This document shows, in pieces, positions 1 through 32,157 of a stretch of 32,157 nt of DNA. The stretch is from a virus, in IMG/VR virus record IMGVR_UViG_3300005466_000055, positions 1 to 32,157 of that record. The stretch is one strand, 5' to 3'. Both the position numbers and the translations under genes were made by a program. The first letter of the stretch is position 1, and each line of letters starts with the position of its first letter. The notes beneath the pieces were generated by a model. The model was given only the letters and a program-made list of their open reading frames with translations, ran no database searches and was not told the origin of the DNA.

Positions 1-318
1 GGTTGCGTTCGCGGGCAGGGCGCCCAGCGCCGGTGTCCGCACGTTGACGATGAACCGCTCCCGCGCGCGCCCGACGAGCCGCCGCTGTTCCGCATAGACG
101 AGCGGATCCGCACCTGTGGCGAAATGCACCGACACGGCGTAGTTGCCTTCCGGAACGCGCACGGAAAATTGGCCCGGCGCGCCTGGCTCGAACCCGAAAC
201 CGGGGGTTGCGTCGTACGGCGGACGGCCGGCGGCGTTGCCGTGTGGCGCAAAATCGAAAGTCAGCGGAGCCGCGGTGAGTACACCCGGTGTCAAAAGAAG
301 GGCTACGGTGACCCTCAA
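1..318 (-). CDS. Secreted rhamnogalacturonan acetylesterase-like protein, N-terminal part (partial)
   Basis: This host gene runs off the left edge, so only about 106 residues are visible. The N-terminus has a short hydrophobic stretch (VALLLTPGVLTAA) that looks like a signal peptide. It is followed by a beta-rich domain with the motifs FDFAP, GFGFEPG, FSVRVPEGNY, EQRRLVG and FIVNVRTPAL. From memory, this order (FDFG, GFE, FSV.LPEGNY, E.RRL, F.VNVRTP) is the N-terminal jelly roll of rhamnogalacturonan acetylesterases of the SGNH hydrolase group, which remove acetyl groups from pectin outside the cell. The catalytic SGNH domain is outside the window. I chose the TTG at 318 because a GGGGGA sequence lies 8 bases upstream and no ATG is available in frame; the start is uncertain. 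It is the only evident non-phage protein gene. Confidence 0.6.
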   Translation of the reverse strand, partial: MRVTVALLLTPGVLTAAPLTFDFAPHGNAAGRPPYDATPGFGFEPGAPGQFSVRVPEGNYAVSVHFATGADPLVYAEQRRLVGRARERFIVNVRTPALGALPANAT

Positions 319-452
319 ATCGGCTTCCCCCGTGCCTGACTCCGAGCGTGCTTGAGCGCTTTTTATCGTAGTTGATCGAAATGCGCCAGCTCGGGACACA
401 TTTATATGCGTGGACTTTGGCACTTCGTCTGATAAAGTGCGCCCCCCTCGAT
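319..452 (+). promoter_or_regulatory. Intergenic region with probable tRNA promoter
   Basis: No gene is seen here. A TAAAGT hexamer at 433-438 followed by a GC-rich stretch (GCGCCCCCC) just upstream of the tRNA looks like a -10 element with the GC-rich discriminator usual for stable RNA genes. A -35 is weak (TGGACT, about 16-17 bases further upstream). The short GAGCG...CGCTTTTT segment near 345-366 could be a weak terminator, but its stem is only 4 bp. Confidence 0.35.
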
Positions 453-528
453 GGGCCGTTAGCTCAGTTGGTAGAGCAGCTGACTCTTAATCAGTAGGTC
501 GTAGGTTCAACCCCTACACGGCCCACCA
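453..528 (+). tRNA. tRNA-Lys (anticodon CUU)
   Basis: A complete 76-base cloverleaf. The acceptor arms GGGCCGT and ACGGCCC pair perfectly and the CCA end is encoded. The D-loop contains AGCTCAGTTGGTAGAGC. The anticodon arm has GCTGA/TCAGT around the loop CTCTTAA, placing CTT at positions 34-36, which reads AAG (Lys). The T arm is GTAGG-TTCAACC-CCTAC. The gene is intact although the prophage begins next to it, so the phage must restore the 3' end on integration. Confidence 0.97.
490..528 (+). other. attL: Probable attL core within the tRNA-Lys 3' half
   Basis: A tyrosine integrase gene sits directly downstream of the tRNA and points at it. Tyrosine integrases of temperate phages commonly use the anticodon or T-arm part of a tRNA as att core. 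The exact core cannot be fixed because attR is not in the window; it would be the stretch of this tRNA 3' half repeated at the right prophage end. Confidence 0.5.
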
Positions 529-550
529 CTTTTTCTCACCAAGTGTCTAA

Positions 551-574
551 GCGTCTAAGGCTGTCCTTAGACGC
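551..574 (-). terminator. Perfect 10-bp hairpin between integrase stop and tRNA
   Basis: The arms GCGTCTAAGG (551-560) and CCTTAGACGC (565-574) are perfectly complementary around a CTGT loop, and AAGTG/CACTT (541-545, 576-580) can extend the stem. The hairpin abuts the integrase stop codon at 575-577. Neither strand has a run of T after it, so intrinsic termination is doubtful. It could instead be an mRNA-stabilising or retro-regulatory hairpin for int, or part of the attL integrase-binding region. Confidence 0.5.
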
Positions 575-1471
575 TCACTTCACCGGCCGGCGCTTCTCGC
601 CGCGCGTGTACACCTCGCGCATCTGCCCACGGTGGCCGATAACGTTCCTGTCCTGCGCGTCGGTCTGCGCCTTCGGGCGTAGCTGGCGGAACTGAAACCC
701 CATCTTCAAGCGCCGCAGGGCGCTCTGAAGGCCCCACTGCGACCAGGCGAGCCCACGAGGGGTCGTGAATAGCGTCGCCCCTCCGCGCTCCAAAGCGCGG
801 TTTATGAAGCCGCGCAGGGTAGGCGTGATCTCGTAGTCCGCTTGCTTGCCGGTCTTGCTCTCGATGTACCGCAGTCGGTCGCCTTGCACGGCTGCCGGCG
901 TCATCAGCATCAGGTCTGTCTGCCGCGCGCCAGTGAGGTACGCGACCGCCAGCAGATCCTGCAAATGCTCATTCGCGCGATCGATCGCGCTGCTCAATGC
1001 GTCGTGCGCTACGTAGACCTTCGACGGCCGCTCGGTGTTACGCCGCACGCCGTGGCACGGGTTCATATCGAGCCAGCCTTTGCGCATGCCGTAGTTGCAC
1101 GCACTCGAGAGACACGCACGCTCGCGGTTCCCAGCGACCGCAGCACCAGCATCCTCGCGATGTGCAAGGTATTGGGCGACGTGCGATGGCTTCAACGCGT
1201 TGCGCGGCATGTGGCCGCAGAACGGAATCAGGCGCGTGACGACGATGCGTCGGTAGTCTTTCTGCGTTGGCGGCTTGAGCTTCGTCATGCCGCTCTTGAC
1301 GAACGCCAACAGCACGCCGGCCATGTTGTGCGGATCGGCATGTGTTAGCTCGTAGTACGCTTCAAGAAGCGTGACTTCCCCATCTGCGACCCGAGTAAGC
1401 GGGAGCCATTTGTTCTTGCGGACGACGTAGTACCGTCCGTGCTTCTGCGTGACTCCTGGCGGGAGCTGCAT
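575..1471 (-). CDS. int: Phage tyrosine integrase
   Basis: A 298-residue site-specific recombinase that would insert and excise the phage at the tRNA-Lys gene. The first ~60 residues form a small N-terminal arm-binding-type region, ~60-150 a SAM-like core-binding domain, and the rest the catalytic domain. Visible catalytic residues are R183 (TGARQTDLM), K206 (ESKTGK), R265 (FRQLRPKA), H280 (VIGH) and Y288 (REVYTRG). The box II motif normally reads H-x-x-R; here Arg262 replaces the first His (R-Q-L-R), a tolerated but uncommon variant. It is the last gene of the leftward operon. The ATG at 1471 overlaps the upstream DUF4224-type frame by 127 bases, so the two starts deserve a check. Confidence 0.92.
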   Translation of the reverse strand: MQLPPGVTQKHGRYYVVRKNKWLPLTRVADGEVTLLEAYYELTHADPHNMAGVLLAFVKSGMTKLKPPTQKDYRRIVVTRLIPFCGHMPRNALKPSHVAQYLAHREDAGAAVAGNRERACLSSACNYGMRKGWLDMNPCHGVRRNTERPSKVYVAHDALSSAIDRANEHLQDLLAVAYLTGARQTDLMLMTPAAVQGDRLRYIESKTGKQADYEITPTLRGFINRALERGGATLFTTPRGLAWSQWGLQSALRRLKMGFQFRQLRPKAQTDAQDRNVIGHRGQMREVYTRGEKRRPVK

Positions 1472-1653
1472 GCGGAGAAGTCTGGTTGCGTATCGGGGCC
1501 CAAGAGTGCCTTATTGATCGCCTCGGTGGTAGTCCACGGGCTACCGTCAGCCCCGACGCCGTGCGTGATCTTGTTTTCGAGCAGATAAGAGCGTACAGCA
1601 CGGCGCGACTGGCGCCGGCTGATCTGCCGTAGCTGCTCGAAGGTGACGATCAC
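1345..1653 (-). CDS. DUF4224-like small protein upstream of integrase (possible excisionase/regulator)
   Basis: From the GTG at 1653 this frame gives 102 residues. The first ~45 (VTFEQLRQISRR..., RAVRSYLLENKITHGVG, PWTTTEAINKALLG) have the size and pattern of the DUF4224 helix-turn-helix-like domain often encoded just before phage integrases. Such proteins are thought to act with the integrase, perhaps as excision factors. The GTG start shares a GTGA overlap with the GIY-YIG gene stop, which supports it. The last ~40 residues overlap the start of int in another frame and are Ser/Arg-rich, so this tail may be poorly constrained. DNA binding is inferred only. Confidence 0.6.
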   Translation of the reverse strand: MIVTFEQLRQISRRQSRRAVRSYLLENKITHGVGADGSPWTTTEAINKALLGPDTQPDFSACSSRQESRRSTDGTTSSARTNGSRLLGSQMGKSRFLKRTTS

Positions 1654-2000
1654 GGCAGCCCCATGATGTTGAGCGGCGGCGCGTAGTGCCGGATGTACGC
1701 GCCCTCGTATCTTGAGACGCAGCGCCACGAAACGCGCTCATACGTTGCGTGGGTGAACCGCTTGCCAAAATATTTGTGCTGCCCTACGCGGAAGGCAATG
1801 TTCTGAGAACGGCCAACATACAAAAGCTCCGGGCCACGCCAAAGGAAGTAGACGCCGCACTCAGTTCCGCCATTCACACGCGGCAATCCTCGCAACTGAT
1901 CCATGGCGAGCACAGCAAATCGCGCCATGCAACGATCGTATGGGTTGGTGCCCATATCGTTCATGTGCTTATTCACGGCGCGTTCGCTCCAGTAGCCCAT
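1650..2000 (-). CDS. Small GIY-YIG nuclease domain protein
   Basis: A 116-residue protein with a GIY-YIG endonuclease fold over residues ~48-112: GVYFLW and LLYVGRS form the GIY and YIG strands, followed by Arg (NIAFR), Glu (YEGAYIR) and Asn (PPLN), the expected catalytic or structural residues. Such stand-alone domains cut DNA and occur in phages as homing or recombination nucleases. The ATG at 2000 lies 8 bases after AGGAG; a GTG three bases earlier at 2003 is also possible. Its upstream stop/start junction reads GTGATG. The role in this phage is unknown. Confidence 0.8.
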   Translation of the reverse strand: MGYWSERAVNKHMNDMGTNPYDRCMARFAVLAMDQLRGLPRVNGGTECGVYFLWRGPELLYVGRSQNIAFRVGQHKYFGKRFTHATYERVSWRCVSRYEGAYIRHYAPPLNIMGLP

Positions 2001-2251
2001 CACCCCCGCTCCTGCTGTGGTGGGAGAGGGCCGATGTCACGTATCACATTGCGCATTGCTCCAGCGGCTATCGGGAAATGTGCCTGCTGGAACGTCAGTG
2101 CGGCTTGTTCAAACTGTTGGACTGCGTAGTGCAGCCTCGCAATCGCCGCCTCTGCGCGGGCGCGTTCGTAGGCCGCAGCCTTCCACTCGTTCACGGTCTC
2201 GCCGCGACGGAACTCTTTCGGCCACTCCGGCATCGTTTGTTCGTCGCTCAC
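2000..2251 (-). CDS. Hypothetical early protein, 83 residues
   Basis: I recognise no family. The protein is charged and helical (NEWKAAAYERARAEAAIARLHYAVQQFEQAALTF would be mostly helix when split at its Gln/Ala-rich middle), suggesting a small coiled-coil or helical bundle. Start GTG at 2251 is supported by AAGGAG seven bases upstream. Its stop is fused to the start of the GIY-YIG gene (GTGATG). The 3' end encodes PLPPQQERG, which comes from the repeat described at 2006-2026. Confidence 0.65.
   Translation of the reverse strand: MSDEQTMPEWPKEFRRGETVNEWKAAAYERARAEAAIARLHYAVQQFEQAALTFQQAHFPIAAGAMRNVIRDIGPLPPQQERG
2006..2026 (-). repeat. Shine-Dalgarno-bearing repeat, copy 1
   Basis: Read on the minus strand it is CTCCCACCACAGCAGGAGCGG. 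It carries the AGGAG of the GIY-YIG gene. It matches copy 2 (2254-2274) at 20 of 21 bases. Confidence 0.7.
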
Positions 2252-2253
2252 GT

Positions 2254-2274
2254 CCGCTCCTTCTGTGGTGGGAG
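2254..2274 (-). repeat. Shine-Dalgarno-bearing repeat, copy 2
   Basis: Read on the minus strand it is CTCCCACCACAGAAGGAGCGG, ending 2 bases before the GTG start of the 2000-2251 gene and supplying its ribosome binding site. Looser relatives precede the plus-strand starts at 15075 and 15317. Confidence 0.7.
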
Positions 2275-2275
2275 A

Positions 2276-2938
2276 CTAATCACAGGTACTGCACCGATTG
2301 AGATGGCTCACGCCATGGGGACAGCGTTGTTCACGCTCCTTCGCCGCAGCGCGGGTGGTGCAGGTGGGGCACTCGTCACCCATCGTGTCCAGATCGATGC
2401 GGCCAGACCCGCCGCACGTCTCGCACACCCCGCTCCGTGGCCCGGTAACGCTCGCCTCTGCAACGACAGCGCTCGCCATTGCCTGCGCCTCTGCGCGATC
2501 CTTCGGCTCGATGAAGTCGCACACGCTCGCCTCTGGCTTTGGCCGCATCTTGGCAAGCATCTCAGCGGCGTCGACATCGCGCTGCTGGATCATCTCAGGC
2601 GTCCATCGCGCCTCTTCCCCGCGACCTGCGGGAGAGGATGGCGGGGAGAGTCTGCAATCTTCGCAGCCGTAGCACGGCACGTATCGCGACGCGTCGTGAT
2701 CGTTGCGGAGCAGTCCGCTATTCCCGCATCTTGGCGGCTCATTCGCCTGCGCGGGAGAGGCGGAGCGGAGGGCGAGGAGCGCTGTCGCTGCTTTGTGCGC
2801 AAGGATGCCAATCGGAACGAAATGTGTCGCTTTTAGCCCGTCAAGCTCCGTCCAGACTAATCGCGCATCTTTCGGGATGCTGAGTAGCTGCTCTTCAAGC
2901 GGTACTTCGCAGGCCATGTGTTCGTCTTTCGTAATCAC
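2276..2938 (-). CDS. Hypothetical early protein with C-terminal zinc-ribbon motifs
   Basis: A 220-residue protein of unknown function. The C-terminal third has a DnaJ-type cysteine cluster, CETCGGSGRI...CPTC, and a last cluster CPHGVSH...CSTCD; both look like metal-binding zinc ribbons. The middle contains CYGCEDC, a further candidate cluster. I chose the GTG at 2938 because a GAGGGGGA ribosome binding site precedes it and it shares a GTGA overlap with the stop of the upstream gene. Residues SPPSSPAGRGEEARW come from a GC-rich imperfect palindrome at about 2609-2640 that looks inserted. Zn binding is inferred from the motifs. Confidence 0.65.
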   Translation of the reverse strand: MITKDEHMACEVPLEEQLLSIPKDARLVWTELDGLKATHFVPIGILAHKAATALLALRSASPAQANEPPRCGNSGLLRNDHDASRYVPCYGCEDCRLSPPSSPAGRGEEARWTPEMIQQRDVDAAEMLAKMRPKPEASVCDFIEPKDRAEAQAMASAVVAEASVTGPRSGVCETCGGSGRIDLDTMGDECPTCTTRAAAKEREQRCPHGVSHLNRCSTCD

Positions 2939-3141
2939 TTCACATCCCCCTCGCCATCGCTTCGCGCAGCAGCGTCTCTGCGGGCCCGCTGTAGTTCCCG
3001 CAGCAACGTAGCCGTCATCCCCCACGGGATCATGGCGTTGTTCATGATCTTTTCGCGATACTCAAAGCTGTCACGGCATTTCTCGTAGCGAATTGCATAC
3101 ATCTCTAGAATTTCGTCGCTGATCTTTTCGTCGCTAACCAT
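2935..3141 (-). CDS. Hypothetical early protein, 68 residues
   Basis: No family recognised. The protein is highly charged and predicted helical (DEKISDEILEMYAIRYEKC, LLRELQRARRDAAARS). The ATG at 3141 has a GGAGG ribosome binding site 6-7 bases upstream. It overlaps the upstream gene by 8 bases and the downstream gene by 4, as usual in this operon. Confidence 0.7.
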   Translation of the reverse strand: MVSDEKISDEILEMYAIRYEKCRDSFEYREKIMNNAMIPWGMTATLLRELQRARRDAAARSDGEGDVK

Positions 3142-3898
3142 GATTTTTTCCTCCCACTTCGCTTCGCGCCTTTGCACCGACAAACGTATGGCTAATCGCG
3201 CCATGCTCATTTGCATGCTCTCCGCATACTGCGCAAATGCTCGTTTCCTTCGCCTTTGCATCCGCTGGCGCTGGGGTGAGGGCGGCGCGCCGCATTTCGT
3301 CGGCCAGGCCTTTCCAGCCCATCGCTTCGACTGATGCGGCACCGCGCTCCAACGCCTCCCGCGTCGCGTCGCGCTCCTTCCGCAGCTCCTCTGCGCGGTC
3401 AAAGTTCACAGCGTTCGACTTGATGGCATAGTCGCGTTGTCCGGCTGCTACGTTGAGCGTCTGACGCAGCTCCGCGAGCTTTGGCTGTGCGCTTCTCCAC
3501 TCTCTGATGATCCACGCAATGACGGCGTCATCGCCGCTGTCGAAGTGCGTGGTGCCGCGCTTGAACTCCAGCAGAATGCGCTCGATGTCATCGAGCGTGA
3601 ACCCATACGGGTTGTTCAGGCCGTACGGCGCTTCGGACGATGGCGCGTCGTAATCTGCATCAATAGGCGGTTCAGGCTCTTTCAGCGCCGCCTTAAGTAG
3701 GCTGTCGGAGATTGTTAGCTGGGCTTGCAGCTCCGCGAGCATCGCAAGCGAAGCGTTTTGCTGAGCTAACAGCGCGTCGTAGTCGGAGGCGAGGACGAAC
3801 GCGTCGAAATCGACCGTAGGGTGTGGGGCCGAGTTCATGTCGCTTGTCCAGCCGTAGTACCGCTTCACGTCCTCGGGCGGCTTGTCGGGGGAGTTCAT
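3134..3898 (-). CDS. Hypothetical early protein, 254 residues, coiled coil plus C-terminal Cys/His motif
   Basis: No confident family. Two heptad-like helical stretches are visible: residues ~40-72 (SDYDALLAQQNASLAMLAEL...) and ~140-200 (QPKLAELRQTLN..., RAEELRKERDATREALERG). The C-terminus carries CAVCGEHANEH, a C-x2-C-x4-H-like motif that may bind zinc. The repeated PYGLNNPYGF is notable. Coiled-coil proteins with a small C-terminal Cys/His motif are common in early operons of temperate phages and usually unassigned. The start has AAGGA eight bases upstream. Only a 12-base gap separates it from the gene before it. Confidence 0.7.
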   Translation of the reverse strand: MNSPDKPPEDVKRYYGWTSDMNSAPHPTVDFDAFVLASDYDALLAQQNASLAMLAELQAQLTISDSLLKAALKEPEPPIDADYDAPSSEAPYGLNNPYGFTLDDIERILLEFKRGTTHFDSGDDAVIAWIIREWRSAQPKLAELRQTLNVAAGQRDYAIKSNAVNFDRAEELRKERDATREALERGAASVEAMGWKGLADEMRRAALTPAPADAKAKETSICAVCGEHANEHGAISHTFVGAKARSEVGGKNHG

Positions 3899-3910
3899 TT
3901 GACGTGTTCC

Positions 3911-4126
3911 TTATTTGGTAGTGACCGGGAAGTGAACCTTGGCCCTGACGTTGCCGACGACCCACAGCCCGCGATTGATAGCGTTGGCGGCGATCACGGC
4001 GTTGCGTCGGCTCTTGAACCCCACAGCAAGCATTTCGTTGCCGCGCGCGTCACGTACTTCGACCGTGAAGCACTTTGGCCCCTCTGCCGACTCAACAACC
4101 GAGGCGGTTTTAGCGCTCGTACTCAT
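3911..4126 (-). CDS. Hypothetical early protein, 71 residues
   Basis: No recognised family. A compact alpha/beta pattern is visible (KCFTVEVRDARGNEML, then NAVIAANAINRG, then ALWVVGNVRAKVHF-like strand). The ATG at 4126 is chosen over a GTG at 4132 because GAGGGG lies at a better distance and because it makes an ATGA overlap with the small membrane gene upstream. Confidence 0.6.
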   Translation of the reverse strand: MSTSAKTASVVESAEGPKCFTVEVRDARGNEMLAVGFKSRRNAVIAANAINRGLWVVGNVRAKVHFPVTTK

Positions 4127-4224
4127 AAACACCCCTCGTCCGGCGGCTCACAGCCGTCATCTGAATCGTTGCTAATAGCCGCGATAAACAACACAGCTAG
4201 GCCTAACCACTGCCACAAGCTCAT
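4123..4224 (-). CDS. Tiny membrane protein, 33 residues
   Basis: The frame is short but well supported: GAAGGGGGA about 7 bases before the ATG, an ATGA overlap with the stop of the upstream gene, and an ATGA overlap with the next start. Residues 3-18 (LWQWLGLAVLFIAAIS) form one transmembrane segment. The tail is acidic with two cysteines (NDSDDGCEPPDEGC). Function unknown. It is one of several tiny membrane proteins in this phage. Confidence 0.6.
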   Translation of the reverse strand: MSLWQWLGLAVLFIAAISNDSDDGCEPPDEGCL

Positions 4225-4520
4225 CGTTTTCCCCCTTCGACGCCTTCGCCGAGAGCGGCATGGATACGCTCATAAAGAGGCAGCGGGATGCGGACCAGCG
4301 TCACGCCGGCGTCTCTATCGTCGCCGTGATAAAGCCGCGACGCGCCCATCTCAATGAGCAGAGCGCGATTCGCATCAGCCTCCCGCCGCAGCGCGGTGAT
4401 GGCGCGGTCGATGCAGCCAGACGCGCTGGCGTAGTTGTCCTCGTGTAGAGCGTGGGAGAGGAACCCAAGCTCACGGCAAATCGCCTCCACGTCGATCCCT
4501 CCATTCACGTCTTCGGTCAT
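4221..4520 (-). CDS. Hypothetical early protein, 99 residues
   Basis: No recognised family. It appears helical (VEAICRELGFLSHALHEDNY, GCIDRAITALRREADANRALL) and ends in a basic tail. ATGA overlaps join it to the genes on both sides, so it belongs to the same translationally coupled set. Confidence 0.68.
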   Translation of the reverse strand: MTEDVNGGIDVEAICRELGFLSHALHEDNYASASGCIDRAITALRREADANRALLIEMGASRLYHGDDRDAGVTLVRIPLPLYERIHAALGEGVEGGKR

Positions 4521-4732
4521 GGCAATACCTCAACGCGACACTTGCGCAACTCGAATGATTTGCGCGTCTCGCTCCATGACTCGCCTGTTGCTTCGCACGC
4601 GTTTTTGATTGCCTGCTTACGAGTCCAGTGCACGCTCCAAGGCCTGCCCCAGTTGGTAAGCAGCCAGCAGAAGCCGTCCAATGTGAGAAGCGGGCGCTCT
4701 ATTTCATTCACATGCTTTCTTGTCTTACTCAT
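4517..4732 (-). CDS. Hypothetical early protein, 71 residues
   Basis: A basic protein of unknown family. The pattern LLTLDGFCWLLTNWGRPWS and RKQAIKNACEATGESWSETRKSFELRKCRVE resembles small phage proteins with a two-strand, one-helix fold, possibly nucleic-acid binding; this is inference. The ATG at 4732 is preferred to upstream starts because GGGAG lies 7 bases before it and it overlaps the previous stop by 8 bases. Confidence 0.62.
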   Translation of the reverse strand: MSKTRKHVNEIERPLLTLDGFCWLLTNWGRPWSVHWTRKQAIKNACEATGESWSETRKSFELRKCRVEVLP

Positions 4733-4931
4733 GTTCCATCTCCCTAACAATCGACACCGCAAGTAATTCCCGCACATCCGCCCCAAGCTCGCCCTGCACG
4801 ATCGCGTCGTAGTCGCCGCGGTCGGCTTTGGCAGCTACGAGACGCCTCGCCCACGCCATACGGCAGTCGGCGCTGCGGGCGGCTTTTAATGCCTGGATTA
4901 AATCGTCCATGGGCGAGGGGTCGGTGGTCAT
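4725..4931 (-). CDS. Hypothetical early protein, 68 residues
   Basis: Unrecognised, mostly helical and acidic. The ATG at 4931 lies one base after the ssb stop, so translation is probably coupled to ssb; there is no good ribosome binding site of its own. A second ATG (MDDLIQ) lies 7 codons further in and could be the real start. Confidence 0.6.
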   Translation of the reverse strand: MTTDPSPMDDLIQALKAARSADCRMAWARRLVAAKADRGDYDAIVQGELGADVRELLAVSIVREMEHE

Positions 4932-4932
4932 G

Positions 4933-5334
4933 TCAGAACGGCAGACTCGAGTCCGTATCGTCGAACTCGCCAGTGGGCACGCGAGTGCGCGGCGGGTCGT
5001 TGCTCGCAACGCCCGCGCTGCTGCGCTTGTCGCCGCCACCTTGCAGCGTTACGCGCTGCACGTTGCAGGTCATCTCCGCCTTCGCGCTACCATCCTTCGC
5101 GCTGTACGCGCGAACGTCGATGTCGCCGCTGACGGCAACCTTGGTTCCAGCCGTCAGGTACTGCTCAAGCTTCTGGCCCCTGGCGCCCCACATGGCACAA
5201 CCGATCCAGAGCGTGGACTTCTTGTCACCGAAGCCAGTGTTCACGGCGAGCGAGAAGTTGGTGACAGTCGTGTCGCCTACGGTCTTCGTCTCTGCGTCGC
5301 GGCCGATGTTGCCGGCGAATGTTCCAGTGTTCAT
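4933..5334 (-). CDS. ssb: Single-stranded DNA-binding protein
   Basis: A 133-residue OB-fold SSB. The N-terminal part has NIGRDAETK (G-x-DPE-like), TNFSLAVN, LWIGCAMWGARGQKLEQYL and GTKVAVSGDIDVRAY, the classic order of SSB strands. The C-terminus is acidic and ends DDTDSSLPF, close to the conserved DDDIPF tip that recruits partner proteins. It would coat single-stranded phage DNA during replication and recombination. It is encoded two genes downstream of the Sak4-like ATPase; a phage SSB is the known partner of Sak4 proteins in single-strand annealing, so the two likely work together. Confidence 0.93.
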   Translation of the reverse strand: MNTGTFAGNIGRDAETKTVGDTTVTNFSLAVNTGFGDKKSTLWIGCAMWGARGQKLEQYLTAGTKVAVSGDIDVRAYSAKDGSAKAEMTCNVQRVTLQGGGDKRSSAGVASNDPPRTRVPTGEFDDTDSSLPF

Positions 5335-5582
5335 GCTGATTCCTTGTCGTAAATCTTTTCAGGGATGTGGTCGTAGTTGCTGGCCTGCGGATACGAGGCA
5401 ATGACTTGGTAGGTAGTCTTGCGCTTCGGCTCCTCTCGCAGCCGGTATGTCGCCATGTATTCGCTCTCATGGCGCAGTTCAACGCGCGCCTGCAGGTTGA
5501 ATGACGAGACGGACATTTCCGCCTCGTTACCGGCCACCTTCGCGAACTCAGTGAGAATCGTGATTGCTTCGCCGAGGTTCAC
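5331..5582 (-). CDS. Hypothetical protein between Sak4-like ATPase and SSB, 83 residues
   Basis: No family recognised. It has a beta-rich centre (SFNLQARVELRH, YMATYRLREEPKRKTTYQVIASYP) after an N-terminal helix. GTG at 5582 shares GTGA with the ATPase stop, and its own stop shares ATGA with ssb. Its position between two recombination genes suggests a role with single-stranded DNA, but nothing in the sequence proves it. Confidence 0.65.
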   Translation of the reverse strand: MNLGEAITILTEFAKVAGNEAEMSVSSFNLQARVELRHESEYMATYRLREEPKRKTTYQVIASYPQASNYDHIPEKIYDKESA

Positions 5583-6526
5583 GCGGCCTCCTGCTTCTTA
5601 CTGGCATCGATGTATTTCTTGATAGCCGCTCGGGACGAGGCGGGGATGAGCCGCCAAACTTCCCCATACTCCTCGATCCCGAACTCACGCAGCTCGTTGT
5701 GCACGGCCATGACGGCGGCGGAGATCGCTGCTTCGTGTTCTTCCTGAGTCGCGCCTAAGTCGCCAGGCGGGTTCAGTGCTTGAGCGAAGCGCACGCTGAT
5801 GTCGTCGCGGCGCTTGGCGATGATGTCTGCTTCAGATGGCGGCGCTTCCTCTCCGCTGTCGAGCCACGCGAGCAACTTCGTGCCGGTCGCCTCGGTGATC
5901 TCGAACGGCTGGCGGAACATCCGCGTGCGGTCCTTCGACGGAATCGCCAAGTGCGATTCGTGTTCCAGTTCGAACACCGACGTAAACTCGTACTCGACGC
6001 CAGAGCGCATTTCGAGCTTCATCCCGACCTTAACGACCTTCTTGTCAGATCCCTGCTGCGTCTCGGTCTTGCTCCGCATCGTCATGATGACGTGCATGCG
6101 TGACTGCAGCATCGCGTCGATGAACGCGCGGTAGCGGGGCGTCGTGTCGCTCCAAGCGCTCCACGTATTGCCCTTGTACTTCGCCACGGCTAACTTCTCG
6201 TTCGCCTCGAGCAATCCACCAGCACCATCCCAAACGTGCGTGCCGCTATCGATGATGCAGTTGCTGTAGCCGGCCCGCTCCGCGCACTGGATCGCTTCGA
6301 TAAAGCGCTCCGGCTCGTACGGCGGATCGAGGTCAAGAACGTCGAAGTCAAAGTCCGTCGAATACAGACTTGCCGACCCGCGCTCCGTGTCGATGAGAGC
6401 AGTGCGCCCGCCCAGACCCTTCGCGATCCGCAGAGCCGCCGTGGTCTTGCCGGAGCCCGATGGGCCACCGACAGCCAATCTCAATTTGGACTTCTTTCTG
6501 GTTGCCTTAGTAAATTGCATAGTCAT
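5579..6526 (-). CDS. RecA-fold ATPase, Sak4-like single-strand annealing protein
   Basis: A 315-residue P-loop ATPase. Walker A is GGPSGSGKTT (residues ~20-29) and a Walker B-like strand is SNCIIDSGTHVWDG (~90). Other core motifs are TALIDTERGSASLY, HVIMTMRSKTE and KVGMKLEMRSGVEYEF, which fit the AAA_24/Sak4 group of phage ATPases (RecA core without the DNA-repair extensions). Sak4 proteins pair homologous single strands with help from their phage SSB. An SSB gene two positions downstream supports this. The C-terminal ~90 residues are helical. GAGAGGAGA precedes the ATG. A cytosolic ATPase of another AAA_24 subgroup remains possible. Confidence 0.75.
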   Translation of the reverse strand: MTMQFTKATRKKSKLRLAVGGPSGSGKTTAALRIAKGLGGRTALIDTERGSASLYSTDFDFDVLDLDPPYEPERFIEAIQCAERAGYSNCIIDSGTHVWDGAGGLLEANEKLAVAKYKGNTWSAWSDTTPRYRAFIDAMLQSRMHVIMTMRSKTETQQGSDKKVVKVGMKLEMRSGVEYEFTSVFELEHESHLAIPSKDRTRMFRQPFEITEATGTKLLAWLDSGEEAPPSEADIIAKRRDDISVRFAQALNPPGDLGATQEEHEAAISAAVMAVHNELREFGIEEYGEVWRLIPASSRAAIKKYIDASKKQEAA

Positions 6527-6939
6527 GCGTTTCTCCTCTCCATTCTTCGTTTAAACATCTCTGGTAAATGCTCTCGAATGTGATCTGCCTGAGACATCAC
6601 TCGAAGGTTCTCCAGGCGGTTGTCCTTGGAGTCTCCGTTGATGTGGTGCACGATTTCGTTAGACAGCAATTTCCTTCCGAGATGGGTCTCAATCACTAGC
6701 CGATGTTCGTGTCGGCCATTCCGCTTCGTGTATTTGGATGTTCCAGTCTTGAGAACCCCGCGCTGCGCGTCGCCCCTTTTGGCAGCCGAAAGAACCGACA
6801 CCCTCGCGTTGTGACTCGGCCCTCTCACTCCAGCCCATACGCATTTCTGCGAGCAGTACCTCTGCTTCCGCTTCTTGTAGATAGGCGTGAAGACCTTCTT
6901 GCACGAGAGACAATTCCTCGGATCTGCAAAGTTCGCCAC
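6523..6939 (-). CDS. HNH homing-type endonuclease with zinc finger
   Basis: A 138-residue protein. Residues ~8-34 contain CLSCKK...YCSQKC, a four-Cys zinc finger. The C-terminal part is an HNH_3 nuclease: HEHRLVIETHLGRKL, IVHHINGDSKDNRLENL, SQADHIREH. Such genes act as selfish endonucleases that cut phage DNA lacking them. An in-frame ATG at 6945 is only one base from GGAGG (6947-6951), whereas the GTG at 6939 is 7 bases away, so GTG is the likelier start. It overlaps another reading frame (6689-7021) that looks like the disrupted native gene. Confidence 0.85.
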   Translation of the reverse strand: MANFADPRNCLSCKKVFTPIYKKRKQRYCSQKCVWAGVRGPSHNARVSVLSAAKRGDAQRGVLKTGTSKYTKRNGRHEHRLVIETHLGRKLLSNEIVHHINGDSKDNRLENLRVMSQADHIREHLPEMFKRRMERRNA

Positions 6940-7021
6940 CTTCATACCTCCATCGTTCCAAATTCTGTTGATACCACCAGGTGGCGTCGTCGTCGCGCCC
7001 TAGGTCCATCGCGCCGCTCAC
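6689..7021 (-). CDS. Candidate native gene overlapped by the HNH gene
   Basis: A 110-residue frame. The GTG at 7021 makes a GTGA overlap with the stop of the upstream gene, exactly like other junctions in this operon. The first ~25 residues (SGAMDLGRDDDATWWYQQNL then ERWRYE) look like a genuine small phage protein. From about 6945 onward the frame lies inside the HNH gene and its composition is less protein-like. It may be the 5' remnant of a gene into which the HNH gene inserted. Low confidence beyond residue 27. Confidence 0.35.
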   Translation of the reverse strand: MSGAMDLGRDDDATWWYQQNLERWRYEGGELCRSEELSLVQEGLHAYLQEAEAEVLLAEMRMGWSERAESQREGVGSFGCQKGRRAARGSQDWNIQIHEAEWPTRTSASD

Positions 7022-7227
7022 GTCAAAACCTCTTCGTTTGCGCTTCCTTCCAGTAGTCGCGCCTGTATTGGAACGGCTCCGGCTGGGCTCTCCGTCCACG
7101 CACCACGGACCACAACCAAAGACGTAGGCGTCGCAAGAGCATCAAAGGTCTCCTCTGTTTCCATCCTTCGCATCTCATTGAGGAAGGCGGTGCGGTCGCG
7201 AAAGCTGCCGAAGTTGGTGTAGCGCAT
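7018..7227 (-). CDS. Hypothetical early protein, 69 residues
   Basis: Unrecognised. ATG at 7227 lies 2 bases after the preceding stop, with CGGAG 8 bases upstream. It contains an N-terminal charged helix (RDRTAFLNEMRRMETEETF) and a short beta segment (SLVVVRGAW). Confidence 0.6.
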   Translation of the reverse strand: MRYTNFGSFRDRTAFLNEMRRMETEETFDALATPTSLVVVRGAWTESPAGAVPIQARLLEGSANEEVLT

Positions 7228-7229
7228 GG

Positions 7230-7427
7230 TCAAAGCTCCGACCGCGCCGGATACTCCGCTCGCGGATTCAGGTTATGCGTCGAGTGCGCGATCCAGCCGC
7301 GCTGGTAGGCGGACCGCATGCCGATACGCATGAGCCGGTCAATGCGTCTGCGTCTCCACTGCACCACCATCCCAACCGCGCAGGTGAGGATCAGCAGGAG
7401 GCAGGCGACAACAAACCCAGCGCTCAC
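7230..7427 (-). CDS. Single-pass membrane protein, 65 residues
   Basis: Residues 3-23 (AGFVVACLLLILTCAVGMVVQ) form a clear transmembrane helix, followed by RRRRIDR, which should place the C-terminus in the cytoplasm. GTG start at 7427 shares GTGA with the upstream stop. No family recognised; Rz-, holin- or exclusion-type roles cannot be told from sequence, and the early-operon position argues against lysis. Confidence 0.65.
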   Translation of the reverse strand: MSAGFVVACLLLILTCAVGMVVQWRRRRIDRLMRIGMRSAYQRGWIAHSTHNLNPRAEYPARSEL

Positions 7428-7588
7428 AGCCCAGCCCTCGCATACCGCCGCTCAGCCACGACGAGTCGCGACCACCTCTTCGCCTCCTCCGCCCACTCCC
7501 GCGCGTACTGCGGCTTCGCCTTCACGTACCGCCGCGCCTGGTACAGCGCGTAACGCTTCCAGTGACGGAGGATGTCTATCTCTGTCAT
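7424..7588 (-). CDS. Basic hypothetical protein, 54 residues
   Basis: A small basic, aromatic-rich helical protein (ILRHWKRYALYQARRYVKAK). The ATG at 7588 has an ATGA overlap with the zinc-cluster gene and its stop a GTGA overlap with the membrane protein. Possibly nucleic-acid binding by charge only. Confidence 0.6.
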   Translation of the reverse strand: MTEIDILRHWKRYALYQARRYVKAKPQYAREWAEEAKRWSRLVVAERRYARAGL

Positions 7589-7872
7589 GCTCCTACTCCG
7601 AACGCGGAGTGGCACTCGCCACACGTCGCTGCGTCTTTGTTGTGCTCGCACGTCTCCACGCAGATCGGGCAGACGAAGGGCTCGTCCTCGAACAGCGGGT
7701 CGCGATCAACCGATGAACCGCACTTCTCGCAGTACACCTTCACGAGCCTTTCTAGGTCGTGCTCGTGCTCGTCGTGCCACGGGTCGTCGCATACGTCGAG
7801 CGTGCCGCGCCGGTTCACGAAGCCCGTGGTGTCACCGCAGGTGCTACATGTCGGCGTGTGTGCGCCACTCAC
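7585..7872 (-). CDS. Cys-rich zinc-ribbon protein, 95 residues
   Basis: Metal-binding motifs dominate: CSTCGDTTG (residues ~9-12), CEKCGSS (~48-51), CPICVETC (~68-74) and CGECHS (~84-87). Their spacing suggests two zinc ribbons. The stretch DDPWHDEHEHD is acidic and His-rich. The GTG at 7872 shares GTGA with the upstream tiny membrane gene, which is why the longer frame upstream is rejected. Zinc-ribbon proteins of this size in early phage operons are generally of unknown role. Confidence 0.68.
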   Translation of the reverse strand: MSGAHTPTCSTCGDTTGFVNRRGTLDVCDDPWHDEHEHDLERLVKVYCEKCGSSVDRDPLFEDEPFVCPICVETCEHNKDAATCGECHSAFGVGA

Positions 7873-7979
7873 AGCCCGCACCCCAGCCGCACCAGCACCA
7901 CACACCCAGCAGCAGTCGCCATATAACCGGCGAGGATGGCTACACCTGACACGCGGTCGAAGAGGTCGAGGGTGTTCAT
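7869..7979 (-). CDS. Tiny membrane protein, 36 residues
   Basis: The frame begins with ATG at 7979 (ATGA overlap with the upstream stop) and ends with a GTGA overlap with the zinc-ribbon gene. Residues ~10-32 (VSGVAILAGYMATAAGCVVL...) form a single hydrophobic helix. Function unknown. Confidence 0.55.
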   Translation of the reverse strand: MNTLDLFDRVSGVAILAGYMATAAGCVVLVRLGCGL

Positions 7980-8272
7980 GCAGCCTCCGGAGCAGCAAGC
8001 GCACGAAGGTTCTCGATCTTGCCGTCGATGTATTCGAGCTTGGCGCGGAACTCGGCGACCGTCCTGTCGCGCAGTGTGGTCAGCGACTTCATTTGCGCCT
8101 CGGCCATGTCAGCCGGCGGCAGCGCTTTGAACTCGATGGTCTGCCACTCGCTGATGCGTACGTAACCATCGGGCGCGTAGGTGGCCTCATCGCCGTAGTT
8201 AGGGAACACGGTTTCGAAGTCGAACTTGTTGTCGCGGAAGACCGCGATGCGCTGAGTCATGTTGTTCTTCAT
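7976..8272 (-). CDS. Hypothetical early protein, 98 residues, C-terminal coiled coil
   Basis: Unrecognised. The first half is beta-like (RIAVFRDNKFDFETVFPNYG, DGYVRISEWQTIEFKALP); the second half is a coiled coil (TTLRDRTVAEFRAKLEYIDG). The ATG at 8272 lies 2 bases after the previous stop. The longer frame upstream is just run-through into the operator region. Confidence 0.62.
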   Translation of the reverse strand: MKNNMTQRIAVFRDNKFDFETVFPNYGDEATYAPDGYVRISEWQTIEFKALPPADMAEAQMKSLTTLRDRTVAEFRAKLEYIDGKIENLRALAAPEAA

Positions 8273-8274
8273 GA

Positions 8275-8478
8275 CTAACCCGCCTGCCGAACGCGTAAAA
8301 ACGCTTCGCTGTAAACCGGCTCCGTCAGCGACGGCGTGAACGACGGCTGGCCGGTGGCGACGGAGAAATGGATGGGGAGCGGGTCGAGCGGCTCGAGATG
8401 GCCGAAACATTCGTCGCAGCTCCATGCGTCCGCGCTGTGCGCGATCTCGCATGTTGCGCAGTAGAGTCTGTTGTCCAT
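8275..8478 (-). CDS. Small zinc-finger protein, first gene after PL
   Basis: A 67-residue protein with YCATCEIAHSADAWSCDECFG, a C-x2-C...C-x2-C zinc site. A GGGAG ribosome binding site lies 9 bases before the ATG. It is the first gene of the leftward transcript, about 30 bases from the predicted start, the place lambdoid phages use for the antiterminator N. No arginine-rich N-like motif is seen, so an antitermination role is only positional speculation. Confidence 0.65.
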   Translation of the reverse strand: MDNRLYCATCEIAHSADAWSCDECFGHLEPLDPLPIHFSVATGQPSFTPSLTEPVYSEAFLRVRQAG

Positions 8479-8515
8479 TTGGCTTCGCTCCCGTCAGTTC
8501 GGTGACTGTGGGGGC

Positions 8516-8544
8516 AGAGTACACGCACTGTTTACGCAGGTCAA
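8516..8544 (-). promoter_or_regulatory. PL, leftward early promoter
   Basis: On the minus strand: -35 TTGACC (8544-8539), a 17-base spacer and -10 TACTCT (8521-8516). Both hexamers lie inside operator sequences, so the CI-like repressor should block it directly. Confidence 0.75.
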
Positions 8545-8556
8545 CACTGTGTTTAC
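8519..8556. promoter_or_regulatory. OL operators (two 17-bp palindromes)
   Basis: Operator 1 at 8540-8556 (GTCAACACTGTGTTTAC) is symmetric at 7 of 8 base pairs about its centre. Operator 2 at 8519-8535 (GTACACGCACTGTTTAC) shares the half-site GTAAACA/TGTTTAC. Centres are 21 bp apart. They cover the -35 and -10 of PL. Confidence 0.75.
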
Positions 8557-8565
8557 CGCTAAGGC

Positions 8566-8590
8566 ACAAAAAACCCGCCGAAGCGGGTTT
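8566..8590 (-). terminator. Intrinsic terminator of the cI operon
   Basis: The perfect stem AAACCCGC/GCGGGTTT with CGAA loop (8571-8590) is followed on the minus strand by a run of T (complement of the A run at 8568-8573). It ends leftward transcription from cI and the membrane gene before PL. Confidence 0.85.
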
Positions 8591-8614
8591 CAATTCAACT
8601 TAAAGCTGGCCGCC

Positions 8615-8815
8615 CTATTCGTCGTCGTCTTCTTGAAGAACGTGTGGATGAGTCAGCGCCTGACGTATCTGGATTAGCTGACTCATGATTGCTACGTAAG
8701 CGCCGCGAACAATAGAGGCATCAACGCCAAAAGCGATGAAAACGGCCACCTTTGCGCCTATTGGATAGTCCACGGGCGGCGAAGCTAGATACAGGGCTAT
8801 CAAGACCAGCGTCAT
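8615..8815 (-). CDS. Membrane protein co-transcribed with repressor (candidate superinfection-exclusion protein)
   Basis: A 66-residue protein. Residues 2-12 (TLVLIALYLAS) and ~21-43 (AKVAVFIAFGVDASIVRGAYVAI) are hydrophobic, giving one or two membrane segments, and the tail is acidic (LQEDDDE). The ATG overlaps the cI stop (ATGA) and a terminator follows, so it forms a two-gene operon with the repressor and should be made in the lysogen. Small membrane proteins in this position often exclude related phages or alter host surface properties; this is inference from position and topology, not homology. Confidence 0.65.
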   Translation of the reverse strand: MTLVLIALYLASPPVDYPIGAKVAVFIAFGVDASIVRGAYVAIMSQLIQIRQALTHPHVLQEDDDE

Positions 8816-9303
8816 TGCGTGCGCTTCGTGGGCCGCGTGCTGGTCGCTTTCTCAGCCATTCGGCGAGATGGGTTACTCGGTCGAACGGGTGCCTGCGGGC
8901 CTGTGGGTCGGGCAGGGGCAGTAATAGTGGGCGGCGCTTCTCCCCGTACTTGAGCGCCAACATGGCCAAAAATCACGTTCTGGATGAACTGCTTTACGGA
9001 CTCGTCTTTGATCTTGTCCCATTCAGCGCCTACCTGAGCGCCCTCTCGAGTAGGCCAGAATCCATGCGTGGATTGCGCAGCAGGGGCTTCCTGGGGCGGC
9101 TTGACGCCGGTCATTAGCTCTTCAACAGAGACGCCCAGCAACGTTGCCGTCTGGGCGTAGCGCTCTGGCGGCCAACGCCGCTTCTTCCAGTTGGTAATGA
9201 GCTGCTTGTCGATGCCAAGCGCATCGGCAAACGCCTTCTGGTTCCACTTCTTGAGGTCTCGGGCCAAAGCCAAGGCCCTGACTGTGATCGGGTCGTCGCT
9301 CAT
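8812..9303 (-). CDS. cI: CI-like HTH repressor without peptidase domain
   Basis: A 163-residue protein with an N-terminal XRE-type helix-turn-helix (LKKWNQKAFADALGIDKQLITNWKKR, read in pieces: QKAFADALGI and KQLITNWKKRRWP), then LGVSVEELMTG. A second helical region (ESVKQFIQNVIFGHVG) may mediate dimerisation. The C-terminus is Pro/Arg-rich (QAPVRPSNPSRR) and ends basic. It lacks the S24 LexA-type autoproteolysis domain, with no Ser/Lys dyad region, so classical RecA-dependent self-cleavage is not expected. ATG at 9303 is preceded by AGGA. It lies divergent from the Cro-like gene, with operators in between, and should repress PL and PR. Confidence 0.85.
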   Translation of the reverse strand: MSDDPITVRALALARDLKKWNQKAFADALGIDKQLITNWKKRRWPPERYAQTATLLGVSVEELMTGVKPPQEAPAAQSTHGFWPTREGAQVGAEWDKIKDESVKQFIQNVIFGHVGAQVRGEAPPTITAPARPTGPQAPVRPSNPSRRMAEKATSTRPTKRTQ

Positions 9304-9313
9304 TGGATCAATC

Positions 9314-9377
9314 CTAAACATCCCGTTTACTGGCCGGGTAAACGATTCGTTGGACTTTCGGTAAACACGCCGTGTAC
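9314..9377. promoter_or_regulatory. OR operators (three 17-bp sites)
   Basis: Sites at 9314-9330 (CTAAACATCCCGTTTAC), 9338-9354 (GTAAACGATTCGTTGGA) and 9361-9377 (GTAAACACGCCGTGTAC). Centres are 24 and 23 bp apart, so successive sites sit on nearby helix faces as in lambda OR. They share the GTAAAC half-site with OL. The middle site is degenerate on its right half but has the perfect core AACGATTCGTT. Confidence 0.72.
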
Positions 9378-9380
9378 TAT
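9350..9380 (+). promoter_or_regulatory. PR, rightward early promoter
   Basis: The -35 is TTGGAC (9350-9355). The -10 is TACTAT (9375-9380, spacer 19) or TGTACT (9373-9378, spacer 17). Transcription would start around 9385-9388, right at the cro ATG (9389), leaving almost no leader. The third OR site covers the spacer and -10. Confidence 0.6.
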
Positions 9381-9388
9381 CCGGAGTC

Positions 9389-9586
9389 ATGAAAGCAGAC
9401 GAATCAGCGCGATTGATCGACAAAGCTGGCGGCAACGCCAAGTTCGCGGAGTTGTTAGGTCTCACTGGCAAACCGAATTTCCAGCAGATGATCTACAACT
9501 GGCGAAAACGCGGCATCCCGGCAACGGTCGAACTCGCCCACCTCGATAAATTGAAGATGCTGTCTGGCAACTCAGACGCCGCCTAA
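9389..9586 (+). CDS. cro: Cro-like repressor (YdaS/Cro-type HTH)
   Basis: A 65-residue helix-turn-helix protein. ARLIDKAGGNAKFAELLGL is helix 1-2, and QMIYNWRKRGIPATVELAHL is the recognition region with the IxxWRxRGIPxxxx pattern seen in Cro/YdaS proteins. Divergent from cI and overlapping the OR sites, it should compete for the same operators and commit to lytic growth. GGAG lies only 2 bases before the ATG and the predicted transcript begins within a few bases, so the message may be read as a leaderless mRNA. Confidence 0.85.
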   Translation: MKADESARLIDKAGGNAKFAELLGLTGKPNFQQMIYNWRKRGIPATVELAHLDKLKMLSGNSDAA

Positions 9587-9599
9587 CTACTCGCGTTTT

Positions 9600-9621
9600 A
9601 AAGGCCGTTTTCTCGGCCTTT
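9600..9621 (+). terminator. Hairpin after cro (tR1-like)
   Basis: Arms AAAGGCCG (9600-9607) and CGGCCTTT (9614-9621) with a TTTTCT loop. The T tract after it is interrupted (ATGTTT), so termination is probably partial, which would suit an early-right terminator needing antitermination. Confidence 0.6.
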
Positions 9622-9647
9622 ATGTTTGACCTAACGAGGCACGAACA

Positions 9648-9863
9648 ATGGCCCTTCCAAGAAAAGACGTTCGAGCCGCCGTAGACGATGAAGTCCATCA
9701 GCGCCTTGTTTGGTGCGCGAATCGCGCAGGCGTTTCGGTGGCGGTCTATGTCGAGCAACTGATTCAAGCCGATACCTCTAACAAAGTTGATCTTGTCGTC
9801 GAGACCTACGATGACCTAGAGCGGGCAGGGCTTGTTCGGAGAAACCCGGAGGCGTCCAAGTGA
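9648..9863 (+). CDS. Ribbon-helix-helix-like regulator in the cII position
   Basis: A 71-residue protein. KDVRAAVDDEVHQRLVWCAN followed by AGVSVAVYVEQLIQAD fits the strand-helix-helix pattern of Arc/CopG/MetJ regulators, which bind DNA as dimers through the strand. The rest is acidic. Its place after cro matches that of lysogeny regulators such as CII, but the fold differs. ACGAGGC precedes the ATG. Target unknown. Confidence 0.65.
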   Translation: MALPRKDVRAAVDDEVHQRLVWCANRAGVSVAVYVEQLIQADTSNKVDLVVETYDDLERAGLVRRNPEASK

Positions 9864-9957
9864 GCGGTACCGAACAAACCGGGATTGGTTCCGTAAGTAC
9901 TTGTACTGACAGGGTCTCCGAGAAAATCCGACCACCTACGAACAGACAGCGCGCAAC

Positions 9958-9977
9958 GGCCTGCGGGCCTTTTTTTT
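9958..9977 (+). terminator. Short GGCC hairpin with eight Ts
   Basis: GGCC-TGCG-GGCC followed by eight T (9970-9977). The stem is only 4 bp. The downstream GGCCC (9979-9983) can instead pair with GGGCC (9965-9969) and trap the T tract in a loop, which would be a terminator/antiterminator switch. Confidence 0.6.
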
Positions 9978-10102
9978 GGGCCCATAGCTTTTTTGTAGGT
10001 GATGCCCGACGGCAGGGTAACCCTGCCTCCGTCGGACGAGTCTCCGCCCACGTAAGCGATCTGCGAGTGATGACTCCCCCTGCGCGCTATGAGCGCGCCT
10101 TG

Positions 10103-10134
10103 TCCGGCTCTGCCTTTGGGAGCCGGAGTTTTTT
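10103..10134 (+). terminator. Intrinsic terminator upstream of the HNH gene
   Basis: Arms TCCGGCTC (10103-10110) and GAGCCGGA (10120-10127), loop TGCCTTTGG, followed by AG? then six T at 10129-10134. A strong intrinsic terminator on the plus strand, so expression of the genes downstream should need antitermination or another promoter. Confidence 0.8.
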
Positions 10135-10143
10135 AGAGGCGGC

Positions 10144-10644
10144 ATGACAACGAAGAACGACATCCTGGAAAGATTTGAGGCGAAGTTCATACCTGAACCG
10201 AACAGTGGATGCTGGTTGTGGGAAGGCTCAGTTGGCAGAGGCTACGGCAAATTCACCTTGGGGCCGTTTCGAACTAGCGGCAGGCGACATGAGGTCGCGT
10301 CACGCGCGAGCTGGATTCTCTATAGGGGTGAAATACCGGCTGGTCTTTTCGTGTGCCATCGATGCGATGTGAGGTGCTGCGTCAACCCAAACCACTTGTT
10401 TCTTGGCACTCCGCGCGAAAACACCTTGGACATGGTGGCTAAGGGGCGTTGCAGACCTGGAACCATGCTGCAGACGCATTGCAAACGCGGCCACGAGCTT
10501 TCTGGCAAGAACCTGCGATACAACAAAGAAGGCCGTCGCCTTTGCATTGCGTGTCGTAAAGCCTCGTGGCGCAAATGGGCGCCACATGTAAACGCTCTAA
10601 AAAGAGCCCGCCACAAAGCTGAAGTTGGCGGCGCCAATGAGTAA
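10144..10644 (+). CDS. HNH endonuclease (homing type)
   Basis: A 166-residue protein. The centre carries an HNH_3 nuclease core: [40 protein letters not shown]. The C-terminus adds a zinc element [11 protein letters not shown]...CIACRK, typical of phage HNH proteins of this type. These are usually selfish cutters, sometimes with roles in packaging. AGAGGC precedes the ATG and the gene stands between a terminator and the HTH gene, which it overlaps by 8 bases. Confidence 0.88.
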
Positions 10645-11074
10645 GGCCGCAATGAACTGGCGAGACTGCGCAGAGCACGGTCGCCAAGTCCACCACGGCA
10701 TGCACTGCGTGTCTTGCGCACGCGAAGGCAAGCCAGCTCCAGCACTCCCGCCGCTCGTTGAGTCGGTGCCGCTTTGGATGAAGAAGGCCATCGAAGGCAT
10801 CGACTGCACGCGCCCACGGCAGCGGAAGCCAGTGGTGGTGCCGACGGTTCCTAAGCGAGTAGGTAGGCCGCGCGGGCTGAAGCTCTCCACGCGCGAGGCC
10901 GTGTGTGTGAAGGCATTCGCTGAGCTTGCCGGCGAGGAGATGATCGTTACGAAGATCGCGCAGCGGATGGGACTCAGTCGCTGCACGGTATCGAACCTGC
11001 TCAATCGTGCGCGTAACAGGCTGGGGCTAGATAGCCGCACCGAGCTAGTCGATTGGCAGAGGTCGCAAGCATGA
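10637..11074 (+). CDS. Transcription regulator with zinc-finger N-terminus and LuxR/GerE-type HTH
   Basis: A 145-residue protein. Residues ~8-27 contain [17 protein letters not shown], a C-x2-H...C-x2-C zinc site. The C-terminal ~60 residues ([49 protein letters not shown]) match the LuxR/GerE helix-turn-helix: L-T-x-R-E, I-A-x-x-L-G-L-S-x-x-T-V, R-x-K-L-G-L-x-S-R. It could switch on middle or late genes. The ATG at 10637 is inside the HNH 3' end. What it controls is not visible; a missing receiver domain means no two-component input. Confidence 0.75.
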
Positions 11075-11178
11075 TCGGTCGTATCTGCATTGTGCTGGTC
11101 GCTGTCGTGATGGTACTGATCCTTGGCGTGTGCCTGATTCTCAGCGCGATTGCCCGCGTTTTACGTGGTGATGCGTGA
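11071..11178 (+). CDS. Tiny membrane protein, 35 residues
   Basis: ATGA overlap with the HTH gene and GTGA overlap with the VRR-NUC gene support this short frame. Residues ~4-28 (RICIVLVAVVMVLILGVCLI...) are one continuous transmembrane helix, followed by a basic tail. Function unknown. Confidence 0.6.
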   Translation: MIGRICIVLVAVVMVLILGVCLILSAIARVLRGDA

Positions 11179-11648
11179 GGCGCTTCCCGTCAACAAGACT
11201 GACAAGAAGAAAAGTCCGCAATCATCTCGCCGGGCTGGATGCGCTTGTAAATGGGACTACGCCAGTGTTTGAGCAACCGAAGGTCGCGCCGCGCGCGGGC
11301 GGGAAGCAAAAAGAGTCGTACGTTAACGACGCAGTAAAGGCGTGGGCCCGACTGCGGCCGGACATAACCATTTTCCGTAACAACGTTGGGGCGCTCGAGT
11401 GGGCGCCCGGTAGATGGCTGCGGTACGGCTTGTGTGTCGGCTCAAGCGATTTTATCGGCTGGCAGTCCGTCGTGGTGACGCCAGAGATGCTGGGAAAGCG
11501 TGTTGCGGTCCTGGTTGCCCTCGAATGCAAAACACCAGAGGGCATGCTGACTTCAGAGCAGTCCGCATTTATACAGAAGGTTCGTGAGGCCGGTGGCAAA
11601 TCCGGAGTAGTTAGAGACGTGGCTGATGCGGAGAACATACTCAAATGA
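11175..11648 (+). CDS. VRR-NUC domain nuclease
   Basis: A 157-residue PD-(D/E)XK-fold protein. The N-terminal ~40 residues are basic. The VRR-NUC signature follows: WARLRPDITIFRNNVG, WLRYGLCVGSSDFIGW (catalytic Asp in SDFIG), VALECKTPEG (E-x-K), TSEQSAFIQKVREAGGKSGV. Such phage proteins process branched or nicked DNA in replication and repair, similar to RusA-like Holliday-junction enzymes in position. GTG at 11175 is coupled by GTGA to the membrane peptide. Confidence 0.9.
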   Translation: MRRFPSTRLTRRKVRNHLAGLDALVNGTTPVFEQPKVAPRAGGKQKESYVNDAVKAWARLRPDITIFRNNVGALEWAPGRWLRYGLCVGSSDFIGWQSVVVTPEMLGKRVAVLVALECKTPEGMLTSEQSAFIQKVREAGGKSGVVRDVADAENILK

Positions 11649-11815
11649 AAGCGCCAAACTATTACCAGTTCCAAGAGCGACTCGCGAATTCTGTCCCGCT
11701 TGACGTTGTCGAGTGGCGAGATCCTGTTGTCGACGACTCCTACGTCGTGGATGAAAAAGAACTCACTGAAGATGAGTGGCAGCAGTTTAAGAAAATCATC
11801 GCGGGGCTCGCGTGA
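11645..11815 (+). CDS. Hypothetical acidic protein, 56 residues
   Basis: Short frame bounded by ATGA (11645) and GTGA (11812) overlaps. It is acidic (VVEWRDPVVDDSYVVDEKEL) and ends in a helix (EDEWQQFKKIIAGLA). No family recognised. Confidence 0.55.
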   Translation: MKAPNYYQFQERLANSVPLDVVEWRDPVVDDSYVVDEKELTEDEWQQFKKIIAGLA

Positions 11816-12042
11816 TCACAGCCGATCCGAAAGTTCTCGAGGCGCGCCTGCGGTCCGTTCTTGCCCTTGATGGCCCATTCTGCAAAGAGGCCGCTCGAGA
11901 TTGCATTGAGCGCGAGCGTATAGCTGGCGCTTTCTGTGCCCGGCTGCCCGGCATTACTGGGCACTTCGCAAATTGGTATGGCGCCGTGTTCGGAGAGGAT
12001 CTGTCGGGCAAGCCCTGGAAGCCGAAGGAGAAAAAGAAGTGA
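11812..12042 (+). CDS. Hypothetical protein, 76 residues, in replication module
   Basis: Unrecognised. GTG at 11812 shares GTGA with the gene before, and its stop shares GTGA with the gene after. The end is strongly basic (KPWKPKEKKK). The pattern ALDGPFCKEAARDCIERERIAGAFCARL is helical with two Cys. Proteins of this type often accompany phage replication genes. Confidence 0.6.
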   Translation: MITADPKVLEARLRSVLALDGPFCKEAARDCIERERIAGAFCARLPGITGHFANWYGAVFGEDLSGKPWKPKEKKK

Positions 12043-12752
12043 GCAAGATCAACCTCAACGACATGACCATTTGCAGCGATGACGGCGGCTTCAGCGACAA
12101 ACCGCAAAAAGACTACGGCTATCGATCTGATCTGGTCGATGTTCACTTCAAGAACATCAAGCGCGAGCTGATTCGATTCATTACGAACGCCGAACACATT
12201 CTCGGCTGCGTTGCGTGGCTGACTGATCCAGACATCCTCGATGCGTTGAGTTCGGTGTCGTGTTCAATCTTTGTTCAGAAGGAAGACTTCCTGCGCCCTG
12301 ATGTGGGTAGCGACACTGGATTTAAGAAAGGGCTGCGCGCTGCATACGCACGCCTTAGCAACAAGCATCTAGTCAGGTTCATGGCGCCTGGCGTTCTAAG
12401 CGGAATGTCTTACTGCGGCGATCCTGAGATTGATGCTGTGCGCGTAGTTGGGAATCACAATCGCAGCAAGCATCCTGCATTTCCGAGGATGCATAACAAG
12501 TTCCTTGTGGCGTGCCGAATCGAGGCTGGCCAAAAATTCAACGGAGAATCTGCGCTCAAGGCATATGCCGCGTGGACTGGATCATTCAACTTTACGAAAA
12601 ACGCAGGCATGAGTTTTGAGAATGCCGTCGTTCTTCGTAACCCGGAGATTGCTGCGCAATTCGCAAATGAGTGGAGCCAGATCGGCGCGTTCTCTGAACC
12701 GCTTAATTGGAACAGCGACTGGTGCGCACCAGAGTGGCGGATTGGCTCATGA
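12039..12752 (+). CDS. Phospholipase D-like nuclease-family protein
   Basis: A 237-residue protein from GTG 12039 (GTGA overlap). The central IKRELIRFITNAEHILGCVAWL is the typical start of PLD domains (a strand near an early helix, as in Nuc). The catalytic HKD motif appears as MHNKFLVAC, with Cys where Asp is usual (H-x-K-x4-D). It is followed by WTGSFNFTKNAGMSFENAVV, the G-S-x-N-F-T...N region of PLD nucleases. One motif is present, so a dimer would form the active site. It could be a phage nuclease or a nucleic-acid-binding relative. It is translationally joined to the primase-helicase gene. Confidence 0.72.
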   Translation: MSKINLNDMTICSDDGGFSDKPQKDYGYRSDLVDVHFKNIKRELIRFITNAEHILGCVAWLTDPDILDALSSVSCSIFVQKEDFLRPDVGSDTGFKKGLRAAYARLSNKHLVRFMAPGVLSGMSYCGDPEIDAVRVVGNHNRSKHPAFPRMHNKFLVACRIEAGQKFNGESALKAYAAWTGSFNFTKNAGMSFENAVVLRNPEIAAQFANEWSQIGAFSEPLNWNSDWCAPEWRIGS

Positions 12753-14812
12753 ATGCAGCCGCCTCGGCTGTGCAGCCTCGCAAACAGCAGGCCTTGGCGC
12801 TCGCTGAGGAATACGGCATTCCTGTTTTTCCGTGCGATCACACGCCGGTACTTAAAGAGGGCTTGTGGACGGCGGACAAGTCGCCGTTAGGCGCGTGCGT
12901 GCCGCAAGGCTTTAAGGACGCCACGTGCAATACGGACCTTATTGAAGATTGGTGGACGCGCTATCCGCGAGCACTCATCGGCGTCCCCACTGGGGCGGCT
13001 AGCAAGATATTCGTTATCGACGTTGACCCGGCAGGCGAGGGCTACTACAGCGAGAACCCGGGCCTCTTCGAAGCTGGGCGCATTCACAAGACCAATCGCG
13101 GCTTCCACCTCCTGTATCGCCACCCGGGAGACCTCGGCACGACCGCAAAGAAATGGCATCCGGGAAAAGGCCGCTGCAAGACAGATACTGGCTTTGATAC
13201 CCGTGGCGATGGCGGCTACATCATCTGGTGGCCCGCCGAAGGATTGAACAGCATTGGAGATGTTGAAGACATCGGCCCTGTGCCCGAACTGCTGCTCACG
13301 AGCCTTCGGCAGTACCAAGCCACGCGCAATACAAACCGCGAGCGAGATCCGAACGGCGGCGTTGGCGAGGACAGGTCAGCGGACCTTCTTAAGCGCGTTG
13401 GCAAAGACGTGCGCTCTGGAAAAGCTGACTACGAAATCCTACGCGATCACATCGGACACCCGCACGCAGCGTCACAGGCTGATCCTGGCCGAGCGGTGCA
13501 GCGCGCCATTGATAAGGCGCGCGGTGACTCTGGGCCTCGAGCTGTGCCAGCGAATGGCGCCAGTCAGGAGATTCAGTCCGCGCAAGAGCTATGGAAGTTG
13601 TATGGGTTAGACGCTGGCAAGGGCGCGCCATACGCAACTGCTGACAACGTCGAGCGCGTGCTGTCACGCTCGCCTGAGTTCTCCACCGATGTGATCTGGT
13701 ACGACAGCTTCCGCGAGCGCGTGCTGACCACATGGCAAGTCCCGCAGGGACGCAGCAGCCGTGAGTGGAGCGACGATGATGATGCGTACCTACTGGTTCA
13801 TTTCCAGCGCACCCTATCGTGGCACAACCTAAATCAAACGGCTTTGCAGTCTGGATTGACTGCCTTCCTAAAGAAGCATCGACGCAACCCGCTCACTGAG
13901 TATTTGTCATCCCTCCAGTGGGATGGAGTGGAGCGCCTACCTACCTTCCTTGCGGATGCATATGACGCGCCACAGGACGCCTACCACTCAGCGGTTGGGC
14001 GATGCTGGCTTACATCAATGGTGGCGCGTGCCTTCCGTCCTGGCTGTCAGGTGGACACGATGGTCGTGCTAGAGGGCGCGCAGGGCATCAAGAAGTCTAC
14101 GTCGCTTGAGATTCTAGGTGGCGAGTTCTACACGAGCCTGCCGCGTGGCTTTGGTGACGTTGAGTTCCTGCAGGTGATGGAGGGCTGCTGGCTGGGCGAG
14201 ATCCCTGACATGGCGAGCTTCCGCGGACGCGACCTCGAGCACATCAAGGCATTCATCACGATCCGCGAAGACCGATACCGCCGCAGCTACGGCCGGCGCG
14301 CTATCACGCGCCAGCGCCAGACCGTGTTCGCAGCCACCGACAACAGTGGCGATTGGAACGGCGACGTGACCGGTGCTAGGCGCTTCTGGCCGTTCATCTG
14401 TAAGACCGTGAACATCGACTATCTAAAGACCAATCGCGATCAGTTATTCGCTGAGGCTGTGGTGCGGCTCAACCGTGGCGAGTCCTGGTGGGACGTACCA
14501 ATGGTCGATCAGATCGAGCAAGCAGATCGACGCCGCTTTGGGGATGCATGGGAAGAGCTGATCGAGCGTTACGTTAATGAGATCCCGAAGAGAGATCACG
14601 GGGAGACGTTCTGGGTGCCGCGTCCCGAGCAGCTGCCGGAATTACGCGTCAACGACATCCTTCAGCACGCCCTAGACATACCGCCTGGTAGATGGGACCG
14701 AGGCTCACAAACACGCGTTGCTAAGTGTTTGCAAGCTCTCGGATGGCGTCGAAGCAAGCGCAGAGACGGCGAATCCCGGTATTGGGCGTACGTAAAGCCG
14801 GTGGGGCCCTGA
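12749..14812 (+). CDS. Primase-polymerase / VirE-type helicase replication protein
   Basis: A 687-residue protein that should start phage DNA synthesis. Residues ~10-190 look like an archaeo-eukaryotic primase (prim-pol): EYGIPVFPC, LIGVPTGAASKIFVIDVDP (catalytic D-x-D), GFHLLYRHP, GFDTRGDGGYIIWWPA. A linker region contains a HxxH-type PriCT-like part. Residues ~380-640 are a VirE/superfamily 3-like ATPase: MVVLEGAQGIKKSTSLEIL (Walker A, G-x4-GKS), FTSLP...DVEFLQVMEGCWLGEIPDM (Walker B), then TRQRQTVFAATDN and GARRFWPF (sensor). It lies immediately left of a cluster of iterons, so it probably both melts the origin and primes. Starts at ATG 12749 (ATGA overlap). Confidence 0.9.
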   Translation: MNAAASAVQPRKQQALALAEEYGIPVFPCDHTPVLKEGLWTADKSPLGACVPQGFKDATCNTDLIEDWWTRYPRALIGVPTGAASKIFVIDVDPAGEGYYSENPGLFEAGRIHKTNRGFHLLYRHPGDLGTTAKKWHPGKGRCKTDTGFDTRGDGGYIIWWPAEGLNSIGDVEDIGPVPELLLTSLRQYQATRNTNRERDPNGGVGEDRSADLLKRVGKDVRSGKADYEILRDHIGHPHAASQADPGRAVQRAIDKARGDSGPRAVPANGASQEIQSAQELWKLYGLDAGKGAPYATADNVERVLSRSPEFSTDVIWYDSFRERVLTTWQVPQGRSSREWSDDDDAYLLVHFQRTLSWHNLNQTALQSGLTAFLKKHRRNPLTEYLSSLQWDGVERLPTFLADAYDAPQDAYHSAVGRCWLTSMVARAFRPGCQVDTMVVLEGAQGIKKSTSLEILGGEFYTSLPRGFGDVEFLQVMEGCWLGEIPDMASFRGRDLEHIKAFITIREDRYRRSYGRRAITRQRQTVFAATDNSGDWNGDVTGARRFWPFICKTVNIDYLKTNRDQLFAEAVVRLNRGESWWDVPMVDQIEQADRRRFGDAWEELIERYVNEIPKRDHGETFWVPRPEQLPELRVNDILQHALDIPPGRWDRGSQTRVAKCLQALGWRRSKRRDGESRYWAYVKPVGP

Positions 14813-15041
14813 AATGTTGGTCCCAAACTCATGTCGCAAATCGCGAATTCAGGCGCCCGAATTGGCCGGTCCCATTCGGACCCATCAAAAAACACGTTTC
14901 CAAAGACTCAATAGAAATGCAGTAGGAGGCCTCTAATGTCTCTAATAACTTTCGACTTAGATAGGACCAATGGGACCAATGGGACCAAAGGCAAATCAGG
15001 GCCGGAAAATAGCTGGTCCCAACCTCTGGCGGTTGGTCCCA
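14693..15041. other. ori: Candidate replication origin with TTGGTCCCA iterons
   Basis: Copies or close variants of TTGGTCCCA/TGGGACCAA occur at 14693, 14817-14825, 14866-14874, 14962-14970, 14971-14979, 14980-14988, 15013-15021 and 15033-15041. Three are in tandem without spacer, on one strand, with the others opposed. CCGAAT/ATTCGG (14857-14862, 14874-14879) brackets one copy. The cluster starts at the 3' end of the primase-helicase gene, the expected place for initiator-binding sites. The interval includes a small gene (14936-15085). Confidence 0.6.
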
Positions 15042-15085
15042 TCTGCGCGCTCCCCCACCCCCAGGAGGGCGGTCATGGGCGGTAA
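14936..15085 (+). CDS. Small protein encoded across the iterons, 49 residues
   Basis: AGGAGG lies 6 bases before the ATG, the best ribosome binding site in the region. The iterons give the repeated residues RTNGTNGTKG. The rest is low-complexity and Pro/Gly-rich. Overlap with the next gene is 11 bases. It may be real, or a coding frame that merely serves to initiate translation into the next gene. Confidence 0.45.
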   Translation: MSLITFDLDRTNGTNGTKGKSGPENSWSQPLAVGPICALPHPQEGGHGR

Positions 15086-15320
15086 CACACGCAGCGAATG
15101 GCAGCCGATAGCCACGGCGCCGAGGGATGGGACGCGCTTCAAAGGGTGGGCAGGGCTCCTTGCGCAGCCCACTTGGTACGGCAAGACAGCGCACGTACCG
15201 CTGTACGGTTGGTGCTATCTCGCCGATCCGTCTGATGTCGAGTCGTGCGATCTGTGGTCACCCACCCACTGGCAGCCCCTACCCGCCCCGCCCACCGAGC
15301 AGCAGGAGGGGGAGAGGTGA
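15075..15320 (+). CDS. DUF551-like protein, 81 residues
   Basis: The N-terminus EWQPIATAPRDGTRFKGW matches the W-Q-P-I-x-T-A-P-x-D-G-T signature of DUF551, a small-domain family found in phages and of unknown function. The ATG at 15075 follows a repeat-type ribosome binding region (CCCCCAGGAGGGCGGTC). The 3' end reads TEQQEGER, again derived from that repeat type, and its stop shares GTGA with the next gene. Confidence 0.75.
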   Translation: MGGNTRSEWQPIATAPRDGTRFKGWAGLLAQPTWYGKTAHVPLYGWCYLADPSDVESCDLWSPTHWQPLPAPPTEQQEGER

Positions 15321-15760
15321 GCACAGACATCAAGCTAAATGGCGACCGATGCCGATGTGAGGAATGCGGAGAGCTGTTTAACAGCACTTACGCCTTCGAC
15401 AAGCATAGACGAGGGGCCTACACCGATCGCCGCTGTTTGACGGGTGCAGCCATGTCAGGCGAGGGGTTTACGAAGAACTCCCGCGGTTACTGGATGACGC
15501 CACGCAAGAACGCCATGGTTCACAGGAAGGGCGAGCACGCCAAATCCCTGTCGCAGGAAGACGAGATCAAGCTGGTTGAGTGGTACGAGAGCTACGAGCA
15601 GGTCGGAACCATCCGCGCCAAGGCACGCGAGATCGGCATCAGTGCGCACACGCTCTACGACTCGATCCGTCGCGTGAGAGGTGGCGATACGCGCAACACG
15701 AGGATGAAGTTAGGCCTGGTTGCACAAACGTTGGAGGAAGAGAAAGACAAAACAGGCTGA
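15317..15760 (+). CDS. Phage C2H2-like zinc finger plus HTH protein
   Basis: A 147-residue protein. Residues ~13-40 hold CEECGELF...AFDKHRRG...RCLT, a finger of the C-x2-C...H-x3-6-C type seen in phage proteins. The C-terminal part (SQEDEIKLVEWYESYEQVG, AREIGISAHTLYDSIRRVR) looks like a helix-turn-helix with A-x-E-I-G-I-S-x-x-T. It could be a regulator or a homing-type factor. GTG at 15317 shares GTGA with the gene upstream. Confidence 0.6.
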   Translation: MSTDIKLNGDRCRCEECGELFNSTYAFDKHRRGAYTDRRCLTGAAMSGEGFTKNSRGYWMTPRKNAMVHRKGEHAKSLSQEDEIKLVEWYESYEQVGTIRAKAREIGISAHTLYDSIRRVRGGDTRNTRMKLGLVAQTLEEEKDKTG

Positions 15761-15805
15761 AGGTGTTGTACATAGACAGCGCTCAATGGTGGAGCCCATC
15801 AGCGC

Positions 15806-16153
15806 TTGAAGGTCACAATCACTTCGGATCTGCCTCGCAGCCGTGTCAACGAGCGCTCAGCCTGTTCGTTCGTCGCGCAGTACTACACCGACTCGTGGGT
15901 GCTGACGCCGCCTGGCGCTGCTCGCTACCGCATCGATAGCCTCGACACATGCGCTGAGATCGTGGGCTGGACGACGCTTACGCCAGCCACGCAGAACATC
16001 ATCAAGGTCACGGGCGCACAGAACGCAATTCTCTGCAGCTCACTGCCCGAAGAGCGCAGACAGATCACGGTCGAGGCCACGTTCGATCTGCCGAATACGC
16101 AGTACTCATCGACCCACACGTGGTTCATCAAGAACTTGGTGGGGCAGAGCTAA
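15806..16153 (+). CDS. Hypothetical beta-rich protein before the terminase genes, 115 residues
   Basis: Probably starts at TTG 15806, with GGAG 11 bases upstream; no ATG or GTG is available. The sequence KVTITSDLPRSRVNERS, ARYRIDSLDTCAEIVGWTTL, QITVEATFDLPN is beta-rich, resembling small Ig-like or head-accessory proteins of phages. It lies between the early genes and TerS. No family confirmed. Confidence 0.55.
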   Translation: MKVTITSDLPRSRVNERSACSFVAQYYTDSWVLTPPGAARYRIDSLDTCAEIVGWTTLTPATQNIIKVTGAQNAILCSSLPEERRQITVEATFDLPNTQYSSTHTWFIKNLVGQS

Positions 16154-16188
16154 GTGCGCAACGCCTCGCACAAAGGGCGCTGAGAGCA

Positions 16189-16461
16189 ATGGCGTTCCAA
16201 CCTGGCCAATCAGGCAATCCAGGCGGTCGCTCGAAAGAGAGCGCGCGCATCAAGGCGTTGGCTGCGTCGAAGTGCGAATCGGCCATCAAGAAACTGGCCG
16301 ACATCATGGAAACCTCGCTCGACGAGAAGAACGTGATAGCGGCTTCGAACGCGTTGCTTGATCGTGGCATCGGCAAGCCCTCGCAGACCGTGATTCACAA
16401 CGGCGACGAAGAGGGCGGCCCTGTCCAGGTCGCGAAGATCGAGCTGGTCAACCTCACATGA
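16189..16461 (+). CDS. DUF5681 protein, candidate terminase small subunit
   Basis: A 90-residue protein beginning FQPGQSGNPGGR, the signature of DUF5681, which is usually encoded directly before a terminase large subunit. The following helical part (ESAIKKLADIMETSLDEKN) and the NALLDRGIGKPSQ motif are typical. It probably recognises phage DNA and hands it to TerL. Two short joined genes separate it from terL by only 55 bases. Small-subunit function is inferred from family context. Confidence 0.75.
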   Translation: MAFQPGQSGNPGGRSKESARIKALAASKCESAIKKLADIMETSLDEKNVIAASNALLDRGIGKPSQTVIHNGDEEGGPVQVAKIELVNLT

Positions 16462-16520
16462 AGCGCGCCAAGTGGTACGTGCCGTATGTTGTCGCAGCCT
16501 TGCTGTGGTTCACGCTGTGA
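16458..16520 (+). CDS. 20-residue hydrophobic peptide between DUF5681 gene and terL
   Basis: MKRAKWYVPYVVAALLWFTL: a basic start, then a single hydrophobic stretch. Both ends are overlaps: ATGA with the DUF5681 gene and GTGA with terL. It may be a membrane micropeptide, or a coupling frame that carries ribosomes from the small-subunit gene to terL. Confidence 0.4.
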   Translation: MKRAKWYVPYVVAALLWFTL

Positions 16521-17845
16521 GCGGCGACGCCGTACAAGTCGCGCTCCCGCCCAAGCTCAAGCCGCTATTCATCGGCCCTGCTGACGTTCGCGCATCGTAC
16601 GGTGGTCGCGGTTCAGGCAAGACGCGCAGCTTCGCAAAAATGTGCGCAGTGCGCGGCTACATGTTCGGCGCGCAAGGGATCAGCGGCATCATCCTCTGCG
16701 CGCGTCAGTTCATGAACTCGCTTGACGATAGCTCGCTCGAGGAAGTCAAGCGCGCGATCGAAGACGAGCCGTTCCTGGCTGAATATTACGACGTCGGCGA
16801 GAAGTACATTCGCTCACGCGATGGGCGCATAAGCTTCGCATTCGCTGGGCTTGATCGCTCCATCGCAAGCATCAAGTCCAAGGGACGCATCCTGCTCTGC
16901 TGGGTTGATGAGGCCGAGCCTGTTACTGAGGATGCGTGGAACACGCTTGAGCCTACGCTGCGTGAAGAAGGCACAGACTGGAACGCAGAGCTGTGGGTGA
17001 CGTGGAACCCACGCAGGAAGAACGCTGCGTGCGAATCGCGGTATCGCAACTCCAAAGACCCGTTGGTGCGCTCTGTCGAGCTGAACTGGCGTGATAACCC
17101 GAAGTTCCCCGAGTTGTTAGAGCGCAAGCGTCGGCGCGACCTCGAATCGAACGCTGATCAGTACGAGCACATCTGGGAGGGCGCGTATGTCTCCATCGCA
17201 GCCGGCGCCTACTACGCATCCGCCCTTACCAAAGCTCGAGCCGAGCACCGCATCGGCAACGTCGCAGCAGACCCACTCCTCACACACCGAGCGTTTTTCG
17301 ATATTGGTGGCACGGGCGCTAAGGCTGATGCCGTTGCCATTTGGGTACTGCAGTTTGTGGGGAGGGAGATCCGCGCGCTAAACCACTACGAAGCCGTAGG
17401 GCAGCCGCTAGCTACTCACTTGAACTGGCTGCGCGCCAACGGCTACGACGAGAAGAACACGCAGGTGTGGCTCCCGCATGACGGTGACACGAATGACAAG
17501 GTTTATGACGTGTCGTATGCGTCGGCGATCAAGGCCGCAGGCTACGACGTCACCGTCGTGCCTAATCAGGGCAAGGGCGCTGCTGCTGCGCGAGTCGAGG
17601 CTGGGCGTCGTCACTTCCCTGCATTCTGGTTCAACGAGGCTACGACCTCAGCGGGACTGGAGGCCCTAGGCTGGTATCACGAGAAGAAGGACGAGAAACG
17701 CGGCATTGGCTTAGGCCCTGAACACGACTGGTCATCCCATAGCGCTGATGCCTTCGGCCTTGCATGCGTGAGCGCAGAGCAGATCTGGGCAGAGCGTAAA
17801 CCCGATCCAGGCGGCTTCTACGCTGCGATGAGGCGTAGAGCCTGA
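16517..17845 (+). CDS. terL: Terminase large subunit
   Basis: A 442-residue DNA-packaging motor. Walker A is GGRGSGKT (residues ~28-35), Walker B ILLCWVDEAE (~130), coupling-type motif LWVTWNPRRKN (~164). The nuclease domain shows FFDIGGTGAKADAVAIW (Asp), PHDGD (Asp) and DWSSHSADAFG (Asp). The pattern is that of PBSX-type terminases. GTG 16517 gives the GTGA overlap; the longer frame upstream would only add a non-conserved tail. With the small subunit it cuts concatemers and drives DNA into the prohead through the portal encoded next. Confidence 0.95.
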   Translation: MSGDAVQVALPPKLKPLFIGPADVRASYGGRGSGKTRSFAKMCAVRGYMFGAQGISGIILCARQFMNSLDDSSLEEVKRAIEDEPFLAEYYDVGEKYIRSRDGRISFAFAGLDRSIASIKSKGRILLCWVDEAEPVTEDAWNTLEPTLREEGTDWNAELWVTWNPRRKNAACESRYRNSKDPLVRSVELNWRDNPKFPELLERKRRRDLESNADQYEHIWEGAYVSIAAGAYYASALTKARAEHRIGNVAADPLLTHRAFFDIGGTGAKADAVAIWVLQFVGREIRALNHYEAVGQPLATHLNWLRANGYDEKNTQVWLPHDGDTNDKVYDVSYASAIKAAGYDVTVVPNQGKGAAAARVEAGRRHFPAFWFNEATTSAGLEALGWYHEKKDEKRGIGLGPEHDWSSHSADAFGLACVSAEQIWAERKPDPGGFYAAMRRRA

Positions 17846-20052
17846 TGGCCGCGAAGAAGAAAACCGAAGACGCCAAGGCGCTGCTGCTCGAGGCGCGCAC
17901 GCGCTACCAGCAGTGCGTGCAGTTCGAGGATGCGAATCGCCGGCACTACCGTGAGGACATGCGCTTCATCCACGTGCCTGGCGAGCAGTGGGATGCGACG
18001 TCTAAGTCTGAGCGCGGCAAAGACCGGCCGATGTACGAGTTCAACCACACGCGCGTGACGGCCAAGAACGTCATCAACGAGATGCGCGCGAACCGGCCGA
18101 CAGCAAAGTTCCGCGCGACCGAGGACAGCGACAAGCCGATCGCCGAGGCCCGCGAGGGCATTGCCAAGAACATCTGCAGTCAGTCGGATTTCGATTCCAT
18201 CCGCGACTACGCAGCCGAGCATCAGGTCGGTGGCGGCTTCGCTGCGTGGCGCGTGGATACGAAGTACGTGTCGGACGACTCGTTCGATCAGGACATCGTG
18301 CTCGCGCCGTTCCACGACCCACTGTGCGTCTATGCGGATTATGCGTGCCAGGACCCGTTGAAGCGCGATGCAAACTATTGGTTCATCGCGACGCAGATCA
18401 CGCGTGCTGCCTACGAGCAGAAGTACGGCAACAAGGAAGTGGTCGAGTTCACGCGCGATGAGACCGTTGACCTCGATGAGGTGAACGAGGACGAGCGCGT
18501 CTGGGTGGCGGAGTACTGGAAGAAGGTCCCGCAAGAGCGCCACCTGTGCCAGCTCTCGGACGGCACGGTCATCGACAAGCTCGATGAGAAGAACGCCATC
18601 CCTGATGGCGTGACGGTCGTCAACGAGCGCAGATTCATGGGCACGAAGATCGTGCAGTACGTGATCTCCGACGTGTCGATCCTCGAGGGGCCGAACGACT
18701 GGGCGGGTAGCGACTTCCCGTTCGTGATCATCTACGGCGACTACGTCGTGGTTGAGGGCAAGCCGCAGTGGTGCGGTGTTGCGCGGTACATGAAGGACCC
18801 GCAGCGCGCTCACAACTGGGCGATGACGAGCGTGTTCGAGTCGATTGCCAAGGCTGGCGAGGAGTTCACGTGGGTCACGGCCAAACAGGCCGAGAACCAG
18901 GCACAGCACTGGGCTGATGCGGACCGCAAGAACTTGAAGTACCGGCTGTACAACGCAGACCCGCAGTCAGGTGGCCCGCCGCAGCGCTCTGGCGAGCCGC
19001 AGGTGCCGGTTGCGCTGATCCAGGCGGCGCAGATGTCAACGGATGAGATGAAAGCATCCTCCGGCATCTTCGATGCGTCGATCGGCAACCAGTCGAACGA
19101 GACGAGTGGCCGCGCGATTGCGAACCGCGCAGCGCAGGGTCGGATCGCGACATTCAACTTCCAGGACAACATGCTGAAAGGTGTCCGTCGCACCTACGAG
19201 ATCCTGAACAACCTGATCCCGAAGATCTACGACACGCGTCGCTCGATCCGCATTCTGGGCGAGGACGGCACTGAGAAGTTCGTGCAGATCAACGATGGGG
19301 TGAACGACCTCAACCGCGGTAAGTACGACCTCACGATCACGGCCGGCCCCTCGTTCGCTACGCAGCGTATGGAGGCGGCAGAGGCGTACGTGGGCTTGGC
19401 GCAAGGCAATCCGCAGGTGATGGCATCGGCGGGTGATCTGATCTTCAAGTCGATGGACCTGCCGTTCAGTGATCAGATCGCAGAGCGCTTGCGCCTGACG
19501 CTCCCGCCGCCGATTCAAGCTGCGATCAACAAGGACAAGCCGATCCCGCCCGAGGCGCAGGCCGCACTCATGCAAGCCGAACAGGCGATGCAGCAGGTGC
19601 AGATGCAGGGTCAGATGGTCCAGCAGGCAGCCGAAGAGGCGCAGCAGCAGAAGGGCGAGGCCGACAAGGCTGTGAACGATGTGAAGCTGCAAGTGGCGCA
19701 GCTGAAGATCCAGGAAGCGCACCTCGCAGTCGATGTCGCGAACTTCAAGGCACTCGTTGCGCAAGAGCAGGCAAAGGCCGCTCAGGCAAGCGCTGGCAAA
19801 GACAGCGAGGTAGAGAAGGCAACGCTCACCGCTCAGTTGCAGGAAGCGTTGGGCGCGATCCAGCAGGACGCATCCGCTCTGTTCCAGCAGTACGCATCCC
19901 AGCTCGCGCAGATGCATGGCCAGGCTCTAGCTACCGCGCAGCCTCAGGTCGTCGTTGCGAATCAGCCGAAGCGTAAGCGCGCAGTATCCCGCCGTGTGAA
20001 CGGCGAACTCCATACCGAAATCGTCGAGATACCGGAAGAGGCGCTTCAGTGA
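17845..20052 (+). CDS. P22-type portal protein
   Basis: A 735-residue protein of the P22 portal family (gp1-like): the N-terminal part has YRED...HVPGEQWD, the central part NETSGRAIANRAAQGRIATFNFQDNM (split here: SNETSGRAIANRAAQGRIAT and FNFQDNM), followed by KGVRRTYEILNNLI, the P22 portal clip and stem region. The ring of portal subunits forms the DNA gate. The last ~200 residues are Gln/Ala-rich coiled coil (MQQVQMQGQMVQQAAEEAQQ), the barrel-like C-terminus. ATG 17845 forms TGATG with terL. The length agrees with P22 gp1 (about 725 residues). Confidence 0.93.
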   Translation: MAAKKKTEDAKALLLEARTRYQQCVQFEDANRRHYREDMRFIHVPGEQWDATSKSERGKDRPMYEFNHTRVTAKNVINEMRANRPTAKFRATEDSDKPIAEAREGIAKNICSQSDFDSIRDYAAEHQVGGGFAAWRVDTKYVSDDSFDQDIVLAPFHDPLCVYADYACQDPLKRDANYWFIATQITRAAYEQKYGNKEVVEFTRDETVDLDEVNEDERVWVAEYWKKVPQERHLCQLSDGTVIDKLDEKNAIPDGVTVVNERRFMGTKIVQYVISDVSILEGPNDWAGSDFPFVIIYGDYVVVEGKPQWCGVARYMKDPQRAHNWAMTSVFESIAKAGEEFTWVTAKQAENQAQHWADADRKNLKYRLYNADPQSGGPPQRSGEPQVPVALIQAAQMSTDEMKASSGIFDASIGNQSNETSGRAIANRAAQGRIATFNFQDNMLKGVRRTYEILNNLIPKIYDTRRSIRILGEDGTEKFVQINDGVNDLNRGKYDLTITAGPSFATQRMEAAEAYVGLAQGNPQVMASAGDLIFKSMDLPFSDQIAERLRLTLPPPIQAAINKDKPIPPEAQAALMQAEQAMQQVQMQGQMVQQAAEEAQQQKGEADKAVNDVKLQVAQLKIQEAHLAVDVANFKALVAQEQAKAAQASAGKDSEVEKATLTAQLQEALGAIQQDASALFQQYASQLAQMHGQALATAQPQVVVANQPKRKRAVSRRVNGELHTEIVEIPEEALQ

Positions 20053-20636
20053 CGCTCGCGCTTCAACTTGGCAATCTCTGCCAGCGCCATTTGCCACTCG
20101 TGGTAGTAGGTGCCGTAGCCGTGGCAGCTGCCTGGCTGCTGCTTGCCTTTGAGGTAAATGCGCAGATTTTTGGCGTCGTTGTTTTGCTTGTTGCCATCCA
20201 TGTGGTCAACGCATTCGTTAGAGCGAAGCGGCCTGCCAATCGCCATGGCCATCACGTATCGGTGCTCCATCACTTTCTTGCACCCTGTCGTGTACATGCC
20301 CTGAAAAATCGGCATGTGCGCTTCTGGCACAACGTACGGACTCAAAACAACGTATCCCTGGTTGTTGATGTGCCGTCCAGTCCCGGTGGTTTTCAGCGTT
20401 TTCATACGCCTTTCGCGCATCTTGGCCGCAACGCAACTCGTGCAGTGCCCAGTGAAGCTCTCGCCGCGCTTGATGTACTGACGCAACGCGGAAACCGTCA
20501 TCCAGCGCTCCCTGCTGCAAGCGGGGCACTTGATCGTGGCGCACAACGTTTTGTGCCCGTACATGAACCGCAATCTGTAAGTCGTGCTAACGGCTGGATG
20601 CGGAGGAATTGGTTTTCTGTTGAGCGGTCTGGCCAT
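20046..20636 (-). CDS. HNH endonuclease, reverse to the late operon
   Basis: A 196-residue protein from ATG 20636. The first half holds zinc-like CPACSRERW...CTSC; the HNH core is CKKVMEHRYVMAMAIGRP and VDHMDGNKQNNDAKNLRI. The gene lies against the reading direction of the virion genes, between portal and the next gene, and its stop overlaps the portal 3' end by 7 bases. A TACAAT -10 lies about 11 bases before the ATG and CTGACA further upstream, so a near-leaderless message from its own promoter is possible. It is a free-standing homing gene. Confidence 0.85.
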   Translation of the reverse strand: MARPLNRKPIPPHPAVSTTYRLRFMYGHKTLCATIKCPACSRERWMTVSALRQYIKRGESFTGHCTSCVAAKMRERRMKTLKTTGTGRHINNQGYVVLSPYVVPEAHMPIFQGMYTTGCKKVMEHRYVMAMAIGRPLRSNECVDHMDGNKQNNDAKNLRIYLKGKQQPGSCHGYGTYYHEWQMALAEIAKLKRERH

Positions 20637-20666
20637 AAACAGATTGTACAACACTAGAAGGAACAC

Positions 20667-21101
20667 ATGTCAGCTTCTAACTCTTACGAAAATTCTATCC
20701 TTGCCCTGACGTTTACCAACACGGCCTTTGCGCTCGTTGGCGACGCAAGCGGCTTGCAGCCATCGGGCACCGCAGGCTCGCTGTATGTCTCGCTGCATAC
20801 GGCGGACCCTGGCGAAGCCGGCGCGCAGAACACCAGTGAGTCTGCGTACACGAACTACGCCCGCGTAGCTGTTGCCCGCTCTGGTGCTGGCTGGACGGTA
20901 TCCACGAACACGGTCACGAATGCTGGCGCTGTCACGTTCCCTGCATGTGGCGTCACGGGCTCGACGATCACGCACTTCGGCGTAGGCACGGCGTCATCTG
21001 GTGCCGGCGTGCTCTTGTTCAGCGGTACGTGCTCGCTGGTCGTCAGCTCTGGCGTCACGCCTGCTTTTGCGATCGGCCAGCTCTCGGTGAGCGCTGACTG
21101 A
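20667..21101 (+). CDS. Gp80-like virion protein
   Basis: A 144-residue beta-rich protein. SGTAGSLYVSLHTADPGEAG, YTNYARVAVARSGAGWTV, TITHFGVGTASSGAGVLLFS fit the pattern of the Gp80-type phage proteins often called putative tail-fibre proteins. GAAGGAACAC precedes the ATG. Its role is unclear; small beta proteins after the portal could decorate the head or fibres. Confidence 0.7.
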   Translation: MSASNSYENSILALTFTNTAFALVGDASGLQPSGTAGSLYVSLHTADPGEAGAQNTSESAYTNYARVAVARSGAGWTVSTNTVTNAGAVTFPACGVTGSTITHFGVGTASSGAGVLLFSGTCSLVVSSGVTPAFAIGQLSVSAD

Positions 21102-21538
21102 TGAGCTTCCCCGGCTCAGGCACAACCTCCCTCGCTGGCACGTGGGCCAATCTGCAGGCGGCTGCAGGGCGCGTGAAGGACAAGTCTGCATTCCTGGCTG
21201 CGCAAGGCTCGCTCACGCGGCGTGCCGTGCTCGAGCACCAGAACTACCTGCTCGACATCCGCGCGCAGATGGAGGTGTTCGCTGCCGCCCCGGGGTTGCA
21301 GGCCTATGCGCAGAATGAGATCAACAACCCCTCGCTCAACCTCGCAACAGAGTACGTAGCCATGCGCAATGCGATCGATGCGCTGCTTGCGTGGCTGGTC
21401 ACGAACTTCCCGAACACCTCTGGTGAGCTTCGTGTGTACTCGTTTGCCAGCCAGCGCGTGACTGATATCAACCTCACGGCGCCTGAGCTGTCCGCGTATA
21501 AGACCCAGCTCAACACGCTCGTCGCGACGATTAGTTAG
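21101..21538 (+). CDS. Hypothetical virion-region protein, 145 residues
   Basis: Unrecognised. Helical (WANLQAAAGRVKDKSAF, RRAVLEHQNYLLDIRAQM) with a possible C-terminal beta element. TGATG overlap with the preceding gene places it in the late operon. May be a small connector or chaperone of the neighbouring fibre-like protein. Confidence 0.65.
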   Translation: MSFPGSGTTSLAGTWANLQAAAGRVKDKSAFLAAQGSLTRRAVLEHQNYLLDIRAQMEVFAAAPGLQAYAQNEINNPSLNLATEYVAMRNAIDALLAWLVTNFPNTSGELRVYSFASQRVTDINLTAPELSAYKTQLNTLVATIS

Positions 21539-21540
21539 TC

Positions 21541-23115
21541 GTGGCGATCAGCGCGGGCGTCACAGTCCCGGCGACCGCATCGGGTAACACGTGCACGACC
21601 GCGACGCGGACCAGCGCTGCGAGCGGCTCGACGTTCGTGGTGTTCTGCCAAGCTGACGCAACGCCGAACACGCCGACCGACAACAAAGGCAATACCTACA
21701 CCGCAGTGACGACGGCTGTAACGAACAGCTCGATCGTCAGTCGAATGTACTACTGCCAGAACGGCACGGGCGGTAGCGGCCATACCTGGACGTTCACGAC
21801 GCCGTTCTCAGCCGACCTGTCGATGTACGTGCTCGAGATCCTGGGCGGCCTCACGACCGGCATCCTCGACGCGGTCAATCAGGTGCTCGACTCATCGTCA
21901 CCCTTTACGGTGACGTCCGCAGCTACCACGCAGGCTGCGGAGCTTGCGGTAGCAGCGATGTCTGGCAATTCGGGCACGAACCCGGCGACGCATGCGGAAT
22001 CGACGGGCTACACGATTCGGTCAGAAGTCACCACGGGCGGACCGAACTGGACCGGCGCGATAGCCAGTAAGGTGCTCTCGGCAACCGGCGCACAAACTCC
22101 ATCCTTCACGGAAAACGGCGGCACCACGGCTGGCGTCCACATTGCGACCTTCAAGGAAGCAAGTGGCGGTGGTGGAGCGCTGACAGGCTCGAGCACGCTT
22201 ACATTCTCCCAGTCAGGAACTCTGACTGGTGCAGGAGCGCTGAGCGGCAGCACGACTGTCACGTTCAGCCAGTCTGGCACGTTGACCGGCTCTGGCGCGC
22301 TGAGTGGATCGAGCACAGTCACATTCTCGCCTACCAGCACACTGACTGGCGCCGGCGCTCTGGTCGGCAGTGCGACGTTCAGATTCTCTCCCTCTGGCGC
22401 AATTGCAGGGGCCGGGGCGCTTGCTGGCTCTACGACGGTCACATTTTCACCGACCGGAACGCTGACGGACTCAGCCTCTGGTGGCCTGACGGGCGCAGCC
22501 ACACTGACATTCACGCCCACAGCGACGCTCACCGGCAGCGGTGCGCTGTCGGGCTCGACGACGCTTACGTTCGCACAGAGCGGCGCTCTCACGGGCGCTG
22601 GTGCGCTTGCTGGCGCGTCCACCATCGCATTCACGCCGTCCGGCACGCTTGCCGATGGCGGCAACGCGCTCATTGGCGCAACGACCATCACGTTCACCGT
22701 TACGGGCGCGCTGAGTGGCACTGGCGGCCAGCAAGCCTCGGGCGGCTCCCCTAGCTACGCCTACTACAACGACCTTGACGCAGCCCGCCAGCGTCGCCTG
22801 GCGCGTCAGCGCCGCGAGCGTGAGCGGGAGAGCGATGAGCAGGCGATCCAGGACGAGATCAGCCGCAAGGTCGCCAAGGCGATCTACGCGCAGGAACGCA
22901 TCGACGCTGAGCGCGCCGATCTCTCGCGCATCCAGACGCTCGCTGATTCGCTGATGCGACAGCGCACCGAACTACCCAGACCTGTGCTCGCGGCAGTCAT
23001 GAAAGCCCACGAGGAGCGCACTCACAACTCGCTCGCGCAGCTCGATCGACTAGTTGCACAGATGTTGGAGGAAGAGGAGGCCGTTGTAGCGGCGTTGTTG
23101 TTACTTGAAGACTGA
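21541..23115 (+). CDS. Fibre-like virion protein with nine tandem ~20-residue repeats and coiled-coil C-terminus
   Basis: A 524-residue protein starting at GTG 21541 (no separate RBS). Residues ~1-205 form a Ser/Thr-rich beta domain (STFVVFCQADATPN, NKGNTYTAV, GGSGHTWTF) like those seen in phage fibres. Residues ~208-395 are nine tandem repeats with the pattern G-x-G-A-L-x-G-S-x-T-x-T-F-S-x-x-G-T-L-T. Residues ~405-524 are charged coiled coil (RQRRLARQRRERERESDEQA...). The fold is probably an elongated beta helix or a string of beta modules tied by a coiled coil. It is extremely rich in Ser/Thr, hence a candidate for glycosylation by the enzyme encoded at 25372. Confidence 0.75.
   Translation: MAISAGVTVPATASGNTCTTATRTSAASGSTFVVFCQADATPNTPTDNKGNTYTAVTTAVTNSSIVSRMYYCQNGTGGSGHTWTFTTPFSADLSMYVLEILGGLTTGILDAVNQVLDSSSPFTVTSAATTQAAELAVAAMSGNSGTNPATHAESTGYTIRSEVTTGGPNWTGAIASKVLSATGAQTPSFTENGGTTAGVHIATFKEASGGGGALTGSSTLTFSQSGTLTGAGALSGSTTVTFSQSGTLTGSGALSGSSTVTFSPTSTLTGAGALVGSATFRFSPSGAIAGAGALAGSTTVTFSPTGTLTDSASGGLTGAATLTFTPTATLTGSGALSGSTTLTFAQSGALTGAGALAGASTIAFTPSGTLADGGNALIGATTITFTVTGALSGTGGQQASGGSPSYAYYNDLDAARQRRLARQRRERERESDEQAIQDEISRKVAKAIYAQERIDAERADLSRIQTLADSLMRQRTELPRPVLAAVMKAHEERTHNSLAQLDRLVAQMLEEEEAVVAALLLLED
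22167..22725 (+). repeat. Nine tandem ~60-base repeats encoding 20-residue units
   Basis: Units run roughly GAGALSGSTTVTFSQSGTLT with changes per copy; one copy carries the insert DSAS and one DGG. DNA identity between units is moderate, so the tandem array is old or selected. See the gene entry 21541-23115. Confidence 0.85.
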
Positions 23116-23127
23116 GGACTGTGTTAT

Positions 23128-24030
23128 ATGACTACTGAACAAGCTGAAATTGCGAGCCCGACTGCAAGCGCTGAGGTGGATTCCGAAGCGCGCGCTACTG
23201 GGACTGACGGGTCAGCTCCGTCCGGTGATGAAACCACCGCTGCCAAGACCGTAGCCGGCGAAGCTGGCGGGAGTCCTGAAAAGAAACGGGACGAGGTTAA
23301 CGAGCGTTTCGACAAACTCACTCGAGACTTGTACGAGCTTCGGGGTGAGCGTGATCGAGACCGCTATGAGATTCAGACGCGCGAACAGCGCATCAAGGAT
23401 CTGGAAGCGCAGCTCTCCGAGACAGCGAAACAGCGTCAGGTCGCGCCTGACACCACGCCAACCCTTGAACAGTTCGGGTACGACGAGACGAAGTATCAGG
23501 CCGCTCTGTACTCGCATTTGACCAAGACCGTAGGAGCCACGCTCCGCGATGAAATCTTGGGCGAGATCAAGCAGACCGAGTCGCAGCGTAAACACCAGGA
23601 GGCTTTCTCCACCTGGCAGAAGCGCGAGGATGACTTCATCAAGTTGCAGCCCGACTACGTGGACAAAGTCCGAAACAACCGTTCGCTGCCGATCTCACAA
23701 GATCTGGCGCAAGAGCTGTTGCAGATGGATGACGGTCCGCAGATTGCCTACTACCTCGCTGAGAACCAGCAGAAAGCCGCGGTCATCGCGAAACTTCCGC
23801 TGGCGGCTCAGATGAGAGAACTAGGCCGCATACAAGCGCAGCTCGATGCAAAGAAGGCCGCACCTCCTGTGAGTAAAGCACCGCCCCCGGTGGCCAAGGT
23901 TGACGCAACCGAAGCGCCGTCCAACTTCAAGGTGGACACGCCCGACAGCGACAACCTCTCGGACGCCGAGTGGACGCGGAGACGTAATGCTCAGGAGCAA
24001 GCCAGGATGCGCAAGTTTCGCAACGGCTAG
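23128..24030 (+). CDS. Scaffold-like protein
   Basis: A 300-residue protein of P22 scaffold character, judged from position and composition. It opens with a disordered acidic region (ATGTDGSAPSGDETTAAKT), then a coiled coil (NERFDKLTRDLYELRGERDR) and a helical middle, and ends in a short basic helix (WTRRRNAQEQARMRKFRNG). In P22 the basic C-terminal helix-turn-helix of scaffold binds the coat. It stands directly before the coat gene. No start ambiguity; GAGGA upstream is slightly distant. Confidence 0.75.
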   Translation: MTTEQAEIASPTASAEVDSEARATGTDGSAPSGDETTAAKTVAGEAGGSPEKKRDEVNERFDKLTRDLYELRGERDRDRYEIQTREQRIKDLEAQLSETAKQRQVAPDTTPTLEQFGYDETKYQAALYSHLTKTVGATLRDEILGEIKQTESQRKHQEAFSTWQKREDDFIKLQPDYVDKVRNNRSLPISQDLAQELLQMDDGPQIAYYLAENQQKAAVIAKLPLAAQMRELGRIQAQLDAKKAAPPVSKAPPPVAKVDATEAPSNFKVDTPDSDNLSDAEWTRRRNAQEQARMRKFRNG

Positions 24031-24055
24031 CTCCTAACACAGGAGATTTGCAGCC

Positions 24056-25324
24056 ATTGCAAACAACATTCTGACTAATACGATGATCACGCGGGAAGCA
24101 GCCCGCGTGCTCACTCAGCAAGGCACGTTCTTCTCGAACATCCGCAAGGACTATCGGGAAGAGTTCGCGAAGTCGGGCCTCAAGGCCGGCAACTCGATCA
24201 ACATGCGCCTGCCGAGCAAGTACACCGTCCGCACGTCCAAGACCTTCACGGGTCAGGACCATGTCGAACGCTCGACCCCGCTCGCCGTGCTGTCCCAGTA
24301 CGGCATCGACGTGTCGTTCTCGACCGCCGATCGCACGCTCTCGCTCGATGATTTCAGCAAACGAGTGCTGAAGCCTGCGATGGCGCAGCTCGGCAGCACG
24401 ATCGAATTCACGGCGCTTCAGGCCGCGTATCGCTCAGTGTGGAACGGCATCAACGCAACGACCAACACGGCGCTCACGTATCGCTACTTCCAGAAGGCTG
24501 GCCAGGCGCTTACGGACAACCTGGCGCCGGTCGGTGATCGCACCGCCGTCCTGAACCCGGCCTCGATGGTCGAGTTCCTGGATGCCACCAAGGGCCTGTT
24601 CGCTGCGCAGAGCAATCTGAACGAGCAGTTCCGCGAGGGCATGATGGGCCGCACGGGTGGCTTCGACGTAGGCGAGAACACGCTGCTGCCGACGCACACC
24701 ACGGGCTCGCTCGCGGGTTCGCCGCTTACGTTCAACACGGCGCTCGGCATCTCCACCACGACGAACTCGTGGGCCTCGACGACGGATCTGTCCATCACGG
24801 GCGCGACTTCGGCCACGACTGTGACGGCGGGCGACATCATCACGCTCTCGGGCGTGTTCAGTGTTCATCCGGAATCGCGTCAGAACACCGGCAAGCTGCA
24901 GCAGTTCGTTGTGCAGTCGGCCGTGACGCTGACGACCGCCGCGAGCACCTACACCGTGACGGTCAAGCCCGCGTTGATCTACGGCGTCGGTAACGCGTTC
25001 CAGAACTGCACGCTCTCGGGTGTTGCCAACACGTCGGGCCTCACGGTCACGCGTTTTGGTGCCGCCTCGACGGCGTTCGCGCAGGACTTGTTCTTCCACA
25101 AGGATGCGTTCGCCGCAGCCTTCGTCGATCTCGAGGACGTGTCCTCGTACGGCGCGAGCTGCACGCGAGTGCAGGCCGACAACATCTCGATGCGGTTCAT
25201 CCAGCAGTACAACGGGTCGAGCGATGACGTCATCGCCCGCTTCGACGTGCTGTGGGGCTTCGCACCGCTGTTGCCGGAACTCGCCGCTCGGCACATGACG
25301 ACTCAGAGCCTTCTGACCGTCTAA
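24056..25324 (+). CDS. P22-type major capsid (coat) protein, apparent ATT start
   Basis: The P22 coat family fold is indicated by ITREAARVL, RKDYREEFAKSGLKAGNSIN, YTVRTSKTF, GIDVSFSTADRTLSLDDFS and LKPAMAQLGSTIE. The usual frame would start at ATG 24083, but an ATT at 24056 gives M-A-N-N-I-L-T-N-T-M-I-T-R-E, the N-terminus expected for this family. AGGAG lies at 24041-24045, 10 bases before the ATT, and nothing precedes the ATG. No in-frame ATG, GTG or TTG lies upstream up to the stop at 24035. From ATT the length is 422 residues. A terminator directly after the gene ends most transcription. Confidence 0.9.
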   Translation: MANNILTNTMITREAARVLTQQGTFFSNIRKDYREEFAKSGLKAGNSINMRLPSKYTVRTSKTFTGQDHVERSTPLAVLSQYGIDVSFSTADRTLSLDDFSKRVLKPAMAQLGSTIEFTALQAAYRSVWNGINATTNTALTYRYFQKAGQALTDNLAPVGDRTAVLNPASMVEFLDATKGLFAAQSNLNEQFREGMMGRTGGFDVGENTLLPTHTTGSLAGSPLTFNTALGISTTTNSWASTTDLSITGATSATTVTAGDIITLSGVFSVHPESRQNTGKLQQFVVQSAVTLTTAASTYTVTVKPALIYGVGNAFQNCTLSGVANTSGLTVTRFGAASTAFAQDLFFHKDAFAAAFVDLEDVSSYGASCTRVQADNISMRFIQQYNGSSDDVIARFDVLWGFAPLLPELAARHMTTQSLLTV

Positions 25325-25329
25325 CAAAC

Positions 25330-25361
25330 AGGGCCAGGGACTTCACACCTGGCCCTTTCTT
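25330..25361 (+). terminator. Terminator after the coat gene
   Basis: Perfect 9-bp stem AGGGCCAGG (25330-25338) and CCTGGCCCT (25348-25356), loop GACTTCACA, followed by TTCTT. Placed between coat and the modification cassette, it should limit expression of the cassette relative to coat. Confidence 0.85.
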
Positions 25362-25371
25362 CAGGAGCACC

Positions 25372-26193
25372 ATGACGTTCAAACACAAGGTCAAAGAGAC
25401 GGCGCAAAAGCCAGAGAGAGTCATTCACCCCTACGTATGCACGCCTGCATACAACGGTCAGGTGGATAGCGACTTCGCTCAATCTCTTGCAGAGACCGCA
25501 TTCACTTGCCCGATGTTCGGCATCCAGATCACTGCTGGCGTGCTCGGTAACGTTGGGTTCATCGAGTTGGCCCGCAACATTTTCGTCAAGAAGTTCCTCG
25601 AAAACGAGGAGATGAAGGACTGCACGCACCTGTTCTTCATCGATAGCGATTTGAAATTCGAGTGGCGCGGCTTTATCGGCTTGCTGAAAGAGGATCTGCC
25701 GATCTGCGCTGGCGTCTATCGCCGGCGCCAGGAGCCTGAGGACTATCCGTTCCGCGCGGCCGAGAACCCCAACGGCGGCGGCCTGTGGTTCGAGAACGAT
25801 TGGCTGCAGTGTGATCGAGTCCCCACGGGATTCCTCTGCATCCGTCGCGACATCCTGGAAGAGATGGTCAAGGAGTGCGACCGCATTGAGATGCACGATC
25901 AGCCGGGCGGTGTGCCGTGGCTGTTCGGCTTGAAGTTTGAAGATACCGCAGCGGGCGGCAAGCGCCTGATCGGTGAGGACTACAGCTTCTGCGACAAGTA
26001 TGTCGCGAAGTACGGAAAGATGATCCCGGTGTGGTCGAACCTGACGTTCACGCACCACGGCTTCACGGGGAACTTCTATGAGTACCTTCTTCGCGAGAAG
26101 GAACGTGCAGACCGCGGCGAGAAATCCGCTATGGGCCTGCCATCTGAAGAAGCCCTGGCCAAGCAGAAAGCCTCCACGAGTGTGGCGGCATGA
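25372..26193 (+). CDS. GT-A-like glycosyltransferase
   Basis: A 273-residue protein. IHPYVCTPAYNGQVDSDFAQ begins the nucleotide-sugar fold. HLFFIDSDLKFEWRG contains D-S-D, the D-x-D motif that binds the sugar-nucleotide metal. ICAGVYRRRQEPEDYP and GEDYSFCDKY (E-D motif) agree with phage GT2-like enzymes. The substrate cannot be told. AGGAG precedes the ATG by 5-6 bases, right after the coat terminator. The stop overlaps the methyltransferase start by 4 bases (ATGA). It likely adds a sugar to virion protein, DNA or host surface carbohydrate. Confidence 0.8.
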   Translation: MTFKHKVKETAQKPERVIHPYVCTPAYNGQVDSDFAQSLAETAFTCPMFGIQITAGVLGNVGFIELARNIFVKKFLENEEMKDCTHLFFIDSDLKFEWRGFIGLLKEDLPICAGVYRRRQEPEDYPFRAAENPNGGGLWFENDWLQCDRVPTGFLCIRRDILEEMVKECDRIEMHDQPGGVPWLFGLKFEDTAAGGKRLIGEDYSFCDKYVAKYGKMIPVWSNLTFTHHGFTGNFYEYLLREKERADRGEKSAMGLPSEEALAKQKASTSVAA

Positions 26194-26726
26194 ACGCCGT
26201 TCTTAAGGAAGCGGAATACCGCGAGCTGCTGTTAGGCAGCGGCAACAATCCGAAGAAGGAAATCACGTTCAAGGAAGTGCCGCAGGACTGGCAGAACCTG
26301 ACCAAGCTCGACATTGACCCGGACTGCAAGCCTGATGTCATCCACGACCTGAACGTCCTGCCGTATCCGTTCCCGGATAACTCGTTTAACGAGATCCACG
26401 CCTATGACGTGCTCGAGCACACGGGGCAGCAGGGCGACTGGCGCTTCTTCTTCGCCCAGTTCGACGAGCTGTGGCGGATCTTGAAGCCGGGCGGCTTCAT
26501 CTGTGGCGCGTGCCCGATGTGGGATAGCCCGTGGAGTTGGAGTGATCCAGGCCATAGCCGCGTGCTGTCGAAGCTCTCGCTGATCTTCCTTGATCGCCGG
26601 AACTACGCCGACATCGGCAAGACGCCGATGACCGACTACCGCCACATCTACAAGGGCGACTTCGAGGTGTGCGCGACGACCGAGAACGAGCACAAGTGGG
26701 GCTTTGTTTTGAAGGCGGTCAAGTAA
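26190..26726 (+). CDS. Class I SAM-dependent methyltransferase
   Basis: A 178-residue Rossmann methyltransferase: motif I LLLGSGNN (residues ~14-21; LDxGxG variant), motif II LDIDPDCKPDVIHDL, PFPDNSFNEIHAYDVLEHTG (motif IV region), LWRILKPGGFICGACPMW (motif VI). It resembles the methyltransferase_11 type acting on small molecules or sugars. Positioned between the glycosyltransferase and radical SAM genes; together they could build a modified glycan or small molecule. Confidence 0.85.
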   Translation: MNAVLKEAEYRELLLGSGNNPKKEITFKEVPQDWQNLTKLDIDPDCKPDVIHDLNVLPYPFPDNSFNEIHAYDVLEHTGQQGDWRFFFAQFDELWRILKPGGFICGACPMWDSPWSWSDPGHSRVLSKLSLIFLDRRNYADIGKTPMTDYRHIYKGDFEVCATTENEHKWGFVLKAVK

Positions 26727-27560
26727 GTGCTCGAAGCCTTCCGCCAACACCACCTGGAGTACCCGAACGAGGTGTCGGTGGAGACGCTTGCGCTGTGCAA
26801 CGCGCGCTGCACGTTCTGCCCGTATCCGACGATGGAGCGCAAGGGCACGAAGATGTCCGACGAGCTGTTGGACAAGATCGTGACGGAGATCATCTCGTGG
26901 CGCCGGCCGATGTTCTTCTCGCCGTTCAAGGTCAACGAACCCCTGCTCGATGCCCGCACGTTGCCGTTGTGCGAGCGGATCAACCGTGAGGCGCCGTGGA
27001 TCGTGCTGCGCCTGTTCACGAACGGTTCTGCGCTCACTCCCGCGAAGATTGAGGAGATCGCAAAGCTCAAGAACGTGACGCACCTGTGGGTGTCGTTGAA
27101 CTCGCATATCCCTGAGGAATACGAGCGGGTGATGGGCCTGCGGTTCGATCTGACCGCCAAGCGCTTGGACTATCTGCACGCGCAGGACTTTCCTCACCCT
27201 GTCGTGCTTTCGACGGTCGGCTATCCGAACGAGGACTTCCGCCGCTATTGCTTCGAGCGGTGGCCGAAGTTCGAGTCCCTGGCGCTCAAGCGCGACGCGT
27301 GGCTGGGCCAGATCGAGCCGCAGGCTGGCGCAGTGCCTGACTCGCCGTGCGCGCGTTGGTTCGAGCTTTCCATCACGGCGACTGGCGAGACCGCGCGTTG
27401 CTGCATGGACGGCGAAGGCAAGTACGGGTTCGGCAACGTTAACGAGCACTCGCTCTACGACATCTACAACCAGTCCGAGCTTCGCTCGTGGCGCGAAGGA
27501 CTGGTTAGCCGGAAGACCGTGTCTGTCTGCGACACCTGCACTTATGGGAGCGTGCAATGA
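26727..27560 (+). CDS. Radical SAM enzyme with SPASM-like C-terminal domain
   Basis: A 277-residue protein. CNARCTFCPYP (C-x3-C-x2-C) binds the [4Fe-4S] cluster and AdoMet. TNGSAL and WVSLNSHIPEEYERVMG are TIM-barrel elements of radical SAM enzymes. The C-terminal part has CARWFELSITATGE, CCMDGEGKYGFGNV and VCDTCTYG, the SPASM layout with auxiliary cluster cysteines. It could perform a radical change on a peptide, sugar or cofactor. GTG 26727 lies directly after the previous stop, with AAGGCGG in the 3' end of the previous gene. The stop forms ATGA with the gp4-like gene, so all four genes are coupled. Confidence 0.88.
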   Translation: MLEAFRQHHLEYPNEVSVETLALCNARCTFCPYPTMERKGTKMSDELLDKIVTEIISWRRPMFFSPFKVNEPLLDARTLPLCERINREAPWIVLRLFTNGSALTPAKIEEIAKLKNVTHLWVSLNSHIPEEYERVMGLRFDLTAKRLDYLHAQDFPHPVVLSTVGYPNEDFRRYCFERWPKFESLALKRDAWLGQIEPQAGAVPDSPCARWFELSITATGETARCCMDGEGKYGFGNVNEHSLYDIYNQSELRSWREGLVSRKTVSVCDTCTYGSVQ

Positions 27561-27970
27561 TCGTTCTCGAACTCATCACCGGCTCACTGCGCTCGATCGG
27601 CATCATCGGCGAGACGCAAAACCCATCTGCTGAGCAGGGGCAGGCGGCGACCACGCGGCTCAATGACCTGATGTTCCAGTGGCAGGAGAAGGGCGTCGAG
27701 CTTGGCTGGAACCAGAAGGACGCAGCCGGCGACCCCATCGCGCTCCCGTCTGGGTTGTTGGGCGGTATCAAGGCGCAGCTTGCCGAGTTGCTGGCCAACG
27801 ACTACGGAGTCGATGCGCCGCCATTAGTGCTGCGAGAGGCTGATGACTCGCGCACGATGCTCAACCGTCAGGCGCTGCAGGCGGCGTTTGGCCGGCCTAA
27901 CTTGCGCTCACTGCCTCTTGGCGAGTCGAGTGCTGGACGCTTTGACATCACGACCGGGACGGTGCGATGA
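27557..27970 (+). CDS. P22 gp4-like tail accessory / head completion protein
   Basis: A 137-residue protein. The N-terminus (ITGSLRSIGIIGETQNPSAE, ATTRLNDLMFQWQEKGVEL) and the middle (GLLGGIKAQLAELLANDYG) match the P22 gp4 family, whose members form a ring under the portal. It extends the head-tail connector, and P22 gp4 also has a lysozyme-like activity (not evident here). ATGA overlap with the radical SAM gene. Confidence 0.85.
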   Translation: MIVLELITGSLRSIGIIGETQNPSAEQGQAATTRLNDLMFQWQEKGVELGWNQKDAAGDPIALPSGLLGGIKAQLAELLANDYGVDAPPLVLREADDSRTMLNRQALQAAFGRPNLRSLPLGESSAGRFDITTGTVR

Positions 27971-29367
27971 CCTCAAGGTCGTTACCGCTCGAGTCTTACC
28001 AGCTAGCTTCGCGGCCGGCATCGGGATCGCTCCTGATGAACTGCTATGCAGAGCAGTTGCCTGAGGACGCGAAGACGCCGTTCCTCGTGCAGCGCACGGC
28101 AGGGATTTCCACCCTGCAGTCGATCGGCAACGGGCCGATTCACGGACTGAATTCTGCGTTCGGCAACCTTGGGATCGTCAGCGGCACTAACTTCTTTCAG
28201 ATCGGCTCTGCGCTGGGCGGCGCCGTGGATTACGGCAGCGTTGGCACGATCGCTTCGACCGGCATCGACATGGAGAGCAACGACCGCTACACGGTCGTCG
28301 TCAACCAGCCGAACGCGTACGCCTTTGACAACAGCGCGAAGACGCTCACGCAGATCACTGACCCTGAGTTCACCTCGCGAGGCGCCAGCGATGTTGAGTT
28401 CTTGGACAACTGGCTGCTCTTTCTGCAGCCGGATAGCGGCGTATTTTTCGGAGCCGACCTTGGGTCGGCGACTTCCTTCGACGGACTGAACTTCGCGACG
28501 GCCGAAGCATCGCCCGACAACCTGGTTGGGATGAAGGTCGATCACCGACAGGTGCTGCTGTTCGGCACGAAGACGATCGAGATCTGGGACAACACGGGTG
28601 TTTCAGGCTTCCCATTTGAGCGCGCCAGCAATGGCTTCGTTGAAATCGGATGCTTGTCAGGGCGCTCGATCGCCAAGCAAGACAATTCGGTTTTCTGGCT
28701 CGCAGATGACTACACCATTCGGCGCTTGAACGGCGCCACGCCGGTCCGGGTGTCCACCCATGCCGTAGAGCAAAGCATCGTTCGCTCAACAATCAGTGCC
28801 TGTCGCGCTTTCAGCTATTCGCAGGGTGGACACCTCTTCTATGTGATCACGTTCCCGGAAGTCACGTGGGTCTACGACTGCACGACGGGTAAGTGGCACA
28901 ACCGCAGCACCTACGGCTACGACTACTGGACAGCAGGCTGCCATGCGCAGGCGTTCGGACTTGAGGTGGTCGGCCACACGGACTCCGCCAGCATTGGAAA
29001 GTTAGACCCTGACGTATACACGGAATGGGGTGGTACGCAGCGCGCCGCTTGGCAGTATCAGACGATCTACGCCGAAGACCGGCGCGCGATCCACGACGCA
29101 ATCTCGATCATCATGGAGTACGGCGTTGGCATCGCGAGCGGGCAGGGCAGCGATCCTGAGCTGATGCTCGACTATTCAGATGACGGCGGCATTACGTGGG
29201 ATGCGCTGCCTAACAAGAAGATTGGGCCGCTAGGAAACTACCAGTATACGGTCGATTGGGAGCGTACTGGGTCTGCGAAGCAGCGCACCTATCGTGGCGC
29301 GATCTCTGATCCCGTGAAGGTGGCGATTACGGATACGACCGTTCGCGTTAGGGGGGCGCGCTGGTGA
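27967..29367 (+). CDS. P22 gp10-like packaged-DNA stabilisation protein
   Basis: A 466-residue beta-propeller-like tail hub protein. Features: PRTAGI-like LVQRTAGISTLQSIGNGPIH, GTNFFQIGSALGG, VVVNQPNAYAFD, EFLDNWLLFLQPDSGVFFG, LLFGTKTIEIWDNTG and WLADDYTIRRLNGATP, which follow the P22 gp10 family (repeated blade motifs). It plugs the connector after packaging. ATGA overlap with the gp4-like gene. Confidence 0.88.
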   Translation: MTSRSLPLESYQLASRPASGSLLMNCYAEQLPEDAKTPFLVQRTAGISTLQSIGNGPIHGLNSAFGNLGIVSGTNFFQIGSALGGAVDYGSVGTIASTGIDMESNDRYTVVVNQPNAYAFDNSAKTLTQITDPEFTSRGASDVEFLDNWLLFLQPDSGVFFGADLGSATSFDGLNFATAEASPDNLVGMKVDHRQVLLFGTKTIEIWDNTGVSGFPFERASNGFVEIGCLSGRSIAKQDNSVFWLADDYTIRRLNGATPVRVSTHAVEQSIVRSTISACRAFSYSQGGHLFYVITFPEVTWVYDCTTGKWHNRSTYGYDYWTAGCHAQAFGLEVVGHTDSASIGKLDPDVYTEWGGTQRAAWQYQTIYAEDRRAIHDAISIIMEYGVGIASGQGSDPELMLDYSDDGGITWDALPNKKIGPLGNYQYTVDWERTGSAKQRTYRGAISDPVKVAITDTTVRVRGARW

Positions 29368-29588
29368 GCCTGCGTCCGCCCGTAGCCATCCCTGAGAACG
29401 CCCGCGACTGGTTCCGCTGGATGCGTGAGACCTATGACATGGGCGTGCTGTCAGGCAATGGCACGCCTGAGGGCAACGTTAAGGCCGAGATCGGCACGCT
29501 GTATCGCCGTCGCGATGGCGGCGCGAACACGACGCTGTACGTTAAAGAAAGCGGCAATGGCACTGCGAACGGGTGGGTGGCGAAGTAA
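29364..29588 (+). CDS. Small tail/fibre-associated protein, 74 residues
   Basis: The C-terminus EIGTLYRRRDGGANTTLYVK ...GWVAK resembles a short beta module that recurs in phage tail proteins (V-G-S-L-Y-x-R-T-D-G-G-A-x-T-T-L-Y-V-K-E-S-G). The GTG start overlaps the gp10-like stop (GTGA). Probably a tail or collar piece. Confidence 0.65.
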   Translation: MSLRPPVAIPENARDWFRWMRETYDMGVLSGNGTPEGNVKAEIGTLYRRRDGGANTTLYVKESGNGTANGWVAK

Positions 29589-30817
29589 TGCCAGCAACTA
29601 CCGCACCCTCTGGAACGTACGCCGGCAAGACCGCCGATCAGATCCTGAACATCATGCGCTCTGGTGGCTGGACGCAAGAAGGCGTGAACGCGGTTTACGC
29701 GCTTCGCGGCTTAGCCAACCCGCCTACGGTACCCAAGGAGCTGCAAGGCGTCGCCGCGTTTCGCGGTCGATCCGGTGCGCTGGTCGATCCTGGCGGAAAG
29801 CTGATCAACAACTCTTCCTTGTCGTCGGCGGCTATCCCGTTCCTGTCTCAAGTGACGCAGGAAGCGTCTGACCCATACCGCGTTCGCTCTGGCATCAGCA
29901 ACTTAGCCGGCACCGTGCTCAACACCGTTGGCTCCTACGTCGGTGGCCCCGTGTGGCAAGCGTTCACGGGCGTAGCGGACGCAGCGAACAACGCGCTGGG
30001 GAACAACGACGGCACTAGCTACACGGATGGCCGGCGCAGCAGCGGCGACCGCATCGGCGCAGCCGTGGGCTCTATCGCAGGCTCCATGGGCGGCCCTGGT
30101 AGCTACGCCGCGAATAACCCCTCGCCTAACAACTCAGGATGGGGCGGCATTGATGAGGCTGGCGCTGGCGCTCAAAGCGGCGCTGGCGGATTTGGAAACA
30201 TTTTCGGCGGTGGCAATATGGGTAGTTCAAGCAGCATGGGTTGGCAGGATTGGGTAAATCTTGCCGGGCAGGCGTACGGAGCATACGCACAGTACGAAGG
30301 CGCCAAAGATGCCGCTGACGCATCAGCAGCAGGCTCCGCAGCTGGCATCGCAGAGCAGCGCAGGCAGTTCGACCTGTCGCGCGCCGATCAGATGCCGTGG
30401 CTTGCCTCTGGCGTAAGCGCCCTCGGGAGGCTGAACGACCCGAACGCATTCACTCAGTCGCCGGGCTATGAGTTCGTGCGCGGCGAAGGCACGCGAGGAC
30501 TTGAGAACAGTTTCTCTGCTCGAGGCGGCGCGCAGTCTGGTAACGCCTTGCGGGCACTCACGCAGTACAACCAGGGTTTGGCGAGCCAGGAATACAACAA
30601 CTGGTTTAACCAGCAGTCGAACCTTGCAGGCCTTGGCCAGACCTCCGCGCAGTCGCTTGGCGCGCTCGGACAGAACAACGCCAACAACGTCTCGAACCTG
30701 TTAGGCCAGCAGGCGAACGCTCGCGCCTCAGGCATCGAAGGCCAGACGAACGCGCTCACGGGCGGTGTGGGCGACTTCCTCTCTTGGTACAACAACCGAC
30801 GCACGAGGGGCGGCTGA
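29588..30817 (+). CDS. DNA ejection (transfer) protein
   Basis: A 409-residue protein from ATG 29588 (TAATG junction). The N-terminus is a low-complexity Gly/Ser/Ala region (GWGGIDEAGAGAQSGAGGFG) of about 200 residues. The C-terminal half has GQAYGAYAQYEGAKDAADAS, ARGGAQSGNALRALTQYNQG and QEYNNWFNQQSNLAG, the pattern of P22-type DNA transfer proteins that travel into the host with the DNA. Followed by two more genes of the same type of position. Confidence 0.72.
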   Translation: MPATTAPSGTYAGKTADQILNIMRSGGWTQEGVNAVYALRGLANPPTVPKELQGVAAFRGRSGALVDPGGKLINNSSLSSAAIPFLSQVTQEASDPYRVRSGISNLAGTVLNTVGSYVGGPVWQAFTGVADAANNALGNNDGTSYTDGRRSSGDRIGAAVGSIAGSMGGPGSYAANNPSPNNSGWGGIDEAGAGAQSGAGGFGNIFGGGNMGSSSSMGWQDWVNLAGQAYGAYAQYEGAKDAADASAAGSAAGIAEQRRQFDLSRADQMPWLASGVSALGRLNDPNAFTQSPGYEFVRGEGTRGLENSFSARGGAQSGNALRALTQYNQGLASQEYNNWFNQQSNLAGLGQTSAQSLGALGQNNANNVSNLLGQQANARASGIEGQTNALTGGVGDFLSWYNNRRTRGG

Positions 30818-31926
30818 TGGCTGGCATCATCAATCGCAGCTTCTACGACGCAGCTCAGAAGGGGCGCGAAGACGGCCAGGCGTACAACCTGAACAACCTG
30901 CGTCAGCAGGCAGCGCAGCAATCGCTAGCTAGCAACGCGCTATCTCAGCAACAGGAGATGGACGCGCAGAAGGCTGCGCAGGTGAAAGAGTTTGCGCAGC
31001 AGATGCTGGCAGCGGCGCAGTACGCGGCCAAGTCTCCAACCCCGAAAGCGTTCGTTCAGCAGAACTTCCCGCAGCTCGTCGAGAAGTATGGCCCGGGCTG
31101 GGCCACCGCTACCGACGATGATGTCAGGAGCCAATTGCTCGGCTTCCAGGCGCAGTTCGGCTCGCAGTTAGGCGTTGGCCCTGCCACGCCTCCAGGCGTG
31201 TCTGGCGCGATGTACAAATACATCGACCCTGTGACCAAACAGCCTGTTTACGGTGGCGCTGAGGACGTGCGGGGCAAGACCCCGTTTATCGAAGCGCCGA
31301 CAGCTCCGCCGCCATCGTATTCGCCAGTCCAGACGGCTGACGGTATTGGCGTTCTCAACTCTCGCACGGGACAAGTTCGTCCGACCGGCATAAAGCCGCC
31401 TGAGAAGCCGGCCGAGGCTCCGAAGCAAACCGAGACCGACAAGAAGGCTCGCGTGCTGCTCGCAAGCATGGAGAACGCAGAAGCCGACATCAGCAAGATG
31501 AAAGATGTTGATACCGGATCGATTGCTCAGCGCATGCTCGGAAGCAACGCGATCACGGCTCCGCTGCAGAGCGATGACTACAGGAAGTACGAGTCTGCTG
31601 GCCTTCGATGGGCGGCGAACCTGCTGTACCTGAAGTCTGGTGCGACCGCGACTCCGGATGAAATCCGCTCTACCTGGAAACAGTTCTTCCCGCAGCCCGG
31701 CGATGGAGACGGAGCGAAGGAACAGAAGGCTGCGGCCCGCGCTCAGGAAGTCTCAGCCATCAAGGGCGTGTACGACCCGAATGGCGCTGGTGCAGCGACT
31801 GCGCCAGCTGCACCAGCTGCGCCTCAAGCAGCGCCGGTTCAAGTTAAATCCGACGCCGAATACGCAGCCTTGCCTTCTGGCGCGCAATACGTAGCCCCTG
31901 ACGGCTCCGTGAGGCGGAAGAAGTAG
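30817..31926 (+). CDS. Putative ejection/internal virion protein, 369 residues
   Basis: Gln/Ala-rich N-terminus (LNNLRQQAAQQSLASNALSQ) and a helical region (AQQMLAAAQYAAKS). The central part includes MYKYIDPVTKQPVYGG and PADGIGVLNSR-like strands; the C-terminus has KYESAGLRWAANLLYLKSGA and PAAPAAPQAAPV. It stands between the ejection protein gene and the next candidate. Family not confirmed. TGATG at its start and an intervening 1-base gap before the next gene. Confidence 0.6.
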   Translation: MAGIINRSFYDAAQKGREDGQAYNLNNLRQQAAQQSLASNALSQQQEMDAQKAAQVKEFAQQMLAAAQYAAKSPTPKAFVQQNFPQLVEKYGPGWATATDDDVRSQLLGFQAQFGSQLGVGPATPPGVSGAMYKYIDPVTKQPVYGGAEDVRGKTPFIEAPTAPPPSYSPVQTADGIGVLNSRTGQVRPTGIKPPEKPAEAPKQTETDKKARVLLASMENAEADISKMKDVDTGSIAQRMLGSNAITAPLQSDDYRKYESAGLRWAANLLYLKSGATATPDEIRSTWKQFFPQPGDGDGAKEQKAAARAQEVSAIKGVYDPNGAGAATAPAAPAAPQAAPVQVKSDAEYAALPSGAQYVAPDGSVRRKK

Positions 31927-31927
31927 C

Positions 31928-32157
31928 GTGGACTGGCAGGACGATCAAGTCGTGTCGCAGGCGCCGGCAGCTTCGCCACAACAGGCGAATCAGCCTGCGT
32001 GGGCGCAGGACGAAGTAGTCGCGCCTGCCACGCAGACGCAGCAGACGCAGCAGACGCAGCAGACGCAGCAGACGCAGCAGACGCAGCAGACGCAGCAGAC
32101 GCAGCAGACGCAGCAGACGCAGCAGACGCAGCAGACGCAGCAGACGCAGCAGACGCA
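31928..32157 (+). CDS. N-terminus of a large virion protein, partial
   Basis: GTG 31928 follows the previous stop by one base. WQDDQVVSQ and WAQDEVVAP are near-duplicate motifs (W-x-x-D-x-V-V), known from N-termini of large internal or ejection proteins of phages. The frame then enters (TQQ)n encoded by the 9-bp repeat and runs off the window. The true length is unknown. Confidence 0.6.
   Translation, partial: MDWQDDQVVSQAPAASPQQANQPAWAQDEVVAPATQTQQTQQTQQTQQTQQTQQTQQTQQTQQTQQTQQTQQTQQT
32032..32157 (+). repeat. 14 perfect copies of a 9-bp repeat at the window end
   Basis: The sequence has exact period 9 (GCAGACGCA) from 32032 to the last base, 126 bases. In frame it encodes Thr-Gln-Gln repeats. 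The real copy number may be larger; see findings. Confidence 0.95.

What the first reader, a model, noticed from the sequence alone, without database searches (positions are those of the whole stretch)
25372..27560. Glycosyltransferase, methyltransferase and radical SAM/SPASM cassette inside the P22-type virion operon
Three enzyme genes sit between the coat gene and the gp4-like gene, an interval where phage P22 has only structural genes. They are joined to each other and to gp4 by 4-base or adjacent stop/start junctions, and a terminator in front separates them from coat. Motifs seen: DxD (FIDSD), LLLGSGNN, and CNARCTFC with C-terminal SPASM cysteines. The most likely use is modification of a virion protein or a host or phage glycan, made late in infection. 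The Ser/Thr-rich repeat protein (21541-23115), made from the same operon, is a candidate substrate. I know no described system with this order.
Basis: partly seen in the sequence, partly recalled or inferred. Interest (0 to 1): 0.82.

Follow-up and report, generated by a model that had tools for sequence, protein, structure and literature searches.

The report
Coat-linked sugar-modifying genes in phages
A family of uncultured P22-like phages carries, directly behind the coat gene, a conserved set of two or three enzyme genes (a sugar transferase, a methyltransferase and often a radical-SAM enzyme) that most likely builds a methylated sugar onto the virus particle, which would be an uncommon kind of decoration for a bacterial virus.

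Summary
The three genes are real and lie between a P22-type coat gene and a gp4 homologue, with 4-nt, 0-nt and 4-nt junctions. The arrangement is widespread: 46 other non-duplicate loci carry coat, glycosyltransferase (GT) and methyltransferase (MT), and 24 of them also the radical-SAM (rSAM) gene. In an MT search made without the coat, 49 of 80 loci had GT beside MT and a P22-type coat upstream; rSAM never occurred where a P22 coat could be excluded. Two complete public phages have MT-GT order or a GT::MT fusion at the same spot. The cassette follows the coat even when the tail genes are of another type.

The GT has no Pfam name; its predicted structure matches STIV A197 best, an archaeal-virus GT suspected of glycosylating the viral coat. 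The rSAM most resembles BtrN. Best reading: GT adds a sugar to a virion protein, probably the coat; MT methylates it; rSAM oxidises or epimerises it. No product has been shown. The Ser/Thr repeat protein is not the general substrate, DNA modification is disfavoured, and lysogen surface change is not excluded. I rate it a new variant of phage-encoded virion glycosylation.

The parts
24083..25324 (+). P22-type major coat protein (413 aa), the gene the cassette travels with
   Evidence: Pfam P22_CoatProtein 1.8e-32, phrog_283 1.8e-60
25330..25356 (+). terminator-like hairpin GGGCCAGG..CCUGGCCC with U-rich tail; probable attenuator after coat
   Evidence: fold z -3.4; similar hairpins in 9 relatives with the cassette and in most without it; not reported by the consensus scan
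25372..26193 (+). GT-A-fold glycosyltransferase, related to STIV A197; soluble, 273 aa
   Evidence: AF2 pLDDT 92; A197 (2c0n) Z 17.3, rmsd 2.4 over 161 aa; profile match to A197 E 2.2e-4; invariant DxD, D203, H228; phrog_1574
26190..26726 (+). class I SAM-dependent methyltransferase, 178 aa, start overlaps the GT stop
   Evidence: Methyltransf_11 above curated cut-off; conserved LLxGxGN and DEIHAYEVLEH motifs
26727..27560 (+). radical SAM protein with partial SPASM (Twitch-like) domain, 277 aa; C24xxxC28xxC31 and C208, C225, C226, C268, C271
   Evidence: Radical_SAM 7.8e-15, SPASM 4.1e-10; all these Cys invariant in 8 homologues; BtrN best by sequence profile (3.5e-10) and first by structure (Z 17.9)
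27557..27970 (+). gp4-like tail accessory factor / head-tail adaptor
   Evidence: P22_Tail-4 1.2e-5, phrog_637 1.5e-16
27967..29367 (+). gp10-like head closure protein
   Evidence: phrog_578 5.8e-99

Best explanation
A coat-linked, late-expressed glycan module. The soluble A197-type GT transfers a sugar from a host nucleotide-sugar onto a virion protein, most likely the coat protein made just upstream. The MT then methylates that sugar (capping or O-methylation). Where present, the rSAM enzyme, which resembles the sugar-acting enzymes BtrN and DesII and appears to carry one auxiliary cluster, oxidises or epimerises the sugar. Shown: gene order, its conservation with the coat, predicted folds and catalytic motifs. 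Inferred: the sugar product, the order of the steps, and the coat as acceptor.
For: Coat search: all 15 relatives with sequence behind coat have GT there, and all 11 with room have MT. MT search made without the coat: 49 of 80 loci have GT next to MT with a P22-type coat upstream; rSAM is in 26 of those and in none of the 21 loci where a P22 coat could be excluded. Tail swap: L027, L102 and L122 keep coat-GT-MT(-rSAM) in front of non-gp4/gp10 tail genes. Coat-GT pairwise distances correlate 0.87 over 47 loci, against 0.39 for coat-gp10 over 26. GT and MT are paired in three ways at this spot: GT-MT, MT-GT (MW202573.1) and a GT::MT fusion with a different MT type (MW202691.1). GT structure: A197 first, then collagen-hydroxylysine glycosyltransferases LH3 and COLGALT1 and mimivirus R699. 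The STIV coat is glycosylated and A197 is essential and suspected as its GT (PMC10551542). No transmembrane-grade segment in any of the three proteins. rSAM nearest to BtrN and DesII.
Against: No product or acceptor is shown. Adjacent genes co-inherit by linkage alone, so coat-GT correlation does not prove a coat substrate. The GT family also occurs in tail-fibre regions of cyanophages and in replication operons of alphaproteobacterial T4-like phages. Fold similarity does not give the acceptor, and peptide-acting rSAM enzymes (ChlB, SuiB, EpeE) score close to BtrN. No acceptor residue stands out in a coat comparison.
Confidence: 0.5

Rival explanations
1. Host-surface modification: the enzymes alter a cell-envelope glycan late in infection or in the lysogen, to block superinfection or free progeny.
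For: Phage GTs often do this (established knowledge, Gtr systems). Relatives are temperate: a coat-GT-MT-rSAM prophage lies in a Woeseia chromosome contig, and the window has an integrase-like gene. Relatives of the GT lie beside tail-fibre genes, a second GT and a nucleotide-sugar epimerase in a cyanophage.
Against: No membrane segment in the three proteins and no flippase or lipid-carrier GT in the cassette; position inside the head-tail operon rather than near an attachment site; fidelity to the coat gene across tail types.
Confidence: 0.22
2. The rSAM (and perhaps MT) act directly on a coat or other virion peptide, as in RiPP-type maturation, and the GT is a separate or parallel modification.
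For: The second-ranked rSAM structure is ChlB, and SuiB, EpeE/YydG and anaerobic sulfatase maturases score close behind. rSAM is separable: 19 of 47 cassette loci lack it.
Against: The protein is only a core plus a short C-terminal domain (277 aa), leaving little room for a peptide-recognition domain; BtrN ranks first by sequence and by re-aligned structure; beside MT, rSAM was never seen where a P22 coat could be excluded; GT-MT fusion and pairing favour one sugar pathway.
Confidence: 0.13
3. DNA hypermodification of the phage genome.
For: Members of the same GT family sit in replication operons of phiM12 and Cr30, where T4-like phages may carry DNA glucosyltransferases.
Against: No thymidylate synthase / dCMP hydroxymethylase family member in 10 cassette records, two of them complete circular genomes; late head operon; the MT shows no DNA-methyltransferase Pfam match.
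Confidence: 0.07

Closest known systems
STIV A197 glycosyltransferase (archaeal virus)
   Same: Best re-aligned structural match of the GT (Z 17.3 over 161 residues, 22% identity) and the only significant PDB sequence-profile match (2.2e-4); a soluble minimal GT-A enzyme in a virus with a glycosylated coat
   Different: Different virus realm and coat fold; the held papers describe no partner MT or rSAM; donor and acceptor unknown there too
Virion glycosylation of mycobacteriophages (Che8 and others; Freeman et al. 2023, known here only through PMC11256854 and own knowledge)
   Same: Phage-encoded GTs put glycans on capsid and tail proteins
   Different: HK97-type siphophages; in Maravista the GT genes lie near the end of the genome, not behind coat; I know of no rSAM partner
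BtrN / DesII radical SAM enzymes
   Same: Nearest solved structures of the rSAM; sugar-acting; BtrN carries one auxiliary cluster in a short Twitch domain (own knowledge)
   Different: Act on small antibiotic precursors; about 15-20% identity
P22-type head operon
   Same: portal, scaffold, coat, gp4 and gp10 homologues in P22 order
   Different: Eight cultured or annotated relatives at about 30% coat identity have only small hypothetical or tail genes behind coat

Membership tests
GT-A glycosyltransferase, A197-like | GT-A fold | tested here: met
   predicted model pLDDT 92; A197 Z 17.3; LH3 Z 15.1; many GT-A enzymes at Z 12 or more
GT-A glycosyltransferase, A197-like | DxD motif, catalytic acid and metal-binding His conserved | tested here: met
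   D91, D93, D203, H228 invariant in 32 sequences; assignment of D203 and H228 to catalysis is inference from GT-A enzymes
GT-A glycosyltransferase, A197-like | sugar transfer to viral coat | not testable with these tools
   needs mass spectrometry; not proven for A197 either
Class I SAM methyltransferase | Methyltransf_11 profile above curated cut-off | tested here: met
   23.3 against 21.2 bits; relatives score higher
Radical SAM superfamily | CxxxCxxC motif and core domain | tested here: met
   C24, C28, C31 invariant; Radical_SAM 7.8e-15
SPASM / Twitch auxiliary-cluster rSAM (BtrN-like) | auxiliary-cluster cysteines in the C-terminal domain | tested here: met
   SPASM profile 4.1e-10; C208, C225, C226, C268, C271 invariant in 8; cluster number itself not testable
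SPASM / Twitch auxiliary-cluster rSAM (BtrN-like) | sugar or aminocyclitol substrate | not testable with these tools
   BtrN and DesII are near, but peptide enzymes are close behind
Phage O-antigen conversion (Gtr) systems | membrane flippase and bactoprenol-linked GT with membrane segments | tested here: not met
   no segment with mean hydropathy above 1.4 over 19 residues in GT, MT or rSAM
Phage DNA hypermodification | thymidylate-synthase-family base hydroxymethylase | tested here: not met
   no PF00303 match in 10 cassette records, 2 of them complete circular genomes

The most novel reading that the evidence does not exclude
A whole lineage of P22-type phages makes a tailor-made, methylated and radical-SAM-edited sugar on its coat protein with a portable gene set that stays with the coat gene through tail exchange, using a glycosyltransferase family shared with an archaeal virus.
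Probability: 0.3. Interest if true: 0.85.

Novelty: new variant of a known kind. Interest (0 to 1): 0.62.

Why it matters
Phage-encoded glycosylation of phage particles has been shown in mycobacteriophages and, as far as I know, hardly anywhere else among phages. A conserved GT-MT-rSAM set fixed behind the coat gene would extend virion glycosylation to environmental P22-type phages, give a candidate acceptor for the unnamed family phrog_1574 that is common in marine phages, and link it to the long-unassigned A197 enzyme of an archaeal virus. It makes a testable prediction about a virion protein and adds a possible role for radical-SAM chemistry in phages.

Tried and rejected
Ser/Thr repeat protein as general substrate: rejected, only 5 of 46 other loci show a match and several have no room for the gene. 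Hairpin as part of the cassette: rejected, it also follows coat in relatives without the cassette. DNA similarity to known phages: none for 25372-27560. Coat residues specific to cassette phages: no Ser/Thr/Asn/Tyr stands out and no Ser-rich insert was found. Bacterial homologues of rSAM (36-46% identity, mostly beta- and alphaproteobacterial MAGs): the genes around them, read by eye, gave no common pathway. MT structure in PDB by profile: no useful match. Thymidylate-synthase family in cassette phages: none. Literature for this gene order: nothing found; the main mycobacteriophage paper is not held.

Full report
What is there. The window is a 32,157-base IMG/VR virus record carrying a P22-type head operon: large terminase, portal, a head or fibre protein, two further proteins including the repeat protein, scaffold, coat, then GT, MT and rSAM, then gp4 and gp10. 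The three enzyme genes are open, co-directional and joined by an ATGA overlap, an abutting TAA/GTG and a second ATGA overlap into gp4, read directly from the sequence. An early region with a Prim-Pol/VapE protein, an AAA ATPase, a single-strand-binding-like ORF and an integrase-like gene suggests a temperate phage.

Family evidence. rSAM and MT are secure by Pfam. GT is not named by Pfam or NCBIfam and belongs to phrog_1574, unknown function. A structure predicted from 32 homologues (pLDDT 92) has a GT-A fold. After re-alignment the nearest solved structure is A197 of Sulfolobus turreted icosahedral virus (Z 17.3, rmsd 2.4 over 161 residues, 22% identity), followed by the glycosyltransferase part of human lysyl hydroxylase LH3 (Z 15), mimivirus R699, Mnn9 and COLGALT1. 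Plain Foldseek ranks LH3 first. A sequence profile of the family also finds A197 (E 2.2e-4) as its only significant PDB match, and an independent annotator named a relative after A197. The STIV review states that A197 is essential, that the STIV coat is glycosylated, and that A197 may be its glycosyltransferase, donor and acceptor unproven (PMC10551542).

rSAM. The profile of eight homologues matches BtrN best (3.5e-10); the model (pLDDT 79) gives DesII and BtrN among the first by Foldseek and BtrN first by re-alignment (Z 17.9). Both act on sugar-like substrates (own knowledge). ChlB, viperins, SuiB and EpeE score only slightly lower, so the substrate class is a lean, not a result.

Conservation. 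A coat search of IMG/VR returned 16 loci; all 15 with sequence behind coat have GT there, and MT follows in all 11 with enough room. An MT-profile search that did not use coat returned 80 loci: 49 with GT adjacent and a P22-type coat upstream (26 of them with rSAM), 6 with GT and no P22 coat, 15 with MT alone and no P22 coat, and 10 cut by contig ends. rSAM was found beside MT only in the P22-coat loci or in loci cut before coat could be seen. After removal of duplicates, 47 loci including the window carry coat, GT and MT: 25 with rSAM, 19 without, 3 undecided. In public phage records, MW202573.1 has coat, a small ORF, MT, GT, a small ORF, tail adaptor, and MW202691.1 has a 425-residue GT::MT fusion, with a different kind of MT, between coat and gp4. 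GT-MT pairing thus shows up in three arrangements at one spot.

Link to coat. L027, L102 and L122 keep coat-GT-MT(-rSAM) although the genes behind belong to another tail type (phrog_2941, phrog_3287). Pairwise distances of coat and GT correlate 0.87 over 47 loci, against 0.39 for coat and gp10 over 26; in 14 loci with all genes, coat-GT 0.78, coat-MT 0.75, coat-portal 0.56, coat-gp10 0.06. Linkage alone can produce part of this. Eight cultured or annotated relatives with coat near 30% identity have no such genes.

Elsewhere. MT alone lies between an HK97-type prohead protease and major head protein in L124, and GT-MT lies behind a major head protein in L155. GT relatives also occur among tail-fibre genes with a nucleotide-sugar epimerase in a cyanophage, and in replication operons of phiM12 and Cr30. 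The family as a whole therefore need not have one acceptor.

Substrate. The repeat protein has matches in only 5 of 46 other cassette loci. Coat is the one virion gene constant across the cassette loci used here, though these loci were partly chosen for it. No coat residue or insert specific to cassette phages emerged. No thymidylate-synthase-family enzyme was found in ten cassette records, and no protein of the cassette has a membrane-grade segment.

Host. A Woeseia MAG contig (L045) carries coat-GT-MT-rSAM-gp4. The same genome has an integrase match on an 83,675-base contig, the length of the contig of L045, and that contig also holds, by my reading of the translations, core genes such as gyrA, aroA, serC and rpsA. 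This points to an integrated prophage in a gammaproteobacterium. The host of the window phage is unknown.

Verdict. Observation confirmed; virion-modification idea supported as the best of several; repeat-protein substrate not supported; new variant of phage-encoded virion glycosylation. The weakest link is the acceptor, which only chemistry can settle.

Noticed in passing
L004:6561-7142; L026:11756-12349: An extra ORF of about 190 aa, Ala/Lys-rich and (L004) without Pfam match, sits between MT and rSAM in two relatives; function unknown.
   Followed up: partly
L124:5413-10180: The same MT family occurs alone between an HK97-type prohead protease and the major head protein, far from any P22-type phage.
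   Followed up: partly
L167:4956-5933 (phiM12), L168:3986-4834 (Cr30): phrog_1574 GT genes lie inside T4-type replication operons of alphaproteobacterial phages; a possible DNA glycosyltransferase worth testing there.
   Followed up: no
L045 and L175-L177 (CAJWFK010000010.1): Apparent integrated P22-type prophage with the full cassette in a Woeseia genome, a route to a living host.
   Followed up: partly
L123:4206-5254: Two MT genes in tandem behind GT, the second one diverged.
   Followed up: partly
window 31928-32155: The window ends inside a Gln/Thr tandem repeat (QTQ units) at the start of a late gene; the contig probably broke at this repeat.
   Followed up: no
window 20046-20666, minus strand: A 206-aa ORF that looks by eye like an HNH endonuclease lies on the opposite strand between portal and the next head gene.
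   Followed up: no
window 11973-12752: ORF with a PLD-like nuclease domain (1.3e-6) overlapping the start of the Prim-Pol/VapE gene region.
   Followed up: no
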